From IMG/VR virus record IMGVR_UViG_3300028569_001145, positions 1 through 64,000 of that record: a stretch of 64,000 nt of DNA; one strand, 5' to 3'. The notes under the pieces are model-generated. The model was given only the letters and a program-made list of their open reading frames with translations. It was not told the DNA's origin and did no database searches. The position numbers were made by a program, and so were the translations under genes. Source of the DNA: a virus. Shown piece by piece: positions 1 to 64,000 of this stretch (positions within the stretch are counted from its first letter, which is position 1; every line of letters starts with the position of its first letter).

Positions 1-2
1 GA

Positions 3-341
3 GCAATCTCTTTAATGTGGAATCAACGTTCAGTAGATACATTCTTAGGTTTACCGTTCAACATTGCTTCTTATGGATTACTACTTGAAATCATTGCTAA
101 GATGATTAATATGGTACCTGATGAATTGATTGGTAACTTAGGTGATACACATTTATATTTGAATCACATTGAACAGGCAAAAGAACAAATTGGTAGAACC
201 TCATTTAAATTACCTACTTTGAAAATCGAGGATGAAGTAAAATGGAAAGAAGGAGATTGTTTACCATCTTATTCAATTACTGATTTTATATTAGAAAATT
301 ACCAATCACATCCATCAATTAAAGCACCATTATCAAATTAA
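3..341 (+). CDS. thyA: Thymidylate synthase, C-terminal part (cut by window edge)
   Basis: The frame is open from base 3, so the gene starts before the window. The visible residues include WNQRSVDTFLGLPFNIASY and GDTHLYLNH, the dUMP-binding and C-terminal motifs of ThyA. The enzyme methylates dUMP to dTMP with methylene-tetrahydrofolate, a common phage step for making dTTP. The catalytic cysteine lies upstream and cannot be checked. It is followed by an Hpt-like and a dUTPase-like gene, so this end of the window is a nucleotide-metabolism block. Confidence 0.95.
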   Translation, partial: AISLMWNQRSVDTFLGLPFNIASYGLLLEIIAKMINMVPDELIGNLGDTHLYLNHIEQAKEQIGRTSFKLPTLKIEDEVKWKEGDCLPSYSITDFILENYQSHPSIKAPLSN

Positions 342-346
342 AAGTT

Positions 347-643
347 ATGACATACGAAAATTTTTTAAAAGTAATTACACAATTACAAGAACAAGACAAA
401 ATTCTAGACAATCTCTACAAAAACAAATTTGACTTGACTGAATTTGTTGATCCTTACCATGCAATAGTCACTATACTAATTAAGGAAATTTATGGAGAAG
501 AAGGATGCGATTGGTTTAGTTGGTATTGTTATGAGAATGACTTTGGAAATAAAGGACTAGTGGCATGGGATGCTGATAAAAATCCAATATGTCATAGTCA
601 TGAAACACTTTGGGAATATTTAGAAGAACTAAAAAATAAGTAA
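347..643 (+). CDS. Hypothetical protein, 98 aa
   Basis: Not recognised. A small acidic protein with an aromatic stretch EEGCDWFSWYCYEND near the middle and a LWEYLEEL C-terminus. It starts five bases after thyA and ends one base before the next gene, so it is co-transcribed. A similar layout (WWY..., then AWEDE..., then LYEYI) is seen in the protein at 25152, so the two may be distant paralogues. Confidence 0.75.
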   Translation: MTYENFLKVITQLQEQDKILDNLYKNKFDLTEFVDPYHAIVTILIKEIYGEEGCDWFSWYCYENDFGNKGLVAWDADKNPICHSHETLWEYLEELKNK

Positions 644-644
644 T

Positions 645-1151
645 ATGGTTTTATTTACAGAACAAGAAATTCAAGAACGAGTTAAATCACTAGGCATTCA
701 GGTTTCGTACCAAGCCAACCCGGAAGGTAAGCCCAGAGTCATGATTGGAGTCTTAAATGGAGCATTTATGTTCTTTAGTGACTTAGTTAGGAATATGGAG
801 GTTGATTGTGAAATTGACTTCATTCAGGTTAAATCTTACCAAAACCAACAGCAGTTTGATATTAAACTTTTAAAGGATATCAACGTTGAAATTGCCGGGA
901 AAGATGTCTATGTAGTAGATGATATTTTTGATTCGGGTAACACTATGAGATACTTGATAACCCATCTTCAAACCAGGAAACCTAAGTCAATTACTCCGGT
1001 TACCTTATTCAAAAGTAATTATTCTTATATGGAAAACCTAATTTACGGGTTTGAGTTAGCTGAGGAGTATTGGATTAGAGGGTATGGGTTAGATAATGTA
1101 GATGGTACTAAGAGAAACTTACGACACGTGGAAGGAACTATTTTCGAATAG
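645..1151 (+). CDS. hpt: Hypoxanthine phosphoribosyltransferase-like protein
   Basis: 168 aa type I phosphoribosyltransferase. The PRPP-binding motif VVDDIFDSGNT lies at residues 90-100, with the two acidic residues used by the family. The length and the N-terminal GVLNGAFMFFSDL segment fit Hpt-type enzymes, which convert hypoxanthine or guanine plus PRPP to the nucleotide. The role is purine salvage for phage DNA synthesis. Exact base specificity cannot be read from sequence; an orotate- or uracil-type enzyme is less likely. Confidence 0.82.
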   Translation: MVLFTEQEIQERVKSLGIQVSYQANPEGKPRVMIGVLNGAFMFFSDLVRNMEVDCEIDFIQVKSYQNQQQFDIKLLKDINVEIAGKDVYVVDDIFDSGNTMRYLITHLQTRKPKSITPVTLFKSNYSYMENLIYGFELAEEYWIRGYGLDNVDGTKRNLRHVEGTIFE

Positions 1152-1176
1152 TAAAGTGGGTTATGGGCTAGACAGA

Positions 1177-1185
1177 CTATTTATA
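1177..1185 (+). promoter_or_regulatory. Late-type promoter box CTATTTATA
   Basis: CTATTTATA ends four bases before the ATG at 1190. The surrounding CAGACTATTTATAATAGATG is identical in front of the endonuclease gene at 29861. Confidence 0.55.
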
Positions 1186-1189
1186 ATAG

Positions 1190-1999
1190 ATGGCATATGT
1201 TTATAGGCATATTAGATTAGATAAAAGAACCCCGTTCTATATCGGAATAGGATCTGACGAAGAGAAAAAATACTACCGTGCAAATACGAAAAGCGGTCGA
1301 AATAAAATTTGGAAAGACATTACAGATAAAACAGCCTATGAGGTGCAGGTAGTATTGGAGGGACTTACTTGGGAGGAAGCTTGCCTAAAAGAGGTTGAAT
1401 TTATAGAACTATACGGTAGGATAGACAAAAAAACAGGTACATTAGCTAATATGACGAAAGGCGGAGATGGTGTATTAGGCAGAGTAGATACAGAAGAAAG
1501 AAAACAAAAATGGAAAGAAAGCAGGAAAGGTTTTCGACATTCGGAAGCAGCCAAGCAGAAAATGAGTATGCAACATACCGGGAAAACACACTCCAGGGAA
1601 ACTAGGGAAAAGATAAGAGTAAACAAAAAACAAGATTGGCAAAACTTAAAACACCCCTTTAATAGCTTAGAATACAGGGAGCAAAAAAGAGAGCATATGA
1701 TTAGAAACAACCCAATGGCAAACCCGGAAATACGAACTAGGCATAAACAGGCTGTTGAAAAAAGAGAGTGGAAAGGAGGGACAGTTTTGAAAGACTTAAA
1801 TACAAAGCAAGTAACCTGTCCACACTGTAAAAAATCAGGAGGTTATATGAGTTTCAAGCAATTTCATTTTGATCGATGTGAAGCTTTTACTGGCATTAAG
1901 CATACAAAACCAGAATATACTTGTCCATATTGTAACAAAACTGGGAAAGGAGCTTCTAATATGCAACGGTGGCATTTTGAAAATTGCAAATACAAATAA
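1190..1999 (+). CDS. GIY-YIG homing endonuclease with NUMOD3 and zinc fingers
   Basis: 269 aa. The N-terminus YVYRHIRLDKRTPFYIGIG is a variant GIY-YIG core. The centre has NUMOD3-type DNA-binding repeats (SEAAKQKMSMQHTGKTHS). The C-terminus carries two Cys/His modules (CPHCKKSGGYMSFKQFHFDRC and CPYCNKTGK...HFENC). It is a free-standing mobile gene between hpt and the dUTPase-like gene with its own CTATTTATA box. Its 3' end supplies the TTG (-33) of the promoter for the next gene. Confidence 0.85.
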   Translation: MAYVYRHIRLDKRTPFYIGIGSDEEKKYYRANTKSGRNKIWKDITDKTAYEVQVVLEGLTWEEACLKEVEFIELYGRIDKKTGTLANMTKGGDGVLGRVDTEERKQKWKESRKGFRHSEAAKQKMSMQHTGKTHSRETREKIRVNKKQDWQNLKHPFNSLEYREQKREHMIRNNPMANPEIRTRHKQAVEKREWKGGTVLKDLNTKQVTCPHCKKSGGYMSFKQFHFDRCEAFTGIKHTKPEYTCPYCNKTGKGASNMQRWHFENCKYK

Positions 2000-2014
2000 A
2001 ATTTCTTATATTAA
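1984..2014 (+). promoter_or_regulatory. Bacteroidota-type promoter
   Basis: TTG at 1984-1986, 20-base spacer, TATATTA at 2007-2013; ATG follows at 2018. The -33 box lies inside the last codons of the endonuclease gene. Confidence 0.7.
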
Positions 2015-2017
2015 AGT

Positions 2018-2524
2018 ATGTTAACAGCCAAGCAAATATTAGACCAAGGGATTGTAATCCCATCCCCCTATTCAAAACCAGCACAGGTTGGTATTGATTT
2101 ATCATTAGCATCAGTTCATAAATGCACTGCCGGATCTTCTGTCTACCAAGATAAGACTCATATTGACCCAACTGGGTTCTTTGAAGAGAAAACTTACATG
2201 GTTGATGGAAAGGAATGTTGGATGCTTGAACCAGGCACTTATGCAATTACCTTTAACGAAGGGTGTAAAATTCCTGCTAATGCAGCAGCATTTATTATAC
2301 ACCGAAGTAGTCTTTACAGGACAGGTACTTCAATCACCTCCCCGGTCTGGGATCCAGGTTTTGAAACTGAGAAGATGGGCACTGTTATGATTGTGAATGT
2401 TAAGCTCATAGTTGAAAGAAATGCAAGAGTAGCTCAAATGATTGTTCACGAAACACAAGAAGATGCTAACCTCTATCAGGGGCAGTGGCAGGGCGGTACT
2501 CATTCATGGGAAAAAGCAAAATAA
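2018..2524 (+). CDS. dUTPase / dCTP deaminase family protein
   Basis: 168 aa of the Dcd/dUTPase trimeric fold. HRSSLYRTG (95-103) matches the HRSSLAR-type phosphate-binding motif and WDPGFET (111-117) the DPG(W/F/Y) motif; a Gln-rich C-terminal tail (YQGQWQGG) fits Dcd-like proteins. The ITLE motif of classical dCTP deaminase reads VMIVN here, so dUTP hydrolysis seems more likely than deamination. Either way it lowers dUTP and feeds dUMP to ThyA, whose gene is nearby. It has its own promoter, four bases from the ATG. Confidence 0.8.
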   Translation: MLTAKQILDQGIVIPSPYSKPAQVGIDLSLASVHKCTAGSSVYQDKTHIDPTGFFEEKTYMVDGKECWMLEPGTYAITFNEGCKIPANAAAFIIHRSSLYRTGTSITSPVWDPGFETEKMGTVMIVNVKLIVERNARVAQMIVHETQEDANLYQGQWQGGTHSWEKAK

Positions 2525-2528
2525 TAAG

Positions 2529-2537
2529 CTATTTATA
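2529..2537 (+). promoter_or_regulatory. Late-type promoter box CTATTTATA
   Basis: Exactly four bases separate the box from the ATG at 2542, the most common spacing of this motif in the window. Confidence 0.55.
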
Positions 2538-2541
2538 ACAT

Positions 2542-2922
2542 ATGAAACTTTCAGAATTTAAACAGCTTATTAAGCAGTCTATACTAGAAGAAAAAGAAAA
2601 AGAAAAGAACGCTTCTGGTGCAATGACTCCTGAGGAAGAAAAAATGGTTGCTGATTATGAAGAAGAGCAAGATGCTAAGCATACTTTAGGTAAAGAAGAA
2701 CCTATGGAAGAAGCTAGGGTATCTCCTGATATCCGTGTTGCTTATTTAGTACAAATTTTAGATCGTGTTTGGTATATGGGTAAAGGTAATAATACTATCG
2801 ATTTTGAATCTTTAGCTCAATCACTTATTAACGATATGTTTGATGAAGAGACTATGGAAGAAGATGTTATTGCTGAAGCAGAAAAAATCGTTACTGCCTG
2901 GAATTCTAAAAAGCAATTATAA
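2542..2922 (+). CDS. Hypothetical acidic protein, possible virion component
   Basis: 126 aa, strongly acidic, not recognised. The N-terminus MKLSEFKQLIKQSILEE is an amphipathic helix resembling those at 29549, 50398 and inside 44465. A late-type box four bases upstream suggests late expression, unlike its replication-gene neighbours, so a virion or scaffold role is possible but unproven. It ends with a rho-independent terminator. Confidence 0.75.
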   Translation: MKLSEFKQLIKQSILEEKEKEKNASGAMTPEEEKMVADYEEEQDAKHTLGKEEPMEEARVSPDIRVAYLVQILDRVWYMGKGNNTIDFESLAQSLINDMFDEETMEEDVIAEAEKIVTAWNSKKQL

Positions 2923-2949
2923 AAAATAAAGTCAAAATTATCCTGAAAG

Positions 2950-2975
2950 AGCCCTTGCAAGTTGAGGGCTTTTTT
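2950..2975 (+). terminator. Rho-independent terminator
   Basis: AGCCCT (2950-2955) pairs with AGGGCT (2965-2970) and is followed by a T run to 2975. The TTG box of the next promoter (2955-2957) lies at the loop edge. Confidence 0.8.
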
Positions 2976-2985
2976 CATATATTTA
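2955..2985 (+). promoter_or_regulatory. Bacteroidota-type promoter inside the terminator
   Basis: TTG at 2955-2957, 20-base spacer made of the terminator's loop, 3' arm and T run, then TATATTTA at 2978-2985. The ATG of the polymerase gene begins at 2990. Confidence 0.75.
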
Positions 2986-2989
2986 GTCA

Positions 2990-5326
2990 ATGGTTATCGA
3001 AAAAAAGTACTACCTTGTTGATGATAAAGAGAAAGTAAATCTACTCATCCAACATATTAACGAAAAAGAAATAATTGCTTACGATACAGAAACTACTACT
3101 CTTAACCCACGTAAAGGAAAGATAGTAGGATTTTCAGTATCCGGAGAAGAAGGAGTAGGCTTTTATATGCCTACTATGGTTTGGAATGTAGAATCAGAAT
3201 CCTTAGAAGAATGTACCATTGAAGGTGTTGGTTGCAATAAAATAGCTAAGAAACTTATTGCAATGCTGGTTGGAAAGAAGCTTGTGATGCATAATGCTTC
3301 ATTTGACTGCCGGTATACTCAGAACTTTTACGGGGTTAACTTACTACCCTCTCTATGGGTTGATACTGCCCTTCTGGTTCATACAGTGAAAGAAGAAGGA
3401 GCATTTGGATATGGAGCTAGTCCTTTTGGATTAAAAACAATTGCAATCATGATTCAAGATAAGATTGGATTGAATGTGGCAGAAGCAGCCAACCAAGAAC
3501 AATTAAACCTAAAAGCTTCTATTAAAGAGAATGGCGGGGCAATCACTAAAGATAATTTTGAAATTTATAAAGCAGATATTAACCTCTTAAGTGAGTATGC
3601 TGCTGCAGATACAGACTTAACCTTGCGTATCTGTAATTACTTTCTACCGGTTTTAAAAGGGGAAGGCCTGGAGAAATTCTTTTTTGAAGAGGAGGTTATG
3701 CCCCTTTATAGAGAAGTAACTGTGCCGATGGAGATCAAAGGGATAGCCCTTGATATACCTCTGATAGAAAAGACTAGGGATGATATTATGGCCGATCAAG
3801 AACGTTACCGTAAGTTAGTTCTAGAAGAGCTTTTAAAACTACCTAAGGTTAAGGAATGGGTCATTGATACTGCCTTAAAAGAGTTTCCTCCTGGACATAA
3901 AGGCAAATGGGCACAGACTTTGGTTGAGCTTTACGGCCTACCTATGCCTAAGACTGCCCGGGGAGTATCTTTGAAAGAAGCTAATATTTTAGCTCTAGAA
4001 GAACATCCGGTAAGAGAGTACCTACTTACAGCAGACTTGAGCCATTTACAAGAAGAAGTTGTGGTTAGAGTATCTATGAAGCTTTGGAAAGACTCTAACG
4101 ACGGGGAGTTTATTAATATACAATCTAAAAAGCAGTTGGGTGAGATTGCATTTAACTACTTGAAAGAGAAGCCGTTATCTAAAACTGCTAAAGGACAGCC
4201 TCAATTTGACGACGATGTCATTCAAGTTTTATCAGACAAATACGAGTGGTGCAAGAACCTACGTATCTACAATAAGCTTTTAAAGATTAAATCTACCTAC
4301 ATAGATCGATTTTACCAAGCAGCCGAAGATGGACGCTTCTACCCGTACTTTAAACAGAATGGAACTGTGTCTGGAAGATACGGTTCAGACCTACAACAGT
4401 TACCTAAGCCTAAAGAGGATGGGGAAGCTGATCCTCTAATCGTTAAGTATAACAACGAAATTAGAGCATTTTTTATTGCAGATGATGGATATTTATTTAT
4501 TGATAATGACTTTGAGTCTCTTGAACCTCACATCTTTGCCTCTATTTCAAATGATGCAAACCTTCAAGAGATCTTCAACCAAGGACACGATTTCTACTCT
4601 ACTGTCGCTATTCGAACTGAAAAGCTAGACGAGCAGAGAGACAAGTACCCCGACGGAGTTTCAGCCGATAAAAAGGCTCCTAACTTCCTAAAGAAGCTTG
4701 ATGCACCTAAAAGGAACCAAGCAAAAGCATATTCCTTAGGAGTTGCTTATGGAATGTCTCCTTATGCATTAGCAATGTCTTTAGGAGTATCTCAAGAAGA
4801 AGGAAACAGGCTTCACCAAGGTTACATGGAAGGATTTCCTGGGGTTGCTCAATGGGTTGAAAACTCAAGAGCATTGTTTAAAAAGCACGGTTACATTAGA
4901 AACCAAGTAGGACGAATCAGACACTTAGAAAGAGGGAAAGTTGTTTACGACAAATTCGGGGAAAAGATTATGGACTGGAAGTTTAGAAACGAACTAGCTA
5001 AAGAAGCAGGAGGAGAGCAAGTAAAGCAATACTACGGTGATTATAAAAACGCACTTAATAACTGCTTAAACTTCCAGATTCAATCACTAGCAGCTTCTGT
5101 AGTTAACCGAGCAGCTTTGAACATCAACAGGGAGTTTCAAGCCCGGGGATGGGATGGGCAGGTTATAGCCCAGATACATGACCAGTTGATTATTGGCATT
5201 AAGGAAGAATTAGCCGAAGAAGCTAAATGGGTTGTAAAAGACATTATGGAGAATACAACCAAACTTCCAGGAGTGACTTTAAAAGCACCGCCAGAAATTT
5301 CTAAAAATTTCCGCGATGGACATTAA
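2990..5326 (+). CDS. Family A DNA polymerase with 3'-5' exonuclease
   Basis: 778 aa replicative polymerase. The exonuclease domain has DTE (32-34), NASFD (102-106) and Y203-D207, a DEDDy set. In the polymerase domain motif A is DFESLEPH with catalytic D507 and steric-gate E512, motif B is R575...K579 to YG, and motif C is IHDQL with D731 followed by Q732 where HDE is usual. There is no 5' nuclease domain, as in other phage Pol A enzymes. It has its own promoter and is not coupled to the next gene. The Gln in motif C is the one unusual active-site residue. Confidence 0.96.
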   Translation: MVIEKKYYLVDDKEKVNLLIQHINEKEIIAYDTETTTLNPRKGKIVGFSVSGEEGVGFYMPTMVWNVESESLEECTIEGVGCNKIAKKLIAMLVGKKLVMHNASFDCRYTQNFYGVNLLPSLWVDTALLVHTVKEEGAFGYGASPFGLKTIAIMIQDKIGLNVAEAANQEQLNLKASIKENGGAITKDNFEIYKADINLLSEYAAADTDLTLRICNYFLPVLKGEGLEKFFFEEEVMPLYREVTVPMEIKGIALDIPLIEKTRDDIMADQERYRKLVLEELLKLPKVKEWVIDTALKEFPPGHKGKWAQTLVELYGLPMPKTARGVSLKEANILALEEHPVREYLLTADLSHLQEEVVVRVSMKLWKDSNDGEFINIQSKKQLGEIAFNYLKEKPLSKTAKGQPQFDDDVIQVLSDKYEWCKNLRIYNKLLKIKSTYIDRFYQAAEDGRFYPYFKQNGTVSGRYGSDLQQLPKPKEDGEADPLIVKYNNEIRAFFIADDGYLFIDNDFESLEPHIFASISNDANLQEIFNQGHDFYSTVAIRTEKLDEQRDKYPDGVSADKKAPNFLKKLDAPKRNQAKAYSLGVAYGMSPYALAMSLGVSQEEGNRLHQGYMEGFPGVAQWVENSRALFKKHGYIRNQVGRIRHLERGKVVYDKFGEKIMDWKFRNELAKEAGGEQVKQYYGDYKNALNNCLNFQIQSLAASVVNRAALNINREFQARGWDGQVIAQIHDQLIIGIKEELAEEAKWVVKDIMENTTKLPGVTLKAPPEISKNFRDGH

Positions 5327-5331
5327 TTAAG

Positions 5332-5361
5332 TTGCATTTAAAAATAAAAGTTCCTATATTA
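5332..5361 (+). promoter_or_regulatory. Bacteroidota-type promoter for the chaperonin operon
   Basis: TTG (in GTTGC) at 5332-5334, 20-base spacer, TATATTA at 5355-5361; first ATG at 5372. Confidence 0.7.
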
Positions 5362-5371
5362 ATATTAAGTT

Positions 5372-5659
5372 ATGAGTAATACAGAAAAAAATTCAAACAT
5401 TTTTACAATTACAGATCCTGTTTTAGAACCATACTACATTCAGTATGATCAATCTTGCTACACAGCAATCAAGAAAATTACAGCAGGCAATTCAGGCCGG
5501 GTACGTGACTCTATCTTAGGGTACTACGGCGGGTTAGACAGATGCTTAAATGCTATTGCGGAAGATTCTATTAAGAATCAGAACTATGACTCTATAGCAT
5601 CTTATGTTACTACCTACAAAAATCGCATTGAAGAAATAAAACAAATTAAAATACAATGA
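5372..5659 (+). CDS. Hypothetical protein, 95 aa, first gene of the groESL operon
   Basis: Not recognised. Has two tyrosine-rich segments (EPYYIQYDQSCYTAIKK and GYYGGLDRCLNAIAED). Its stop overlaps the groES start (ATGA), so the two are translationally coupled. Position suggests a link to protein folding or simply operon membership. Confidence 0.75.
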   Translation: MSNTEKNSNIFTITDPVLEPYYIQYDQSCYTAIKKITAGNSGRVRDSILGYYGGLDRCLNAIAEDSIKNQNYDSIASYVTTYKNRIEEIKQIKIQ

Positions 5660-5973
5660 AGTTAAACGCAATTTATAACGCAGTCATTCTCAAACCTTAT
5701 GAGTTTGAAGAAGAAAAGTACGGTAACATTATAGTACCGGACTTAGGAAATGAAAAGAACAAAATTGGCCAGGTAGTCTCTGTAGGAGATGGAGTTACTG
5801 TCGCAGGAGTAGGTTTTGTATCAACCAAAGTAAAAATTGGGGATATTGCCGTCCTTCCGACTATGGGCTTTACTCGCTTTGAATTTAAAGGTGAAGAATA
5901 CTTTATTGGCCCTGAGAATCAGCTTCTAGCTATTATTACAGAAGAGGAACTTGAAATAACAACACCATTTTAA
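5656..5973 (+). CDS. groES: GroES-like co-chaperonin
   Basis: 105 aa. The beta-barrel pattern fits Cpn10: N-terminal YNAVILKPYEFEEEKYGNI, a mobile-loop region (IIVPDLGNEKNKIGQV), and a C-terminal EEYFIGPENQLLAII strand. It should cap the GroEL-like ring encoded immediately downstream, four bases away. The mobile loop differs from bacterial GroES, so it is probably tuned to the phage's own GroEL. Confidence 0.85.
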   Translation: MKLNAIYNAVILKPYEFEEEKYGNIIVPDLGNEKNKIGQVVSVGDGVTVAGVGFVSTKVKIGDIAVLPTMGFTRFEFKGEEYFIGPENQLLAIITEEELEITTPF

Positions 5974-7592
<1,619 letters not shown>

Positions 7593-7593
<1 letters not shown>

Positions 7594-7901
7594 TGGTTAC
7601 AATTGGAAAACTAATTCAAATTCAGGGAGAATTTTTCGAAGTAGTACGTATTCTAAGAATAGGTATCGGTAAGGTTCTCCCTCTTGAATTGATTGAAGAA
7701 GGTAAGAGGTTCTGGCATGCTGAAAAAGTATTTAAACAGCAGGACCATTACTACTTTGTAAATGAAGTTAAATCAATAGAACCGATCACAGATGACGAAG
7801 ACAGAAATACAAGAGAAACTACAACTGATAGCACAGAGAACACCGCCGGGGGACAGATGGACCTTGGAAGGGGAGACAGAGATCAGGAAGAGCATAACTG
7901 A
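7593..7901 (+). CDS. Hypothetical protein, 102 aa, long overlap with next gene
   Basis: Not recognised. Residues 1-65 look like a compact folded domain (GKLIQIQGEFFEVVRILRI...). Residues 66-102 lie over the next gene in another frame and are low-complexity, acidic and Thr-rich. It starts on the last base of the groEL stop. The true product may end near 7800 or continue into the next frame by a +1 shift. Confidence 0.6.
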
Positions 7902-8058
7902 TGCTTTGGAGGCTTATTACCAAAAAGCTACTGTAAAACCAATTGCCTATCGCCTGGAGCCTTTGCAGGGGAAGCTATTTGCAATAAGAACCAGTGAGGT
8001 AGAAATACCAGAAGAACAACCAAAGCAATATTCAATTTACGGAGATTACGAATTATAA
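7792..8058 (+). CDS. Hypothetical protein, 88 aa
   Basis: Not recognised. Begins 110 bases inside the preceding frame. The sequence (TEIQEKLQLIAQ..., then ITDALEAYYQKATVKPIAYR) reads as a normal protein through the whole overlap, so this frame is the better supported one there. Confidence 0.65.
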   Translation: MTKTEIQEKLQLIAQRTPPGDRWTLEGETEIRKSITDALEAYYQKATVKPIAYRLEPLQGKLFAIRTSEVEIPEEQPKQYSIYGDYEL

Positions 8059-8065
8059 AAACATT

Positions 8066-8311
8066 ATGAAGAATCAAGATTTAAAAATTAACATTGACTT
8101 AAAAAACACTCGCCCGGTAACCTCACCAGAAGGCAATCACGTCTTTGCTGAAGGAATGATCCTACGGAAAGTATCCCGCTTTGTAGCCGGAACTGATGAA
8201 GATGCTGTAATGCCTATCCCGGTATTCTACGATGTACAGACAGGGAAGATCTTATTAGATACCTTACCTAAGGATTTAAGAGAGGAGTACGAGAGTGAGC
8301 AGGAAGATTAA
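8066..8311 (+). CDS. Hypothetical protein, 81 aa
   Basis: Not recognised. Mixed charge, with a predicted beta-rich centre (GNHVFAEGMILRKVSRFV...VMPIPVFYD). Overlaps the next gene by 17 bases. Eight bases after the previous stop, so part of the groEL-nuclease operon. Confidence 0.7.
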   Translation: MKNQDLKINIDLKNTRPVTSPEGNHVFAEGMILRKVSRFVAGTDEDAVMPIPVFYDVQTGKILLDTLPKDLREEYESEQED

Positions 8312-8555
8312 TTACACAGGCTTTACACCAGACTCAGTAGTTGATTCTATTTTAAATAAGTTTGTTGATAGAGCTGAGATGGGCTTTACTAAATACAACA
8401 ATACCTTAGATAGAAAAGACTTATCTAAACTTGAATGGATTAACCATGCCCAAGAGGAACTTATGGATGGGATCCTTTACCTACAGAAATTAAAGCAAGA
8501 GGTTTTAAATGAGCAAGAAGATTCCGGCAGTAGTCAAGCAAATACAGAAGCATAA
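8295..8555 (+). CDS. Conserved small phage protein, 86 aa
   Basis: GTG start at 8295 inside the previous gene. The segment KYNNTLDRKDLSKLEW followed by INHAQEELMDGILYLQKL matches a small helical protein that I know from many unrelated phages; its function is unknown to me, though it resembles all-alpha NTP-pyrophosphohydrolase relatives. It overlaps the nuclease gene by 47 bases. Confidence 0.75.
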   Translation: MSRKINYTGFTPDSVVDSILNKFVDRAEMGFTKYNNTLDRKDLSKLEWINHAQEELMDGILYLQKLKQEVLNEQEDSGSSQANTEA

Positions 8556-9459
8556 ACTAGCCGAAATAGACTATAAGACTCAAAAGAACATTTCTTTTTC
8601 ACAACTGCAGATGTATTACCAGTGTCCCCATCAGTGGGACCTGGTATACAGGCAGGGTCATAAAGTCTACCGGCCAACCATTCACACGGTTTTTGGAACA
8701 TCGTTTCACGAAACAGTTCAAAACTGGTTGACTGTTATGTATGAAACTACTGCAGTGGAGGCAGATAAGATTGACCTGCATGAGTATCTTTATGAAAAAT
8801 TAAAGACAAACTACGTTTTAGAGTTAGGTAAGAATGAAAATAATCATTTTACTACCAAAGAAGAACTAGCCGAATTCCTAGAAGACGGAATAAAGATTCT
8901 AGATTTTTTAAGAAAGAATAGAAAAGCTTATTTTAACATCAAAGGATGGCATCTAGTCGGAATTGAAATACCAATCCTATTAACACCTAATTCAGATTAC
9001 CCGAATACCCTCTATAAAGGATTCCTTGATTTAGTTCTTTATAATGACAATACAGAATCATTCTACATTTACGATATCAAGACCTCAACCAGAGGATGGA
9101 CTGATAAAGAGAAAAAGGATGAGGTTAAGCCCATGCAGTTAATATTCTATAAGGAATATTTTAGCCAACAGTTTGGAGTTCCAACCGACAAAATAAATGT
9201 GGAATTTTTTATTGTTAAGAGGAAGATTTGGGAAGAGTCAGAGTTTGTTCAAAAGAGGGTGCAGCAATGGGTACCCCCCTCCGGCCCAATTAAGACTAAG
9301 AAGGCATTAGGGGTTATAGATGAGTTTATCAAAACCTGTTTTAACCTTGATGGCACAATGATAGACAAGGTGCATGATAAGAAGCCTTCGGACACAGCTT
9401 GTCGTTGGTGTGCATTCAAAGACCGGCCGGATTTATGTGACCGGGGGCAGGGAAAATAA
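8509..9459 (+). CDS. PD-(D/E)XK exonuclease, Cas4/RecB-like
   Basis: 316 aa. FSQLQMYYQCPHQWDL is the family's N-terminal helix with its first Cys. FGTSFHETVQNWL gives the GxxxH motif. GFLDLVLY...YIYDIKTST holds the catalytic D and the D-x-K pair. The end CRWCAFKDRPDLC supplies the other cysteines for an Fe-S cluster as in Cas4/AddB. The role is probably processing DNA ends in recombination-dependent replication. A second nuclease of this superfamily is at 63060. Confidence 0.85.
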   Translation: MSKKIPAVVKQIQKHKLAEIDYKTQKNISFSQLQMYYQCPHQWDLVYRQGHKVYRPTIHTVFGTSFHETVQNWLTVMYETTAVEADKIDLHEYLYEKLKTNYVLELGKNENNHFTTKEELAEFLEDGIKILDFLRKNRKAYFNIKGWHLVGIEIPILLTPNSDYPNTLYKGFLDLVLYNDNTESFYIYDIKTSTRGWTDKEKKDEVKPMQLIFYKEYFSQQFGVPTDKINVEFFIVKRKIWEESEFVQKRVQQWVPPSGPIKTKKALGVIDEFIKTCFNLDGTMIDKVHDKKPSDTACRWCAFKDRPDLCDRGQGK

Positions 9460-9512
9460 TCGAAATTTAGACCGCATTTTTCTACCCCTATATATTTATA
9501 TGTATAGACATT

Positions 9513-9704
9513 ATGAGTACAGTTACTAAAAAAAAGCCCACAGTCCTAACCTCGGTGAAGGTCGACTCGGACAAGTTCAATGACTTTAAAGTAGAATGTG
9601 TGAGAGATAAATTCACACTAACACAATTGGTGAACAAATGCATGGACCTTTATTTGAATGATGAGTCATTCAAGAACGCTATTTTAAATTACAAAGAAGG
9701 TTAA
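9513..9704 (+). CDS. Ribbon-helix-helix protein
   Basis: 63 aa. TVLTSVKVDSDKFNDFKVEC then FTLTQLVNKCMDLYLND fits an Arc/MetJ-type ribbon-helix-helix: one beta strand that reads DNA as a dimer, followed by two helices. Probably a phage transcriptional regulator. An AT-rich stretch TATATATTTATATG lies 20-30 bases upstream and resembles the late box. Confidence 0.65.
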   Translation: MSTVTKKKPTVLTSVKVDSDKFNDFKVECVRDKFTLTQLVNKCMDLYLNDESFKNAILNYKEG

Positions 9705-9711
9705 AAAGAAT

Positions 9712-9741
9712 TTGCCTTCGGACAAAAATTAGTTATATTTA
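9712..9741 (+). promoter_or_regulatory. Bacteroidota-type promoter for the glycan cassette
   Basis: TTG at 9712-9714, 19-base spacer, TATATTTA at 9734-9741; ATG at 9750. This is the entry promoter of a long run of overlapping sugar genes. Confidence 0.7.
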
Positions 9742-9749
9742 AGTAAATT

Positions 9750-11186
9750 ATGAAACAAGGTTATATACCAAAAGACAAAAGAAAGAAAATCTTATTGCTG
9801 TGTGATGACATTAGAGTTCATTCCGGCATCGCGCACATGGGTAGGGAATTGGTTATGAACACCGCCCACCATTACAACTGGGTTAATCTAGGAGGTGCAG
9901 TTAAACATCCGGAGGCCGGTCAAAGGTTTGACCTGTCTGAGGATACCAACAAACAGGCTCAGATTGAAGATTCGTCAGTGATGTTATACCCGACCGATGG
10001 GTACGGGAATCCAGATATCATCCGTCAGTTAATTCAGATGGAAAAACCAGATGCTTTATTTTTGATTACCGACCCTAGATATTGGGTTTGGTTATTCCAA
10101 ATGGAAAATGAAATTAGAAAGCATTGCCCGATTATATATTTGAATATTTGGGATGATTATCCGGCACCGTTGTACAATGAAACATTCTATGAATCTTGTG
10201 ATGCATTGTTAGGTATTTCAAAACAAACCGTCAATATCAATAAATTGGTGTTGGGTTCAAAGTCCGAAGGTAAACTTATTGAGTATGTACCTCACGGTGT
10301 GAATGAGAAGAACTTTCGTCCTTTGTCTAAGGAAGAAAAATCGTCTAGTGAATTTTTGGAGTTTAAAAATCAAATATTCCAAGGAAAGGAATTTGAGTTT
10401 GTATTATTTTTCAATTCAAGAAATATTCGCCGGAAACAGATTCCGGATGCAATCCTGGCCTTTAGGCATTTTGTTGATAGACTTCCTAAGGAACAGGCTA
10501 AGAAATGTCTCTTCCTTCTTCATACCCAACCGGTGGATGAACATGGAACTGATCTACCGGCTGTAATAGACCTACTATGTCCGGAGGAGTATTGTAATGT
10601 ATTCTTTACCGGTGGTATGTACGACCCCCAAAGAATGAATTGGTTATATAATCTAGCCGATTGCCAGATTCTTTTAACCTCGAACGAAGGGTGGGGTTTA
10701 AGTTTGACCGAAGCCTTGCTTGCTGGTCTGCCTATAATTGCCAATGTTACTGGAGGGATGCAAGACCAAATGCGTTTTGTTAAGGATGGTAAATGGGTTG
10801 ACTTTGATGAGGACTTCCCGTCCAATCATCGCGGTACCATTAAGGAACATGGTGAATGGGCATTCCCAGTATTCCCAACATCTCGTTCATTAGTAGGTTC
10901 AGTACCAACACCTTACATCTTTGATGATAGATGTGAACCAGAGGATGCAGCCGATCAAATTGAGGCAGTTTACAACCTAGGTCCTGAGGAAAGACAGAGA
11001 AGAGGTAATACCGGACGTGAGTGGGCTTTAGGTGATGAGGCTGGATTTACATCTGAAAAAATGGGTAACCGTGTAATTGAATACGTTGATGAATTATTTG
11101 ATACTTGGGAACCAAGAGAAAAATATGAATTCATTCTAGCAGGTGATTATAAGAAAAAAGTTTTAAACCATAAATTAATATATTAA
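9750..11186 (+). CDS. Glycosyltransferase, GT4 / GT-B fold
   Basis: 478 aa. The C-terminal Rossmann domain contains NEGWGLSLTEALLAGLPI (about 312-329), the E-x7-E donor-binding motif of GT4 enzymes. The N-terminal half begins KILLLCDDIRVHSGIAHMGREL, an acceptor-side start with a glycine loop. It transfers a sugar from a nucleotide donor to an unknown acceptor. Its stop overlaps the ATG at 11186 (TAATG), the ancestral start of the next glycosyltransferase gene. Confidence 0.88.
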   Translation: MKQGYIPKDKRKKILLLCDDIRVHSGIAHMGRELVMNTAHHYNWVNLGGAVKHPEAGQRFDLSEDTNKQAQIEDSSVMLYPTDGYGNPDIIRQLIQMEKPDALFLITDPRYWVWLFQMENEIRKHCPIIYLNIWDDYPAPLYNETFYESCDALLGISKQTVNINKLVLGSKSEGKLIEYVPHGVNEKNFRPLSKEEKSSSEFLEFKNQIFQGKEFEFVLFFNSRNIRRKQIPDAILAFRHFVDRLPKEQAKKCLFLLHTQPVDEHGTDLPAVIDLLCPEEYCNVFFTGGMYDPQRMNWLYNLADCQILLTSNEGWGLSLTEALLAGLPIIANVTGGMQDQMRFVKDGKWVDFDEDFPSNHRGTIKEHGEWAFPVFPTSRSLVGSVPTPYIFDDRCEPEDAADQIEAVYNLGPEERQRRGNTGREWALGDEAGFTSEKMGNRVIEYVDELFDTWEPREKYEFILAGDYKKKVLNHKLIY

Positions 11187-11230
11187 TGAAACCGTTATTT
11201 GTAATAAGTTGTCCTATTGATACCTACTCT
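11186..11230 (+). pseudogene. Displaced 5' end of a glycosyltransferase gene
   Basis: Fifteen codons, MKPLFVISCPIDTYS, then the frame runs into unrelated sequence at the endonuclease insertion. The same peptide start (KPLFVMSAPVDTYS) reappears at 11885 with different codons in front of the intact gene. This is the original start, left behind by insertion of the endonuclease gene; the TAATG overlap with the upstream gene is preserved. Confidence 0.85.
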
Positions 11231-11251
11231 ATAAGGATTTTAGTAGGGCAA

Positions 11252-11260
11252 CTATTTATA
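11252..11260 (+). promoter_or_regulatory. Late-type promoter box CTATTTATA
   Basis: Eight bases before the endonuclease ATG at 11269; it lies inside the inserted DNA, so it came with the mobile gene. Confidence 0.5.
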
Positions 11261-11268
11261 AATAAAGT

Positions 11269-11892
11269 ATGGGATGTAAAACAGGTAACTACGTATCTTG
11301 TGCTTATTGCACAAAGGAGGTTTATAAATCTAAATGGGAACTACGCAAAGCCACCAGGTACTTCTGCAGCAGAGAATGTGCAAGCAGGGGCCATAGTTTA
11401 TTTTTAACAAAACATGAATACACAAAAATACTATGTCCAGAATGCGGTTCTGAATTTCAGCAACACTGGAAAGGAGCAAAAAAATACTGCTCTACAAAAT
11501 GTGCAGCACGGCACAGCCTTTCTGTTATTAATGCAAAAGAGCCAAAAAAGAGAGGAACTAAACCTGAAAAATTATTTGCAGAGAAGTTGGAGGAGTGGGG
11601 GATTGCTTTTATTTTTCAAAAAAGTTTACCGTGGAAAAAAGGCTGGAAGAAATGGTTTGATTTTTACATCCCGGAATGGAATATGCTCATTGAAGTAGAC
11701 GGTGAATATTGGCATGGCAAAGACATAAAGACTAAAGACTTAAATAAACAACAATGGAATACTCGAAAAAACGACAGGTTAAAAAGCTACCTTGCAAAAA
11801 AACAAAACTACAAACTGCTCCGGGTATGGAGCTTAGAAGTACAAAAACTAACATATGAACAATTAAAAACTTACAATGCAGAATATGAATAA
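11269..11892 (+). CDS. Vsr-like (EDxHD) homing endonuclease with zinc fingers
   Basis: 207 aa. Two N-terminal Cys modules (CAYCTKEV...CSREC and CPECGSEF...CSTKC) precede a nuclease domain with WFDFYIPEWNMLIEVDGEYW, the Asp-containing core of very-short-patch-repair-like homing endonucleases, and a C-terminal YKLLRVWSLEV. It sits inside the beginning of a glycosyltransferase gene and its last codons overlap the replacement ATG (ATGAATAA). Mobile and free-standing; no intron features are seen. Confidence 0.85.
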   Translation: MGCKTGNYVSCAYCTKEVYKSKWELRKATRYFCSRECASRGHSLFLTKHEYTKILCPECGSEFQQHWKGAKKYCSTKCAARHSLSVINAKEPKKRGTKPEKLFAEKLEEWGIAFIFQKSLPWKKGWKKWFDFYIPEWNMLIEVDGEYWHGKDIKTKDLNKQQWNTRKNDRLKSYLAKKQNYKLLRVWSLEVQKLTYEQLKTYNAEYE

Positions 11893-13201
11893 CAAACCCT
11901 TGTTTGTGATGAGCGCGCCTGTGGATACCTACTCAGGGTATGGTGCCCGTTCTAGAGATTTAGCCAAAGCAATCATCCAAACAGATAAGTATGATGTGAA
12001 AATCATACCTCAGAGATGGGGTAATACTCCTTGGAATTTTATTCAAGACCATCAGGAAAAATGGGGCTTTTTAAAAGACCATTTCCTACAACAGCAGTTA
12101 CCAAAACAGCCTGAAATTTGGGCTCAAGTAACTATCCCAAATGAATTTCAGCCAGTAGGTAAATTTAATATCGGCTTTACTGCCGGTATTGAATCTACAG
12201 TATGTGCTGCTGATTGGATTGATGGAATGAATAGAATGAATGTAAACTTTGTTTCTTCTGAACATTCTAAAAAGGTATTTCAAGAATCTTCATTTGAACA
12301 ACGTGATCAAAATACCCAACAGTTGATTCGTACTATTAAGCTTGAAAAACCAGTTGAAGTGTTATTTGAAGGAGCAGACCTGGATGTATACAAGGCATTA
12401 GAATCATCAACAGAATCAGTTAAAACCTTTGATAAACTTGCTAGCATTAAGGAAGACTTTGCTTACCTATTTGTTGGCCATTGGTTAAATGGGGATTTAG
12501 GGGAGGATAGAAAGAATGTTGGATTATTAATTAAAGCCTTCTACGAAACGTTTAAAAATAAGATGAAAAAACCTGCCCTAATACTAAAAGTATCTATGGG
12601 CGGTACCTCTTATTTAGATAGAGAAGAAATGTTGAAACGAATTGCCTTGATTAAAAAGACAGTTAATTCAACTAACCTACCTAACATTTATTTGTTACAT
12701 GGTGAATTCTCTGATGAGGAAATGAACTTACTCTATAATCACCCTAAAGTAAAAGCAATGGTTTCTTTAACTAAAGGTGAAGGATTTGGTAGACCATTAT
12801 TGGAATTTACTTTAAGTAAAAAACCAATCCTAACTACAGGATGGTCAGGCCATATGGATTTTCTAGATCCAGAATATACTACTCTGCTTTCAGGTCAATT
12901 AACTAATGTTCATCCAAGTGCTGCTAACGACTGGTTGTTAAAAGAAGCTCAATGGTTCTCTCCTGATCACGGCCAGGTGGGAAACTCACTAAAAGAACTA
13001 TTTGAAGAATATAAAAAATATATTCCCTTAGCACGTAAACAAGCTCATAAGTCTAAGACTGATTTTTCATTCGATAAGATGAAAGAATTACTAGAAGGGA
13101 GACTAGCAGCATTAGTACCTGAATTTCCTAAAGAGGTTAAACTTCAACTACCTACTCTAAAGAAAATCGAATTACCTAAATTAAAAAAAGTAAATGGATA
13201 A
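11885..13201 (+). CDS. Glycosyltransferase, GT4-like, with a replaced 5' end
   Basis: 439 aa from the ATG at 11885; an in-frame ATG at 11876 adds three residues but lies deeper in the endonuclease gene. The C-terminal domain has TKGEGFGRPLLEFTLSKKPI (about 295-314), the donor-site E-x7-E motif. The N-terminus SAPVDTYSGYGARSRDLAKA is the acceptor-side glycine loop. The first codons differ from those at 11186 although the peptide is nearly the same, so the gene was repaired or replaced on endonuclease insertion. It overlaps the next gene by eight bases. Confidence 0.87.
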   Translation: MNNKPLFVMSAPVDTYSGYGARSRDLAKAIIQTDKYDVKIIPQRWGNTPWNFIQDHQEKWGFLKDHFLQQQLPKQPEIWAQVTIPNEFQPVGKFNIGFTAGIESTVCAADWIDGMNRMNVNFVSSEHSKKVFQESSFEQRDQNTQQLIRTIKLEKPVEVLFEGADLDVYKALESSTESVKTFDKLASIKEDFAYLFVGHWLNGDLGEDRKNVGLLIKAFYETFKNKMKKPALILKVSMGGTSYLDREEMLKRIALIKKTVNSTNLPNIYLLHGEFSDEEMNLLYNHPKVKAMVSLTKGEGFGRPLLEFTLSKKPILTTGWSGHMDFLDPEYTTLLSGQLTNVHPSAANDWLLKEAQWFSPDHGQVGNSLKELFEEYKKYIPLARKQAHKSKTDFSFDKMKELLEGRLAALVPEFPKEVKLQLPTLKKIELPKLKKVNG

Positions 13202-13634
13202 TCTAACTAAATGCAATAGATGCGGAGGGGATGCCTGCTACACCCAGCAGGTGACCCCCCAGCTTAAAACCTACTGGTGCTACGGTTGTGGTTTTATTTC
13301 TAACGATCTTATGAAAGAAGGCGAAGAGTATTTTGCACAACAGACCTCTAACTTACCAGATCTTTACTTAGATCTTCTTTATAAGGATTCTGAAGACCGT
13401 TATTGGATGCCTTCTACGGTTAATATTGAAGATAAAGGAATGATCTTTGCCCAAGGTGTTAACCCGCAAGACTGGCGATGGACAGCAGTTAAAGCAGTTG
13501 AACGATTTGAGGAAGATTTAAAAAAGAATCCAAAAAATAAAGCCAAGTACAAAATGGATATGGTCAATCAAAAACATTTCCATGAAAAAGATTACATGGA
13601 TGCTTTAGATCATATTGGCATCTTTAAAAAATAG
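13194..13634 (+). CDS. Zinc-ribbon protein, 146 aa
   Basis: C7-x2-C10 and C29-x2-C32 form an N-terminal zinc ribbon (KCNRCGG...YWCYGCGF). The rest is helical and charged, with QGVNPQDWRWTAVKAV. Function unknown. Its last codons contain the -33 box for the next gene. Confidence 0.7.
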   Translation: MDNLTKCNRCGGDACYTQQVTPQLKTYWCYGCGFISNDLMKEGEEYFAQQTSNLPDLYLDLLYKDSEDRYWMPSTVNIEDKGMIFAQGVNPQDWRWTAVKAVERFEEDLKKNPKNKAKYKMDMVNQKHFHEKDYMDALDHIGIFKK

Positions 13635-13646
13635 TTCGTATATTTA
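13615..13646 (+). promoter_or_regulatory. Bacteroidota-type promoter
   Basis: TTG at 13615-13617, 21-base spacer, TATATTTA at 13639-13646; ATG at 13651 four bases on. Confidence 0.65.
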
Positions 13647-13650
13647 CTTT

Positions 13651-14277
13651 ATGAAAATCAGTTATGCTGTTACTGTCTGTAATGAAGAGGTAGAACTTCA
13701 AAACTTATTATACCATCTCCTCAGGTTTAAAAAGCCTCAAGATGAAATAGTAATCTTATTTGATTCTAAGAATGGGAGTAAAGGAGTAGAAGAATACCTC
13801 CGATCACATTCAGTAACAGCAGATGCTGGCTTCACCTGGCACTCAGGTGAATTCGATGGTCATTTTGCTGACTGGAAGAATAAACTTAATACCTTATGCT
13901 CAGGTGATTTTATCTTCCAGATTGATGCTGATGAATACGTGATCGGTGAATGCATTGATTTAATGCATGAAATAATAAAAGCTAACCCCGAAGTTGATCT
14001 GTACTATGTTCCTAGAATTAATACCGTAAGCGGCATCACTCAGGAGCATATACAGAAATGGGGGTGGAGGGTTGACGATGGAAAGGTTAACTGGCCTGAT
14101 TATCAGACTAGACTTTATAGAAACTCTTCAGACATTAAATGGAAAAATAAAGTTCACGAAGTAATTGAAGGCTTTAAACAATACTCAGTATTACCAGCAG
14201 TGGATGAGCTGGCTTTAATCCACCACAAGACAATTGAAAGACAAGAAAAACAAAACGCTTACTACACTACATTATGA
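13651..14277 (+). CDS. Glycosyltransferase family 2
   Basis: 208 aa from the ATG at 13651, chosen because it lies just after the promoter; the longer frame would run through the promoter. MKISYAVTVCNEEVELQNLL is the GT2 nucleotide-binding start and FQIDADEYV (about 89-97) the metal-binding DxD. WRVDDGKVNWPDYQTRLYRN resembles SunS/YibD-like GT2 proteins. Overlaps the next gene by four bases. Confidence 0.85.
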   Translation: MKISYAVTVCNEEVELQNLLYHLLRFKKPQDEIVILFDSKNGSKGVEEYLRSHSVTADAGFTWHSGEFDGHFADWKNKLNTLCSGDFIFQIDADEYVIGECIDLMHEIIKANPEVDLYYVPRINTVSGITQEHIQKWGWRVDDGKVNWPDYQTRLYRNSSDIKWKNKVHEVIEGFKQYSVLPAVDELALIHHKTIERQEKQNAYYTTL

Positions 14278-14900
14278 TAGAAAATTATAAAATAACTCAG
14301 GACGGTGTCATTGAACAGATTCACAAAGAACTTTTTAACTACGACCAAGAATATTCAGATAGTAGGTACTCTGTCTTTTCAGACAGGGGTAATATACTTA
14401 ATTTGAGACTCGGTTACGTTATAGGATCGATTGGGAGAATTCCAACCTCTTTACTGGATGTTGGGTACGGCAATGGAGATTTCTTGGAAAGTTGCCGTAA
14501 TCTAATACCTACCCTGTACGGTAATGATATTCAACCAGCATACCCTTTGCAGGAAGGAATTACTTTTGTAGAGAATATAACAGATATAGAAGTGGATGTA
14601 GTTACTTTTTTTGATAGTTTAGAGCATTTCCACAACATAGAATGGGTTAAGGATTTAAAATGTAGTTATGTGGTTATTAGTTTACCATGGTGCACTAATG
14701 GAGAAGATGATGCATGGTTTACTGCTTGGAAGCATAGAAAGCCGAATGAACACCTGTATCATTTTAATGAACATAGCCTACAAGCATTCATGAAGAGACA
14801 AGGTTACGAATTACTAAACTACTGTAATATTGAAGATAAAGTTAAGATTGATGCAAACTTAACCCCTAACATACTTACGGCGTGTTTTAAGAAGATATGA
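14274..14900 (+). CDS. SAM-dependent methyltransferase
   Basis: 208 aa. LLDVGYGNGDFLESC (about 60-74) is motif I that binds S-adenosylmethionine; DVVTFFDSLEHFHN is motif II/post-I of class I methyltransferases of the UbiG/Methyltransf_23 kind. Placed between sugar transferases with four-base overlaps, so a sugar O- or N-methylation is likely. Confidence 0.78.
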   Translation: MIENYKITQDGVIEQIHKELFNYDQEYSDSRYSVFSDRGNILNLRLGYVIGSIGRIPTSLLDVGYGNGDFLESCRNLIPTLYGNDIQPAYPLQEGITFVENITDIEVDVVTFFDSLEHFHNIEWVKDLKCSYVVISLPWCTNGEDDAWFTAWKHRKPNEHLYHFNEHSLQAFMKRQGYELLNYCNIEDKVKIDANLTPNILTACFKKI

Positions 14901-15850
14901 ATAAACTTAATTTATATTCTTTTCATAGGAATATTGCCGATTATAGGTTTGATAATCATAACACTAAGCAACTAATTAGCGAGTTATCAAAAAAATACAT
15001 AGTTAATCAATATGATTTAGACGGAGGAGATGGCTTTATTTTCAATGAAGTCAATATCAACCACGGATCTATTTTAATATTTGAAGATGATAATACCAAA
15101 CAATTTAAGGTATTTGATTTTGGTGATAATCCATACCTAGTTAATGACCTAAAAAACCACCCTAAGTTTGCTAAAGCAGCATTAGGTCAATATAATCCAC
15201 ATTTGTGGAAAGATGACACTAAGGTAGTTCCTGGCACTTACCCGGAGACTATCTGGGATTTTGGCAACCTAAATTACAAAGCTGTTACTGCTTACAGAGC
15301 AGCCAATACTTTAAATTCAAAATTATACTGGAGAGGAAGTTTATATAATAACCCAAACTTAGGGTATGGAACCTACCTAGGAGCTCGAAGAGCAGTAGAA
15401 CTGCTACCTAACCTACTTGGTAATAATTTTTTCTACGGCAACTATCCCATCGATTTTAACTCCTATATTCAAGAAGCTCTTAACTATAAAGTAGCTTTGT
15501 CAATAGGAGGCGGAGGGGGTGTTGTAGGAGCTAGGTGTGGAGATATATGTTTCCGAGATATTGAAATGTTCGGACTAGGTATACCACTACTAAGACCGCA
15601 GTATGTTATAGAGATGCAAGATAGATTGGTACCAGACACTCACTACATTTCAGTAGATGTAGATTTCGATGATTTATTCAAATACAGTGATCATGAACTA
15701 CTGGCAGAGAAAATAGCAGACAAGTACCAGAAGGTTATCAATAATACGGAGTTTTTAGAATACATTTCCAGTAACGCAAGAGACTGGTATTGTCGTAATG
15801 TAGCACCTCCTAGCATCACAAGTAGAATATTAAAAGCTTTAGATTTATAA
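14897..15850 (+). CDS. Putative glycosyltransferase, GT90/CAP10-like
   Basis: 317 aa. LYWRGSLYNNPN and the C-terminal FGLGIPLLRPQY, then HYISVDVDFDDLFKYSDHE..., are reminiscent of CAP10/GT90-type enzymes. A glycine run ALSIGGGGGVVGARCGD lies at about 200-216. The family call is tentative; position in the cassette supports a sugar-transfer role. Confidence 0.5.
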   Translation: MNKLNLYSFHRNIADYRFDNHNTKQLISELSKKYIVNQYDLDGGDGFIFNEVNINHGSILIFEDDNTKQFKVFDFGDNPYLVNDLKNHPKFAKAALGQYNPHLWKDDTKVVPGTYPETIWDFGNLNYKAVTAYRAANTLNSKLYWRGSLYNNPNLGYGTYLGARRAVELLPNLLGNNFFYGNYPIDFNSYIQEALNYKVALSIGGGGGVVGARCGDICFRDIEMFGLGIPLLRPQYVIEMQDRLVPDTHYISVDVDFDDLFKYSDHELLAEKIADKYQKVINNTEFLEYISSNARDWYCRNVAPPSITSRILKALDL

Positions 15851-15851
15851 A

Positions 15852-16649
15852 ATGAACAATTTACTTATAGGAGCAATAAGTGCTAACTACTCTGTTAAAG
15901 ATATTGAGAATTGGGTCAAGACATCCAACTTTGAAGATACTAAGAGAGCGCTCTACCTATACAACGGAGATGAAAACTCACCCTTAGTGTCGTACCTAGC
16001 TGAAAATAATGTTGATGTTTACCTTCCACAGGTTAACTTCTTTGGAGAATCGCAGGATGAGTTTTTAACAGATACTGGAAGAGTAACTCCGGAGAGTTCT
16101 TATAACTTAGTCCATAATGTTCGGTTTTTGCATATTGCTAATTTCCTGAGGGATTCTAACTACGGGAAAGTTTTTATAACAGACGTTAAAGATGTTATAT
16201 TTACTCAATCACCTTTCCCTAGAGTACCTAAAGAAGGAATTATAGCAACAGGAGAGGTTATTAAATATAAAGACCATGCATGGAACTTAGAACACCTCTA
16301 TACCAATTTAGGGTTCTTAGGATTAGATTTGGTACAGGAGGAAGTTTTGAACGTTGGAGTCTTTGGAGGAGGGAAAGAGGATGTTGAAGCTCTATGTAAA
16401 GACATCTATTTAATGTCCTGCGGTAAATTTAAAGTTGCCGATCAGACTTCTTTTAACTATCTTACGAGAAATTCTTACAAACATAAGACAGTCTTTACTA
16501 CCCTGGAAGATAAATTTGCAATTCACTTGCATGTTATTAAAGAAGGGGCAGTTAAGTTTGATCTGAACAATTTAAAAGATTACACAATTATTCACCAGTA
16601 CGATAGATTTGGAGATGAAATACTCAATTATTATACCCTACCGCAATAG
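15852..16649 (+). CDS. Putative nucleotide-sugar transferase (GT-A like)
   Basis: 265 aa. VRFLHIANFLRDSNYGKV then FITDVKDVIFTQSPF (about 106-120) is the acidic motif of GT-A enzymes that handle hexose donors (GT8/GT34-like or DUF616-like). NVGVFGGGKEDVEAL and the Asp-Gln pair VADQTSFNYL also fit. Overlaps the next gene by about 35 bases. Confidence 0.6.
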   Translation: MNNLLIGAISANYSVKDIENWVKTSNFEDTKRALYLYNGDENSPLVSYLAENNVDVYLPQVNFFGESQDEFLTDTGRVTPESSYNLVHNVRFLHIANFLRDSNYGKVFITDVKDVIFTQSPFPRVPKEGIIATGEVIKYKDHAWNLEHLYTNLGFLGLDLVQEEVLNVGVFGGGKEDVEALCKDIYLMSCGKFKVADQTSFNYLTRNSYKHKTVFTTLEDKFAIHLHVIKEGAVKFDLNNLKDYTIIHQYDRFGDEILNYYTLPQ

Positions 16650-17343
16650 AGAGGAGCATTTGGAAGTTTTACTTCCAAGATTGCAAGATAAGTTCGCCGA
16701 CAAGGATTATGAAATTATAATCTCAGAACAAGGTAACGAAGATAACTTTCAGATTGCTATTGTAAATAATATAGGCTTTAAAGAAGCAACAGGGGATGTT
16801 ATTATCTTACATCAGGTAGATTATTATCCTGCTGATGATCTAGATTATACTTTCACCGGAACAGCTACCTTAATGGGGGCAAAAGCATTCTTCTTGGATA
16901 AAGATAATGCAAGCCTTAGACCTGAACATGATATCCCAGGAGGTTATAGAAGCTTCTCTCAAGCAATCGATCCTAACTTCTACGGAGGAGTTGTGATGAT
17001 GTCAAGACAGCAATTCAAGACTATTAACGGCTTGAATCCCTTATATAGAGGATGGGGCAACGAAGATGAGGACCTTAGAGAAAGACTAAGATGGGCTGGC
17101 ATTCCTGTAATAAGACAATCAGAAGGTACTTATTTTTGTCTGTACCATAATGATAATGGAGCAATTCATCTAAAACCAGAGCAGCATCAAAAAGATTTTT
17201 ATGAAGGTAAAATGTTATACCAAAGAGCTTATGAGTACAGACATGTTGGGTATGATAATATTGAATATACTTTAGAGGAGATACCAACAGAGTTACCAAA
17301 TGTAAAATGGGTTAAATCAGACAATTATAAAATAAATTTATGA
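16615..17343 (+). CDS. Galactosyltransferase-like protein, GT7 family
   Basis: 242 aa from the ATG at 16615. MKYSIIIPYRNREEHLEVLL is the GT7 start; FYGGVVMMSRQQFKTINGLN and YRGWGNEDEDLRERL (about 120-158) match the GGV..F..ING..N..WGWG.EDDD core of beta-1,4-galactosyltransferases and chondroitin-type enzymes. The GWGxED catalytic motif is intact. GT7 enzymes are typical of animals and capsule-forming bacteria, so phage carriage is notable. Confidence 0.82.
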   Translation: MKYSIIIPYRNREEHLEVLLPRLQDKFADKDYEIIISEQGNEDNFQIAIVNNIGFKEATGDVIILHQVDYYPADDLDYTFTGTATLMGAKAFFLDKDNASLRPEHDIPGGYRSFSQAIDPNFYGGVVMMSRQQFKTINGLNPLYRGWGNEDEDLRERLRWAGIPVIRQSEGTYFCLYHNDNGAIHLKPEQHQKDFYEGKMLYQRAYEYRHVGYDNIEYTLEEIPTELPNVKWVKSDNYKINL

Positions 17344-17717
17344 AAGTAGAAATATCAGACGGCGAATTACTAGACAAAATCAGTATCCTACAAATTAAGT
17401 TAGAGCGCATCTCAGATGAAAGTAAGTTAATTAACATACAAACTGAGTATACCGCATTAACTGAGGTAGGAGCTAAGCTGTTACAAGACGGGCAAGTTTT
17501 TAATTTATATAAAAAGGTTAAAGAAGTGAATGAAGTACTTTGGAATTTAGAAGACGGTATCCGGATGAAGGAAAAAACTAAAGCTTTCGATCAGGAGTTT
17601 ATTCACCTAGCAAGAGAAATTTATAAAACAAACGACAGGAGAGCAGAGGTGAAAAAAGAAATTAACTTATTAACTGGTTCCATATTTGTAGAAGAAAAAT
17701 CCTATGAACAGTACTAA
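17340..17717 (+). CDS. Small helical protein, DUF6165-like
   Basis: 125 aa, mostly helical. The start EISDGELLDKISILQIKLERI resembles a small family (I believe DUF6165) found beside glycosyltransferases in bacteria. Function not known. Four-base overlap with the previous gene and 14 with the next. Confidence 0.6.
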   Translation: MKVEISDGELLDKISILQIKLERISDESKLINIQTEYTALTEVGAKLLQDGQVFNLYKKVKEVNEVLWNLEDGIRMKEKTKAFDQEFIHLAREIYKTNDRRAEVKKEINLLTGSIFVEEKSYEQY

Positions 17718-18594
17718 TTGTCTGGTAGTAACTTTTGGCTTTTTTGGAGATATTATCTTTGCAACATCTTTAGCTGAAAAGCTAAAAAAGCAAGGATATT
17801 CTCAGGTGGACTACCTGATTGGCTTTCCGCAGGTAGCTCAGTTAGTTGAAAATAATCCTAATATAGATAAAGTACTAATATCACAGCACCCAGGTCCTAA
17901 ACCCTATTATTCTTTGGACTTAACACATTATACAAGAGTCATTGAACTAGGTCCTTTAGACTATAAAATTACCCCTTGTGCACAATATCAGCAACAGGCA
18001 GGGCTAGGTGATCTATCCTCACATTACAAAATATACACCACTCCGGAATACGATGCAGTCGCTGAACAAGTAATCGAAGAGCTTAGAGCAACTTACAATA
18101 AGCCGGTTCTTGCCCTTATGACTAATTGGCAACCAAAGACTTACCTTTTTACTCCTGAGCAGTACAAAGCAGGTATTGATGTTCCTAACTTAGGGTATGG
18201 TGGAGCACATAGAGATATACAATATATCGTAGATGAGTTACAGGAACATTTTACTCTATACCCGGTGGGTGTAGGTGAAGCAAATCAACAACAGACCCTG
18301 CACCTACCTGATGAAGATCAAAAATCACTTCTTTTTGAAGCTTCAATAATGAAGTATTGTGATGCTTTTGTCGGAACAGATGGAGGGTTAGCTACAATCG
18401 CTGCCGGGGTTGGAACTAAGACAGTTATTACAGGTGATTTTAATTTACAGCTTTATGGATGGAATGGAGTGTTAAAAAAGATTCAACATCCACGTCTAGG
18501 TCCTAGAGAGTATTTTGGCGATCCTCATATTGTTCTAGACCCGTACCTAACTGATCATGAAGTTACACAAGAATTAATAAAAACATTACTATGA
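17704..18594 (+). CDS. GT9-like glycosyltransferase (heptosyltransferase fold)
   Basis: 296 aa. FGFFGDIIFATSLAEKLKKQ is the N-terminal G-x-GD loop of ADP-heptose transferases; the C-terminus FVGTDGGLATIAAGVGTKTV is the donor-binding loop with Asp-Gly. No signal peptide. The real donor sugar cannot be told. Confidence 0.75.
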   Translation: MNSTNCLVVTFGFFGDIIFATSLAEKLKKQGYSQVDYLIGFPQVAQLVENNPNIDKVLISQHPGPKPYYSLDLTHYTRVIELGPLDYKITPCAQYQQQAGLGDLSSHYKIYTTPEYDAVAEQVIEELRATYNKPVLALMTNWQPKTYLFTPEQYKAGIDVPNLGYGGAHRDIQYIVDELQEHFTLYPVGVGEANQQQTLHLPDEDQKSLLFEASIMKYCDAFVGTDGGLATIAAGVGTKTVITGDFNLQLYGWNGVLKKIQHPRLGPREYFGDPHIVLDPYLTDHEVTQELIKTLL

Positions 18595-19253
18595 GACATA
18601 CAACTTTTTTAGACACTAAACTATACCTACATCCAGAGGGTGATGTAGTCTGCGACAATATTGCCAGGGGAACACCGGCAGAAGAACATCTAGTACACTA
18701 CTTTAAGAAGTTTATTAAACCTACAGATATTATTGTGGAAGGTGGGGCATATGTAGGGTTACATACCGTTAGGTTTTCACAACTTGCTTATGAAGGGCAT
18801 GTATACTCTTTTGAAGCAAGTAAAAGAAACTATGATTTAACTTCTAAAACATTGAACGATAATAATATTACAAACGTCTCTCTATACAATAAAGCACTTT
18901 ACTCAACAGTAGGGAACATTTATCTAGCAGAAAGCTGGACTCCGGATCAAGATTCAGTCACAAATACACCAACCGGTAAGGAGGTTGAATGTGTATCTAT
19001 TGATAGTTTAAATTTAGCAAAAGTAGACTTTATAAAGTTAGATATTGAAGGAGGTGAATTAGAAGCTTTGAAGGGAGCAATCAATACTATTAAAGCTCAT
19101 CAGCCTATTATAACTTTTGAATATCTAAAACACTTAAACCACCCAAGTCCTATAGGTATTTTAACAGAGTGTAATTATAGTGTTTACCAAATAGAAAACC
19201 ATTGGGACTATGTTGCAATCCCAGCGAATAGTGTTTATGAAACTACCCTATGA
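18591..19253 (+). CDS. FkbM family methyltransferase
   Basis: 220 aa. DIIVEGGAYVGLHTVRFSQL (motif I, about 45-64), VYSFEASKRNYDLTSKTL and FIKLDIEGGELEALKGA (about 147-163) are hallmarks of FkbM O-methyltransferases. Overlaps its neighbour by four bases. A second FkbM gene is at 21396. Confidence 0.88.
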   Translation: MRHTTFLDTKLYLHPEGDVVCDNIARGTPAEEHLVHYFKKFIKPTDIIVEGGAYVGLHTVRFSQLAYEGHVYSFEASKRNYDLTSKTLNDNNITNVSLYNKALYSTVGNIYLAESWTPDQDSVTNTPTGKEVECVSIDSLNLAKVDFIKLDIEGGELEALKGAINTIKAHQPIITFEYLKHLNHPSPIGILTECNYSVYQIENHWDYVAIPANSVYETTL

Positions 19254-19275
19254 TTCAAGAAACAGTGTAAATAAA

Positions 19276-20034
19276 ATGAAAAAAATAGCTATATGTTTTT
19301 CCGGACACTTGAGAAATTTTATCAGTGTAGAATTATCTGAATTTACAGAACATGTTAGAAATTTAACCGATAGTGGTTATGAGGTTGATTGCTTCTTTAG
19401 TATATGGGATACGTACAACACCCAAATGGCAAGGCGCGGCAACCCGGGCAACTGTGATAATATCGATTTAAACCACATTCAAGAGTCTTTCAAGATTTTA
19501 AATGTAAAAGCTTTAGAAGTCGAGAGTTATGAAGATGTAAAACATAACTTTTACTTAAAGAATTTTCACCCAACTATTGAACCAGAGCTACCAGGTATTA
19601 TGAACCTGGATGGGGTATTGCATAGCACTCCTATGTTTTATAAGATATATAAATGCAATCTGTTAAAAAAGAACTATGAACTTGAGCATAACATTCAGTA
19701 TGACGTTGTAGTTAGATATCGTGCAAATATTAAACTTATAAACCTGTTAACAATGACACAAATTGAAAATAATACAATATACAACCAAGGCCCTAATAGT
19801 ACCCCCTATACTAGAGGTCTTGGCTATACGCATGAAAGTTTAATGACACACGATATGTTTTTTTACGGCATTTCCGCTACGATGGATATCATATGTGATG
19901 TGTACCCTAACCTAAGTAGAATCATATCAAATCATGGCTCAACAGGACCAGAGCGTATTTTTTACGATTGGTGTTTCTTAGAAAATAAACTAAAACACCA
20001 AACATCAATTAACCAGATAGACTATAGACAATAA
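19276..20034 (+). CDS. Hypothetical protein of the glycan cassette (SGHLRN motif)
   Basis: 252 aa from the ATG at 19276, which follows an A-rich leader; the longer frame from 19210 overlaps the previous gene and is less likely. KKIAICFSGHLRNF is a motif I have seen in uncharacterised proteins of viral and bacterial sugar clusters. YDVVVRYRANIKL could be part of a GT-A fold. Function not assigned. Confidence 0.65.
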   Translation: MKKIAICFSGHLRNFISVELSEFTEHVRNLTDSGYEVDCFFSIWDTYNTQMARRGNPGNCDNIDLNHIQESFKILNVKALEVESYEDVKHNFYLKNFHPTIEPELPGIMNLDGVLHSTPMFYKIYKCNLLKKNYELEHNIQYDVVVRYRANIKLINLLTMTQIENNTIYNQGPNSTPYTRGLGYTHESLMTHDMFFYGISATMDIICDVYPNLSRIISNHGSTGPERIFYDWCFLENKLKHQTSINQIDYRQ

Positions 20035-20036
20035 GT

Positions 20037-21389
20037 ATGAAGCTGGTAATATTTGATCTTGATGGTGTACTGGTAGAGGCTAAGAAAATACACTACGAAG
20101 CTCTCAATAAAGCTTTAGGTGAGGAGTATGCTATTGACTGGCATGAACATCTTTTAACCTACGATGGGCTAAAAACAAATCAGAAACTAGATATGTTACA
20201 TACACGTAAGGGATTGCCTAAAGAATCTTTTAAGCCGGTATGGGACAGTAAGCAAAAGTATACTTTGGAAGCTTTAAAAAATCTTGAACCTAATAAACAA
20301 CTGCAAGAATGTCTTGACTTTTTATTAAAAGATGGGTACAAGCTAGCGGTATGTTCTAATAGCATCCGTAAGACAGTCCTTACAGTATTGTCTAAGTTTG
20401 ACATAATAGATAGGTTTGATTTAATTCTATCCAACGAGGATGTACAAAATGCTAAACCCCACCCGGAGGTATACTGGAAGGCTATGTCTCTTTTAGGATA
20501 CTTGCCGGAAGAATGTCTAGTGGTAGAGGATTCGCCGTGTGGATTACTAGCTGCAAGTAGGAGTAAAGCTAATGTAATGAGAGTTGGTTCTCCTAAAGAA
20601 GTAACGTATATTAACATCACAAACCAAATAAACAAACACAATATGAACAGTACACCTAAGTGGAAAGACAGTAAGTTAAATATCTTGATACCAATGGCAG
20701 GAGCCGGGTCGAGGTTTGAACAAGCCGGATACACTTTCCCTAAGCCGTTAATTGAAGTGAAAAATAAACCTATGATACAGGTTGTTGTTGAAAATCTAAA
20801 TCTTGACGCTAATTTTATTTACGTTGTTCAGAAACAACATAGGGAAAAGTATAACCTAGATACGTTATTAAATTTAATAACTCCAAACTGTACGATAGTA
20901 GAAACAGAAGGCTTAACTGAAGGTGCTGCGTGTACTGCATTATTAGCTAAGCAATATATTGATAATAGTAACCCGCTGTTCTTTGCCAATTCAGATCAGT
21001 TTGTTGAATGGGACTCAAATGAGTTTATGTATAAAATGCAGGAAACAAACGCAGATGGCGGCATAGTAACCTTTACTGCCACACACCCTAAGTGGTCTTT
21101 TGTTAAAGTGGATGAGCAAGAACTAGTAACCGAAGTAGCTGAGAAAGATCCTATATCTGATATTGCAACCGTTGGGTACTATTACTGGAAGCAAGGTTCA
21201 GATTTTGTTAAGTATAGTGAGAAAATGATTAGTAAAGACATCCGTATAAATAATGAGTTTTATGTCTGCCCGGTATTTAATCAAGCAATTCAAGATAGTA
21301 AGCAAATTAGAATCTTTCCTGTTAAACAAATGTGGGGTTTAGGTACACCTGAAGATTTGGATACTTTTTTAAAAAATAAACAAGATTAA
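20037..21389 (+). CDS. HAD phosphatase - nucleotidyltransferase fusion
   Basis: 450 aa, two domains. Residues 1-195: HAD hydrolase of the beta-phosphoglucomutase type, with FDLDGVLVEA (5-14), CSNS and PHPEVYWKA/VVEDSPCGL. Residues 215-450: sugar nucleotidyltransferase, with LIPMAGAGSRF (about 216-226) and FPKPLIEVKNKPMI. The linker holds an internal Met (about 203) close to an A-rich stretch that could be a second start. The fusion would make an activated sugar from a sugar phosphate. Confidence 0.87.
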   Translation: MKLVIFDLDGVLVEAKKIHYEALNKALGEEYAIDWHEHLLTYDGLKTNQKLDMLHTRKGLPKESFKPVWDSKQKYTLEALKNLEPNKQLQECLDFLLKDGYKLAVCSNSIRKTVLTVLSKFDIIDRFDLILSNEDVQNAKPHPEVYWKAMSLLGYLPEECLVVEDSPCGLLAASRSKANVMRVGSPKEVTYINITNQINKHNMNSTPKWKDSKLNILIPMAGAGSRFEQAGYTFPKPLIEVKNKPMIQVVVENLNLDANFIYVVQKQHREKYNLDTLLNLITPNCTIVETEGLTEGAACTALLAKQYIDNSNPLFFANSDQFVEWDSNEFMYKMQETNADGGIVTFTATHPKWSFVKVDEQELVTEVAEKDPISDIATVGYYYWKQGSDFVKYSEKMISKDIRINNEFYVCPVFNQAIQDSKQIRIFPVKQMWGLGTPEDLDTFLKNKQD

Positions 21390-21395
21390 CTATTA

Positions 21396-22010
21396 ATGAA
21401 AAAAATTTTATTTGATATAGGGGCTAATAACGGTAATCAGTGGCTAAACGAACTAGCAGTAGATCAAGAAAATACGTTTGTTTTTATGTTCGAACCGACA
21501 CCCTACCTGTGCGGTGTAGTACTAGAAAAGTACAAGCATCTTAAAAACTGGATACTCGTAGAAAAAGCAGTGTCTAATTACAAAGGGACCAGTCAATTTA
21601 ATATAGCAGGGCACGCAGACTGGGGGTGTAGTTCTTTAATGAGTTTTAGGCAAGAGAGGGAACAAACATGGCCAAGCGATAGAATAGATTTAAACTTCAC
21701 AGATACTTTAGATGTAGAAGTTATAACACTTGCAGAATTCCTAAATGACAACCCTTGGGTAACTCATATAGACTATTTGCATATTGATGCTCAAGGATCA
21801 GACCTAAACGTATTAAAAGGTTTAGGAGATTTTATAGATATTGTAAAACAGGGGCAGATAGAAGCAGCATTTAACGCCCCTCTATATACCGATTCTCCTA
21901 CCCATACGGAGTGTATTGAATGGTTAGAGGCAAAAGGATTTACAGCAGAAGTACGTAATGCAAACCATGAATGCGATATCTACTTTAGTAATACAAGATT
22001 TTATAAATAA
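21396..22010 (+). CDS. FkbM-like methyltransferase
   Basis: 204 aa. FDIGANNGNQW (5-15) is SAM motif I; FMFEPTPYLCGVVLEKY and IDYLHIDAQGSDLNVLKGL match the FkbM pattern, with DAQGSD in place of D.EG.E. Second methyltransferase of this family in the cassette. Confidence 0.82.
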   Translation: MKKILFDIGANNGNQWLNELAVDQENTFVFMFEPTPYLCGVVLEKYKHLKNWILVEKAVSNYKGTSQFNIAGHADWGCSSLMSFRQEREQTWPSDRIDLNFTDTLDVEVITLAEFLNDNPWVTHIDYLHIDAQGSDLNVLKGLGDFIDIVKQGQIEAAFNAPLYTDSPTHTECIEWLEAKGFTAEVRNANHECDIYFSNTRFYK

Positions 22011-22012
22011 AG

Positions 22013-22465
22013 ATGTTATTAATATCACATAGAGGTAATATAGAGGGCCGGGTACCGGAATTGGAAAACAGTCCAAATTATGTAAGTCAAGCTGTATCCT
22101 TAGGGTATGATGTTGAGGTTGATTTATGGGTAGATAACAACCTCCTCTATCTAGGTCATGATAAACCTCAGTACCCGGTAAACGATCTATGGATAGCTGA
22201 GTTTTTTTATAGTTTATGGATACACTGCAAAAACCCGGAAGCTATAACCTACATGCAAGAAACCCACCCAGAGGTAAATTATTTTTGGCATGAAAAAGAT
22301 ACCTTAACGCTAACATCTAAAAATTACCTTTGGACCTACCCGGGTAAACAACCGGTTAAAAATAGCATAGCAGTAATGCCTGAACTGTATGGTGACGATA
22401 TATCTGAATGCTTAGGGCTATGTAGTGATTATGTTAAAAAATATAAAAATGAAAATAATTTATAG
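22013..22465 (+). CDS. Glycerophosphodiester phosphodiesterase-like protein
   Basis: 150 aa, shorter than bacterial GDPD enzymes (about 240). ISHRGN (4-9), a Glu-Asn pair (ELENSPNYV), YDVEVDLWVDN and LGHDKPQYP line up with the GDPD catalytic His, Glu and Asp residues. It may cleave a glycerophosphodiester or phosphoglycan. The short C-terminus leaves full activity in doubt. Confidence 0.75.
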   Translation: MLLISHRGNIEGRVPELENSPNYVSQAVSLGYDVEVDLWVDNNLLYLGHDKPQYPVNDLWIAEFFYSLWIHCKNPEAITYMQETHPEVNYFWHEKDTLTLTSKNYLWTYPGKQPVKNSIAVMPELYGDDISECLGLCSDYVKKYKNENNL

Positions 22466-23144
22466 AATATCGGACACAGGATACAGTAAAGTAAAACCAG
22501 CTTACATAAACAACGAAGCTTGTTTAAAAAATGCTATTAAAATATTTCCCTGGCAAGAACATGACTGGTCTATCATTGCTGATAATATTTCGGAAGAGAC
22601 TAATGATATGATTCAAAAATATATTCCTAGGGGCCATATTAATTATGTTTCTGTTGGACATGGTGCTGGTACTTTTAATCTAGCTTTGGATGAAGCACTA
22701 CAAGAACCAGATTGGCAGGTTGTTTATTTTTTAGAGAATGATTATCTACATAAAACAAACTCAGATAAAATTATTCTAGAAGGTTTGGAATTAGGGGCAT
22801 CGTTCGTATCTTTATACGACCATCCAGATAAGTACATACCCCCAAGTCAAGGAGGTAATCCATACTGTGAAGGAGGGGCGGAAGATACTCGAGTTTATTT
22901 AACAGAATCAACTCATTGGAAAATAACAAACTCAACAACAATGACATTTGCAAGCACAGTTTCAACCCTAGTAAGAACAGAAAAAACTCTCCGGAAGTAC
23001 ACTCAAGGAAGTTACCCGGAAGATTTTAAAATGTTCTTAGATTTAAGGGAACAAGGTGAGCTGTTAATAAGCTCGATCCCAGGATATTCAACTCATGGAG
23101 AGACGGCTTGGTTAACACCCTTAACAGATTGGAGTCAAATATGA
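22449..23144 (+). CDS. Putative glycosyltransferase, GT-A like
   Basis: 231 aa from the ATG at 22449, which follows an AAAAATATAAAA leader; the frame from 22425 overlaps more of the previous gene. YFLENDYLH (about 99-107) is a D-x-D-like metal site, followed by a long C-terminal half. Its stop overlaps the displaced start of the next glycosyltransferase gene (ATGA at 23141). Confidence 0.65.
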   Translation: MKIIYRISDTGYSKVKPAYINNEACLKNAIKIFPWQEHDWSIIADNISEETNDMIQKYIPRGHINYVSVGHGAGTFNLALDEALQEPDWQVVYFLENDYLHKTNSDKIILEGLELGASFVSLYDHPDKYIPPSQGGNPYCEGGAEDTRVYLTESTHWKITNSTTMTFASTVSTLVRTEKTLRKYTQGSYPEDFKMFLDLREQGELLISSIPGYSTHGETAWLTPLTDWSQI

Positions 23145-23164
23145 TCTCAGTAATAATACCAACC
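23141..23164 (+). pseudogene. Displaced 5' end of a GT2 gene
   Basis: ATG plus seven codons, MISVIIPT, then the frame changes into the endonuclease leader. The same peptide (ISVIIPT) restarts at 23893 with five of seven codons changed. The ATGA overlap with the upstream gene shows this was the original start. Confidence 0.82.
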
Positions 23165-23170
23165 CCGGGT

Positions 23171-23179
23171 CTATTTATA
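23171..23179 (+). promoter_or_regulatory. Late-type promoter box CTATTTATA
   Basis: Sixteen bases before the endonuclease ATG at 23196 and immediately after the displaced gene start. Confidence 0.5.
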
Positions 23180-23195
23180 ATAAACATAAAAAGGC

Positions 23196-23891
23196 ATGGA
23201 AAAAATAACAGGTATATACAAAATCACAAACCCGCAAGGAAAGATCTACATAGGGCAAAGCATTAACATAAACAGACGCTGGTATGCATATCAAAATTTA
23301 GAAAGAAAAAGCATGGGATTAAAATTGTACAACAGCTTAAATAAATACGGGCCGGAGAATCACATCTTTGAAATTATAAAAGTATGTGAAGTAGCAGAAC
23401 TGCGAGAGCAAGAAACCTACTATAAACAGCTTTATGATAGTGTTTTAACCGGGTTAAATACTAAACCAGTAGATGACCGGTATGGTCCTCATAGTCAAGC
23501 AACAAAGGAGTTAATCTCTAAAAAATGCAAAGATGTAGCAAAAAAAAGAATTTATACAAAGGAGTGGAAGGCTAATATGAAACAGAAAAAAACAGGGCAT
23601 CCTTGTTACAAATCAAAAGAACGGAGTCAAAAGATAGGAGCTGCACATAAAGGCAAAGTAATACCTCAGGAAGTAAAAGATAAAATATACACCGAATCTT
23701 GGCGAATTAAAAACAAGGAAGCACATAAACACCAAATGAAACAAGTAGCACAAATAGATAAAACAGGTAAAGTAGTTGCAGTATGGGAAAGCATCACAGA
23801 GGCAAAAGCTCAGACAGGTATAAAAGGTATAAGTAATGTATTAACCGGCTTAGCAAAAACTGCAGGAAGCTACACATGGAAGGTTATTTAA
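23196..23891 (+). CDS. GIY-YIG homing endonuclease with NUMOD3 and NUMOD1
   Basis: 231 aa. GIYKITNPQGKIYIGQS (6-22) is a textbook GIY-YIG core with the catalytic Arg in ININRRWYAY. NUMOD3-like repeats lie in the centre (ERSQKIGAAHKGK). The C-terminus is a NUMOD1/IENR1 domain (VAQIDKTGKVVAVWESITEA...). It ends one base before the replacement ATG of the interrupted glycosyltransferase gene. Confidence 0.92.
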   Translation: MEKITGIYKITNPQGKIYIGQSININRRWYAYQNLERKSMGLKLYNSLNKYGPENHIFEIIKVCEVAELREQETYYKQLYDSVLTGLNTKPVDDRYGPHSQATKELISKKCKDVAKKRIYTKEWKANMKQKKTGHPCYKSKERSQKIGAAHKGKVIPQEVKDKIYTESWRIKNKEAHKHQMKQVAQIDKTGKVVAVWESITEAKAQTGIKGISNVLTGLAKTAGSYTWKVI

Positions 23892-23892
23892 T

Positions 23893-24669
23893 ATGAGCAT
23901 AAGTGTAATCATACCTACATACAAAGAGCCTGAAGTGCTTGATGTTTGTCTAAAATCAGCCATCACCGGTCAGAAGTTAAATAACCAGATTATAGTAGTG
24001 GTTGATGGGTTCTACGAGGTTAATAGAGAGGTTCTTGAGAAATATAAAGACTCTATACAGATCTTAGTTTTGGAAGAGAATGCCGGGCTTTGTCGGGCAA
24101 CTAACTTAGGAGTCTATAATGCTGAGTTTGATAAGGTTCTAATTGTAAATGATGATAATGTATTCCCAGAGGCATGGGATCAAGTATTACTTGAGCAGTA
24201 TAAACCAGGAAGTGTATTAGCACCTAACCAAATAGAACCCACCCCTTCTATGTTCAGACAATTTCACATTAGAGATTTAGGTAGAGATCCTAAGACGTTT
24301 AACATAAACGATTTTTGGGAATATGATTTTAGTATTGCTGAAGATAAGACAGACGAGACTGGATCAACATTACCAATCTTCATGTCTAAAAAAGACTACT
24401 TGAGGGTAGGAGGTTGGGATGAATCTTACCCCGGTGCTTGGGTAGTAGATTGGGACTTCTTTCTTAAATGTGAATTATCAGGAATGAAGATGCTTAGAAC
24501 TTATGCTTGTCACTTCTATCATTTCGTTTCAGTAGGCACAGAAGCTACTCCGGAAGAAAAACAAAACAAAGCAATTAAAGAACAAGCATGTCATGAATAT
24601 TTTAGATACAAATGGGGGCAGTATGCTCAACATAACACTGCCAATAATTCAAAATTAATCAATTTATAA
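23893..24669 (+). CDS. Glycosyltransferase family 2, with a replaced 5' end
   Basis: 258 aa. MSISVIIPTYKEPEVLDVCL is the GT2 start, VLIVNDDNVFPEAW (about 88-101) the DxD region, and GGWDESYPGAWVVDWDFFLK the acceptor/ED motif. The first codons are a recoded copy of those at 23141. Last gene of the glycan cassette. Confidence 0.9.
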   Translation: MSISVIIPTYKEPEVLDVCLKSAITGQKLNNQIIVVVDGFYEVNREVLEKYKDSIQILVLEENAGLCRATNLGVYNAEFDKVLIVNDDNVFPEAWDQVLLEQYKPGSVLAPNQIEPTPSMFRQFHIRDLGRDPKTFNINDFWEYDFSIAEDKTDETGSTLPIFMSKKDYLRVGGWDESYPGAWVVDWDFFLKCELSGMKMLRTYACHFYHFVSVGTEATPEEKQNKAIKEQACHEYFRYKWGQYAQHNTANNSKLINL

Positions 24670-24671
24670 TA

Positions 24672-24989
24672 ATGGAGAAGCTTACAGGTCCAATCTACTT
24701 AGAACTTGTCTTCGATGAAGATGAAGATCTAAAACCAGCTTTAGAGCGTATATTAAAATCATCGGACTTTAGCGGTGTAATTAAAACAGAGGTTTACCCT
24801 AGACTGGAGTATGCTATTGAGCAGAACAAAAAAGAGTTTACCCTTTTCAGATTAACTTATTACGGAGCAGATTTAGTGTTAGAGAAAAAGTACTATAAGG
24901 ATTTGCTGAATAAAGTACTGTCTTTATATGAGACAGAAGAGGATTATTTAAAATGTATCGAAATTAAAAAACTAATAGATATTTTATGA
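24672..24989 (+). CDS. Hypothetical protein, 105 aa
   Basis: Not recognised. Acidic, helical, YLELVFDEDEDLKPALERIL at the start. The stop overlaps the next ATG (ATGA), so a three-gene operon of small proteins follows. Confidence 0.7.
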   Translation: MEKLTGPIYLELVFDEDEDLKPALERILKSSDFSGVIKTEVYPRLEYAIEQNKKEFTLFRLTYYGADLVLEKKYYKDLLNKVLSLYETEEDYLKCIEIKKLIDIL

Positions 24990-25165
24990 TTTTTGGATTT
25001 TATAGAAAAAATGACAGCAGTAGGGAGATAGTAAAATCAGGAGAGTTTGCTGAGTTAAATCAAGCATTAGATTTTTTCTCTGCTATGAAAGGACTAACAC
25101 CAGAAGCTTTTCTGGAGTTGTTTGTAATAATACCGGTTAAAAGAAGACAGGATGGAAGATTTTAA
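24986..25165 (+). CDS. Hypothetical small protein, 59 aa
   Basis: Too short for a 60 aa cut-off, but it starts with an ATGA overlap and is open to the TAA at 25163. Contains KSGEFAELNQALDFFSAMKG and ends in a basic tail. It overlaps the next gene by 14 bases. Function unknown. Confidence 0.65.
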   Translation: MIFGFYRKNDSSREIVKSGEFAELNQALDFFSAMKGLTPEAFLELFVIIPVKRRQDGRF

Positions 25166-25550
25166 TATCATAAAACAGACTTTGGAACAGGTCCTTAAGG
25201 TTAAATTTAAGGTAGTTGAGGCTAGAGAAGAGGAAATTTTCGATGAAGAGAAGATTTTATTTATAAAACTAATTAATCATTTAGAGAGACTAGAAAATCA
25301 CGAACATAAACTCTTTGAAGATTTTAAAATAGACTTATCTACTATTACGGAACCTTATTGGGACCTAATTGCTGAATGTTTAAATTTTTCTTTTGACCAG
25401 GATGTACAGGAATTAATTTGGTGGTACATCCGGGATAGGAAAAATGCAGCAGGTACCGTACTTGCCTGGGAGGATGAAACCGGTACTGAGTATAAGTTTA
25501 ATACGCCGGGAGACTTGTACGAATATATTATATTCAAGTTTGATCGTTGA
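25152..25550 (+). CDS. Hypothetical protein, 132 aa
   Basis: Not recognised. Tryptophan-rich centre (VQELIWWYIRDR) then TVLAWEDETGTEYKFN and a LYEYIIFKF end. This order resembles the protein at 347. Its last codons contain the -33 box of the next promoter. Confidence 0.7.
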   Translation: MEDFNIIKQTLEQVLKVKFKVVEAREEEIFDEEKILFIKLINHLERLENHEHKLFEDFKIDLSTITEPYWDLIAECLNFSFDQDVQELIWWYIRDRKNAAGTVLAWEDETGTEYKFNTPGDLYEYIIFKFDR

Positions 25551-25569
25551 GAATATTTTCGTATATTTA
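25540..25569 (+). promoter_or_regulatory. Bacteroidota-type promoter
   Basis: TTG at 25540-25542, 19-base spacer, TATATTTA at 25562-25569; ATG at 25591, giving a short A-rich leader. Confidence 0.68.
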
Positions 25570-25590
25570 GGCATCAAAATAATTATAGTT

Positions 25591-25842
25591 ATGACAAAAC
25601 TTTGTAACAAATGTAGAGAAGAGATCCCAGCTGGACGCCTGAAGGCATTACCTGGGGCGACAACCTGTGTAGCTTGTTCATCCTCCAAAATGAAGAGAGC
25701 AGTTACCATTACAGCAGGAGCAGGAGAAGATACATACAATGATATTATCATTATAGAAGCTGATGACTTCGAAAAAGCTTTTAGTAAACAAATCAGGAAT
25801 ACATCTCCCTTCCAGGATGATATGGATACTGATCAGGCGTAA
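25591..25842 (+). CDS. DksA/TraR-type zinc-finger protein
   Basis: 83 aa from the ATG behind the promoter; the longer frame from 25444 runs through the upstream gene. LCNKCREEIPAGRLKALPGA then TTCVACS gives the C4 zinc finger (C5, C8, C26, C29) and the typical EIPxxRLxALP of DksA/TraR. The coiled coil of DksA is absent; a short acidic tail follows. It may bind RNA polymerase. Confidence 0.8.
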   Translation: MTKLCNKCREEIPAGRLKALPGATTCVACSSSKMKRAVTITAGAGEDTYNDIIIIEADDFEKAFSKQIRNTSPFQDDMDTDQA

Positions 25843-25847
25843 GTGTA

Positions 25848-26477
25848 ATGAGTAAACCGAAACCATTGTCAAAAGAAATGATAGTAGCGGCTATGGCCCG
25901 GACTCAATCAAACCGGGCTGCTGCTAGATACTTATCAGTTTCCTTTGTACATTATAAGAAGTGGGCTAGGTTATACAAAGACGAATCTTCAGGATTATCC
26001 TTATGGGAGAAGCATAAGAATCAAGCAGGTACCGGTATACCCAAGTTTCTAACCGGTAAGACTAATGAACCTGCTTTAATTGATATTATCGAAGGTAGAG
26101 CTACTCCGGCATCCTTTACTCCGGAAAAAGTAAAGAATAGGTTTATTATAGAAGGGTATCTAGCCGAAGAATGTACTAGATGTAAATTAGCAGACAGGAG
26201 GGTTGTCGATTATAAAATGCCCTTGCTGTTGCATTTTAAAGATAGAAATAAAAAGAATTACCGCCTAGAGAATTTAGAGCTTTTATGTTATAATTGCTAC
26301 TTTTACACAGTAGGGGATGTGTTCGAAAATAAACAAATCCAGGGAATGGAGGATCATGTTACTATTTATAAACAAGAAGAACCGGATTGGCAGTTAGATG
26401 AATACCATCTAGAACGGTTACGTGAACTGGGATTAACTGATGAAGAAGATCCTGATGAATTTATTAGTAGAATATGA
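25848..26477 (+). CDS. HTH protein with HNH-like zinc domain
   Basis: 209 aa. Residues 8-40 (SNRAAARYLSVSFVHYKKWARLY) look like a helix-turn-helix. Residues 105-150 hold CTRCKL, LLLHFKDRNKKNYRLENL and LLCYNC, the ββα zinc-bound core of HNH nucleases. The usual final His after the second CxxC is Tyr (NCYF), so cleavage activity is doubtful. May be a DNA-binding relative of HNH enzymes. Confidence 0.68.
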   Translation: MSKPKPLSKEMIVAAMARTQSNRAAARYLSVSFVHYKKWARLYKDESSGLSLWEKHKNQAGTGIPKFLTGKTNEPALIDIIEGRATPASFTPEKVKNRFIIEGYLAEECTRCKLADRRVVDYKMPLLLHFKDRNKKNYRLENLELLCYNCYFYTVGDVFENKQIQGMEDHVTIYKQEEPDWQLDEYHLERLRELGLTDEEDPDEFISRI

Positions 26478-26629
26478 AAAATAAAAAACACGACAAGGTA
26501 GTAGACAACAAGGAAAAGGAGAAGCGCAAAACTTTAGATAGACTTGCTACTCAAATCTTAAAACAAGACGAACATAACCAGAAGATGAAAGGATATGTTC
26601 TTAAAAAAAACCCATTAGATTTATTTTGA
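26474..26629 (+). CDS. Small basic protein, 51 aa
   Basis: ATGA overlap with the previous gene; ends at TGA 26627. Very lysine-rich (KNKKHDKVVDNKEKEKRK) and ends in NPLDLF. Function unknown. Confidence 0.6.
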   Translation: MKNKKHDKVVDNKEKEKRKTLDRLATQILKQDEHNQKMKGYVLKKNPLDLF

Positions 26630-26631
26630 AG

Positions 26632-26662
26632 TTGCTTATTAAAGAGCAAGTTCGTATATTTA
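26632..26662 (+). promoter_or_regulatory. Bacteroidota-type promoter
   Basis: GTTGC with TTG at 26632-26634, 20-base spacer that could form a small TTGCT/AGCAA hairpin, TATATTTA at 26655-26662; ATG at 26680. Confidence 0.72.
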
Positions 26663-26679
26663 GCTTAAATTAAGAAGTT

Positions 26680-27177
26680 ATGCTATACAAATTAAACAAA
26701 AATCTAGAATTAAAAAAAGCACCTTGGTTCTATAAACTATCCAAGTTATCATTTGTATTTAATCTTGGCCTTGTATTAGTTTTTATCTACGGATCATTCA
26801 CACCAGTAAGAATAACTAAATACATAACCAAGTATGATACAATAACTGTACCTGAGGATATAAAATTAAACGATCAGGAGCTGGTTAAGGAATTAGTTAA
26901 GAATGATGTGATGCAAATCAATGTTGCTCTAGCTCAAGCAAAATTAGAAACAGGCTATTATAAGTCCAAAGTATGTAGAGAAAATAAGAACTTGTTTGGT
27001 ATCAAATATCATAAATGTAAGTATGTAAAAAGCAACTTAAACAACCATGCCTCTTACCATACCTACAAAGATAATATTAAATGCTATGCCCACGTACAAA
27101 AAAGATACCTTCAGAACATAGATGGTAAGTATGCAGAGGCACCAGACTACATTCAGACTTTGAAAAAAATGAAATAA
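26680..27177 (+). CDS. Membrane-anchored glucosaminidase
   Basis: 165 aa. A hydrophobic segment at about 24-42 (LSFVFNLGLVLVFIYGSF) forms an N-terminal anchor. The domain that follows has ALAQAKLETGYYKSK, with the catalytic Glu, and NKNLFGIKYH, the FlgJ/LytG-type glucosaminidase signature. It should cut peptidoglycan between GlcNAc and MurNAc, as a lysis enzyme or a host-wall remodeller. The anchor would place it in the periplasm. Confidence 0.85.
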   Translation: MLYKLNKNLELKKAPWFYKLSKLSFVFNLGLVLVFIYGSFTPVRITKYITKYDTITVPEDIKLNDQELVKELVKNDVMQINVALAQAKLETGYYKSKVCRENKNLFGIKYHKCKYVKSNLNNHASYHTYKDNIKCYAHVQKRYLQNIDGKYAEAPDYIQTLKKMK

Positions 27178-27183
27178 AATTAT

Positions 27184-27303
27184 ATGAGCAAGACAAGTAA
27201 CAATTTAAAGTTAGCAGTTTTAAAAATCTGGTTAGAAGATTTAAAGAAAAAGCAGAAGCCTAAGAGAAAAACTTACTATGCCGAAGAAGAAACAGCAGAG
27301 TAA
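27184..27303 (+). CDS. Small basic protein, 39 aa
   Basis: Starts six bases after the glucosaminidase stop and overlaps the next small frame by 26 bases. LKLAVLKIWLEDLKKK is an amphipathic helix. Function unknown. Confidence 0.5.
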   Translation: MSKTSNNLKLAVLKIWLEDLKKKQKPKRKTYYAEEETAE

Positions 27304-27418
27304 GAGAAAAATTTCTGAGACTATTCCTAACATGTTTGATAATTTAGAGGAAAGTTTTTTTAGTAGACCTTGCCTTATATTATCCAGATCAACTAAAAAT
27401 TATGTGCATGTTAAGTAG
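27278..27418 (+). CDS. Small basic protein, 46 aa
   Basis: MPKKKQQSKRK start, then PNMFDNLEESFFSRPCLILS. Overlaps the previous frame. Short but has a reasonable, non-repetitive composition. Function unknown. Confidence 0.45.
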   Translation: MPKKKQQSKRKISETIPNMFDNLEESFFSRPCLILSRSTKNYVHVK

Positions 27419-27453
27419 CTTAGATGTTCAAATGATTAAAGAAGGAAAAAGTT

Positions 27454-27660
27454 ATGACATTGAAGGAAAAATATAAACTAGGTAGAAAGTACCTAAAAGA
27501 AGGTAAATCAGAATTAGCAGACAGAATGTTTGATTTATGTATTGTACATTTATCAAAAGCAACTATTAACGGAGAGGAAGTTATAGACGGCGTCTCTTTA
27601 GATAGATGGAAGATAAGAGTTTGGACTCAAATAGAAAAAGCTGGCTTCCTTCCAGATTAA
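27454..27660 (+). CDS. Hypothetical protein, 68 aa
   Basis: Helical, with LGRKYLKEGKSELADRMFDL, reminiscent of a single TPR-like helix pair. Its end contains the weak -33 region of the next promoter. Function unknown. Confidence 0.65.
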   Translation: MTLKEKYKLGRKYLKEGKSELADRMFDLCIVHLSKATINGEEVIDGVSLDRWKIRVWTQIEKAGFLPD

Positions 27661-27672
27661 TTCGTATATTTA
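27642..27672 (+). promoter_or_regulatory. Bacteroidota-type promoter
   Basis: TGG in place of TTG at 27642-27644, 20-base spacer, perfect TATATTTAGG at 27665; ATG at 27676 three bases after the box. Confidence 0.6.
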
Positions 27673-27675
27673 GGC

Positions 27676-28002
27676 ATGAGTGAAAAAAGAGGCTTTACTG
27701 GCAAACTAAAGTATGATTTTAATACCGCTTGGGTATGTGAAATTCTAATGAACGACAAATGGTTCCGTGTTATTGAAAGGGATTTTAGATCCTTCAACGG
27801 ACCTAGAAGACTAACTAAACCTAACGCACCTGTTTTAGGTAACGTTCATGTAGGTAGTGAGACTTTTGACTATGAAGGTCCTTACTACTATTGGAATACT
27901 AATCAGCAGTATAATCCTAAAGATCATGTAGAGGGCAAGGTTATTCAGTTAGCAGACATGCAGAAGCTAAAAGCAGAAAGAACCTCAGTAGCTGGTTTAT
28001 AA
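27676..28002 (+). CDS. Hypothetical protein, 108 aa
   Basis: Not recognised. Beta-rich and aromatic (NTAWVCEILMNDKWFRVIER, GPYYYWNTNQQYNP). Single gene with its own near-leaderless promoter. Sits just before the folE promoter. Confidence 0.7.
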   Translation: MSEKRGFTGKLKYDFNTAWVCEILMNDKWFRVIERDFRSFNGPRRLTKPNAPVLGNVHVGSETFDYEGPYYYWNTNQQYNPKDHVEGKVIQLADMQKLKAERTSVAGL

Positions 28003-28003
28003 G

Positions 28004-28033
28004 TTGCCTCTTTTAAAAAAAGTTATTATATTA
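28004..28033 (+). promoter_or_regulatory. Bacteroidota-type promoter for folE-dpdA
   Basis: GTTGC with TTG at 28004-28006, 20-base spacer, TATATTA at 28027-28033; ATG at 28038. Confidence 0.7.
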
Positions 28034-28037
28034 AAGT

Positions 28038-28712
28038 ATGGATCAAAAAATATTTTCAGACGGTCTTGAGCTTGCAGACATGGGTTTTGCAAACGGCAAG
28101 GCACCCGGTTATCCATTCACCGAAAAAGAGAAATGGAGCATGGTTGACAGAGCAGAAGAAGCTTACGGTTTATTCCTAGATGCCTTAGGGTGTGATTGGA
28201 GAAACGATCCTAATTCCTCCGATACGCCTAGACGAGTGGCTAAGGCTTATGTCTTTGATTTATGGAAAGGTCGTTATGATCTAATGGACGATGTTACAGC
28301 ATTCCCTTCTGATGGGTATGACGGACTAGTTCAAGAAAGTAATATACCATTAACCTCTATGTGTTCACATCACCACCAGACCATTCAAGGTACTGTTAGC
28401 ATAGCTTATGTTCCTGGTAAAGAGGGTAAGGTAGTTGGTCTTTCTAAGCTGAATCGTATAGTTGAGTATTTTGGCCGCAGAGGTTCTATCCAAGAACAGC
28501 TTACTGTTGCTATTCATAATGCAGTACATAAAATCTGCGAAGGTAATCAAGGAGTGGCTGTAATGGTAAGTGCAACACATAATTGCGTATCTTGTAGAGG
28601 AGTAAAGCATAGCGGAGCTTCTATGCAGACAGCTAAGCTTTCTGGATGCTTCCTATCAGAAGATTCAGCAAGAGCAGAATTTTACAAAAATATTGAGATT
28701 TCAAATAAATGA
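28038..28712 (+). CDS. folE: GTP cyclohydrolase I
   Basis: 224 aa, usual length. MCSHHHQTIQGTVSIAYVPG holds the zinc Cys and His pair; HNCVSCRGVKHSGASMQT supplies the third zinc Cys; LSKLNRIVEYFGRR and QEQLTVAIHNAV complete the fold. The enzyme turns GTP into dihydroneopterin triphosphate, the first step to folate or queuosine-type bases. It overlaps the dpdA-like gene by four bases, which points to 7-deazaguanine synthesis rather than folate. Confidence 0.95.
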   Translation: MDQKIFSDGLELADMGFANGKAPGYPFTEKEKWSMVDRAEEAYGLFLDALGCDWRNDPNSSDTPRRVAKAYVFDLWKGRYDLMDDVTAFPSDGYDGLVQESNIPLTSMCSHHHQTIQGTVSIAYVPGKEGKVVGLSKLNRIVEYFGRRGSIQEQLTVAIHNAVHKICEGNQGVAVMVSATHNCVSCRGVKHSGASMQTAKLSGCFLSEDSARAEFYKNIEISNK

Positions 28713-29500
28713 TTAAGATAGCCCATGAGTCTCCGACTGAATTGTTTTTTTACGTTCAGTCGAAGACTGATTATGATTATTGCCTTGTACACCTTTTAGA
28801 AGAAGATGAAACCTATAAGCATCTATTTACACAAGCCTGTAAGGAACGGGAGGTTATTCTAGATAATTCAATCTTTGAATTAGGAGAGGCTTTTGATATG
28901 AAAAGATTCTTTGAATGGAACAACCAACTTGAACCTACCTGGTATATTATTCCAGATGCTTTAGAGGATGCAAAGAAAACAATCTACAATGCTTATGTAT
29001 GGAACCAGTTCCACAGGTCAACAGCTAAGGGTAAAAGCATTGCAGTAGTACAAGGAAAAACCTACGACGAGATTGTTGAATGCTACCAGACTTTAGATGA
29101 AAAACTAGATGTGGATATGATTGCAATCTCATTTGACTATTCTTTCTATGAGAAGTTAGTTCCTAATCCCAACAAGCTTGTTAGCTGGATGTTAGGCAGG
29201 GTTGCTTTACTAGGTATGTTAGAAAGGGATGGTATAATCAATAAAAAGAAACCGCACCATTTACTAGGATGTGCTCTACCTCAGGAGGGACTCTTCTATA
29301 AAGGTTATGATTGGATCTATTCAATGGATACTTCAAACCCGGTAGTGCATGCAATTAAAGAAGTGATGTACCCTTCACGCGGTTTGTTTACAAAAGAGTC
29401 GCAGAAACTCTATGAATTAATAAGCTACCCTGCCTCTAAAATTGACAAAGGAGTATTGCATTGGAATATTACAACCTTTAAAGAGTGGTGGCAGGGATGA
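28709..29500 (+). CDS. dpdA: DpdA-like DNA deazaguanine transglycosylase
   Basis: 263 aa TIM-barrel protein like a small TGT. REVILDNSIFELGEAFD (about 48-64), WYIIPDALEDAKKTI and the late IYSMDTSNPVVHAI (about 210-223) match phage DpdA proteins that swap guanine in DNA for a preQ0- or preQ1-type base. The CxCxxC zinc site of tRNA-guanine transglycosylase is absent. Coupled to folE and in the same region as queF. A tRNA-directed role is less likely. Confidence 0.72.
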   Translation: MIKIAHESPTELFFYVQSKTDYDYCLVHLLEEDETYKHLFTQACKEREVILDNSIFELGEAFDMKRFFEWNNQLEPTWYIIPDALEDAKKTIYNAYVWNQFHRSTAKGKSIAVVQGKTYDEIVECYQTLDEKLDVDMIAISFDYSFYEKLVPNPNKLVSWMLGRVALLGMLERDGIINKKKPHHLLGCALPQEGLFYKGYDWIYSMDTSNPVVHAIKEVMYPSRGLFTKESQKLYELISYPASKIDKGVLHWNITTFKEWWQG

Positions 29501-29536
29501 TCTGGCTAGTTCCTTTTTCTGTTCTTATATTCAAAT

Positions 29537-29545
29537 ATATTTATT
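29537..29545 (+). promoter_or_regulatory. Possible late-type box ATATTTATT
   Basis: A one-base variant of the late box, three bases before the ATG at 29549. Confidence 0.35.
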
Positions 29546-29548
29546 AAT

Positions 29549-29812
29549 ATGGATAACTTCGATTTAAGAAAGTATTTAGCTGAACAAAAAAATATTCAAG
29601 AATTAGAAAAAGGGTCTAAGGAATTTGATATAGCTAAAACTTTAAAACTTATGTACGATATTGGGACAGAGCATATTAAAAGCCCTCAAGCAGCTTTAGT
29701 TTTTGTAGATGCATATAGAGCTATCAACCAGAAACTTCAGGATATAGAAGATGAAAGAAGAGTAGATGTTGCTGAACCACCGTCGTGGGCTCCTAGAGCA
29801 ATAGCAGAGTAA
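29549..29812 (+). CDS. Hypothetical protein, 87 aa
   Basis: MDNFDLRKYLAEQKNIQELE is an amphipathic N-terminus like those at 2542 and 50398. Then LYDIGTEHIKSPQAALVFVD-type helices and a Pro/Ala end. Possibly late-expressed. Function unknown. Confidence 0.65.
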   Translation: MDNFDLRKYLAEQKNIQELEKGSKEFDIAKTLKLMYDIGTEHIKSPQAALVFVDAYRAINQKLQDIEDERRVDVAEPPSWAPRAIAE

Positions 29813-29847
29813 TAAACATTCTCGGAACCGGTTTGGGAAAGAACAGA

Positions 29848-29856
29848 CTATTTATA
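29848..29856 (+). promoter_or_regulatory. Late-type promoter box CTATTTATA
   Basis: Four bases before the ATG at 29861; the flanks are identical to those at 1177. Confidence 0.55.
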
Positions 29857-29860
29857 ATAG

Positions 29861-30646
29861 ATGTTAGTCTATAAAATAGTTGATTTACAAACGGGAAACG
29901 GGTATGTAGGAAAAACAACAAAAACTGTGGAGGAAAGGTTTAAGGAACACTTAAAACTATTGCATCTAAAGAGGCACCATAATCCATGGCTGCAAAACAT
30001 ATATAATAAAGATCCGAACCGGATTAGCACTATTGAAGTATTGGAGGATGGTATATCTTGTTTAGAGTTTTTAAATGAACGAGAATGTTACTGGATAGAA
30101 CAACAAGGTTCTTTCAATATAGCTAGAGGAGGAACTGGCGGAGATACTTTATCAAAACATCCAGATAAGAAACGTATTATGAAAGCGAGGTTAGAAAAGT
30201 ACCCAATGAAAAAAGGAAAAGATAATCCGACATACATACATTTAACAAAAGAGCAGGAAGAGTTATTAGAAGAGGTGTGGAATAACTTAGAGATACAAGC
30301 TATAAAATTCCTTGCCGAAAAAACAAATATTTCAAGGCATAAGTGTAAACAGTACTTGCTTGAAAAAGGATATACAATACCTAATAGGCACGAAGTACAA
30401 AAGAAAATGTTTAAAAAAGGCCTTATAAAAGGGTCTCGGGACCCTAATCTTACAGATGAGCAAATAGAGTACGTAAAAAAAGCTTACGTCGAAGACTGGA
30501 AGTCCTGTAAACAAATAGGTGTAGAATTAGGCTTCAAAGGTGAAGAAACAGCTCTAAGGATTATTAAAGAAGCAGGTCTGTTAAGGAGTACCGGAGAGTG
30601 GACTACTTATAAGAATTTGAACAGAGGCAAGAAAAAAGAAGTATAA
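29861..30646 (+). CDS. GIY-YIG homing endonuclease
   Basis: 261 aa. LVYKIVDLQTGNGYVGKT (2-19) is the GIY-YIG core, with the Arg in VEERFKEHL and the Glu in FLNERECYWIEQQ. The C-terminal half has helix-turn-helix-like segments (AIKFLAEKTNISRHKCKQYL and SCKQIGVELGFKGEETALRI) for DNA recognition. Its leader matches the endonuclease at 1190 exactly, though the proteins differ. Confidence 0.88.
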   Translation: MLVYKIVDLQTGNGYVGKTTKTVEERFKEHLKLLHLKRHHNPWLQNIYNKDPNRISTIEVLEDGISCLEFLNERECYWIEQQGSFNIARGGTGGDTLSKHPDKKRIMKARLEKYPMKKGKDNPTYIHLTKEQEELLEEVWNNLEIQAIKFLAEKTNISRHKCKQYLLEKGYTIPNRHEVQKKMFKKGLIKGSRDPNLTDEQIEYVKKAYVEDWKSCKQIGVELGFKGEETALRIIKEAGLLRSTGEWTTYKNLNRGKKKEV

Positions 30647-30647
30647 G

Positions 30648-30679
30648 TTGCATTTACACACATAAGTTCTTATAATAAT
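30648..30679 (+). promoter_or_regulatory. Bacteroidota-type promoter
   Basis: GTTGC with TTG at 30648-30650, 20-base spacer, TATAATAAT at 30671-30679; ATG at 30686. Confidence 0.6.
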
Positions 30680-30685
30680 ATCAAT

Positions 30686-31271
30686 ATGAACAGTAATTAT
30701 AAAAACCCTATAAAGTGGGTAGTTTTTTTTTTCGCAATCAGGTTCAGAAATAGTAGCACTATCGAAGAAGCTGGGTAGAGTACCTGATGTTGTTATAACT
30801 AACAATAGACCTCCCGAGGTACGTGCCTTTAATCCGGAACTAATCAGTACAGTTGATTTGATTCATCTAGTACCTAATAAACCAGATTTACTAGACTATG
30901 TAAGAGTACTGAAAGAGACTAACGCAGCACCTGCGGAAACCTTGATAACCCTACACGGTTGGTTAAGGATAATACCTAAGGATATAATCGCAGAGTATCC
31001 CTACATATTTAATGGACATCCGGGTCTTATTAGTAAGTACCCAGAACTGAAAGGAAAAGATCCTCAAAAGAAAGCTTGGGATTTAAATTTGAATACCTCC
31101 GGATGCGTCATTCACCAAGTTACAGAGGGTGTTGATGAGGGAGCTATTATACGTTCAAAAGAAATACCTATACGTAATTTAAGTATGGATCAGTTATTTG
31201 AAAGGCTGCATGAAACTTCTGTGGAACTTTGGGTAAGTTTTTTAACAAGGCATTTTGATCTTAGGAAATAA
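30686..31271 (+). pseudogene. Formyltransferase (PurN-like) with a frameshift in a T10 run
   Basis: Read from 30686 in one frame: MNSNYKNPIKWVVFF, then a stop 15 codons after the run. Read from 30732 in the +1 frame: SQSGSEIVALSKKLGR, then TLHGWLRIIPKDII and FNGHPGLISKYPELKGK and GCVIHQVTEGVDEGAII, the formyl-folate transferase core with the catalytic His (HPG) and Asp. With nine T instead of ten, the frame is continuous. So this is a sequencing slip, a real mutation, or a frame restored by slippage. About 194 aa if intact. Confidence 0.75.
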
Positions 31272-31283
31272 ATTCATATATTA
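31255..31283 (+). promoter_or_regulatory. Bacteroidota-type promoter
   Basis: TTG at 31255-31257, 19-base spacer, TATATTA at 31277-31283; ATG at 31289. Confidence 0.6.
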
Positions 31284-31288
31284 AGGGA

Positions 31289-31837
31289 ATGAAAATATCA
31301 TTTACAGGAGCTCAATCAACAGGTAAAACTACTTTACTTGAAGCAATTAAACAGAACCAGGAGTTCCGGTACAAGTATGAATTCATCGATGAGATTACTC
31401 GCCGAATGGTTAAGAAGGGTTTAAAGATAAACGAAGCCGGTAACGATACTACCCAGTTGCTTATAATAAATGAACATATTAAAAACCTACTTTACGAAAA
31501 TGTAATTATGGATAGGTGCATTGTAGATGGTGCAGTCTATACCGACTGGTTACATTGGGAAGGTAAGGTCAGTAATTGGGTATGGCAATACTCTTTGAAT
31601 GTATTTGATCAGTATGTAGACCGTTACGATATTATATTCTACCTTAAGCCTGAATTTGATATTGTAGATGACGGGGTAAGGTCCATAAATACTACTTTTA
31701 GAGACGGTATTGTAGAGACGTTTGAACGTTACATTAAACATGTTAAAACCCCGGTAGTAGTATTAACAGGCTCGGTAGAGGAAAGATTAGAACAATTTTA
31801 TAATACAATAAAGAACCATAGTGCTACAATTGCGTGA
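31289..31837 (+). CDS. P-loop kinase, NadR/AAA_28-like
   Basis: 182 aa. Walker A GAQSTGKTT at 7-15. IMDRCIVDGAVYTDW resembles the substrate/lid part and DIIFYLKPEFDIVDDGVRS the DxxIYL strand of NadR-type ribosylnicotinamide kinases. It could phosphorylate a nucleoside. A deoxynucleoside kinase is the main alternative. Confidence 0.72.
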   Translation: MKISFTGAQSTGKTTLLEAIKQNQEFRYKYEFIDEITRRMVKKGLKINEAGNDTTQLLIINEHIKNLLYENVIMDRCIVDGAVYTDWLHWEGKVSNWVWQYSLNVFDQYVDRYDIIFYLKPEFDIVDDGVRSINTTFRDGIVETFERYIKHVKTPVVVLTGSVEERLEQFYNTIKNHSATIA

Positions 31838-31852
31838 AAACAGAGGTTAATT

Positions 31853-31861
31853 CTATTTATA
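31853..31861 (+). promoter_or_regulatory. Late-type promoter box CTATTTATA
   Basis: Thirteen bases before the ATG at 31875. Confidence 0.5.
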
Positions 31862-31874
31862 CTGAAATAAGCTC

Positions 31875-32531
31875 ATGTATTACCTTTACTTAAAAACATC
31901 TCCACTGGGTTTAAAATACCTGGGAAAATTTACTAAACGTGTTAATAGGCCTAACTTTACAGTTTACGATTACCTAGGGTCTGGTAAAATATGGAAACAG
32001 CATATACAAAAATATAGACTGACCTCTAAGGATATCCAGACACAAGTTTTGTTAGAGACAGATGATTACGAAGAATTGAAAAAAGTTGCATTAGAGTATA
32101 GTATGGAATTACATATTGCACTTTCGCCACAGTTTGCAAATTTAGTGCCAGAAGATGGCGCCTGTCCGGTGAAGTACTGTGATTTTAGTAAAAGAGCGAC
32201 ACCGGAATATAGATCTAAAATAAGTCAAGCTTTAACAGGAAAGCCTAAATCCAAAGAACACGTGAGTAGAGTTGTAGAAACTAGAAAAACAAAAGGATAC
32301 ACGCCCTGGAATAAAGGCTTGGTACAGCCTTATACACGTACAGATGAAACTAAGCAAAAAATGCAAAAAAGCCACCGGGAAAGATCTTTAAAAATTTTTA
32401 AAGAAAAGTTGGACCCTATAATAGAAAATCTTATATTAGACAGTACACAACACAAGGGAAGAGATTTACAACGAAAATATAAACTAACATATGCACAATT
32501 TAGAAGAGCAAAAAAAGTCTATGGGTTTTGA
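31875..32531 (+). CDS. GIY-YIG-like homing endonuclease
   Basis: 218 aa. YYLYLKTSPLGLKYLGKF is a divergent GIY-YIG start of the Seg type; VYDYLGSGKIWKQHIQKY and ALEYSMELH follow. NUMOD3-like SKISQALTGKPKSKEHVSR lies in the centre. The last eleven bases overlap the queF start. Confidence 0.75.
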   Translation: MYYLYLKTSPLGLKYLGKFTKRVNRPNFTVYDYLGSGKIWKQHIQKYRLTSKDIQTQVLLETDDYEELKKVALEYSMELHIALSPQFANLVPEDGACPVKYCDFSKRATPEYRSKISQALTGKPKSKEHVSRVVETRKTKGYTPWNKGLVQPYTRTDETKQKMQKSHRERSLKIFKEKLDPIIENLILDSTQHKGRDLQRKYKLTYAQFRRAKKVYGF

Positions 32532-33438
32532 CAGCAACCAAGAAGCTGTTAAGTCCATAGCAGCAAAACACCTAGGGAAAGTAGGCGGAGAAGGGTACAA
32601 AGCAACTTACGACCCGGAATTGTTAGTAGCAATTCCACGTCATTTTAATCGAGAATCTTATAACATTAAAGAAGGAGACTTACCTTTTGTAGGAGGGGAT
32701 GTCTGGAATGCTTATGAAGTTTCTGCTATCACTAAAAAAGGAAGACCGGTAAGTGGTATGATGAAAATCTACTACTCTTCTGATTCACCTTTGCACGTAG
32801 AGTCTAAATCAATTAAGCTCTACCTTAACTCATTCAATATGACTCCATTAGGGGAGACAGGTGCTGAGTGTGTTGAGATTGTTGAAAAGATAGTAGCTGA
32901 AGATTTAAGCAAGGCTTTGCAGACAGACGTTCAAGTAAGTTTCCATACCGGCAGTAACGACACAGAAGTTATTTTTGGATTGGAGTATGATTCTTTGAAT
33001 GACATTATCGATCTAGATACAGTAGAGTTTAATACCTACCATTCAGACGCCTCTCAATTAAAGACCGGTACCCAGAATGAAAGGATTTTAGAATTAAAAA
33101 TTCACTCAGATCTACTACGTTCAAATTGCAGGGTAACTAATCAACCAGACTGGGGGGATGTTTATATTCACCTAGTAGGTAAGAACATGCCTGACTTGCC
33201 ATCACTAGCCCGTTATATTGTGTCACACCGTCAGGTGAGTCACTTCCACGAGGAGATTTGCGAGATGATGTTCGTTCACCTATTAGAGGCTTATGATCCT
33301 GAAAAGCTGATGGTTACTTGCTTATATACCCGCAGAGGGGGTCTTGATATTAATCCTATAAGAGCAACTCATGCAGATATGATACCAGGAGTATTTATAG
33401 ATGTACATACCAGAAATGCAAAAACATTAAGACAATAA
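32521..33438 (+). CDS. queF: 7-cyano-7-deazaguanine reductase, bimodular type
   Basis: 305 aa from the ATG at 32521; an upstream in-frame ATG at 32491 lies in the endonuclease gene. RSNCRVTNQPDWGDVYIH has the catalytic Cys and the QPDW motif, and YTRRGGLDINPIR is the QueF nucleotide-binding signature. Length and order fit the two-module E. coli type. The enzyme reduces preQ0 to preQ1 with NADPH. With the DpdA-like protein it suggests preQ1 in phage DNA. Confidence 0.95.
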   Translation: MGFDSNQEAVKSIAAKHLGKVGGEGYKATYDPELLVAIPRHFNRESYNIKEGDLPFVGGDVWNAYEVSAITKKGRPVSGMMKIYYSSDSPLHVESKSIKLYLNSFNMTPLGETGAECVEIVEKIVAEDLSKALQTDVQVSFHTGSNDTEVIFGLEYDSLNDIIDLDTVEFNTYHSDASQLKTGTQNERILELKIHSDLLRSNCRVTNQPDWGDVYIHLVGKNMPDLPSLARYIVSHRQVSHFHEEICEMMFVHLLEAYDPEKLMVTCLYTRRGGLDINPIRATHADMIPGVFIDVHTRNAKTLRQ

Positions 33439-33439
33439 T

Positions 33440-33763
33440 ATGGGAGATTTAGTAATCGCAATTCTTGTACTAGGTATTATGGCAAGCACTCTTGCTTTTA
33501 TACTTTGGTACTCTAACAAAACACGTCAACGGATGATTGATGAGATGGAAAAAAACCAGGTAGACTGGGAGGCAGATCTTGATGCTCAATATGAGCATAA
33601 GAATCCTGTTCCGGTCGAAGATGAGGAACCTAAAAAGCAAGCCACTATTACCGACATTATGGAGGTTTTAGAAAAAGCAGCTGAGGTAGCTGAAACAATA
33701 GAGATACACCAGCCGCCTAAAAAGAAACGACGCGGCAGGCCTAAAACTAAGAAAAATTCTTAA
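33440..33763 (+). CDS. Membrane protein with AT-hook-like tail
   Basis: 107 aa. One N-terminal transmembrane helix (LVIAILVLGIMASTLAFILW), an acidic middle, and a basic end KKKRRGRPKTKK with the GRP core of an AT-hook. It could hold DNA or a nucleoid protein near the membrane, but the tail may simply be a charged tail. It begins one base after queF and ends at a terminator. Confidence 0.7.
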   Translation: MGDLVIAILVLGIMASTLAFILWYSNKTRQRMIDEMEKNQVDWEADLDAQYEHKNPVPVEDEEPKKQATITDIMEVLEKAAEVAETIEIHQPPKKKRRGRPKTKKNS

Positions 33764-33772
33764 AATTTTCAG

Positions 33773-33798
33773 GGGAGTAGTTGTCTACTCCCTTTTTT
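33773..33798 (+). terminator. Rho-independent terminator
   Basis: GGGAGTAG (33773-33780) pairs with CTACTCCC (33785-33792), loop TTGT, then six T. The loop carries the TTG of the next promoter. Confidence 0.88.
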
Positions 33799-33811
33799 GT
33801 TCGTACATTTA
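33781..33811 (+). promoter_or_regulatory. Promoter overlapping the terminator
   Basis: TTG at 33781-33783 in the loop, 20-base spacer, TACATTTA at 33804-33811; ATG at 33827. Confidence 0.7.
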
Positions 33812-33826
33812 GGTATAATAGAAAGT

Positions 33827-34090
33827 ATGAAACTATACACAGAAGAACAGATGAAATCGTTTTACGAACTTGGTAAATTTGATGGTATTGTAGCAAGAGA
33901 AAAAGATGTAGACGTAGAGATTAAAAACTATACCCCCATCGAACTACCAAGTGATGAGGAGATAGAAGATAAAGGTAAATGGGCATTTAATGATGCTGGA
34001 CATACTATCTTTACCCATTATAACACAGTACCAAGTTGGGTAGATGGAGCAAAATGGATGCGTGATAAAATACAAGGAGGTAACAAATGA
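33827..34090 (+). CDS. Hypothetical protein, paralogue of the gene at 34280
   Basis: 87 aa from the ATG behind the promoter. MKLYTEEQMKSFYELGKFDG... TPIELPSDEEIEDKG...GAKWMRDKIQGGN. The MKLYTEEQ start and TPIELPSDEEI block recur in the gene at 34280, so the two are a duplication. This small family is known to me from Bacteroidota phages, function unknown. Confidence 0.75.
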   Translation: MKLYTEEQMKSFYELGKFDGIVAREKDVDVEIKNYTPIELPSDEEIEDKGKWAFNDAGHTIFTHYNTVPSWVDGAKWMRDKIQGGNK

Positions 34091-34272
34091 AAATCACGAC
34101 AAGAGTAAAAAGTAGTTGGGTAGAATTAACTATTGAAAATAGTAGCGCAACAATCAATTACGACATTTGGAAAAATGAATTAGTTGAAGTTAAAGCAATG
34201 TTAGAAAATGCTATTGATGACATCAATCACATGATTAAAGAAACACAAGAAGGTAACAATGAGCAACAATAA
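34087..34272 (+). CDS. Hypothetical protein, 61 aa
   Basis: Four-base overlap with the preceding gene. A beta strand pair (RVKSSWVELTIENSSATINY) then a helix. Lies between the two paralogues and ends in GNNEQQ, encoded by a repeat shared with their ends. Confidence 0.65.
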   Translation: MKITTRVKSSWVELTIENSSATINYDIWKNELVEVKAMLENAIDDINHMIKETQEGNNEQQ

Positions 34273-34279
34273 ACAAAGT

Positions 34280-34693
34280 ATGAAACTATACACAGAAGAA
34301 CAATTAAAAGAGATATATTTTAAAGGGGTACATAATGGCAGAATGCAAATTGAAGGAAAATGTAGCGATGAAATTAATTCATTAACCCCCATCGAACTAC
34401 CAAGTGATGAAGAGATATGGGATAAGGCAGATGAAGAAGATAATAATGGAAAACATTACGCTTTTACAAGAGGCGCAAAATGGATGCGTAATAAAGTACA
34501 AAGAGGTAACAATAAACAGTACCATATTGAAAACGGTTCAGAAATTTGGAATGATACAGTTAATCCACCAACTGTAGAAGTGGTTTCTTATTGGGTAATG
34601 GAAGAAGACCAAATGATAGAAATTTGTGATACTTATGAAGAAGCTGTTGAATATATTAATCAATTAAACAAAAACAATGAGCAACAGTATTAA
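34280..34693 (+). CDS. Hypothetical protein, second paralogue
   Basis: 137 aa from the ATG at 34280. The first 70 residues copy the layout of the gene at 33827. A C-terminal extension (VEVVSYWVMEEDQMIEICDTYEEA) is extra. Function unknown. Confidence 0.72.
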   Translation: MKLYTEEQLKEIYFKGVHNGRMQIEGKCSDEINSLTPIELPSDEEIWDKADEEDNNGKHYAFTRGAKWMRNKVQRGNNKQYHIENGSEIWNDTVNPPTVEVVSYWVMEEDQMIEICDTYEEAVEYINQLNKNNEQQY

Positions 34694-34730
34694 TAGCTGT
34701 TGTTAGTTGTATAACATAATAAGAAAGAAT

Positions 34731-34841
34731 ATGGAAATATTATTTGAAATGCTTGCTACAATTTTTGCTTCAGTTAATGGTAAAGTAGCAATTTTTATAG
34801 GTATATCATTAATAGGGTTAATGTTATGCTTACTCTTGTAA
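34731..34841 (+). CDS. Small membrane protein, 36 aa
   Basis: MEILFEMLATIFAS, then a hydrophobic stretch VAIFIGISLIGLMLCLLL to the stop. A single transmembrane helix; could be a small lysis or membrane-regulating peptide. A weak CAACAG/CTGTTG hairpin precedes it at about 34681-34702. Confidence 0.5.
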   Translation: MEILFEMLATIFASVNGKVAIFIGISLIGLMLCLLL

Positions 34842-34867
34842 AAAACGAAACATTTGCAAAATAGTAG

Positions 34868-34898
34868 TTGCTTGCTCTAAACAGAGTTCGTATATTTA
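34868..34898 (+). promoter_or_regulatory. Bacteroidota-type promoter
   Basis: GTTGC with TTG at 34868-34870, 20-base spacer, TATATTTAGG at 34891; ATG at 34921 after an A-rich leader. Confidence 0.75.
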
Positions 34899-34920
34899 GG
34901 CATATTAAAAAATAAGAGTT

Positions 34921-35697
34921 ATGAAATTTTTAACAAAAGAAGAAATTCAAGCACAAGCACCAGCAGTAGCTTCAATGGAAGCAGCAACTAATGTATCTGG
35001 TAAGTACGTTCACGTTCCTACTATGGAATTGATTGATGACATGGAGAAACTAGGTTGGAAAGTATCTGATGTAAAGCAGGTAGGTTCTAAAAAAGGAATG
35101 CAAGCTTACAAGAAGCATTTAGTAGTCTTCAGAAACCCTGAAATCGTTATTCAGAGTAGTGACGGAGAAACTGTTTACCCACAGCTTCTATTAAGCAATT
35201 CCCATGACGGGTTATCATCCTTCCAGTTCCGTGCCGGGTTATTTAGACTGGTTTGTACTAATGGGCTAGTAATCTCAACTAAGGATTTTGGTTCTATGTC
35301 TATTCGCCATAAGGGATATTCCTTTGAGGAACTTAAAAAGACTGTGTTGGAGCTTGTAGAGAAGCTTCCGGTAACGATTGAGACTCTAAATAAATTTAGA
35401 GAGGTTACTTTGTCTGAAGAGCAGAAGGTTGAATTTGCTTTAGCAGCAATCGGAGTACGTTTTGGGGAGAATGGAGCTGAGGTAGAGGTTCAGGAGCTTC
35501 TAAAACCTATACGTAAGGAAGACGAGGGTAATGAACTATGGCAGGTCTTTAATGTCATTCAAGAGAAGCTAACAAGAGGAGGCTTCAAATATAAAGCATC
35601 TACTGGTCGAAATAAGACAGCACGGTCCATTAAGAACTTCAACAGAGACATTCAATTGAATGAGCAGTTGTATGAACTAGCAGAATCGTATGTCTAA
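34921..35697 (+). CDS. DUF932 family protein
   Basis: 258 aa. FQFRAGLFRLVCTNGLVIST then IRHKGYSFEEL is the core of DUF932 (phage/plasmid-like TIGR03299) proteins. C-terminal TRGGFKYKASTGRNKTARSI fits too. Function is unclear; these proteins are common in large phages and plasmids. Ends at a strong terminator. Confidence 0.85.
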   Translation: MKFLTKEEIQAQAPAVASMEAATNVSGKYVHVPTMELIDDMEKLGWKVSDVKQVGSKKGMQAYKKHLVVFRNPEIVIQSSDGETVYPQLLLSNSHDGLSSFQFRAGLFRLVCTNGLVISTKDFGSMSIRHKGYSFEELKKTVLELVEKLPVTIETLNKFREVTLSEEQKVEFALAAIGVRFGENGAEVEVQELLKPIRKEDEGNELWQVFNVIQEKLTRGGFKYKASTGRNKTARSIKNFNRDIQLNEQLYELAESYV

Positions 35698-35704
35698 ATT
35701 GGAT

Positions 35705-35727
35705 AGGGGCTTCGGCCCCTTTTTTTG
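35705..35727 (+). terminator. Rho-independent terminator with UUCG loop
   Basis: AGGGGC (35705-35710), loop TTCG, GCCCCT (35715-35720), then a T run. A very stable tetraloop hairpin. Confidence 0.93.
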
Positions 35728-35731
35728 TTTG

Positions 35732-36247
35732 ATGGAGAGTAAGTTTAATCTAGTTGAAGAGTTGAGGCTTGGCTCCAACCAAGCTAAGGAACTTGTGTTT
35801 AGGGAATACTACGAGTACTTTATAAGCATAGCTATTAAAATAGTTCAATCAAAAGAGGATGCAGAGGATGTTGTTAGTGATTGTATGAATAAGATCTTTA
35901 ATAAGGTAGGGCAATTAAAAGACCCTTCCCAATTTTTAAGCTGGTGTAGGTCTATTATAACCAGAGACTGTTACAACTATATAAAAGCCAGGAAGGTACA
36001 TAGCGGTATAGAAACATATAATTCAGGATACCAGAGTGATTATTATAAAGCTTTTGATTTAAATTTAGTAAAGAAAGAGATTGAAAGACTATCCCCAGGG
36101 TACAGGCAGATATTAGAACTACATTGTATACAGGGTCATGATGGACTAGAGGTAGCAAAGATGCTAAAGATACATCCTGGAACGGTACGTTCTCAACTTT
36201 CTAAAGCCCGGAGAGTATTACAAAAGAGATTACATTATGAATACTGA
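35732..36247 (+). CDS. ECF-like RNA polymerase sigma factor
   Basis: 171 aa from the ATG at 35732, just past the terminator. Region 2: YYEYFISIAIKIVQSKEDAEDVVSD...IF (about 28-58). Region 4: LSPGYRQILELHCIQGHDGLEVAKML then HPGTVRSQLSKARRVLQ. Sequence and spacing match the ECF group. It may redirect host polymerase to a set of phage promoters. No clear promoter of its own is seen, so expression may depend on read-through of the terminator. Confidence 0.87.
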   Translation: MESKFNLVEELRLGSNQAKELVFREYYEYFISIAIKIVQSKEDAEDVVSDCMNKIFNKVGQLKDPSQFLSWCRSIITRDCYNYIKARKVHSGIETYNSGYQSDYYKAFDLNLVKKEIERLSPGYRQILELHCIQGHDGLEVAKMLKIHPGTVRSQLSKARRVLQKRLHYEY

Positions 36248-36251
36248 AAGG

Positions 36252-36282
36252 TTGGTACTATAATTAGAAGTTCATATCTTTA
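36252..36282 (+). promoter_or_regulatory. Bacteroidota-type promoter
   Basis: TTG at 36252-36254, 20-base spacer, TATCTTTAGG at 36275; ATG at 36286. Confidence 0.68.
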
Positions 36283-36285
36283 GGC

Positions 36286-36414
36286 ATGAAAGAAAAACAT
36301 ACACCTGAAATGAGACGAATGGCACAATTGATACGTCGAAAGATGCTACAAAAAAACCATGGTGCTAAAAGAACCTATAACCGGAAAGATAAAACCTGGA
36401 AGAAAGAACCATAA
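36286..36414 (+). CDS. Small basic protein, 42 aa
   Basis: MKEKHTPEMRRMAQLIRRKM..., strongly positive, three bases after a good -7 box. Possibly binds nucleic acid. Function unknown. Confidence 0.6.
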   Translation: MKEKHTPEMRRMAQLIRRKMLQKNHGAKRTYNRKDKTWKKEP

Positions 36415-36507
36415 ACCTAAACCTAAAAACAAACAGGAGAGTGGTTATAAGAGGTGTTATTAATATAATTCAGAGTATACAATATAAGATAATCTATGAT
36501 AAAAAGA

Positions 36508-36626
36508 AAACCGTAGAGACAACCGTATAACTAGTAAACCGTAAGATAGTAAACTGTAGAGAAAATTGTAGAAGTAAACCGTAGCATAGTAAACCGTAGG
36601 AGAAAACCGTAAGATAGTAAACTGTA
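36508..36626 (+). repeat. Iteron-like array of AAACYGTA, nine copies
   Basis: Copies (AAACCGTA, with CAACCGTA, AAACTGTA and AAATTGTA variants) start at 36508, 36520, 36536, 36551, 36563, 36576, 36591, 36604 and 36619, 12-16 bases apart. A 26-base block is exactly repeated at about 36537 and 36605. No supported gene covers it. It lies next to the GC-rich island, so an origin is possible. Confidence 0.65.
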
Positions 36627-36830
36627 GAGAATGGGAAGTGTAGAAATAAGAAAAGGGTGTGTGGTGTTAAATTGAAAGTATTATGGAAAGGATATGGAAT
36701 TAGGGTAGGTTGTGTAGAAAGAGTAGAGAGTATGTAGAGGAGAGTTTGGATAGAAATTACGGAAATGTACCGCCCCAAATTCATCCCCCATGAATCTCAA
36801 GGGTATAAGAGGTGGTGCCCCACTCAAGAC
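36627..36830. other. Non-coding stretch between iterons and GC island
   Basis: AG-rich, no supported gene. ATTCAT/ATGAAT around 36780-36795 can form a small hairpin. Nothing else seen. Confidence 0.4.
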
Positions 36831-37051
36831 TAGCCGGACTGTCCTGCTAAGACCCGGGGAGAGACTTGGGCAGAACCTTGGAGGACCTTGGAGAACCTAC
36901 CCCGCAGGGTGGGGGGCGGACCGGGGGGAGTACCGCCGGGGGAACCGGGGGGGGGCAAGGGGAGAGGCTCCGGCCGCCGGGCCGGGGGGCCGGGGGTACC
37001 GCTAAGGGAGGCTGGGAGAGTGGTACCTGGAAAGGTACCGGAATGAGCATG
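36830..37051 (-). ncRNA. GC-rich G-run island, likely transcribed leftward
   Basis: Base composition changes sharply to very GC-rich. On the + strand there are many G runs, one of nine and several of five or six (36909-36996). Three GGTACC sites at 36996-37040 can form hairpins. A minus-strand promoter at 37125 points into it. The frames here on both strands are compositional, not gene-like. It may be the body of a leftward RNA, a replication element, or foreign DNA. Confidence 0.45.
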
Positions 37052-37121
37052 GTCCAAACTACGTCTGATCTCTTCAACCCCTTGGGAGCCGCCCTTCGTA
37101 CTAGATATTATCTTTCCGACA
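37052..37121 (-). ncRNA. Leftward RNA locus, copy 1
   Basis: On the minus strand it begins GTGTCGGAAAGAT, then AGTACGAAGGGCGG, then TGAAGAGATC and GACGTAGTTTGG. The same blocks in the same order occur in copy 2 at 37850-37913, with different linkers. A minus-strand promoter lies four bases upstream. No reading frame explains it. Confidence 0.65.
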
Positions 37122-37124
37122 CTC

Positions 37125-37154
37125 TAAATATACGAACTTTCTTTCAGGGGCCAA
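37125..37154 (-). promoter_or_regulatory. Minus-strand Bacteroidota-type promoter
   Basis: On the minus strand TTG (complement of 37152-37154), 19-base spacer, TATATTTA (complement of 37125-37132). One of only two good leftward promoters seen. Confidence 0.72.
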
Positions 37155-37345
37155 GCCTTTTTTTTATTTTGTTGATATTTATTAATGTAGGCTACAGAGA
37201 CAGTAGATGTTACATAAGGCAACGAGCTTAGGGCACATAATAAAATAACAATCTCAGATTCATTAGAACCTACAGAAACATTGTATTAGACTTCGTTTAG
37301 CCACAAAAAATGCTTTGGATGGTTAAAATTTTTTTTTGTCAGAAG
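37155..37345. other. AT-rich spacer
   Basis: T runs at 37158 and 37329, a possible late-like ATATTTATTA at about 37175, and no supported gene. Nothing else recognised. Confidence 0.4.
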
Positions 37346-37376
37346 TTGGCGCTTCAGCCTCTTGTTCGTATCTTTA
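37346..37376 (+). promoter_or_regulatory. Bacteroidota-type promoter
   Basis: TTG at 37346-37348, 20-base spacer, TATCTTTAGG at 37369; ATG at 37380. Confidence 0.7.
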
Positions 37377-37379
37377 GGT

Positions 37380-37769
37380 ATGGAAATGAAAGAATTTAAA
37401 GTAAATGTTGAGACAGTGGTTACTGCTGACATGATTGAGAACATTATTGTTGGAGCTTTAGAAGGTGGTTCTAACTATTGGTATCTATTGGGAGAGGGTA
37501 TTCCTCCTTCTGATGGTACTCCTATTGCTGAGAGAATCCTTAATGCATTATTAAATGATTCAGATTACAAATTAGAAATTTTAGATTTGGAAGATGAAGA
37601 AGGTGAACCATTAGGGTATTTGACATTAGAAGGATTGCTTAATGCATTCCAGATTGTCTCTAAAAACTACCCCGAGCATTTTTACAACCTGCTGACTGGG
37701 AATGATGATGCTGAGACTGCTGATGTATTTTTTCAATGTGCTGTAATGGGGGAGGTGGTATTTGGGTAA
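37380..37769 (+). CDS. Conserved phage protein, 129 aa
   Basis: Start chosen three bases after the -7 box. TADMIENIIVGALEGGSNYWY is a motif I know from a widespread small phage family of unknown function. Acidic centre. It is flanked by the two leftward RNA loci, and copy 2 would run antisense towards its end. Confidence 0.78.
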   Translation: MEMKEFKVNVETVVTADMIENIIVGALEGGSNYWYLLGEGIPPSDGTPIAERILNALLNDSDYKLEILDLEDEEGEPLGYLTLEGLLNAFQIVSKNYPEHFYNLLTGNDDAETADVFFQCAVMGEVVFG

Positions 37770-37800
37770 ATACTAAATTGTTTTAATTAGGTGATAACAT

Positions 37801-37833
37801 GGACTGCTCCCGAGAGGGAGTGGTTCCTTTTTT
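37801..37833 (+). terminator. Rho-independent terminator
   Basis: CTCCC (37807-37811), loop GAGA, GGGAG (37816-37820), outer GGA/TCC pairing, then six T. Confidence 0.75.
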
Positions 37834-37849
37834 ACCCGCTTTCTCCACA

Positions 37850-37913
37850 GCCCAAACTACGTCCGATCTCTTCAGGTTTTTACCCCGCCCTTCGTACTCC
37901 ATCTTTCCGACAC
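37850..37913 (-). ncRNA. Leftward RNA locus, copy 2
   Basis: Minus-strand order GTGTCGGAAAGAT, AGTACGAAGGGCGG, TGAAGAGATC, GACGTAGTTTGG as in copy 1. Transcription would run toward the 3' end of the gene at 37380, so antisense control is possible. Confidence 0.65.
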
Positions 37914-37916
37914 CCT

Positions 37917-37946
37917 TAATATACGAACATTACTTTCAAAAGCCAA
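37917..37946 (-). promoter_or_regulatory. Minus-strand Bacteroidota-type promoter
   Basis: Minus strand TTG (complement of 37944-37946), 20-base spacer, TATATTA (complement of 37917-37923). Confidence 0.7.
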
Positions 37947-37969
37947 CAGAAAAAAAAATTATTTTTTAG

Positions 37970-38000
37970 TTGCCTCATAAGCGGCTAGTTCGTATATTTA
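37970..38000 (+). promoter_or_regulatory. Bacteroidota-type promoter
   Basis: GTTGC with TTG at 37970-37972, 20-base spacer, TATATTTAGG at 37993; ATG at 38025. It is back to back with the leftward promoter at 37917. Confidence 0.78.
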
Positions 38001-38024
38001 GGTATCAAAATAAAAATAAAGGTT

Positions 38025-38372
38025 ATGCAAAAACAAATTCAAAACACAATCGAAAAGGTTTCAAACAGTTTCCCTTCACTATTCTCAAGAGAGGATGTAA
38101 TCAAATTGTTAACAGACTTAAATGCAGAAATGCAACTTGAATCTCCAAAACCTCAAATTGAAAAAGAACGATTAATGGAAATCTTCAAAGAGGTTCTTCG
38201 GGATAAGGAGTTTGGGGATGTTGTTAATAGCGATGATATTGAACTCAGTTTGAATTATGATAATAGAATCGAAATCGAATCGGCTCCAGTTGATGAAGAT
38301 TTTATCGTTGATACGGCGATGGACGCTTTAGATGCTGCTTGGGACGTTTTAGCATCTGCTGAAGAAGATTAA
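38025..38372 (+). CDS. Hypothetical acidic protein, 115 aa
   Basis: Helical and acidic: QKQIQNTIEKVSNSFPSLFS, KERLMEIFKEVLRDKEFGDV, acidic end. Not recognised. First of several single-gene units, each with its own terminator and promoter. Confidence 0.72.
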   Translation: MQKQIQNTIEKVSNSFPSLFSREDVIKLLTDLNAEMQLESPKPQIEKERLMEIFKEVLRDKEFGDVVNSDDIELSLNYDNRIEIESAPVDEDFIVDTAMDALDAAWDVLASAEED

Positions 38373-38383
38373 AAAAAGTTTGG

Positions 38384-38408
38384 GGGAGGGTTTGGTCTCT
38401 CCCTTTTT
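38384..38408 (+). terminator. Rho-independent terminator
   Basis: GGGAGGG (38384-38390) pairs with CTCTCCC (38397-38403, one G-U), loop TTTGGT, then five T. The loop carries the next TTG box. Confidence 0.82.
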
Positions 38409-38421
38409 ATTCGTATATTTA
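38392..38421 (+). promoter_or_regulatory. Promoter overlapping the terminator
   Basis: TTG at 38392-38394, 19-base spacer, TATATTTAGG at 38414; ATG at 38425. Confidence 0.75.
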
Positions 38422-38424
38422 GGT

Positions 38425-38712
38425 ATGGAAATAAAAAAGGTTATCGAATTGTTAGGTGATAAAATCTTCACCGTTACCTTCACAAAAAAAGATGGGTCTA
38501 TTAGAGTCATGAATGCAAGAAGGGGAGTTAAAAAAGGAGTTAAGGGAGTAGGGATGTCCTACAATCCAACAGAAAAAGATTTAGTTGTTGTCTTCGATAT
38601 GCAGAAGGAAGCATTTAGAATGATTAATGCTAAAACAATTTTAGAGATTAAAGCTGATAAAAAGGTTTATAAGTTCTCAGAAGAAGGATTATTATTAGAG
38701 GAAACTAATTGA
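38425..38712 (+). CDS. SH3-like small protein (DUF2693-like)
   Basis: 95 aa from the ATG three bases after the -7 box. FTVTFTKKDGSIRVMNARRGV then KDLVVVFDMQKEAFRMINAKTI resembles a beta-barrel family common in Bacteroidota phages and mobile elements (DUF2693-like). Function unknown. Confidence 0.68.
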   Translation: MEIKKVIELLGDKIFTVTFTKKDGSIRVMNARRGVKKGVKGVGMSYNPTEKDLVVVFDMQKEAFRMINAKTILEIKADKKVYKFSEEGLLLEETN

Positions 38713-38723
38713 AAATAATTTAG

Positions 38724-38746
38724 GGGAGGGTTGGCTCCCTCCCTTC
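38724..38746 (+). terminator. Terminator-like hairpin
   Basis: GGGAGGG (38724-38730) pairs with CCCTCCC (38737-38743), loop TTGGCT. Only a short T-rich tail. The loop carries the next TTG. Confidence 0.7.
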
Positions 38747-38761
38747 TTATTCGTATATTTA
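38731..38761 (+). promoter_or_regulatory. Promoter overlapping the terminator
   Basis: TTG at 38731-38733 in the loop, 20-base spacer, TATATTTAGG at 38754; ATG at 38765. Confidence 0.75.
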
Positions 38762-38764
38762 GGT

Positions 38765-38884
38765 ATGGAAAAGATGATAATGTATAAGGACTTAATCAAG
38801 ATGGCACATCAGTTAGGAATCCACACCAAAGGACAAACTTACTCTACGATCCTCAAACACGTTCAAGCAAAGCAAAAAAAATAA
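38765..38884 (+). CDS. Small protein, 39 aa
   Basis: MEKMIMYKDLIKMAHQLGIH..., basic end. Below usual length limits, but it has its own promoter three bases upstream of the ATG. Function unknown. Confidence 0.6.
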   Translation: MEKMIMYKDLIKMAHQLGIHTKGQTYSTILKHVQAKQKK

Positions 38885-38892
38885 AAAAACAG

Positions 38893-38923
38893 TTGCTTCC
38901 TTAGAAGCTTACTCGTATATTTA
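38893..38923 (+). promoter_or_regulatory. Bacteroidota-type promoter
   Basis: GTTGC with TTG at 38893-38895, 20-base spacer with a small GCTTC/GAAGC hairpin, TATATTTAGG at 38916; ATG at 38945. Confidence 0.75.
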
Positions 38924-38944
38924 GGTATTAAAGAAATAAAGGTC

Positions 38945-39109
38945 ATGAAAAAAGAATTAAAACAATTAGTAAGAGTATTGGAAAATTTCCAAGCCAAGTT
39001 GAATGCTTTTGATGAAGATGTTGTAAGGACTTGGAGTATTGAAAGTTTGTGTGAAGAGTTAGATGAATTGATAGCTCAAACAAATGATGAACTTTCGGAT
39101 GAAGAGTAG
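38945..39109 (+). CDS. Small helical protein, 54 aa
   Basis: MKKELKQLVRVLENFQAKLN then acidic. Probably a short coiled coil. Own promoter. Function unknown. Confidence 0.6.
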   Translation: MKKELKQLVRVLENFQAKLNAFDEDVVRTWSIESLCEELDELIAQTNDELSDEE

Positions 39110-39120
39110 AAAAAGTCTAA

Positions 39121-39142
39121 AGGGAGGGTTGGTTCCCTCCCT
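39121..39142 (+). terminator. Terminator-like hairpin
   Basis: AGGGAGGG (39121-39128) pairs with CCCTCCCT (39135-39142), loop TTGGTT, eight pairs. Weak T tail (GCTTATTC). The loop carries the next TTG. Confidence 0.65.
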
Positions 39143-39159
39143 GCTTATTCGTATATTTA
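39129..39159 (+). promoter_or_regulatory. Promoter overlapping the hairpin
   Basis: TTG at 39129-39131, 20-base spacer, TATATTTAGG at 39152; ATG at 39163. Confidence 0.75.
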
Positions 39160-39162
39160 GGT

Positions 39163-39657
39163 ATGAAAGAAGTAATAAAGGTTTCGATTAAAGTTGCTAA
39201 GGATGCAATCATCGGTTATTCAGATTCTAAAATAGCTCAATCAGAAGCTAATGATTGTTTTGTTAGAGCAGTTGCCGGAGCATTAGAAGTAAGTTATGAT
39301 GATGCTCATGAGTATGTAGCAAAAGAATTTAACAGAAAAGACAGAGAAGGAACTTACGGAGTTATACCTACGTTAAGAAAGAAGCAAGAGATATTAGGCA
39401 GACGGATAGAGCAATTAGGAGAAGAAGGCAAATACGATTTAGGTAAGAGGCTTATAATGAGATATAAATGCTATGGAGAGATAGTAGAAAGAGAAATGAC
39501 ATTCAAAAGCTTTATAAGAAACTACCCAGAAGGAACTTATATAATGATTGTAAAGAATCATGCCTTCTGTTTAAAGAACGGAGTAGTAGTGGGAGGTAAT
39601 TATTCTGATTCTGAACAATTGAGAAAGAGAGTATGGGCGGCGTTTAGAATATCATAG
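39163..39657 (+). CDS. Papain-like / C39-like fold protein
   Basis: 164 aa. EANDCFVRAVAGALEVSYDD gives an N-D-C-x2-RA start like a papain-fold nucleophile; GTYIMIVKNHAFCLKNGVVV gives the His. Such small proteins recur in phages and may be peptidases or deubiquitinase-like enzymes; activity is inferred only. Own promoter. Confidence 0.6.
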   Translation: MKEVIKVSIKVAKDAIIGYSDSKIAQSEANDCFVRAVAGALEVSYDDAHEYVAKEFNRKDREGTYGVIPTLRKKQEILGRRIEQLGEEGKYDLGKRLIMRYKCYGEIVEREMTFKSFIRNYPEGTYIMIVKNHAFCLKNGVVVGGNYSDSEQLRKRVWAAFRIS

Positions 39658-39680
39658 CAGCTTTTTTTTATTTACCATAA

Positions 39681-39713
39681 GGAGGGAGCCGGCCGTAGGG
39701 TTGGCTCTCCCTG
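39681..39713 (+). terminator. Hairpin of the terminator family, without T run
   Basis: AGGGAG (39683-39688) with CTCCCT (39707-39712) and an inner CC/GG. Same sequence family as the hairpins at 38724 and 39121, but no promoter follows. Confidence 0.45.
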
Positions 39714-39978
39714 TCAGTAGACCGTACGTAGTACCGTAGTATATACGTAGTACGTATGTATGTAGTACATCATCAATACAAGTGACATTATTATCACTAT
39801 AGAGTATCGTACGGTATACGTAGGCCTAAGTAACGCGCAGAATTCCGACAGAATTCACTCTATACGGGTATATATTTATATTTAAACCCATAGGTAGTGC
39901 TTTTTTCCAAATCCCAAACCCATCATAGAATCCAGAACCCCCGGGGAAATTTTCCGGAAAAATTTTAGTCTATAAGTG
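39714..39978. other. Non-coding stretch rich in TACGTA and CCGTA words
   Basis: Repeated GTA/CGTA words at 39718-39770 (ACCGTACGTAG, AGTACCGTAG, TACGTAGTACGTA), AGAATTC twice at 39839-39856, and AAATTTTCC/GGAAAAATTT at about 39951-39965. No gene supported. Confidence 0.4.
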
Positions 39979-39998
39979 ATTATATAAGTATATTTTCG

Positions 39999-40006
39999 TA
40001 TCTTTA
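39999..40006 (+). promoter_or_regulatory. -7 box TATCTTTA
   Basis: TATCTTTAGTT ends three bases before the ATG at 40010. The -33 position reads GTG, so this is a weaker member of the family. Confidence 0.5.
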
Positions 40007-40009
40007 GTT

Positions 40010-40645
40010 ATGAGAGTGAAGTATATGCCTTTGGAGGAACTCCTAGAGTTAGAATCTAGAGGGTTTGTTACCATCTACACCAGTCATAGCCCAACAACCG
40101 ACCAGGAAACCTACACCAAGTTAAACCTAAAGAAGTACCATACTAACTTTCAGGACCTTGCCTTCAAATACCGCAAAGTAAACCTAGGTGAAATCTTAGG
40201 TTTTATCGACTGTGAATACTATTCTGATGTAATCAGTCATGTCAATAAAGAAACTAGGTCTATTACTTGGATATACTTGTATGCTAAAGATATTTCACGT
40301 TTATCTTCTTATGATCTTTCACAATCAAAGGGCAAGTATGTTTACATATTAACAAATGAGGCATATCCTGATATATGTAAGATAGGCAAGGCAGTCAATC
40401 CGTCCGATAGGATCAATCAAATAAACGGTGCCGGAACAGTATCGGAATGGGTTCTTAGGTATGCCCTACCGGTAACAAACGACTATAAGGTTGAGAATCT
40501 GGTTCACCGTCATTTGGCTAATGTCCGTAAGGACTCCGACCAAGGCCATGCCCGGGAGTTCTTTGAGGTGTCTTTGGAGGATGCTATAGAGGCTTTGAAT
40601 TACTACGGTAGGGATTTTTTAGACGGGGAGGCTATTTTTTATTAA
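40010..40645 (+). CDS. T5orf172 / GIY-YIG-like domain protein
   Basis: 211 aa. C-terminal half GKYVYILTNEAYPDICKIGKA, then NPSDRINQINGAG and VENLVHRHLANVRKD...REFFEVSLEDA, is the T5orf172 domain, a GIY-YIG relative. The N-terminal 110 residues are unlike the mobile endonucleases. It lacks the late-type box, so it is probably a resident gene. Confidence 0.82.
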   Translation: MRVKYMPLEELLELESRGFVTIYTSHSPTTDQETYTKLNLKKYHTNFQDLAFKYRKVNLGEILGFIDCEYYSDVISHVNKETRSITWIYLYAKDISRLSSYDLSQSKGKYVYILTNEAYPDICKIGKAVNPSDRINQINGAGTVSEWVLRYALPVTNDYKVENLVHRHLANVRKDSDQGHAREFFEVSLEDAIEALNYYGRDFLDGEAIFY

Positions 40646-40652
40646 AAAAAGC

Positions 40653-40683
40653 TTGCCTCTAGCTTTAAGTGTTCGTATATTTA
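40653..40683 (+). promoter_or_regulatory. Promoter of the tRNA/tRNA-like array
   Basis: TTG at 40653-40655, 20-base spacer, TATATTTAG at 40676. No gene follows for over 2 kb, so it drives the RNA array. Confidence 0.75.
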
Positions 40684-40719
40684 GTCATATTTATATATGG
40701 TGGATCGAAAAGCACCGGC

Positions 40720-40732
40720 AGTTCTTTGACAT
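40720..40732 (+). promoter_or_regulatory. boxA-like antitermination site
   Basis: AGTTCTTTGACAT, close to bacterial rrn boxA (TGCTCTTTAACA) and to leaders of Bacteroidota rRNA operons. The same 13 bases precede the gene at 43536, but with ACATTTT after. Position ahead of a long untranslated RNA fits antitermination. Confidence 0.5.
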
Positions 40733-40746
40733 ATTAGAAAAAATTT

Positions 40747-40829
40747 GCAGATGTGGCGAAACTGGTAGACGCACTAGACTTAGGATCTAGCGTTGTAATG
40801 ACATGGGGGTTCGATTCCCTTCATCTGCA
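40747..40829 (+). tRNA. tRNA-Leu (TAG)
   Basis: Acceptor GCAGATG/CATCTGC, D arm GCGAAACTGGTAGACGC, anticodon arm CTAGA-CTTAGGA-TCTAG with TAG, long variable arm, T arm GGGGTTCGATTCCC. No CCA encoded. Confidence 0.95.
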
Positions 40830-40835
40830 CAATAA

Positions 40836-40908
40836 GCCCCCTTAGCTCAGTTGGTAGAGCTTCTGATTTGTAATCAGACGGTCGCAGGTTCGAGTCCTGC
40901 AGGTGGCT
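40836..40908 (+). tRNA. tRNA-Thr (TGT)
   Basis: Acceptor GCCCCCT/AGGTGGC (one mismatch), D arm GCTCAGTTGGTAGAGC, anticodon arm TCTGA-TTTGTAA-TCAGA with TGT, T arm GCAGGTTCGAGTCCTGC. Confidence 0.95.
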
Positions 40909-40911
40909 CCA

Positions 40912-41114
40912 AAGTGAAACTTTTCCTACATAGGACGGATAAGCACCGTTGAAAGAGAACTTGGCTTCGTGGGAGTAGCTACCCAATGAAGTAATCATGT
41001 CCCAAGTTGTAATGTGATGGACCCTGCTCTATGGTGCACTCATAACAGGTGAACAGTAAACTATGTTCAGTCAAATCCACAACTACGGTGAGCGTAGAGG
41101 ATTAGTTTCATTTA
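40912..41114 (+). ncRNA. Structured RNA candidate, about 200 nt
   Basis: The ends pair: AGTGAAACT (40912-40920) with AGTTTCATT (41106-41114), one G-U. Inside are AACTTGG/CCAAGTT enclosing CTTC.TGGG/CCCA..GAAG, ACGG/CCGT, TGAACA/TGTTCA and CTACG/CGTAG. It lies between tRNA-Thr and tRNA-Met. No reading frame explains it and it does not match tRNA, tmRNA or RNase P motifs I can see. Confidence 0.5.
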
Positions 41115-41118
41115 AATG

Positions 41119-41187
41119 GCGGATTGGTGTAATGGTAACATATTGGGCTCATAACCCAAAGTTTATAGTTCGAGTCTATAGTCCGCA
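41119..41187 (+). tRNA. tRNA-Met (CAT), first
   Basis: Acceptor GCGGATT/AGTCCGC, short D arm, anticodon arm TTGGG-CTCATAA-CCCAA with CAT, T arm TATAGTTCGAGTCTATA. Confidence 0.9.
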
Positions 41188-41237
41188 ACTAAACGTACTT
41201 AGTATCATACCATAAGAACTGCTACTAGGTCTTTTTA

Positions 41238-41301
41238 CAACCTGTACCCTTGAAAAACTCGTATTTAAAGATAAGCAGGTTGGTTCCGAAATAAAAGGGT
41301 A
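41238..41301 (+). ncRNA. Spacer pseudoknot 1 (tRNA-Met to element a)
   Basis: Stem 1 CAACCTG (41238-41244) with CAGGTTG (41276-41282). Stem 2 TACCCTT (41245-41251) with AAGGGTA (41295-41301). The stems interleave, as in an H-type pseudoknot. GTTCC (41283) and GGAAC (41311) can add a third helix. Confidence 0.55.
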
Positions 41302-41320
41302 AGAGAATAAGGAACAAAAT

Positions 41321-41393
41321 AGTCAGGTAGCTCAATGGTAGAGCGGGTCCGTAACAGGAGATGCCGTAGCAAGTTCGATTCTTGTCCTGACTA
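41321..41393 (+). ncRNA. tRNA-like element a
   Basis: 73 nt. AGTCAGG/CCTGACT acceptor, class I D arm AGCTCAATGGTAGAGC, T arm GCAAGTTCGATTCTTGT. The centre GGTCCGTAACAGGAGATGCC makes only TCC/GGA with a bulged outer stem and no T33-NNN-purine loop. It looks like a tRNA with an unusable anticodon arm. Confidence 0.7.
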
Positions 41394-41418
41394 CAAAAAA
41401 AATTAAAAAATAAATGTT

Positions 41419-41493
41419 ATGAAAGATTATTACATTGACAACAGAGAGTATTACTTATGGTGTATTGAAAATAATGTAATACCATATTGTTAA
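41419..41493 (+). CDS. Possible micro-ORF, 24 aa
   Basis: MKDYYIDNREYYLWCIENNV then IPYC, after an A-rich stretch. It overlaps pseudoknot 2, and the two readings compete; the short length leaves it doubtful. Confidence 0.25.
   Translation: MKDYYIDNREYYLWCIENNVIPYC
41428..41486 (+). ncRNA. Spacer pseudoknot 2 (element a to b)
   Basis: Stem 1 TATTACATT (41428-41436) with AATGTAATA (41473-41481). Stem 2 TATGG (41456-41460) with CCATA (41482-41486). Interleaved. Confidence 0.45.
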
Positions 41494-41498
41494 AATAT

Positions 41499-41581
41499 AG
41501 TCAGGTGGCGGAATGGTAGACGCTCCGGGGAATGGACACCGGTTAGAAACCATGTTGCAGGTTCGAATCCTGTCCTGACTA
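41499..41581 (+). ncRNA. tRNA-like element b
   Basis: 83 nt. Same acceptor pair, class II D arm GGCGGAATGGTAGACGC, T arm CAGGTTCGAATCCTG. The centre has CCGG/CCGG with a ten-base loop; ATGG in that loop can pair with CCAT downstream, so the anticodon domain itself could be a pseudoknot. No normal anticodon loop. Confidence 0.7.
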
Positions 41582-41585
41582 CAAA

Positions 41586-41655
41586 GTGTTGTTCCATTGA
41601 GAACGGAATGTATAAGAGTAAGACTAAACGTTGCTACAACACAGAGGATTTCTCA
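41586..41655 (+). ncRNA. Spacer pseudoknot 3 (element b to c)
   Basis: Stem 1 GTGTTGT (41586-41592) with ACAACAC (41636-41642). Stem 2 TGAGAA (41598-41603) with TTCTCA (41650-41655). Interleaved. It also holds TTGTTCC-N9-GGAATGTA, which recurs in element c. Confidence 0.5.
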
Positions 41656-41665
41656 CCCTCAACAT

Positions 41666-41762
41666 AGTCAGGTGGCGCAATTGGCAGACGTTGTTCCGAA
41701 GTACAAGGAATGTAAAATGGGTTCATACTCATAGCATGCAAGTTCGAATCTTGCCCTGACTA
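41666..41762 (+). ncRNA. tRNA-like element c
   Basis: 97 nt. D arm GGCGCAATTGGCAGACG, T arm GCAAGTTCGAATCTTGC. Centre: GTTCC/GGAAT with a nine-base loop GAAGTACAA, then a six-pair variable arm ATGGGT/ACTCAT. GTA is present, but the loop is too long and lacks T33, so a tRNA-Tyr reading is weak. Confidence 0.65.
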
Positions 41763-41764
41763 CA

Positions 41765-41812
41765 AATTCAGTTATCGGTGGGCAAGTCTGAATTAAAACA
41801 AAATCTTGCCCA
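41765..41812 (+). ncRNA. Spacer pseudoknot 4 (element c to d)
   Basis: Stem 1 AATTCAG (41765-41771) with CTGAATT (41788-41794). Stem 2 TGGGCAAG (41779-41786) with CTTGCCCA (41805-41812). Both perfect and interleaved: the clearest case. It starts three bases after element c and ends five before d. Confidence 0.7.
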
Positions 41813-41816
41813 ACAT

Positions 41817-41980
41817 AGTCAGGTGGCGGAATTGTTTGGCGCTGGGATAAAAACTGGGGCCTGAGACATTGGTAGACGCTATTATCTGAGACGCTGGGCG
41901 TGATTCTCGTTCGATTCGAGAAGTAGACTCTGGTGGGAGTAGGCGCAGCTCACTTACAGGTTCGAATCCTGTCCTGACTA
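41817..41980 (+). ncRNA. tRNA-like element d, with a nested tRNA-like core
   Basis: 164 nt, about twice a tRNA. The outer arms match the family. The insert holds TTGGTAGACGC and TTCTCGTTCGATTCGAGAA, a second D-loop and T-arm, as if one tRNA were inserted in another. No clear inner acceptor stem. Confidence 0.6.
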
Positions 41981-41994
41981 CACAGAGTTATCTT

Positions 41995-42047
41995 ATAATT
42001 TATTCTACTCTTTCCAAAAACGGTATAAATTATGGCAGCTTGGAAAG
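41995..42047 (+). ncRNA. Spacer pseudoknot 5 (element d to e)
   Basis: Stem 1 ATAATTTAT (41995-42003) with ATAAATTAT (42025-42033). Stem 2 CTTTCCAA (42010-42017) with TTGGAAAG (42040-42047). Perfect and interleaved. Confidence 0.7.
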
Positions 42048-42058
42048 ACAAGCAATAC

Positions 42059-42185
42059 AGTCAGGTGGCGGAATGGTAGACGCAGGTTGGTATTAAGTGT
42101 CGGTAATCAAGACGGGTGTATAAGCAATAGAAGCCCTGAGAGAAAAGCACACCTCATCACACAGGTTCGAATCCTGTCCTGACTA
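42059..42185 (+). ncRNA. tRNA-like element e
   Basis: 127 nt. Family acceptor, D and T arms. The 80-base centre has ATTA/TAAT and GGTGT/ACACC pairings but no recognisable anticodon arm. Confidence 0.6.
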
Positions 42186-42211
42186 CGGTTCTGTGCTGCC
42201 TAAACGTACAG

Positions 42212-42243
42212 GAGGATGTCAACTTTCCTCTAACAATAGTTGA
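42212..42243 (+). ncRNA. Spacer pseudoknot 6 (element e to f)
   Basis: Compact. Stem 1 GAGGA (42212-42216) with TCCTC (42226-42230). Stem 2 TCAACT (42219-42224) with AGTTGA (42238-42243). Interleaved with a one-base joint. Confidence 0.6.
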
Positions 42244-42246
42244 GTT

Positions 42247-42319
42247 AGTCAGGTGGCGCAACGGTGACGCTGTGGAGTCGCTCTCTGCATTGATACAGGT
42301 TCGAATCCTGTCCTGACTA
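42247..42319 (+). ncRNA. tRNA-like element f
   Basis: 73 nt. D arm GGCGCAACGGTGACGC, T arm CAGGTTCGAATCCTG. Centre TGTGGAG-TCGCT-CTCTGCA is a seven-pair stem with a five-base loop in place of the normal five-pair, seven-base anticodon arm. Confidence 0.65.
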
Positions 42320-42321
42320 CA

Positions 42322-42372
42322 AAAATACATCAACGTATTGGGGATCAAACCTCGTTAGGCTCTGGGTATTTT
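42322..42372 (+). ncRNA. Spacer hairpin between elements f and g
   Basis: AAAATAC (42322-42328) pairs with GTATTTT (42366-42372), enclosing AACG/CGTT. A closed long stem, not a pseudoknot. Confidence 0.4.
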
Positions 42373-42504
42373 AGTCAGGTGGCGGAATTGGTAGACGCTC
42401 ATAAAGTTGTGGAATAGCACTTTGAAAAGAGAAAGCTCACATTATAGTTAGAAGCTATTTATGGATAGTTGCAAATAATACAGGTTCGAATCCTGTCCTG
42501 ACTA
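42373..42504 (+). ncRNA. tRNA-like element g
   Basis: 132 nt. Family acceptor, D arm GGCGGAATTGGTAGACGC and T arm. Centre of about 85 bases with AAAGT/ACTTT and TGTG/CACA that interleave, then CTAT/ATAG. No anticodon arm. Confidence 0.6.
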
Positions 42505-42581
42505 CCAAAAAAAATCGTAGTACCGAAAGGGAACAATGTAGAAGGAACATCTACAGCAGGTTAAGCGATATCCTGTATTTT

Positions 42582-42654
42582 GGACTTTTAGCTTAATTGG
42601 CCAGAGCGTGACACTGATAAAGTCAAGATACAGGTTCAAGTCCTGTAGAGTCCA
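42582..42654 (+). tRNA. tRNA-Ile (GAT)
   Basis: Acceptor GGACTTT/AGAGTCC, D arm GCTTAATTGGCCAGAGC, loop CTGATAA with GAT on stem TGAC/GTCA plus an A-A mismatch, T arm ACAGGTTCAAGTCCTGT. Confidence 0.85.
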
Positions 42655-42765
42655 CACCTTAAAACCGATTCGGGTTCGTGAACAAGGGAGGCCCGTTCTT
42701 CTCGTGCAAGAAAGAAATCACGTTAAATCTCCTCATTCCAGGTGGCGGCGGTGACCTGGTAATAT

Positions 42766-42837
42766 TACCTCCTCGTCTAACGGCAGGACAAGTGGTTTTG
42801 GTCCACTTAATCGAGGTTCGAATCCTTGGGAAGGTAG
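42766..42837 (+). tRNA. tRNA-Gln (TTG), slightly degenerate
   Basis: Acceptor TACCTCC with GAAGGTA (one mismatch), D arm GTCTAACGGCAGGAC, anticodon arm AGTGG-TTTTGGT-CCACT with TTG, T arm CGAGGTTCGAATCCTTG. One extra base separates T stem and acceptor. The hairpin CCAGGT...ACCTGG just upstream resembles a decayed D arm of the tRNA-like family. Confidence 0.65.
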
Positions 42838-42860
42838 CAATAGAGTTTTTGATTTTTGGA

Positions 42861-42869
42861 CTATTTATA
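42861..42869 (+). promoter_or_regulatory. Late-type promoter box CTATTTATA
   Basis: Four bases before the ATG at 42874. Confidence 0.55.
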
Positions 42870-42873
42870 TTAA

Positions 42874-43491
42874 ATGGTTAACATATCAAAGCTTAGAAAA
42901 TATCATTTCCTATACAAGACTACTAATCTTGTAAATGGGAAGTACTACTATGGAATGCATTCAACAAATAACCTTAAAGACGGTTATTTAGGCAGTGGAA
43001 AGTACTTATGGTATGCGATTAAAAAATACGGGAAAGAAAATTTTTACATTGAAATTTTAAAGTTCTTTGAAACAAGGGAAGCTTTAATAGAAGCAGAAAA
43101 GAAACTTGTAACTGTTGTCGAAGTTAATAATTCAAATTGTATGAATTTAAAACCCGGAGGTAAGGGGGGATTTAAAGACTCTAAACATAGGGAAGCTTTT
43201 GTTAATAGTATACCTGTAGATAAAAAAAGAGAATATGCATTTAAAAGACATAAACAAGGTGTTTTCGGTTTTAAAGGTAAAAACCATAAACCTGAAACTA
43301 TTGAAAAGATGAAGTTACATAAAGGTAAACAAGCAAAAGAAAAGAATTCTCAGTTCGGAACAAAATGGATTACAAATGAGATTGAAAATAAAAAAATAAA
43401 AGTTACTGATCAGATTCCAGAAGGATGGAGAGCGGGTAGAAAAATAAAGTTGGATTTTAAGCAAGAAGTTCGTATAATTATAGCAACATAA
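42874..43491 (+). CDS. GIY-YIG homing endonuclease inside the RNA array
   Basis: 205 aa. HFLYKTTNLVNGKYYYGMHS (about 10-29) is a GIY-YIG core of the Seg type; LGSGKYLWYAIKKYGKENF follows. HKPETIEKMKLHKGK is NUMOD3-like. It splits tRNA-Gln from the final tRNA-Met, and its 3' end carries the promoter for the downstream gene. Confidence 0.87.
   Translation: MVNISKLRKYHFLYKTTNLVNGKYYYGMHSTNNLKDGYLGSGKYLWYAIKKYGKENFYIEILKFFETREALIEAEKKLVTVVEVNNSNCMNLKPGGKGGFKDSKHREAFVNSIPVDKKREYAFKRHKQGVFGFKGKNHKPETIEKMKLHKGKQAKEKNSQFGTKWITNEIENKKIKVTDQIPEGWRAGRKIKLDFKQEVRIIIAT
43450..43480 (+). promoter_or_regulatory. Bacteroidota-type promoter
   Basis: TTG at 43450-43452, 20-base spacer, TATAATTA at 43473-43480, within the endonuclease 3' end. 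Confidence 0.6.
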
Positions 43492-43495
43492 AGGG

Positions 43496-43508
43496 AGTTC
43501 TTTGACAT
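43496..43508 (+). promoter_or_regulatory. boxA-like antitermination site, second copy
   Basis: AGTTCTTTGACAT, as at 40720. Its inverse GTCAAAGAAC occurs at 43828, just before the last tRNA, so the two could pair. Confidence 0.45.
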
Positions 43509-43535
43509 TTTAAAAACAAGAAAGGAAAAAACAAA

Positions 43536-43817
43536 ATGGAAATTACATCATTCGTTTTAGGTATGCTTACGGTTACAGGTTTGGCAATTGCTGTACTTGT
43601 AGTTTTAGGTATAGTTAAGATTTACAACCAAGGCAAGAAAATTGCAGAATTAAAACAATCAATTGGATTAGTTGAAAACAATTCAAACGATTGGATTATG
43701 CAACTAGAAGAACAAATGTGCAGGAATTTTGATGACATTAGACGTGAGTATTCGTCTTATGTAGATTCACGTATTGACAGGCTTCAGTCAAATAAAAAGG
43801 AGGCAATAACTAAATAA
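43536..43817 (+). CDS. Membrane protein with coiled coil, 93 aa
   Basis: One transmembrane helix (LGMLTVTGLAIAVLVVLGIV, about 8-27), then a coiled-coil region to the end. Between the boxA-like site and the last tRNA. Function unknown. Confidence 0.7.
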   Translation: MEITSFVLGMLTVTGLAIAVLVVLGIVKIYNQGKKIAELKQSIGLVENNSNDWIMQLEEQMCRNFDDIRREYSSYVDSRIDRLQSNKKEAITK

Positions 43818-43850
43818 TCATTAACCCGTCAAAGAACTTTTCCTTTATTT

Positions 43851-43924
43851 GGACCTTTAGCTCAGCAGGTTAGAGCAGCGCTCTCATAAAGCGAAGGTCT
43901 CTGGTTCGAATCCAGAATGGTCCA
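43851..43924 (+). tRNA. tRNA-Met (CAT), second
   Basis: Acceptor GGACCTT/ATGGTCC (one mismatch), D arm GCTCAGCAGGTTAGAGC, anticodon arm GCGCT-CTCATAA-AGCGA with CAT, T arm TCTGGTTCGAATCCAGA. Confidence 0.93.
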
Positions 43925-43957
43925 CAACGCAGTCAGATGCCCGTAGCTACGGTTTAA

Positions 43958-43988
43958 GGTCTATCATTAATTTGGTAGGCCTTTTTTT
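43958..43988 (+). terminator. Rho-independent terminator of the RNA array
   Basis: GGTCTA (43958-43963) pairs with TAGGCC (43976-43981, one G-U), then seven T. A perfect palindrome CCGTAGCTACGG lies just before it (43941-43952). Confidence 0.8.
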
Positions 43989-43994
43989 ATTTTA

Positions 43995-44003
43995 CTATTT
44001 ATC
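43995..44003 (+). promoter_or_regulatory. Late-type box variant CTATTTATC
   Basis: Six bases before the ATG at 44010. Confidence 0.4.
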
Positions 44004-44009
44004 AATGTT

Positions 44010-44162
44010 ATGGCACCAGCAAAAGGAAAATCAAAAACCACTTCAGTTATTACCAGGATTGAAAAGCCTAAAGTACGTCGTCCAGGAGTTCATGCAAAAT
44101 CTAAAACATCTAAACTTAAACAAAGTAGAAATTACAAGAAGCTAAATAGAGGGCAAGGTTAA
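44010..44162 (+). CDS. Small basic protein, 50 aa
   Basis: MAPAKGKSKTTSVITRIEKP then KVRRPGVHAKSKTSKLKQS. I know similar short basic proteins (RPGVHAKTKTSKLK...) from large phages; function unknown, perhaps DNA-packing or head-associated. Its late-type box agrees. Confidence 0.7.
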   Translation: MAPAKGKSKTTSVITRIEKPKVRRPGVHAKSKTSKLKQSRNYKKLNRGQG

Positions 44163-44193
44163 TTGCTTTCTTCTTATTTTATTCGTATATTTA
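44163..44193 (+). promoter_or_regulatory. Bacteroidota-type promoter
   Basis: TTG at 44163-44165, 20-base spacer, TATATTTA at 44186-44193; ATG at 44199. Confidence 0.7.
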
Positions 44194-44198
44194 CTGTT

Positions 44199-44429
44199 AT
44201 GAATAGTAGTTGGAGGATTATTGCTTTAAACCCTGATAAGAAGATAGGGGGTGTCTGGAGATTGAAAGATGATAAAAGGTTTTATTTAGGTGATTCTACT
44301 TCTTTCGGCTATATTGCAGAATTTTCAGTACGTAGTGGTTATATGTGGGCAAAGTGCGGTGGATCTAAAGTATACGGTATTCCAGAATTAAGAAGGTTTG
44401 AATACGTTCTTTTAGAAGCTCTTTCCTAA
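44199..44429 (+). CDS. Hypothetical protein, 76 aa
   Basis: Starts behind the promoter; the longer frame from 44163 covers it. Beta-rich (WRIIALNPDKKIGGVWRLKD, GYIAEFSVRSGYMW). Function unknown. Confidence 0.65.
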   Translation: MNSSWRIIALNPDKKIGGVWRLKDDKRFYLGDSTSFGYIAEFSVRSGYMWAKCGGSKVYGIPELRRFEYVLLEALS

Positions 44430-44437
44430 GATACTAC

Positions 44438-44446
44438 CTATTTATA
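44438..44446 (+). promoter_or_regulatory. Late-type promoter box CTATTTATA
   Basis: Eighteen bases before the ATG at 44465. Confidence 0.45.
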
Positions 44447-44464
44447 TAAAAGCGCTTTTTTAAA

Positions 44465-44998
44465 ATGAATAAACAATTTAACAGAATGCAGAAACTTGCC
44501 GGTATACTTACCGAAGGTTTATACACTACTCAAATGGATTTTGAATCTCCTGTTGCTACGGAAGGAAATGAAGTTCATGAGGAGGCGATGGATAATGTAG
44601 AGGGACCTATGCCCGAAGCTAGAAAGATGACCAAGGAGGAATTCAAATCTAAGATCCGTGAGATGATCTTGGCGGAAAGATCTCTTAGTGAAGCTAAGAA
44701 AAAGAAAGATAAAGAAGAGGATACTGCAGAGGAAGATGTTAATGTTGATATGGAACCTACCGGAGAAGAGGATGTTGATATGACTATGGATGTTCCACAG
44801 CCTGGTGATACTTCTATCGATATTAACGGTGACGGTGTTACTGATATTGATGCAGGATCTTCAGAAGCTAAAAAAGCCTTTGGTGATTTAACTGATGCTT
44901 TTCAAGCTGCTAAAGCTTTGGGAGATGAGAAGTTGATCCGTCAAATTGCAAACACAATTACATACTTTAATAAGAATATTATTCTAAAACAGGGTTAA
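44465..44998 (+). CDS. Acidic protein with EF-hand/dockerin-like loop
   Basis: 177 aa. TKEEFKSKIREMILAERSL resembles the N-terminal helix of other late proteins here. A long Glu/Asp-rich middle, then SIDINGDGVTDIDAGSSEA, a D-x-N-x-D calcium loop. Possibly a scaffold or head-core protein. Confidence 0.72.
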   Translation: MNKQFNRMQKLAGILTEGLYTTQMDFESPVATEGNEVHEEAMDNVEGPMPEARKMTKEEFKSKIREMILAERSLSEAKKKKDKEEDTAEEDVNVDMEPTGEEDVDMTMDVPQPGDTSIDINGDGVTDIDAGSSEAKKAFGDLTDAFQAAKALGDEKLIRQIANTITYFNKNIILKQG

Positions 44999-45022
44999 TC
45001 AAAATATCTGTGTTAGATTAAG

Positions 45023-45048
45023 GGGATATCTTAGGGTATCCCTTTTTT
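45023..45048 (+). terminator. Rho-independent terminator
   Basis: GGGATA (45023-45028) pairs with TATCCC (45037-45042), then six T. Confidence 0.8.
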
Positions 45049-45073
45049 ATTTAGGTTTTACGTTACTATCTTC

Positions 45074-45082
45074 TTATTTATA
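45074..45082 (+). promoter_or_regulatory. Late-type promoter box TTATTTATA
   Basis: Eleven bases before the ATG at 45094. Confidence 0.45.
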
Positions 45083-45093
45083 TACAAACTACT

Positions 45094-45525
45094 ATGAATG
45101 CTGATAATGTGTTTGGTCTGTTTGATTCTGAAGAAGTAGGCCCTGATGTTAAGAAGATTACAGATGTAACTCAATACCCTACTATTTTCATAAAGTTATT
45201 TGTTAAGTTTGTTAATAATATAGATCCTCTGAATGAGGTTATGGCTAAGACTTTGAAGAAGATGGGCGGTGATGCTGATCTTGAGAAATTAAAATACGCT
45301 AACAAACTAATATCAGTAGCTAGAGCTTACGAAATAATACAGGAGTTCGATTTCCAGGATAACACACACGTTGAAGCTCTCCTTGAGGAAGATGCAGAAG
45401 AAGTACTTGCTGCTTGTACTTATATGCTACAGGTACTTACTCGATATGAGGAATATGAAAAATGTGCTTTTATTAAAGATTTGAAAGATTTTATAACTTT
45501 TTCTCAAAAGAAGTTGCTTTTGTGA
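45094..45525 (+). CDS. Hypothetical protein, 143 aa
   Basis: Helical (PTIFIKLFVKFVNNIDPLNEV..., EEVLAACTYMLQVLTRYEEYEKC). Not recognised. Late-type box. The next promoter lies at its end. Confidence 0.7.
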   Translation: MNADNVFGLFDSEEVGPDVKKITDVTQYPTIFIKLFVKFVNNIDPLNEVMAKTLKKMGGDADLEKLKYANKLISVARAYEIIQEFDFQDNTHVEALLEEDAEEVLAACTYMLQVLTRYEEYEKCAFIKDLKDFITFSQKKLLL

Positions 45526-45543
45526 TTCCCTGTTCCTATATTA
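45514..45543 (+). promoter_or_regulatory. Bacteroidota-type promoter, no clear gene
   Basis: GTTGC with TTG at 45514-45516, 20-base spacer, TATATTA at 45537. The ATG at 45549 opens only seven codons before a stop after an A8 run. Confidence 0.5.
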
Positions 45544-45579
45544 AGAACATGGGGTTTGAAAAAAAAGTTTGAAAAGAGG

Positions 45580-45609
45580 TTGGATAAAAGGATGTAAGTT
45601 ATTATATTA
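45580..45609 (+). promoter_or_regulatory. Bacteroidota-type promoter
   Basis: TTG at 45580-45582, 20-base spacer, TATATTA at 45603-45609; ATG at 45615. Confidence 0.65.
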
Positions 45610-45614
45610 AGTAT

Positions 45615-45809
45615 ATGAGATATAGAAATCAAGTAAATGTTAAGTTAGATGTATTAGAAAATAATTTAAGGACATTAGAGCAGATTGTTCAAAGACAGTT
45701 ACCAGTCAAGGAGTATTTAGATACTTTAGAGAAAACTAAGAAAATATTAGAAGATGTGAAAGGTTTGATTAGTATTGAACCAACCACTAATGATGAAATC
45801 TCAAACTAA
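45615..45809 (+). CDS. Small coiled-coil protein, 64 aa
   Basis: MRYRNQVNVKLDVLENNLRT then IVQRQLPVKEYLDTLEKTK. I recognise this pattern from marine and aquatic myoviruses, function unknown. Confidence 0.75.
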   Translation: MRYRNQVNVKLDVLENNLRTLEQIVQRQLPVKEYLDTLEKTKKILEDVKGLISIEPTTNDEISN

Positions 45810-45823
45810 CCTAAATTAAAGTT

Positions 45824-46612
45824 ATGAACTTAGCAGCAGAACAAATTCAAGCAAATTGGGAAGAATTCTTAGGGTATATTGACCGTTATATTGAATCTCC
45901 TAGAAAAGAGCAATTAACACAATTTTATTTAGACAGACAGGGTAGATTTATTTTGATGCCTGCTGCTAATACTACTAAGTACCATAACTGCTTCCCTGGC
46001 GGTTATGTTGAGCATGTTAATCGAGTAGTTAAAGCTTCTCTACATTTTGCAAAACTCTGGGAGAAGTTTGGATGTGATATGTCTACTTTTACTATTGAAG
46101 AATTAGTTTTTGCTGCTCTCAATCACGATCTAGGTAAGGTAGGTGATACTGAGAATGATTTATATATTCCAGGTCAAGATGAGTGGAGAAGGAAAAACCT
46201 AGGTGAAGTTTATACATATAATACCCAGGTTGCTTTCATGACAGTACCGGACCGTTCTCTATTCTTATTACAGGATGCAGGTATTAGGGTTTCTATGAAC
46301 GAAATGCTTGCGATCAGAACTCATGATGGTCTTTATGATGAAGCAAATAAAGGATATTTAATATCTAGAGTTCCAGAGAGCAGACCTAAATCAGCAATCG
46401 TTTATATCTTACACCAAGCCGACTTAATGGCTTCAGTGGTTGAATTAACTATCAACCCAGTTGAACAACCAAAGTCAAAGCAGTTTGCAATCGCAAAAGA
46501 AACTACTCAAAAGAACCCAGTAACTCATCAACAACAAGCAAAAAATAAAGCTCTTTCAAATGTGCAAAGTGAAGGCTTAAAAAATGCAATGTCTAACTTT
46601 TTTGAAGCATAA
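45824..46612 (+). CDS. HD-domain hydrolase
   Basis: 262 aa. NCFPGGYVEHVNRVVKASL supplies the first His; ALNHDLGKVGD (about 102-112) is the HD pair; RTHDGLYDEA and YILHQADLMAS complete the metal site. Similar to YhaM/YfdR-like HD phosphohydrolases. May hydrolyse nucleotides or RNA ends. Confidence 0.83.
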   Translation: MNLAAEQIQANWEEFLGYIDRYIESPRKEQLTQFYLDRQGRFILMPAANTTKYHNCFPGGYVEHVNRVVKASLHFAKLWEKFGCDMSTFTIEELVFAALNHDLGKVGDTENDLYIPGQDEWRRKNLGEVYTYNTQVAFMTVPDRSLFLLQDAGIRVSMNEMLAIRTHDGLYDEANKGYLISRVPESRPKSAIVYILHQADLMASVVELTINPVEQPKSKQFAIAKETTQKNPVTHQQQAKNKALSNVQSEGLKNAMSNFFEA

Positions 46613-46902
46613 TGGGACTACTTGTAAGCATATTAGGGATACTTGTTTTAGTTTTAGGGTATACAACCTTTAACCTTTTACGTAAAAATGAGAAACAGGA
46701 AGATGTGCTTGCACAATACCTAACATACATGGATAACATATCTAAACAGATAGAATATTCTGATGTAAAGTTAAATCAAATAGACGCTAAGGGTATCTTT
46801 AAATCTGATGATGAAATAGGTTGGTTTTTTGAACAGATAAAGAATCTGCAATTACAGTTAAATAATTTTAAATTACTCGATGACGGCAGAAGCAAAAAAT
46901 AA
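46612..46902 (+). CDS. Membrane protein, 96 aa
   Basis: N-terminal helix GLLVSILGILVLVLGYTTFNLL, then a soluble coil with KGIFKSDDEIGWFFEQIKNLQ, a motif known from many phages. Overlaps the sigma gene by 23 bases. Function unknown. Confidence 0.72.
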   Translation: MGLLVSILGILVLVLGYTTFNLLRKNEKQEDVLAQYLTYMDNISKQIEYSDVKLNQIDAKGIFKSDDEIGWFFEQIKNLQLQLNNFKLLDDGRSKK

Positions 46903-47617
46903 AAATTACTTTACTCATGATACTGAACTTGCTATTATAAAATATAACATAACAGAAGATCTAGGGGAACGTAATAAGATATACCGGGAAGAGATTCATT
47001 ATCCGTTATTTAAGTTAACGCAGAACCTAATACATACGTTTAAATTCTATTATACAGAAGAAACAAATCTAGAAGATCTTCAACATGAGGTCATTACCTT
47101 TTTGCTAACCAAACTGGATAAGTTTAATCCTGAGAAAGGAGCTAAGGCATATTCATACTTTGGAACGATAGCAAAAAGATACTTGATTGCATCTAATCAG
47201 AAAAACTATAAAAAGAGGTTAGAACTACTATCATTAGATAGTTTAAATATCGAACAAGAGGATGGTGAATTCGTATATGGAGATACTTTAGATACCTCCG
47301 AGATTACCCCAGAGACCTTACTAACTCAAGAATTAGAAGATATAACAGAATTTCTAAACGCTTATATTGAGCATTGTACAGAGAATATCTACATTATATT
47401 TCCCAACAGTGATGACGCTAAGATAGCAGATGCTATTTTAAATCTATTTAGAAGAAGAGATAAAATTTCAATCTTTAATAAAAAAGCACTCTACATTTAC
47501 ATAAGGGAGCAAGTTGATATTAAAACTCCTAAGATCACTAGGATTGCTAACGAATTGCGAGATATCTTTAATAGAGAGTATGTTTTTTATCTAGAGAATG
47601 GGTATGTTAATTTCTAA
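46880..47617 (+). CDS. gp55-like late transcription sigma factor
   Basis: 245 aa. LEDLQHEVITFLLTKLDKFN then PEKGAKAYSYFGTIAKRYLI (about 62-100) is the region 2 of T4 gp55-like late sigma factors. The later parts are divergent. It lies at the head of the structural block. The NTATTTATA boxes are its plausible targets: the T4 gp55 box is TATAAATA, whose complement has the same letters as TATTTATA. Confidence 0.82.
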   Translation: MTAEAKNKNYFTHDTELAIIKYNITEDLGERNKIYREEIHYPLFKLTQNLIHTFKFYYTEETNLEDLQHEVITFLLTKLDKFNPEKGAKAYSYFGTIAKRYLIASNQKNYKKRLELLSLDSLNIEQEDGEFVYGDTLDTSEITPETLLTQELEDITEFLNAYIEHCTENIYIIFPNSDDAKIADAILNLFRRRDKISIFNKKALYIYIREQVDIKTPKITRIANELRDIFNREYVFYLENGYVNF

Positions 47618-47630
47618 AAGTCTTTAGTTT

Positions 47631-47639
47631 CTATTTATA
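47631..47639 (+). promoter_or_regulatory. Late-type promoter box CTATTTATA
   Basis: Fifteen bases before the ATG at 47655, head of the baseplate block. Confidence 0.6.
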
Positions 47640-47654
47640 AAAAATAGACTTACT

Positions 47655-47990
47655 ATGAGCTTAGATAAGATTATATTCAAGAATAAAAAATTCTCAGACC
47701 TTCTAGAAGAAATATATGATAACCAGAAAAAGAAGGAAAAGCAGATTACTGGCCTGATCGGAGAACTCAGACCACTGGTTCAAGATACCGGAGACGCTAC
47801 CTTGATTGTACCTTTAATCAAAGAGTATTTAGAAATAGGAGTAAAAAATGACGAACAGTTAATTAAAGTAGCTACTATTCTTCAACGAATCTTCCAGAAC
47901 CAAGAATCAGGTGGAGAAGGGTTAGGTATAACAGAAGAAGAAAGAGAACAGTTAATGCAATCAATTGATACCTTAGTTAAAAAAGATTAA
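47655..47990 (+). CDS. Hypothetical structural-block protein, 111 aa
   Basis: Helical: DLLEEIYDNQKKKEKQITGL and PLIKEYLEIGVKNDEQLIKV then RIFQ. Its stop touches the spike gene start (TAATG). Perhaps a tail assembly factor. Seen in related marine myoviruses as unknown. Confidence 0.72.
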   Translation: MSLDKIIFKNKKFSDLLEEIYDNQKKKEKQITGLIGELRPLVQDTGDATLIVPLIKEYLEIGVKNDEQLIKVATILQRIFQNQESGGEGLGITEEEREQLMQSIDTLVKKD

Positions 47991-49225
47991 TGTCAGTACT
48001 TGGTTTTGCAGCTATAAATGATGGAACTAAAGCATCTCTAGCCGGTAATAGCCAGGTATTAGATGCTTTAAAGGCTTCTAAACTTATTGCAACTGGGAGA
48101 GTACTTTCTGTGATCTTAGATGAGACACACCCAAGGTATAAAGAGTTAGGAGGACCTAAAGCTATCGGTGCAGTTGAAATTATAGACATAGCCGGAGGTA
48201 CAGCAGACTATTCTACAACCTCTCAAAATCAAAACTACACAGTAGCTTATCCACTATACCCAGGAGTCAAAAACTATCCATTAATTAATGAGGTTATCTA
48301 CTTAGTTTCACAGCCGAGTAAACAGACTCAAAATAAAACTACAGCATTCTCATTATACTACATTAGTGTAGTTAACCTCTGGAATCATCCACATCATAAC
48401 GCAATACCGTATTCTGCAGGATCAACAACACCTCAGAATTCAAAAAATTACCAAGATGTTGCCGCTGGAAGTGTAAATAAGTTGACAGACTCTTCCGGCA
48501 CTATTAAATTCGGTAATTATTTTAAAGAACGTACGGATATTAACCCGTTAAAGCCTTTTGAAGGAGATCATATACTAGAAGGTAGATTTGGTAATAGTAT
48601 ACGTTTAGGGAGTACCGGAGGCACTAGCCCTTGGTCAACAACCGGGGAACAAGGTAACCCTGTTATGATTTTAAGGAACGGGCAAGGTACTATTGCACCT
48701 GATTCTTGGACCCTACTGCCGGAAGATATCAATCAAGACCTGTCCTCAATTTACCTAACATCAACTCAGAGAATCCCTTTCCTGCCAGCGAGTATAAATT
48801 ACTTTTCGTATAAGCAGAACCCTCCTGAAACTCCAAATCAATTCACAGGAAATCAAATAATACTAACCTCAGGAAGGTTACTCCTCAATGCCTCCGCAGA
48901 CCATCTATTATTAAGCTCAGCTAAAAGTATAAATCTAAGTTCAAACTCATCTGTAAACATAGACACCCAGGAACTAGTGATGCAGACAGGTAATATTTAC
49001 CTAGGTTCTAAATCAGCAAAAGAGCCTTTACTATTAGGAGATACAACTACAGCTCTACTAGATGATTTGATTTCAATAGTAAGCAAACTATTAGAAGCAT
49101 CACTTCAAGCCAATAATGGAGGAGGTCCTATACCTAGTTTAAACAAAGCGGGAGCTGATTTACTAATTAGGTTGCAGAGATTACAAACCTCTGAATTAAA
49201 ATCGAAGTATAATTTTACTGTATAA
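47990..49225 (+). CDS. Baseplate central spike (gp5-like)
   Basis: 411 aa. An OB-like N-terminal part, then a beta-helical C-terminus: GRLLLNASADHLLLSSAKSI then LSSNSSVNIDTQEL and LYLGSK-like repeats ending in EPLLLGDTTTALLDDLI. That repeating pattern is typical of gp5/gpV spikes. No lysozyme domain is visible. It pierces the outer membrane at infection. Confidence 0.8.
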   Translation: MSVLGFAAINDGTKASLAGNSQVLDALKASKLIATGRVLSVILDETHPRYKELGGPKAIGAVEIIDIAGGTADYSTTSQNQNYTVAYPLYPGVKNYPLINEVIYLVSQPSKQTQNKTTAFSLYYISVVNLWNHPHHNAIPYSAGSTTPQNSKNYQDVAAGSVNKLTDSSGTIKFGNYFKERTDINPLKPFEGDHILEGRFGNSIRLGSTGGTSPWSTTGEQGNPVMILRNGQGTIAPDSWTLLPEDINQDLSSIYLTSTQRIPFLPASINYFSYKQNPPETPNQFTGNQIILTSGRLLLNASADHLLLSSAKSINLSSNSSVNIDTQELVMQTGNIYLGSKSAKEPLLLGDTTTALLDDLISIVSKLLEASLQANNGGGPIPSLNKAGADLLIRLQRLQTSELKSKYNFTV

Positions 49226-50385
49226 TGACTCCGGAAGAACTAGAAAAACAACGTCAACAAGAACAGGCAAAAAGAGAGCAGTTTAAGAGGCGAATTAAAC
49301 TCGCAACCTCTATCGCTACAGCCGGAGGAGCAATTGCAGTATCTCAAATCAAAGGTTTAGATAAAATAAATCAAACAATAAACGATAAAGTAGCATCCCT
49401 CCAGAGTAAAGCAATAGGCCAGCTATTAGTACTTGCTTCCGATTTAGGAATTGAGGGTTTAGAAACCGGAATACCTACACTACCTAACCTATGCCCCCCT
49501 GCTGCACTCCTAGATAAAGCACTCGCTATTAGAAATAATTTAGGGGATTCTATTAATATAACAGCAGCTTATATCAATACAGTAAACGCATCTTTAAGAA
49601 TAATTTCAGACTTACTTAATGGAACTATCACAACACTAACTGCTTTAAACCTGCTAAAAACAGTAACATCAGTAGGAGTAAAAGTAATACCGCCAGGTGC
49701 AGTACCTGGAGCAGTTACAGCACTTCTAGCAGACTTAGATGATACCAGAACATTACTTACATTTAAAACAGACGGTACTCCAAAACTACCAGAATTAAAA
49801 AGAGCAGTTGAGATAGGATCAACATACATAAATCAAGCAGCTGTTACTCTAAGTACTATTATAACTCTCCTGGATTTTGTAGATCAAATTTTAATTAAGT
49901 GCGGTAAGAATCCAAATAATATAGGAGATCAAATCAATACCTTACTAGCAACTAAAAAAGCAGAAGATACAACATACAAAGGATTTACATTCAGAATAAT
50001 AGAAAAGCCATTCTCCCCCACCGTTTCCCAGAAGATTGGACAAGCTTTAAATAAAGAAGGTATAGTCTTATTGCAGACAGCACCATCCTTTACTCTAGAC
50101 CCCCAAGTTTTAATTGAGGAATTAAAATTAATAATAGATAGGGATAATCTTACTGCAGACCCTTATACACTGAATGATATAAGTCAAAGCATAAATAACC
50201 CACCGCCCCCAACTACTAAACAAACACCTACTAACCCTGCTGTAAATCAAGACGTTACCCCGCTAGGCTATGCTGGAAAGGTAGTAGGTGAAAAAGGGAA
50301 CCTACCGGTAGGCAACGGATCTTTTGAAGAAGTATATCAATGGACTGGAGATAAGTGGGTATACGTAGAAACTATCAGCATTTAA
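49225..50385 (+). CDS. Structural-block protein, 386 aa
   Basis: Not recognised. A charged coiled N-terminus (EELEKQRQQEQAKREQFKRR), Ala/Thr/Leu-rich helices, then a proline-rich linker (NNPPPPTTKQTPTNP) and a short C-terminal beta domain. Starts on the spike gene stop (ATAATGA). Possibly tail-tube or hub associated. Confidence 0.6.
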   Translation: MTPEELEKQRQQEQAKREQFKRRIKLATSIATAGGAIAVSQIKGLDKINQTINDKVASLQSKAIGQLLVLASDLGIEGLETGIPTLPNLCPPAALLDKALAIRNNLGDSINITAAYINTVNASLRIISDLLNGTITTLTALNLLKTVTSVGVKVIPPGAVPGAVTALLADLDDTRTLLTFKTDGTPKLPELKRAVEIGSTYINQAAVTLSTIITLLDFVDQILIKCGKNPNNIGDQINTLLATKKAEDTTYKGFTFRIIEKPFSPTVSQKIGQALNKEGIVLLQTAPSFTLDPQVLIEELKLIIDRDNLTADPYTLNDISQSINNPPPPTTKQTPTNPAVNQDVTPLGYAGKVVGEKGNLPVGNGSFEEVYQWTGDKWVYVETISI

Positions 50386-50393
50386 TATTTATA
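50385..50393 (+). promoter_or_regulatory. Late-type promoter box ATATTTATA
   Basis: Four bases before the ATG at 50398. Confidence 0.5.
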
Positions 50394-50397
50394 AACA

Positions 50398-50811
50398 ATG
50401 GACGTTAAAGGACTTAAAAAACTCATTAAGGAAACTGTCAGAGAAGCTATTCAAGAAGAATTAAAGGATATCCTTTTAGAAGCCGTTCGTGCACCTAGGT
50501 TGACATTAGAAGGTACGCCGGTAGGCATCGGCGGATACGGTACTCCTAATCAAACTATGACCGAGACAGTCTTGCATAAAACCGCAACAACCCCTTCATT
50601 AAATACTAGAGAGCAGTATGCCTCTCTACTAAACGGTATGATGGAATCTAGAAACGGTAACCTAAATCTAAATTCAAATAACGCAATGTCGTTCGGAGCC
50701 AGTCAAGAATATAGACCACCAGCAACAATCAACACTGCAGGGGAAGGTTCCTCCTTACCGGCAGGAGAGGTTAACCTAAGCCAGATAATGGGCTTGATGA
50801 CTAAAAAATAA
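50398..50811 (+). CDS. Hypothetical late protein, 137 aa
   Basis: MDVKGLKKLIKETVREAIQE is an amphipathic helix start as in other late proteins. The rest is low in charge and Asn/Gly rich. A minor virion protein or assembly factor is possible. Confidence 0.65.
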   Translation: MDVKGLKKLIKETVREAIQEELKDILLEAVRAPRLTLEGTPVGIGGYGTPNQTMTETVLHKTATTPSLNTREQYASLLNGMMESRNGNLNLNSNNAMSFGASQEYRPPATINTAGEGSSLPAGEVNLSQIMGLMTKK

Positions 50812-50815
50812 ATAA

Positions 50816-51229
50816 ATGACCTTCCAAACTAGAAAGATAAATCCTTTAGATATTGACCCTAATACCGGGGTAGGAGTCGGTTTGGAATTTCAAAGTAAAG
50901 GTGTTTTTCAAACAACCTACACCACCCAACAAGCAATCAAGAATAACCTAATCAACTACCTACTAACCGGGCCAGGGGAGAGGTATTTGAATCCCAACTT
51001 TGGATTAGGTTTGCAAAAATACCTCTTTGAACAACTTACCAGTAATACTGAAACTAGCATTGAAGAAGATATTCAGACAGCAGTAAGAGAATATTTTCCA
51101 TCAATTACTATTCAGAATCTAACCATTACACAAAACCCAGATACTTACCAAATTTATATTCAATTAACTTACGTTATAGGCCCTGTAAATTTAGGAGTAC
51201 CAGATACTTTAGAAATAACACTAGGATAA
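50816..51229 (+). CDS. gp25-like baseplate wedge protein
   Basis: 137 aa. TTQQAIKNNLINYLLTGPGE then RYLNPNFGLGLQKYLFE and DIQTAVREYFPSITI is the GPW/gp25 signature. Part of the wedge and sheath start in contractile tails. Four bases after the previous gene. Confidence 0.93.
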   Translation: MTFQTRKINPLDIDPNTGVGVGLEFQSKGVFQTTYTTQQAIKNNLINYLLTGPGERYLNPNFGLGLQKYLFEQLTSNTETSIEEDIQTAVREYFPSITIQNLTITQNPDTYQIYIQLTYVIGPVNLGVPDTLEITLG

Positions 51230-51230
51230 A

Positions 51231-53081
51231 ATGGCTACCAATAAAGATATTAAATATTTAAATAAGGATTTTACTACCCTTAGAAGCCGGTTGATTGATT
51301 ACGCTAAAACGTATTTCCCAACAACCTATAACGACTTTACTCCCGCCTCCCCCGGTATGATGTTTATGGAAATGTCTGCCTACGTAGGAGATGTAATGTC
51401 ATTTTACCTAGACAACCAAATACAGGAAACCTACCTACAGTATGCTCGACAGACTGACAATCTATTTGAATTAGCATATATGTTCGGATACCGTCCCAAA
51501 GTTACTGGGGTCGCTACCGTACCTGTTGACTTCTACCAGCAAGTACCATCAAAACTTTCAGGTTCAGTTTATATACCTGATTTCGATTATACTTTATTAG
51601 TAGCAGAGAATTCAACCATAACTTCTACATCGAATAATACAGTCTCTTTTTTGATCCAAGACAGTGTAGATTTTTCAGTATCATCTTCACAAGACCCAAC
51701 TGAAATTACAATCTATCAAACAGCTGGATCGAATCCGGTCAGCTACTTATTAAAGAAAAGTAGACAAGCAATATCAGCCACCATTAATACAGTAACCTTT
51801 GCCTTCACTACTCCAACACAATTCGATATACGAACTATCACCGGGGATAATATTGTAGGTATTTTAGATATAGTAGATGCTGATGGCAATACCTGGTATG
51901 AGGTAGATTATTTAGGGCAAGATATGGTGTATAAAAAAGTTAAGAACACAAACCCTAACATACCAACTAATTCAGATCCCGATACCGCTTACACCTTAAA
52001 ACTCGAACAAGTACAGAGGAGGTTCACTAGCAGGTTCTTAGACTCAGCAACACTTCAAATTCAATTTGGAGCAGGCACTACAGCAGACTCTGATGAAAAT
52101 ATTGTACCTAATCCAAACAACGTAGGAATAGGCTTACCCTTTGAGCAAAATAAATTAACAACTGCATATTCACCTACTAATTTTATTTTTACAGATACCT
52201 ACGGTATTGCTCCGGCAAACACTACACTAACTGTAAGATACTTAACCGGAGGTGGAGTTCAAGCAAACGTACCTGCCAATGACCTTTTAACATTAGCAGC
52301 AACCGTCAATTACCAAGCAACCAACCTTAATACAAGCACAGCTAATACTTATAGAGCAACTCTAGCAGTTAGTAACCCATTAGCAGCATCAGGAGGAGGT
52401 TCCGGAGATACAATCGAGGATATTCGTCAGAATACTTTAGCAACATTCCCAACACAGTTAAGAACCATAACCCCAGACGACTATTTAATTAGAGCACTAT
52501 CACTACCCTCCAATTACGGTACCGTAGCAAAAGCTTATATTGAACAATCAAAACTAGCTAACCTATTACCTGGAGAGACTCCATCCACTTTAGATCTTTA
52601 CATATTAACTTACGATGTAAATCAAAACCTAGTAACTGCATCTGATACACTAAAACAAAACCTAAGTACGTATTTATCACAATATAGAATGCTAGGAGAC
52701 TCTATTAAAATCAAAGATGGTTTCGTAGTTAATATAGGTATAGATTTTAGCATAACCGTAGATCCTAATTTTAATAGTAGTGAAGTATTATTAAGATGTA
52801 TTCAAGAACTACAAAATTACTTTAAAATAGATAACTGGCAAATTAACCAGCCAATCCTGTTAAAAGATCTTGGAATTCTATTAGACAAAGTAACCGGGGT
52901 ACGTACAGTTAAGACCTTAACTATTAATAATCTAGCTGGAGGATCAATAGGATATTCTAACTACGCTTACGATGTTCAAGGTGCAACCATAGATAACGTA
53001 GTATACCCTTCAATTGATCCAATGATTTTCGAAGTGAAATACCCAAGCACTGATATTAAAGGTAGGGTAGTTTCTCTATAA
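51231..53081 (+). CDS. gp6-like baseplate wedge protein (baseplate J)
   Basis: 616 aa. SPGMMFMEMSAYVGDVMSFY is the baseplate J/gp6 N-terminal helix; SLPSNYGTVAKAYIEQ and later VDPNFNSSEVLLRCIQELQN and ILLKDLGILLDKVTGV match gp6-type wedges. With gp25 it shows a myovirus-type baseplate. Confidence 0.92.
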   Translation: MATNKDIKYLNKDFTTLRSRLIDYAKTYFPTTYNDFTPASPGMMFMEMSAYVGDVMSFYLDNQIQETYLQYARQTDNLFELAYMFGYRPKVTGVATVPVDFYQQVPSKLSGSVYIPDFDYTLLVAENSTITSTSNNTVSFLIQDSVDFSVSSSQDPTEITIYQTAGSNPVSYLLKKSRQAISATINTVTFAFTTPTQFDIRTITGDNIVGILDIVDADGNTWYEVDYLGQDMVYKKVKNTNPNIPTNSDPDTAYTLKLEQVQRRFTSRFLDSATLQIQFGAGTTADSDENIVPNPNNVGIGLPFEQNKLTTAYSPTNFIFTDTYGIAPANTTLTVRYLTGGGVQANVPANDLLTLAATVNYQATNLNTSTANTYRATLAVSNPLAASGGGSGDTIEDIRQNTLATFPTQLRTITPDDYLIRALSLPSNYGTVAKAYIEQSKLANLLPGETPSTLDLYILTYDVNQNLVTASDTLKQNLSTYLSQYRMLGDSIKIKDGFVVNIGIDFSITVDPNFNSSEVLLRCIQELQNYFKIDNWQINQPILLKDLGILLDKVTGVRTVKTLTINNLAGGSIGYSNYAYDVQGATIDNVVYPSIDPMIFEVKYPSTDIKGRVVSL

Positions 53082-53084
53082 TTC

Positions 53085-53093
53085 ATATTTATA
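53085..53093 (+). promoter_or_regulatory. Late-type promoter box ATATTTATA
   Basis: Four bases before the ATG at 53098. Confidence 0.5.
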
Positions 53094-53097
53094 ACAA

Positions 53098-54198
53098 ATG
53101 GCTGTTTACAAACTCTTTCCTGAAAAAGACGCTACTCTGTATAGCGAGTACCCGGTTATGAATTCCGGTATCGATGAGATAATAGAAGCTACTACAGCAA
53201 CCAATATAGCCGGACAACAAACCACCAGTCGATTTTTAGTTCAATTCAACCAAGCGCAAATTCAAGACGTATTTAGTAGCAAAATTACCGGATCCTATGA
53301 TGCATACTTAAGGTTGTTTATGGCTAAAGTTGAAGGATTGGCACAAGATACTTTAATATACTGCTACCCAGTTTCAGGATCATGGGCTAACGGTACCGGT
53401 AAATACTTAGATAACCCGGCAGTAACCGACGGAGTAAGTTGGACTTACAAAATAACATCAGGTTCTGGAGCATGGGATACAATCTTTTCAGAAGGAAATG
53501 CAACTGGATCTTGGTCCGGAACTAATACAGGAGGGGGTAATTGGTATACTTCAAGTCTTTATGCTCAAAGTGCTTCCTTGCAGTATAGATCAACTTTTGA
53601 CCTTAACTTAGAAGTTACTAATGTAGTTAATGCTTGGAGCGGTAGTATTATCGAGAATAATGGGTTTATAGTTAAACAAGAAAATGCTGCAGAATTTGAC
53701 CCTAGCCGGAATGTTGAATTTAAATATTTTTCAACAGACACTAATACCATATACCCACCACAGTTAGAATTCAGATGGGACGACTATATCTTTAATACCG
53801 GATCATCTACACAAACTATTATAAATACCTCCAATATAGTTGCTACACTGCCCAACAATCCTGGAGTATATCAACCAGATTCTATTCAAAGATTTAGAAT
53901 CAATTGTAGACCTCAATTCCCAACCAGAGTCTTTACTACCTCCTCCCTATATACAACTAATTATTATCTACCAACAGCATCATACTGGGCAATCAAAGAC
54001 CTAGATACTGATGAGTTCGTAGTTGATTTTGACACAGTATATACAAAGGTTTCTGCTGATGCTAACAGCAACTACTTTGATGTGTATATGAATGGGTTAG
54101 AACCTGAGAGATACTATAAGATCCTAATTAAAACTACTATTGACAATAGTGTTAAGATTTTAGATGACGACTACTACTTTAAAATAGTAAACGGGTAA
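53098..54198 (+). CDS. Baseplate/tail protein with DNRLRE-like beta domain
   Basis: 366 aa. MAVYKLFPEKDATLYSEYPV... and RFLVQFNQ, YLRLFMAKVEGLAQDTLIYC, SWANGTGKYLDNP look like the N-terminal part of DNRLRE/CBM-type surface proteins. C-terminal Ig-like strands. Minor tail or adhesin protein. Confidence 0.65.
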   Translation: MAVYKLFPEKDATLYSEYPVMNSGIDEIIEATTATNIAGQQTTSRFLVQFNQAQIQDVFSSKITGSYDAYLRLFMAKVEGLAQDTLIYCYPVSGSWANGTGKYLDNPAVTDGVSWTYKITSGSGAWDTIFSEGNATGSWSGTNTGGGNWYTSSLYAQSASLQYRSTFDLNLEVTNVVNAWSGSIIENNGFIVKQENAAEFDPSRNVEFKYFSTDTNTIYPPQLEFRWDDYIFNTGSSTQTIINTSNIVATLPNNPGVYQPDSIQRFRINCRPQFPTRVFTTSSLYTTNYYLPTASYWAIKDLDTDEFVVDFDTVYTKVSADANSNYFDVYMNGLEPERYYKILIKTTIDNSVKILDDDYYFKIVNG

Positions 54199-54551
54199 TG
54201 AGTGAGCAAGTTTCAATATCTAAACAAGTCTTTGAAAGCCGACAATACCGTCAGATTATAGATACGAATTTTACACAACTGACTGTCGGAGATGGAGCCA
54301 CAACAACTACTCCTGCCCCCTTGCCTACTGTTTCTGAATTTTTTGAGTATTATTCGGATTTATTTTTTCAAATACCAAAACAAGGAGAAATTAACTCACA
54401 CGAATACTTAATACAACAGAGTAGTGAGTATGTAGGAGGTCAAGCAGTCAATCAAGATATCCTTGCTCTGCAGCAAGAAATAACAGCTTTAAGAGAAGAG
54501 AACTTGCAATTACAGGAACAATTACTTAACTTATCAAGAACAAATGGATAA
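54198..54551 (+). CDS. Small structural-block protein with coiled coil
   Basis: 117 aa. Extended N-terminus (FESRQYRQIIDTNFTQL), C-terminal coiled coil ILALQQEITALREENLQLQE. Overlaps both neighbours by 1-8 bases. May trimerise the large tail protein encoded next. Confidence 0.65.
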   Translation: MSEQVSISKQVFESRQYRQIIDTNFTQLTVGDGATTTTPAPLPTVSEFFEYYSDLFFQIPKQGEINSHEYLIQQSSEYVGGQAVNQDILALQQEITALREENLQLQEQLLNLSRTNG

Positions 54552-57500
54552 AACAGTATACATTGAGAACATACCGTCTATTGAACTAGGAGGTCAAACA
54601 TACCAATCCTCAGATACTGCATTAATATCCTCTTTTGATACTGAGAATGCTTTTGACTCTACAGTCAACTATATTGAGTATCACATATACAACGGGAATA
54701 AATTTCTTATTGATACTATTGAGAATCTAGATTCTTATAGGATTTATAACAACCAGGTTTATATAGATCCTGAGCAGGATTTAGAATCTAGGGTATTCCA
54801 ACCAGGGCAATATTATAGCGTCTATAATTTCCTAACCCCGGTACTATCATCAAGCTTTCAAGAAACTTTTTACATCTCAGAAATATCAACAGATAGAACT
54901 GAATTAAGACTTGCAAGCACTGATATACTAGGAGGTGATATTATAGACAGTACAGAAGCACTCAAAACCTTAATAGACTCCTCACCATACTATCAGGATT
55001 TTTATTTAAATTTTGGCAATAATAATTTAGTTATTGCTAACAATATTTTATTAGATGATTCTGATCCGGAGAATATAACTGTTTTAATTAAGCTATACGA
55101 ACCGCTTGCAGATTCGTTTCAATTAAATTCACAGTGTTGGGCTGTTCAAAAGATTGCTGAATCTTTAGCTTATCTTTTCAACGTACAGATGTCTTTTGAT
55201 TCAGTAGATGAATTAATAAGAATTAAAGGACCCAACACAAACATACTAGCTCTAGAATCAGGTAATAAATCTACAGAGATTGTAGCAAGTTCTGATTTAC
55301 TATATACTACTGAGGATAGTCTTAAAAATCAACTGCAGAGTTACTTACAAGAAGCAGGTAGTGATTTAAATATAGACTACTCAGAATATACTAATTTTGT
55401 TTTCTTCTCTAAAGCAGAAACCAGATTAGAGAATTTTTACTATAAACTAGGTTTAATAGAAGAGTATGCATATAGTGCTAGTCTATATACAGACACTACT
55501 AATTTTTACAATTCAGGAAGTTCAACATACTGGGAGAGCAAACTCAAGGAAGTTATAACCAACTTCGATGGATATGAATACTACTTGTATTTTGAATCAG
55601 GATCAACAACCTGGCCAAAATCAAACAGCACACCTCCATACACCAACTACCCGACTACATCCTCACAGGCAGTAGCATGGTTAAACACACAACTAGCAAC
55701 TGCAAGTATTTACGATACTGAGAATAAAGACTCTTTAATAAACTCAGTACCTCTCTATATTAGAGAAAATTCTGACAACCTAAATTACCTACTATTTGTA
55801 GAGATGGCCGGACAGCATTTTGATGATATCTGGCTCTACATTCAAGCAGTTACTGAAAAGTACAACAATATTAATGGAGTAAATAAAGGGCTATCTAAAG
55901 ACTTAGTAGGGATAGCTTTAAGAGATTTTGGAATTAAACTATACCAGAATAACTTTACATCCGATAACTTATACAGTACATATTTGGGAATTACCCCATC
56001 CGGAAGCCTGTTACCGTATACCGGCCAAGAATTAATAAATACCTACGTTACTGCATCAGCAACCGGTTCATTAATACCGGTAAATGACCTTTCTTCTGAG
56101 ATACACAAGAGGTTATATCACAACCTACCCCTATTAGTGAAGAAAAAAGGAACGGCAGCTGGATTGAGGATACTAGCCAATATTTACGGAGTTCCAGCTT
56201 CAATCTTAAGAATCAATGAATTCGGAGGAAAAGATAAAAATACAAATACCTGGGACTATTGGCAGAATACTTTCGACTACAGTTTTAATACTCAAGGTAT
56301 AAATTACTTAACATCTTCTTTTGCTGTAAATACAGCCTGGGGAGCTATTAATAATGTACCTAGTGCTGTTGAATTTAAGTTTAAAACCACAGGACTGCCA
56401 GCAGCTTCTAACTATTCTCAAAGTTTATGGGCCACCGATAAAAACGTGGGGCTAAGGTTAAAATACACCGGTACTGGATTAACCTCTGGATCATATTCAG
56501 GATCTATTGTAGACCCGTACTTCGAATACGGTTACCTAGAATTCTTCCCAGACATTACAGATTTAAATTCAAGTGCTAGTATTTACTTGCCGTTCTTTGA
56601 TGGGGGTTGGTGGTCTGTTTTAGTTAATAAGAACTCTAATAGTGACTATACTCTGTATGTAGGTAATTCATTATATAGCGGCAATGATGGTAATACCTTA
56701 GGGTTTACATCAAACTCAACTGTAAATAAGTTAGGAAACTGGTCAGGAAGTGCTGTATCTTATTTCGGAACATCTTCTTTGAATGCAAGCACATTCTCAG
56801 GATCTTTACAAGAGATTAGGTATTATAAAAATGCACTGAGTCAATCAGTATTTAATGACTTTATAATGAATGGAAGTTCAATTGAAGGCAACGGTATAAA
56901 CTCCGCACCGGATCAATTAATCTTCCGAGCATCTTTAGGAGGTGAGCTTTATACTAGTTCAATTTCAATACACCCTAAAATATCCGGAGAGTGGGTAACT
57001 ACATCTTCATTCGCTTCTGACAGTACTTTTTATTTTAATACAACTCCGGTTTTTACTGCTAATAATTTAATTTCTTTCTACGATCAACCAGTAACAGGTA
57101 TTAAAAACCCAGTTTCTGATAAAATTAATATTCAAGGTAAAACAGTATACGGAAACGTACTTTCTACTTTAACAACCCTACAGCAAAGCTATCCAGCAAG
57201 TTCATCATTTACACGTGACGTAAATTATTTAGAAGTAGGATACTCTCCTCAGAATGAAATCAACGAGGATATTACGGATTCAATTGGGTATTTTAATATC
57301 GGAGACTATATTGGAGATCCAAGGCAATTCTCATCCTCAACATTATCTTACCCTGAGCTAGATTCTTTAAGAGATTCTTATTTTGAAAAGTACAATAAGT
57401 CTTACGACTACCAAGATTATTTCAGGTTAATTAAATTCTACGATAATTCACTGTTTAAGTTAATCAAAGATTTTATACCTGCTAGAACTGCTGCAGCTAC

Positions 57501-59007
57501 TGGTGCTATCGTTAAACAGCATTTACTAGAAAGAAACCGCCAAAGATCTGCTCAAATTACCTACTCAGAACCTTATTATACAGCATCAGTTACTTCGCTA
57601 CCTAGAGACTATGAGACTGGATCTATCGGAGTATTTGATGGAGGGTCTGGAGGATCAGTTAATCAGTGGGTAAACATAAGCCAATCATACACAGCATCAG
57701 TTTTAGGTTTAGCAGGACTGGTAACCTTTATTGAATCCTCCGAGTATGAATTTTATAACGGGCAATATTCAGGATCAAATATTGAGTGTCAATTATCGCA
57801 TTCTATCAACACTACACCGTTGTTAAATAATGTAAGTTCAAGCAGACTTTCAACCGTTTACGAAGATGTTGATTACAATTCAGATGCTTTAAACCCAACT
57901 AACCTACCATTCATACAATCAGGTTCTGCATTCAAAGCAGCTGTACAAGATTCAAATTATGCTTCCGGCAGTGTTTGGAATATACCAAGATATGAAGGAT
58001 CAGAAAATACCGGACAGTACAACTACACTATTAATTTCCCGAGCACATCTATTGCACCAGGCTATCCAATAGATGACTTTTCAGAATACATTGCATACTT
58101 TGATTGGGTTGGAGGATCAGATCCACAGTACCCAGGTGGTGGTAATGTTCACATTATAAGTTTAATTAAAACCGACGGAACAGTAATTGGATTAGATACT
58201 GCAAACAAGAATTTAGATATTGTCGAGAAAATATTCAAAGCAGGTACGTCTCCTACAATATACATACAAACTTATAGTTCAATTGAACCCACTACACCAA
58301 CCACAGTAGTAGAAGGAGGGGCCTTGTACCAAACAATTATGTTCGGTACCGGGAGTGATATTAGAGGTATTTCTGTAGAAAGTAACGGTAACAATAATGC
58401 AGTAAACGTTTTATTTACAACCAGTAGTATAAATACCCTAGTTGATAGTGCATCTATTGCAGGAGGGGATAATGGACTATACGCTCTGCAAACAGGTACA
58501 GCAAGTGTTGGTATCATAGATTTAATAGGAAGTATTTCCGACGGAGTAGGTATCTACAACAACACTCTAGGTAGTATAGCAGGGCAGAACGGAACTAGTT
58601 TATATTTCCCATACAGGGATTCTTTATTTCCTTTAAAGTATGGAGATTTTATTAGATTCGGTACAACAGGCTCATACAGTCAGAATAATATCTACGCACT
58701 CGATGGTACTTTCCAAGCTAGCGGCTTACTCCAAATAAAGCAGATAAATTTAGGACCATCTCCAGTAAGTACTTCAAGCATAGAAGTAACTCCTGTAATC
58801 ACTGGACATATAACAGGGTCTTTACAAACACCGTTCAACGGAAGTTACGTAAACCAGAACTACCGTATCTTTAGAAGAATACCTAATGAAACTTTTATAT
58901 TAATTCAGAATAAACCGGTAAACCCGGGAGCCGGTGTAATAGTACCACATAATTTTAACCCTAATTACGATCCAATACAATTGGCAAGACAAGTTGGTTT
59001 AATTTAA
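54544..59007 (+). CDS. Large tail/baseplate protein with LamG-like domain
   Basis: 1487 aa. VPSAVEFKFKTTGLPAASNY...SLWATDKNVGLRLKY and GWWSVLVNKNSNSDYTLYVG (about 600-760) is a laminin-G/concanavalin-like domain, a likely glycan binder. FIPARTAAATGAIVKQHLLE marks a conserved C-terminal part. Repeated SGS/TGS strings suggest beta-rich modules. Probably host recognition or baseplate periphery. Confidence 0.75.
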   Translation: MDKTVYIENIPSIELGGQTYQSSDTALISSFDTENAFDSTVNYIEYHIYNGNKFLIDTIENLDSYRIYNNQVYIDPEQDLESRVFQPGQYYSVYNFLTPVLSSSFQETFYISEISTDRTELRLASTDILGGDIIDSTEALKTLIDSSPYYQDFYLNFGNNNLVIANNILLDDSDPENITVLIKLYEPLADSFQLNSQCWAVQKIAESLAYLFNVQMSFDSVDELIRIKGPNTNILALESGNKSTEIVASSDLLYTTEDSLKNQLQSYLQEAGSDLNIDYSEYTNFVFFSKAETRLENFYYKLGLIEEYAYSASLYTDTTNFYNSGSSTYWESKLKEVITNFDGYEYYLYFESGSTTWPKSNSTPPYTNYPTTSSQAVAWLNTQLATASIYDTENKDSLINSVPLYIRENSDNLNYLLFVEMAGQHFDDIWLYIQAVTEKYNNINGVNKGLSKDLVGIALRDFGIKLYQNNFTSDNLYSTYLGITPSGSLLPYTGQELINTYVTASATGSLIPVNDLSSEIHKRLYHNLPLLVKKKGTAAGLRILANIYGVPASILRINEFGGKDKNTNTWDYWQNTFDYSFNTQGINYLTSSFAVNTAWGAINNVPSAVEFKFKTTGLPAASNYSQSLWATDKNVGLRLKYTGTGLTSGSYSGSIVDPYFEYGYLEFFPDITDLNSSASIYLPFFDGGWWSVLVNKNSNSDYTLYVGNSLYSGNDGNTLGFTSNSTVNKLGNWSGSAVSYFGTSSLNASTFSGSLQEIRYYKNALSQSVFNDFIMNGSSIEGNGINSAPDQLIFRASLGGELYTSSISIHPKISGEWVTTSSFASDSTFYFNTTPVFTANNLISFYDQPVTGIKNPVSDKINIQGKTVYGNVLSTLTTLQQSYPASSSFTRDVNYLEVGYSPQNEINEDITDSIGYFNIGDYIGDPRQFSSSTLSYPELDSLRDSYFEKYNKSYDYQDYFRLIKFYDNSLFKLIKDFIPARTAAATGAIVKQHLLERNRQRSAQITYSEPYYTASVTSLPRDYETGSIGVFDGGSGGSVNQWVNISQSYTASVLGLAGLVTFIESSEYEFYNGQYSGSNIECQLSHSINTTPLLNNVSSSRLSTVYEDVDYNSDALNPTNLPFIQSGSAFKAAVQDSNYASGSVWNIPRYEGSENTGQYNYTINFPSTSIAPGYPIDDFSEYIAYFDWVGGSDPQYPGGGNVHIISLIKTDGTVIGLDTANKNLDIVEKIFKAGTSPTIYIQTYSSIEPTTPTTVVEGGALYQTIMFGTGSDIRGISVESNGNNNAVNVLFTTSSINTLVDSASIAGGDNGLYALQTGTASVGIIDLIGSISDGVGIYNNTLGSIAGQNGTSLYFPYRDSLFPLKYGDFIRFGTTGSYSQNNIYALDGTFQASGLLQIKQINLGPSPVSTSSIEVTPVITGHITGSLQTPFNGSYVNQNYRIFRRIPNETFILIQNKPVNPGAGVIVPHNFNPNYDPIQLARQVGLI

Positions 59008-59017
59008 CAAAATAACT

Positions 59018-59026
59018 ATATTTATA
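59018..59026 (+). promoter_or_regulatory. Late-type promoter box ATATTTATA
   Basis: Twenty-five bases before the GTG at 59052. Confidence 0.4.
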
Positions 59027-59051
59027 ACATATAACTAATTAATTAAAAACA

Positions 59052-59708
59052 GTGGGTTACCTTAATAATGCAGCAGTCACAGTTGATGCTATTCTAACTA
59101 AAAAAGGGCGGGAGCTTTTAGCTAGAGGAGACGGTTCTTTTAGAATCACTCAATTTGCTTTATCTGACGATGAAATAGATTATACCTTGTATAATCCTAC
59201 ACAACCTTCAGGATCAGCCTTTTACGGAGAGGCTATCGAAAATATGCCCCTATTAGAAGCATTTCCTGATGAAACTCAGATTATGAAATACAAACTTGTA
59301 ACCTTACCTAGAGGTACTGCTAGAATGCCAGTATTGGATATCGGATATTCTGCAATCACTATTAAACAAGGTGCTAGTTTAGCAATCACCCCTCAGACTT
59401 TAAATTACCTATCTCAGACTTCCTTAATTGAATCCTCAGGTTATACATTTACGATTTCAGATGTGAGATTGTTTAACAGCTTCACAGGAGTAGGTATTAA
59501 CACTCCGGATGTAGTAGCAGCTAATGCAACTACAACTATCGGAACCAATGTATCTAAGACAGTGATTGGAACTACTTTAAATTTAACAGCAACCACAGTT
59601 AATACTTTATTTGGCTCTAATACTAGTTTATCTGCAACCTTGCAGGTGATTGGAAGAGATTCTGGAGCAAGATTACAAATACCAGTAACAGTAACTAAAA
59701 CGACCTAA
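59052..59708 (+). CDS. Virion structural protein, 218 aa
   Basis: GTG start. NNAAVTVDAILTKKGRELLA then FRITQFALSDDEIDYTLYNP is a motif I know from virion proteins of marine myoviruses; exact place in the particle unknown. Upstream leader has the late box. Confidence 0.72.
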   Translation: MGYLNNAAVTVDAILTKKGRELLARGDGSFRITQFALSDDEIDYTLYNPTQPSGSAFYGEAIENMPLLEAFPDETQIMKYKLVTLPRGTARMPVLDIGYSAITIKQGASLAITPQTLNYLSQTSLIESSGYTFTISDVRLFNSFTGVGINTPDVVAANATTTIGTNVSKTVIGTTLNLTATTVNTLFGSNTSLSATLQVIGRDSGARLQIPVTVTKTT

Positions 59709-59714
59709 TTTATA
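59706..59714 (+). promoter_or_regulatory. Late-type promoter box TAATTTATA
   Basis: Four bases before the ATG at 59719. Confidence 0.4.
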
Positions 59715-59718
59715 ACAG

Positions 59719-60708
59719 ATGTCATTTAAAAGATTAGATCCAGAAGATTTTCTAGTAAGTGTTGATTCAATAACAGCAACTGCCTGGTCGACCAACTCAC
59801 CGACCTTAACTCAGTTTTTCACTTCATCAACTACATCTACCAACGATTCTTACTACAAGAACGTATACCAAACAGCATCTGCAAATAGTGCAGCAGCTAT
59901 TCAATTTGCAATAGCTTACGGAAACCTTAACGGATCCGGTAGTGTAAATTACAATGATTTAGTACCGGGTAAAACACCTACTAGAACAGTTTATGGACAG
60001 TACCGTAACTTAATCTACGGAGATGAAAACGCAACATTTAACTTTTCAGGAGTAACTGCTTCAGATTTCTGGGCATTATCTATTGAAAGATCTAGATATA
60101 AACAACATCTGCTAAAAGGTACTTTTAACCTACAATTAAAGAACGGAAGCTCTACTTTGGTATTAACAGATAATTCAGGTATGGTATCAACTGATACCTA
60201 TCTAGATTGTGGTAGAGTATATCAGATTATTTCTGGATCTAACGGAATAGCATATTCAGGAACAGGAAACTCACTATCATCAGGATCTTATGGATTATTT
60301 CTACCAGATATTGCAACAATTATTTTAAACCCGTTAGCATTATCGCAATCAATTAATTTAGAACCTTCTAGATCAAATGACTCTGATGGTTTGAATATTA
60401 GTAGAATGTTCACAGCAATCTCCGGAGCTGCTTCTTTTCAACTAAATAGTGAAGAAACAGTGACCTCGGATTATGTTTATGTACGAGCTAGAAATGCTGA
60501 ATTTAACTACTCAGAGAATCCATCATTCATTTCAGGTTCAACTGGAGATGTACTGTATAGTAATTTTATAAACTCACCACAGACGTATTTAACAACTGTA
60601 GGATTTTACAACGATACTAATGACTTAGTTGCAGTAGCAAAATTATCTAAGCCATTAACTAAAGATTTTACAAAAGAAGCATTAATAAGAGTTAAGCTTG
60701 ACTTCTAA
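59719..60708 (+). CDS. Virion structural protein, paralogue 1
   Basis: 329 aa. The end (AEFNYSENPSFISGSTGD... LTTVGFYNDTNDLVAVAKLS) is shared with the next gene, so the two are tandem paralogues with diverged N-terminal halves. Likely tail or capsid surface proteins. Confidence 0.75.
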   Translation: MSFKRLDPEDFLVSVDSITATAWSTNSPTLTQFFTSSTTSTNDSYYKNVYQTASANSAAAIQFAIAYGNLNGSGSVNYNDLVPGKTPTRTVYGQYRNLIYGDENATFNFSGVTASDFWALSIERSRYKQHLLKGTFNLQLKNGSSTLVLTDNSGMVSTDTYLDCGRVYQIISGSNGIAYSGTGNSLSSGSYGLFLPDIATIILNPLALSQSINLEPSRSNDSDGLNISRMFTAISGAASFQLNSEETVTSDYVYVRARNAEFNYSENPSFISGSTGDVLYSNFINSPQTYLTTVGFYNDTNDLVAVAKLSKPLTKDFTKEALIRVKLDF

Positions 60709-60714
60709 GAATGA

Positions 60715-61677
60715 ATGAGTGCATTCAAAAAACTTTTAGCATCTGACGTCATAGTCACTCCCTTTGAGGTAAACAAAGGCTTTACCTTTGTAGGAGCTAG
60801 TCAATTGACAGCATCAGATGCTGGAATCAACAGATTCTTAGGACAAAACATTACCGGATTATTTAACCTTTCAGAAGCTAGTACTGGAGAAACTTATTTA
60901 GAATATAAAAGACTAATTTACAATTCAGCTAAAGAATTATACTACTCTAATACTATAGCAACAGCAAGTCTTGCTTTTACAGTACCGGGTTTAGATTCTA
61001 CAGGTAATGTATTGACCGGACCAGTAAGTTCAGCTGGAAGATACGAAAATTATCTGCAGACTACTTTAACAGTTGAGAGGTACTTTCCGACCGGTTCAAA
61101 CGATATTATAGGAGTAATTTCAATCCCATCTAAACTATATGGAGATAAAATACAACCAGGATCTTTTGTATTTACAGCAGAATCTGGCAGTGTCTCTGAT
61201 GATGGGAATGGAAACTTAATTTTTAGCCTGGATGGAGCTTATGCTGGCAATATTATATACCAACATGGTTTGATTATTTTAACCAAAGATAATGAATCTT
61301 CCGGAGGTTCCCTATACGGAACCGGTGTATACGGAACAGGTATTTATGGAGGAGATGCGAATCCCTTTATAGAAAATTTTATACTCTCTGCAAATGTAAC
61401 CTGCTCATTTTCAAGCTCAATTACACTTTTTGAAACTCAGTACAAATGTACTATCGACACCTCAGAGTTTAACTTTAGCTTAAATCCAAGCCTTATATCA
61501 GGATCAACCGAAGGCACAGTCTACGACTTTGCAACAGGTTCTTACTTTAACCCGTACATTACAACAGTAGGCCTTTATAACGAAAATCAAGACTTAATTG
61601 CTGTAGGTAAATTAGCAAAGCCACTACCCTCTAACAACACAACAGATTTAACAATACTAATTAACATCGATAGATAA
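60715..61677 (+). CDS. Virion structural protein, paralogue 2
   Basis: 320 aa. Shares EFNFSLNPSLISGSTEG and ITTVGLYNENQDLIAVGKLA with the preceding gene. ATG chosen at 60715; an ATG four bases upstream is out of frame. Confidence 0.75.
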   Translation: MSAFKKLLASDVIVTPFEVNKGFTFVGASQLTASDAGINRFLGQNITGLFNLSEASTGETYLEYKRLIYNSAKELYYSNTIATASLAFTVPGLDSTGNVLTGPVSSAGRYENYLQTTLTVERYFPTGSNDIIGVISIPSKLYGDKIQPGSFVFTAESGSVSDDGNGNLIFSLDGAYAGNIIYQHGLIILTKDNESSGGSLYGTGVYGTGIYGGDANPFIENFILSANVTCSFSSSITLFETQYKCTIDTSEFNFSLNPSLISGSTEGTVYDFATGSYFNPYITTVGLYNENQDLIAVGKLAKPLPSNNTTDLTILINIDR

Positions 61678-61678
61678 T

Positions 61679-62119
61679 ATGTGGTTATACGAAGGCAATC
61701 CGGTTACAAGTCTAGAACAGCTTCCGGAAAATGCCCACGGTTTTATTTATGTAATCTATAAAAAAGATACTAGAAAAACCTATGTGGGTAAGAAAAATTT
61801 ATTTAGTATTACTAATAAACCTTTAACTAAGAAGGAATTATTAGAAATAACAGATAAACGTAAATCTAAAAAAAAGCAGGTTATTAAAGAAAGTAACTGG
61901 TTATCATACTGGGGTTCTAATAAAGATCTTTTAACCGATATTAAAACTCTAGGAGAAGATGCTTTTGAAAAGCATATCTTGAAAGTCTGCTTCACTAAAA
62001 AAGAACTAACTTATTATGAAATACACTTTCAATGCGTCCTCAACGTATTACTACAAGACAGCTACAACGACAACATCCTGGGCAAATTTTACAGAAGGGA
62101 CTTGCACCCACCTTATTAA
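61679..62119 (+). CDS. GIY-YIG-like nuclease domain protein, 146 aa
   Basis: GFIYVIYKKDTRKTYVGKKN is a GIY-YIG-type core; SNWLSYWGSNKDLLTDIKTL then TKKELTYYEIHFQC follows. This compact form is common in large phages. It has no late-type box and no NUMOD, so it may be a resident repair nuclease, not a mobile gene. Confidence 0.7.
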   Translation: MWLYEGNPVTSLEQLPENAHGFIYVIYKKDTRKTYVGKKNLFSITNKPLTKKELLEITDKRKSKKKQVIKESNWLSYWGSNKDLLTDIKTLGEDAFEKHILKVCFTKKELTYYEIHFQCVLNVLLQDSYNDNILGKFYRRDLHPPY

Positions 62120-62132
62120 GTTCGTATATTTA
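62102..62132 (+). promoter_or_regulatory. Bacteroidota-type promoter
   Basis: TTG at 62102-62104, 20-base spacer, TATATTTAG at 62125; ATG at 62137. Confidence 0.72.
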
Positions 62133-62136
62133 GTCG

Positions 62137-63063
62137 ATGGTAAATCATCTACTAGTAAACTTAATGGACAGCCTTCTAGGAAAAGGCAAACCTACATCTG
62201 GGGATAATTACTCATACCACTGTCCTTTCTGCAATCACCATAAACCTAAATTAGAAATAAACCTTAGAGAGAATGAAGAGGGCTTGCATCATTGGCATTG
62301 CTGGGTTTGTAATAAAAAAGGTAAAAAACTAATTTCATTATTTAAAGCCGTTCAAGCACCAGATAATAAAATTGAAGAGTTAAAAGCTTTTGTAAAAATT
62401 TCCTACCATGAGGCAAAAGGAGTAAAAGTAGAAGCAATAACACTACCGAAAGAATTTATACCGCTATACCCAGCAGATAAGAATAATGTTTCAGTTAGAC
62501 AAGCGTTAAGGTACTTAAAGGGTAGAAAAGTAAACGAATTAGACATAAAGAGGTATAATATAGGATACTGTGAAGCTGGACCTTATAGGAATATGATTAT
62601 TATACCATCTTACGATGAGTTTGGGGTTCTTAATTATTTTATAGGTAGAAACTTCGGCCCGGCTGAAATCAAATATAAAAACCCTAAAGTCTCTAAAAAT
62701 ATTATAGCTTTAGAGAATACAATTAATTGGAATTCACCTTTGATAATATGTGAGGGTATGTTTGACGCTATTGCAATCAAAAGGAATGCTATCCCACTAT
62801 TAGGAAAAACCATACCTGAAAAACTTATGAAGAAAATAGTATCCTCAGGTGTTAAACAAATCTTTGTTGCATTAGATACGGATGCTTTAAAACAGGCGTT
62901 TGAGTATTGTATAACCTTTCTAAACCACGGAAAACAGGTCTTCTTTGTTGACTTGCAAGAAAAAGATCCATCCGAACTAGGGTTTGAGGAATTTACAAAA
63001 ACTCTCCATACAGCCGCACCATTAACCTTTAGAGATATCCTGGAAAAAAAATTAGCATTATGA
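62137..63063 (+). CDS. DNA primase (zinc finger plus TOPRIM)
   Basis: 308 aa. CPFCNHHKPKLEINL then HWHCWVCNKKG is the primase zinc finger; IICEGMFDAIAI (about 202-213) and VALDTDAL are the TOPRIM Glu and D-x-D. Size fits phage gp61-like primases. Overlaps the nuclease gene by four bases. Confidence 0.92.
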   Translation: MVNHLLVNLMDSLLGKGKPTSGDNYSYHCPFCNHHKPKLEINLRENEEGLHHWHCWVCNKKGKKLISLFKAVQAPDNKIEELKAFVKISYHEAKGVKVEAITLPKEFIPLYPADKNNVSVRQALRYLKGRKVNELDIKRYNIGYCEAGPYRNMIIIPSYDEFGVLNYFIGRNFGPAEIKYKNPKVSKNIIALENTINWNSPLIICEGMFDAIAIKRNAIPLLGKTIPEKLMKKIVSSGVKQIFVALDTDALKQAFEYCITFLNHGKQVFFVDLQEKDPSELGFEEFTKTLHTAAPLTFRDILEKKLAL

Positions 63064-63854
63064 TAGAAAAAAATACAAATATCCGTAAAGATAAAAAAAT
63101 AAACCGCATTGTAGAAGCAGATCCTACAGCCAGGCAAATAACCATTCTAGACTCTAGATACTACCAGAGAAAAGAAGGAGTCTTTTACCCGTCGGTAACT
63201 TACGTACTTTCACATTTACCTAAAGATAAATTTTTTGAATCCTGGATGAAAGATGTAGGGCATAATGCTGATATCATTATGAGAAGAGCCGGAGATGAAG
63301 GAACTCAAGTACATAATGCTGTAGAGGCTTACTTAGCAGGAGAAGAGATTACCTGGATTGACGATAACGGAAATGTAAAATATAATTTAGAAGTCTGGAA
63401 AATGATTTTAAAATTTGTTGATTTCTGGGAGACTCATAAACCCGAACTCATTGCTTCTGAAACGCATTTATTTTCTGATGAATTAATGGTAGCAGGAACT
63501 GGGGATCTAGTAGTAAAGCTAAATGATAAACTTTGGTTGTTAGATATTAAAACTTCAAATTCATTACATGAAAGCTATGATTTACAATTATCAGTTTATA
63601 GAAAAGCATGGAATGAATTATTCGATACAGAGATTGAAGAAACAGGTATCCTATGGCTAAAAGCATCTACCAGAGGTCCTGATAAGTCGGGTAAAAAGGT
63701 ACAAGGAGATGGATGGCAATTGAAACCAACCGGAGATAAGTATGAAGAAAACATTACACTTTTCAAGCATTTATTTGAAATTTTTAAAGCAAAAAACCCA
63801 GAATTAAAACCTTATAGCGAGTTACTGCCTACATCGGTCAAGTTAGAGTTATAA
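63060..63854 (+). CDS. RecB-like PD-(D/E)XK nuclease
   Basis: 264 aa. GDEGTQVHNAVEAYL gives the GxxxH helix; MVAGTGDLVVKLNDKLWLLD then IKTSNS gives the D and D-x-K residues. DLQLSVYRKAWNELF is the Q-x3-Y helix. A DNA exonuclease for replication/recombination next to primase; no Fe-S cysteines, unlike the gene at 8509. Confidence 0.88.
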   Translation: MIEKNTNIRKDKKINRIVEADPTARQITILDSRYYQRKEGVFYPSVTYVLSHLPKDKFFESWMKDVGHNADIIMRRAGDEGTQVHNAVEAYLAGEEITWIDDNGNVKYNLEVWKMILKFVDFWETHKPELIASETHLFSDELMVAGTGDLVVKLNDKLWLLDIKTSNSLHESYDLQLSVYRKAWNELFDTEIEETGILWLKASTRGPDKSGKKVQGDGWQLKPTGDKYEENITLFKHLFEIFKAKNPELKPYSELLPTSVKLEL

Positions 63855-63863
63855 CTATTTATA
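63855..63863 (+). promoter_or_regulatory. Late-type promoter box CTATTTATA
   Basis: Eleven bases before the ATG at 63875. Confidence 0.5.
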
Positions 63864-63874
63864 TTATATAGTAT

Positions 63875-64000
63875 ATGAACATCGATCAGATAACAGAACA
63901 TTTAATAAAAAACCTACTTCCAGAAAACCTGACCCCCGTCAGAGAAGTAGGAGAAGGAAGTAGTAAAGCCTTCCCAGCTATTAAAGAACATGACGATGTC
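63875..64000 (+). CDS. Hypothetical late protein, cut by window edge
   Basis: MNIDQITEHLIKNLLPENLT..., open to the end of the window. Late-type box upstream. Only 42 residues are visible, so no function is given. Confidence 0.55.
   Translation, partial: MNIDQITEHLIKNLLPENLTPVREVGEGSSKAFPAIKEHDDV

Follow-up and report, generated by a model that had tools for sequence, protein, structure and literature searches.

A putative homing cassette in a phage glycosyltransferase gene, combining an endonuclease gene with a replacement 5' end for its target

The window, which is the whole 64,000-nt stretch of viral DNA that was analyzed, contains two glycosyltransferase genes, GT1 and GT2, that are separated by an endonuclease gene (HEG; Table 1). 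The TAA stop codon of GT1 (11184-11186) overlaps an ATG (11186-11188), from which a 44-nt GT2 start extends to position 11229, reading MKPLFVISCPIDTY followed by the two bases TC. A second GT2 start, with its ATG at 11885 (MNNKPLFVMSAPVDTYSGYGARS), overlaps the stop of the HEG by 8 nt in the form ATGAATAA; the ORF tool had placed this start at 11876, an earlier in-frame ATG. No paralogue of the HEG or of the new GT2 start that could explain the insert is found elsewhere in the genome. One 480-aa open frame of this phage contains a second, weak (35%) relative of the catalytic part of the endonuclease (L179, genome positions 86427-86639).

Table 1. Features of the GT1-GT2 region, in window positions
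Feature	Position	Strand	Evidence
GT1, upstream glycosyltransferase (group 1)	9750..11186	+	Pfam PF00534 4.4e-11, phrog_2170 2.1e-18
Original (displaced) GT2 5' end, ATG...GATACCTACTC, TAATG overlap with GT1 stop	11186..11229	+	0 mismatches to the empty sites L001/L002
Left end of the putative cassette and 39-nt leader, TATAAGG...CTATTTATAAATAAAGT	11230..11268	+	absent from L001/L002; homologous leader and same left boundary in L082/L083/L084
HEG, Vsr/EDxHD-like endonuclease, 207 aa, CxxC pairs in N-terminal half	11269..11892	+	profile matches
Replacement GT2 5' end (MNNKPLFVMSAPV)	11885..11923	+	10/30 nt unlike the empty-site allele; overlap with HEG stop
23-nt core GATACCTACTCAGGGTATGGTGC	11924..11946	+	same as empty site; insertion point after 11th base
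GT2, re-completed glycosyltransferase gene	11885..13201	+	open over whole length
Near-identity tract to L001/L002, centred on insertion	10830..12920		extends some 400 bp on the left and some 1000 bp on the right; limits approximate

Two related contigs without the HEG, L001 (4.3 kb) and L002 (37 kb), show 98.4% identity over 4.3 kb and represent the uninterrupted state. Behind GT1 they carry TAATGAAACCGTTATTTGTAATAAGTTGTCCTATTGATACCTACTC, which is the old start of the window and identical to it up to TACTC, and then continue with AGGGTATGGTGC into the body of GT2. Because both contigs read from the old start straight into GT2, the insertion point is TACTC^AGGG, located in the Ser codon of DTYSGYG. 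An earlier note on this DNA had claimed that an endonuclease gene was inserted in a glycosyltransferase gene, of which the start at 11186, with its TAATG overlap, was the original one. Both claims are borne out by the empty sites, in which an 11186-type start lies intact directly after GT1; this is the opposite of an 11885-type start in that position, which is the arrangement that the note had named as its refutation. In fact, a degenerate pattern for the 11885-type start (PLFV[I/M]SAP[I/V]DTY, in any codons) had 0 matches in IMG/VR. In about 165 related loci the start of the same gene shows a residue-by-residue alignment with both the old and the new start, and this alignment, together with the recurrence of the insertion point to the base in the loci L082 and L084 (see below), rules out chance.

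The comparison with L001 reveals how the new 5' end relates to the displaced one. Within the first 10 shared codons 7 codons, 10 of the 30 nt and 3 amino acids are different, and the new end is one codon longer (MNNKP versus MKP). The following 7 codons (DTYSGYG) are the same, 3 of the subsequent 13 differ, all synonymously, and over codons 31-340 there are 33 changed codons with 4 amino-acid changes. The assertion that most codons differ between the two starts is therefore correct upstream of DTY and fails from DTY onward. The open reading frame of GT2 over its whole length and the mostly silent nature of its differences to L001 agree with the claim that the insertion did not kill the gene. 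The claim that the new 5' end came with the insertion is supported as well.

With respect to the origin of the new end, the 10/30 differences rank near the 90th percentile of the differences between lineages. The nearest relative of the new segment among 168 aligned loci differs at 9 of 33 positions (median 14), and none is close. MNNKP starts also occur in the lineages L004, L091 and L092, and the SAPVDTYSGYGARS residues in L116 and L177. GTDB genomes offered as source only GT2 relatives at 59-66%, and a donor with the exact new 5' end of the window was found in neither IMG/VR nor GTDB. The simplest reading would be that the new 5' end is an allele from an unsampled lineage, rather than the result of codon-by-codon escape in place. 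Thus, of the start that was described as 'duplicated and recoded', the two copies are indeed present, whereas 'recoded' is better read as the acquisition of another lineage's allele (10/30, MNNK and SAPVDTYSGYGARS; compare L092, L116 and L177).

Weak to moderate profile matches suggest that the endonuclease belongs to the EDxHD/Vsr-type family. The protein matches Pfam Vsr (E=7.9e-6; 26.1 bits, which is below the cut-off of 27), phrog_9084, annotated as homing endonuclease (4.2e-12), and phrog_559 (1.1e-18), and shows a weak in-register profile match to the catalytic region of PDB 3R3P (E=0.06). The residues E100, D131, E142, D144 and H149 are invariant across three homologues. The matches among the Pfam and PHROG profiles were to Vsr and phage endonuclease families and none was to LAGLIDADG. 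An AlphaFold model derived from three sequences had a pLDDT of 44 and was too poor to use. In the window the leader folded no better than shuffled sequences did (z 0.24 and -0.16), and for L082/L084 the folding signal was weak (z about -1.3). The motif TATAAATA at 11257 in the leader is not put forward as a promoter, as it lies too near the ATG of the HEG and is inexact in L082. The same motif, the T4 late promoter box, is over-represented in the window (25 sites versus 11.3 expected; 0 of 100 shuffles reached 25), mostly on the - strand from 23 kb onward.

A search with the HEG revealed a second lineage that carries the gene between GT1 and GT2, represented by L082/L083 and L084 (60-62% protein identity), which stem from three other metagenome data sets. 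In these loci the HEG is located at the same base and the left end of the insert is shared, TC^TATAAGG (TC^TATAAGGA...CTATTTATAA). To the left of it, L082 and L084 read AGTCCCTTAGACACTGGTTC, which translates to S-P-L-D-T-G-S when read in frame with the old start, the region of the ATG being lost. We consider this stretch to be the decayed old start. A match of that quality occurs nowhere else in the 26,092 positions of L082/L084, although its rarity is somewhat overstated, considering that Leu was allowed at the Ile position after the sequence had been seen. At the right joint the same overlap is found, as ATGAATAA(C/T)AAACC, followed by an MNNKP start, and the new GT2 start reads DCYSGYSARSRD. 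Around the insertion point 15-16 of 36 nt in GT2 of this lineage deviate from the HEG-free consensus; in 42 HEG-free relatives this number is 0-6. Farther upstream GT2 of this lineage hardly deviates. Both HEG-containing lineages thus have their local divergence concentrated at the site, albeit in different parts, namely upstream in the window and in the core in L082/L084. Between L082 and L084 the HEG has 74 changed codons and 20 amino-acid changes; the differences in both HEG and GT2 are mostly silent (a codon count for GT2 was left out as the two are out of register through an indel). Old start, insert and new start constitute a conserved arrangement, which is fresh in the window and old in L082/L084. 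To the left of the decayed start, L084 has a further ORF of 165 aa as well as a copy of the tail of GT1, an arrangement that suggests that the insert moved together with its left arm. In L082 (3243-5186) two more endonuclease genes, one of the GIY-YIG type and one HNH-like and Cys-rich, flank the gene downstream of GT2.

The insertion is surrounded by a tract in which the window is nearly identical to L002, within DNA that is otherwise 30-45% different. Going leftward the divergence per 100 bp is 0, 2, 3, 8, 18, 31 and 34%, and then mostly 25-50%; about 1 kb from the insertion, a stretch of 200 bp is exceptional in having 6-9%. To the right the divergence is 5, 4, 8, 0, 7, 2, 7, 2, 3 and 3%, and then 23, 22, 15, 38 and 45%. 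A tract that is centred on the HEG is the pattern that homing with co-conversion would leave; it is consistent with homing and no proof of it. The tract also points to a HEG-carrying phage of the L001/L002 type as the putative donor in the latest transfer.

Taken together, the empty site, the insertion point, the chimeric and intact GT2, the boundaries that recur in a second lineage and the conversion-like tract, all of them read directly from the contigs, favor the view that the insert is a homing cassette, composed of an endonuclease gene and a replacement 5' end for the target gene (probability about three in four). The cassette would consist of a short leader, the EDxHD/Vsr-type endonuclease gene and a substitute 5' end of GT2. 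What we infer are the remaining steps: that the nuclease cuts, at which exact target, in which direction the latest transfer went, and that the carrier is protected. The endonuclease would cut the uninterrupted GT2 at or near the DTY/S codons, and repair would copy the cassette from a carrier phage, with a left arm formed by GT1 plus the old start and a right arm formed by the body of GT2. To the left of the cassette, the start of the recipient would then stay behind as a scar, and GT2 would become a chimera of a donor 5' end and a recipient-type body. Moreover, the coupling of the new start to the HEG stop (ATGAATAA) would replace the old TAATG coupling to GT1, and the substituted 5' end would protect the carrier from its own nuclease.

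That the new 5' end would resist the nuclease, as the note had put forward, is suggested by the sequence. The old copy is cut off from the right half of the target, and in the new copy either the left half (window) or the core (L082/L084) is changed; hence neither copy equals the original site, which would make the carrier immune. The main caution is the 23-nt core, which is unchanged in the window: a nuclease that reads the core only would cut its own carrier. As the core (GATACCTACTCAGGGTATGGTGC) is the same in the empty site and the new copy, any resistance would have to come from changes outside it, mainly upstream. Arguments against the cassette are also that different parts of the region are altered in the two HEG-containing lineages, that the searches of IMG/VR and GTDB yielded no donor of the exact new end, and that the profile matches of the endonuclease are weak to moderate. 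EDxHD enzymes can contact very long targets, of about 60 bp in the case of I-Bth0305I (PMC3943268), and such lengths leave room for resistance through flanking bases.

The strongest competitor of the homing cassette is ordinary phage mosaicism, in which a HEG located between GT1 and GT2 of a divergent phage was acquired by non-homing recombination with a sloppy left junction, the nuclease having no part in the new start. The presence of other ORFs between GT1 and GT2 in many relatives (L013, L058, L064, L080, L091 and L092) indeed marks the junction as a general insertion place. However, those inserts are positioned exactly between the genes and do not have a duplicated start, for which reason they were also rejected as duplicated-start cases, whereas only the HEG cassette is found 44 nt inside GT2, where two lineages share the insertion point to the base and the conversion-like tract is centred. 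We regard mosaicism as unlikely. Alternatively, the gene start may have been duplicated locally, on either side of the inserted HEG, and synonymous changes that escape the nuclease may then have been selected. This would account for the juxtaposition of 7 changed codons out of 10 and 7 unchanged ones, and for the fact that 7 of 11 changed codons are GC-rich at the third position, a proportion that is reached by about 3% of the 11-codon stretches in the window ORFs. Yet the extra codon, the three amino-acid changes and the residues typical of other lineages speak against it, and 10/30 substitutions next to a remainder that has diverged 2-5% are better explained by import. We regard a duplication as quite improbable. 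An assembly chimera, in which the start of a HEG-free strain was joined to the HEG and gene of a HEG-containing strain, is conceivable for a metagenome-derived virus record with close HEG-free strains. The conserved arrangement in L082/L084 is a strong argument against it, as the same left and right joints and the decayed old start recur in three contigs from three other data sets, at 62% HEG identity; such an artefact is very improbable. Finally, although a HEG inside a gene is usually intron-borne, splicing of the old start to the downstream gene has a negligible chance: Rfam revealed no intron, and a group I intron-encoded endonuclease was rejected on that ground. The HEG is a separate ORF and classifies as free-standing, with no intron or intein around it; 39 nt separate its start from the break, and its end falls within the region of the new start codon. 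Moreover, the downstream gene has its own start, so that splicing would duplicate the N-terminus.

The proposed homing cassette has parallels outside the phages. In Torulaspora and Lachancea yeasts, FBA1 receives a new 3' end from the WHO elements, by which its old end is pushed aside (Coughlan et al. 2020, PMC7282813). As is proposed for the locus described here, the endonuclease gene adjoins a full-length target gene, the end of which is replaced at each integration, the former end of the recipient persists as a fragment that decays and provides a homology arm, the target becomes chimeric, and no splicing is involved (PMC7282813). Accordingly, the displaced end is found intact in the empty allele (L001, L002), GT2 is a chimera with a new end that differs from L001 at 10/30 nt and by 2-5% thereafter, and the old fragment lies beside the HEG, fresh in the window and decayed in L082/L084. 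The WHO elements differ in that they reside in yeast nuclear genomes, encode a LAGLIDADG nuclease and target the 3' end of FBA1; moreover, cutting and allele-specific resistance were shown in yeast (PMC7282813), whereas both are predictions for the phage cassette. Membership of the WHO family was rejected on basis of the different nuclease family and the lack of a LAGLIDADG match, even though the cassette would work like one.

In the mobile ORFs of fungal mitochondria (atp6 of Allomyces and atp6, atp9, cox2 and nad3 of Glomus) an endonuclease ORF likewise brings a foreign, mostly silently different gene end, with the native end remaining beyond; there the C-terminal end is concerned and the nucleases are of the LAGLIDADG or GIY-YIG type (PMC3630166). 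According to extracts of PMC2988022, the free-standing T4-type HEGs SegF, SegG and MobE share with the cassette that they are intronless, are located beside their likely target and have overlapping start and stop codons, and their flanking co-conversion would be another parallel; but their positions are intergenic, or they divide a gene into two halves that both work. The same extracts describe no displaced and re-supplied gene start for these HEGs, and we found no report in the open-access literature of phage elements that provide their target with a new 5' end. I-Bth0305I has a Vsr-related catalytic domain (PMC3943268), which the HEG may share, as its matches to Vsr and, weakly, to 3R3P in the catalytic region suggest; unlike the HEG, it is intron-borne.

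We lean slightly towards the more general view that the cassette represents a phage family of end-replacing homing elements of separate origin from WHO and the fungal mobile ORFs, which would replace the 5' end and the translational coupling of the target, spread between Bacteroidota-type phages, and rewrite the N-terminus of the glycosyltransferase at each homing, so that the carrier is immune. Besides introns, inteins and intergenic sites, bringing a spare end would be a way for a selfish nuclease to live inside a coding gene without killing it. If true, unrelated nucleases would employ the same solution, at either gene end, in the nuclei of yeasts, the mitochondria of fungi and phages. With an empty site, a recent insertion and old ones all available, cutting, co-conversion and self-immunity are directly testable.

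The GT1/GT2 junction is an insertion hotspot more generally. Unrelated ORFs, with the GT2 start intact, are found in L058 (3681-5010; one of these looks like an HNH endonuclease), L013 (4267-5020), L080 (4423-5000) and L064, L075 and L077 (4743-5000). A 165-171-aa ORF is located exactly between the two genes in L084 (3429-3926; this copy had no PHROG match), L091, L092, L094, L095, L096 and L116. L177 (2190-2993) contains another Cys-rich endonuclease-like ORF in this place (phrog_1271, 8e-9), the leader of which (CTATTTATAATAGAGAATGG) resembles that of the L082 HEG; no old-start remnant was seen there, and GT2 itself is broken near 3525-3596. L008, L017, L019 and others, with a tblastn span of about 1900 bp, were rejected as further insertions, as the matches represent the GT1 paralogue plus GT2.

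GT1 is interrupted in two relatives after codon ATT (CDDI^RMHSG), by 36 nt in L116 (about 1028-1085) and by 38 nt in L177 (713-775). The interruption comprises a stop codon (TAA or TGA) and a strong hairpin (z -3.7 and -4.9; the stems differ yet stay paired), followed by ATC AGA ATG. It resembles the translational bypassing of T4 gene 60, with ATT as take-off and ATC as landing codon, both for Ile; a pattern search of IMG/VR yielded no further copy. The window also contains eight tRNA genes and a freshwater-1 RNA (RF02979) at 40747-43924.
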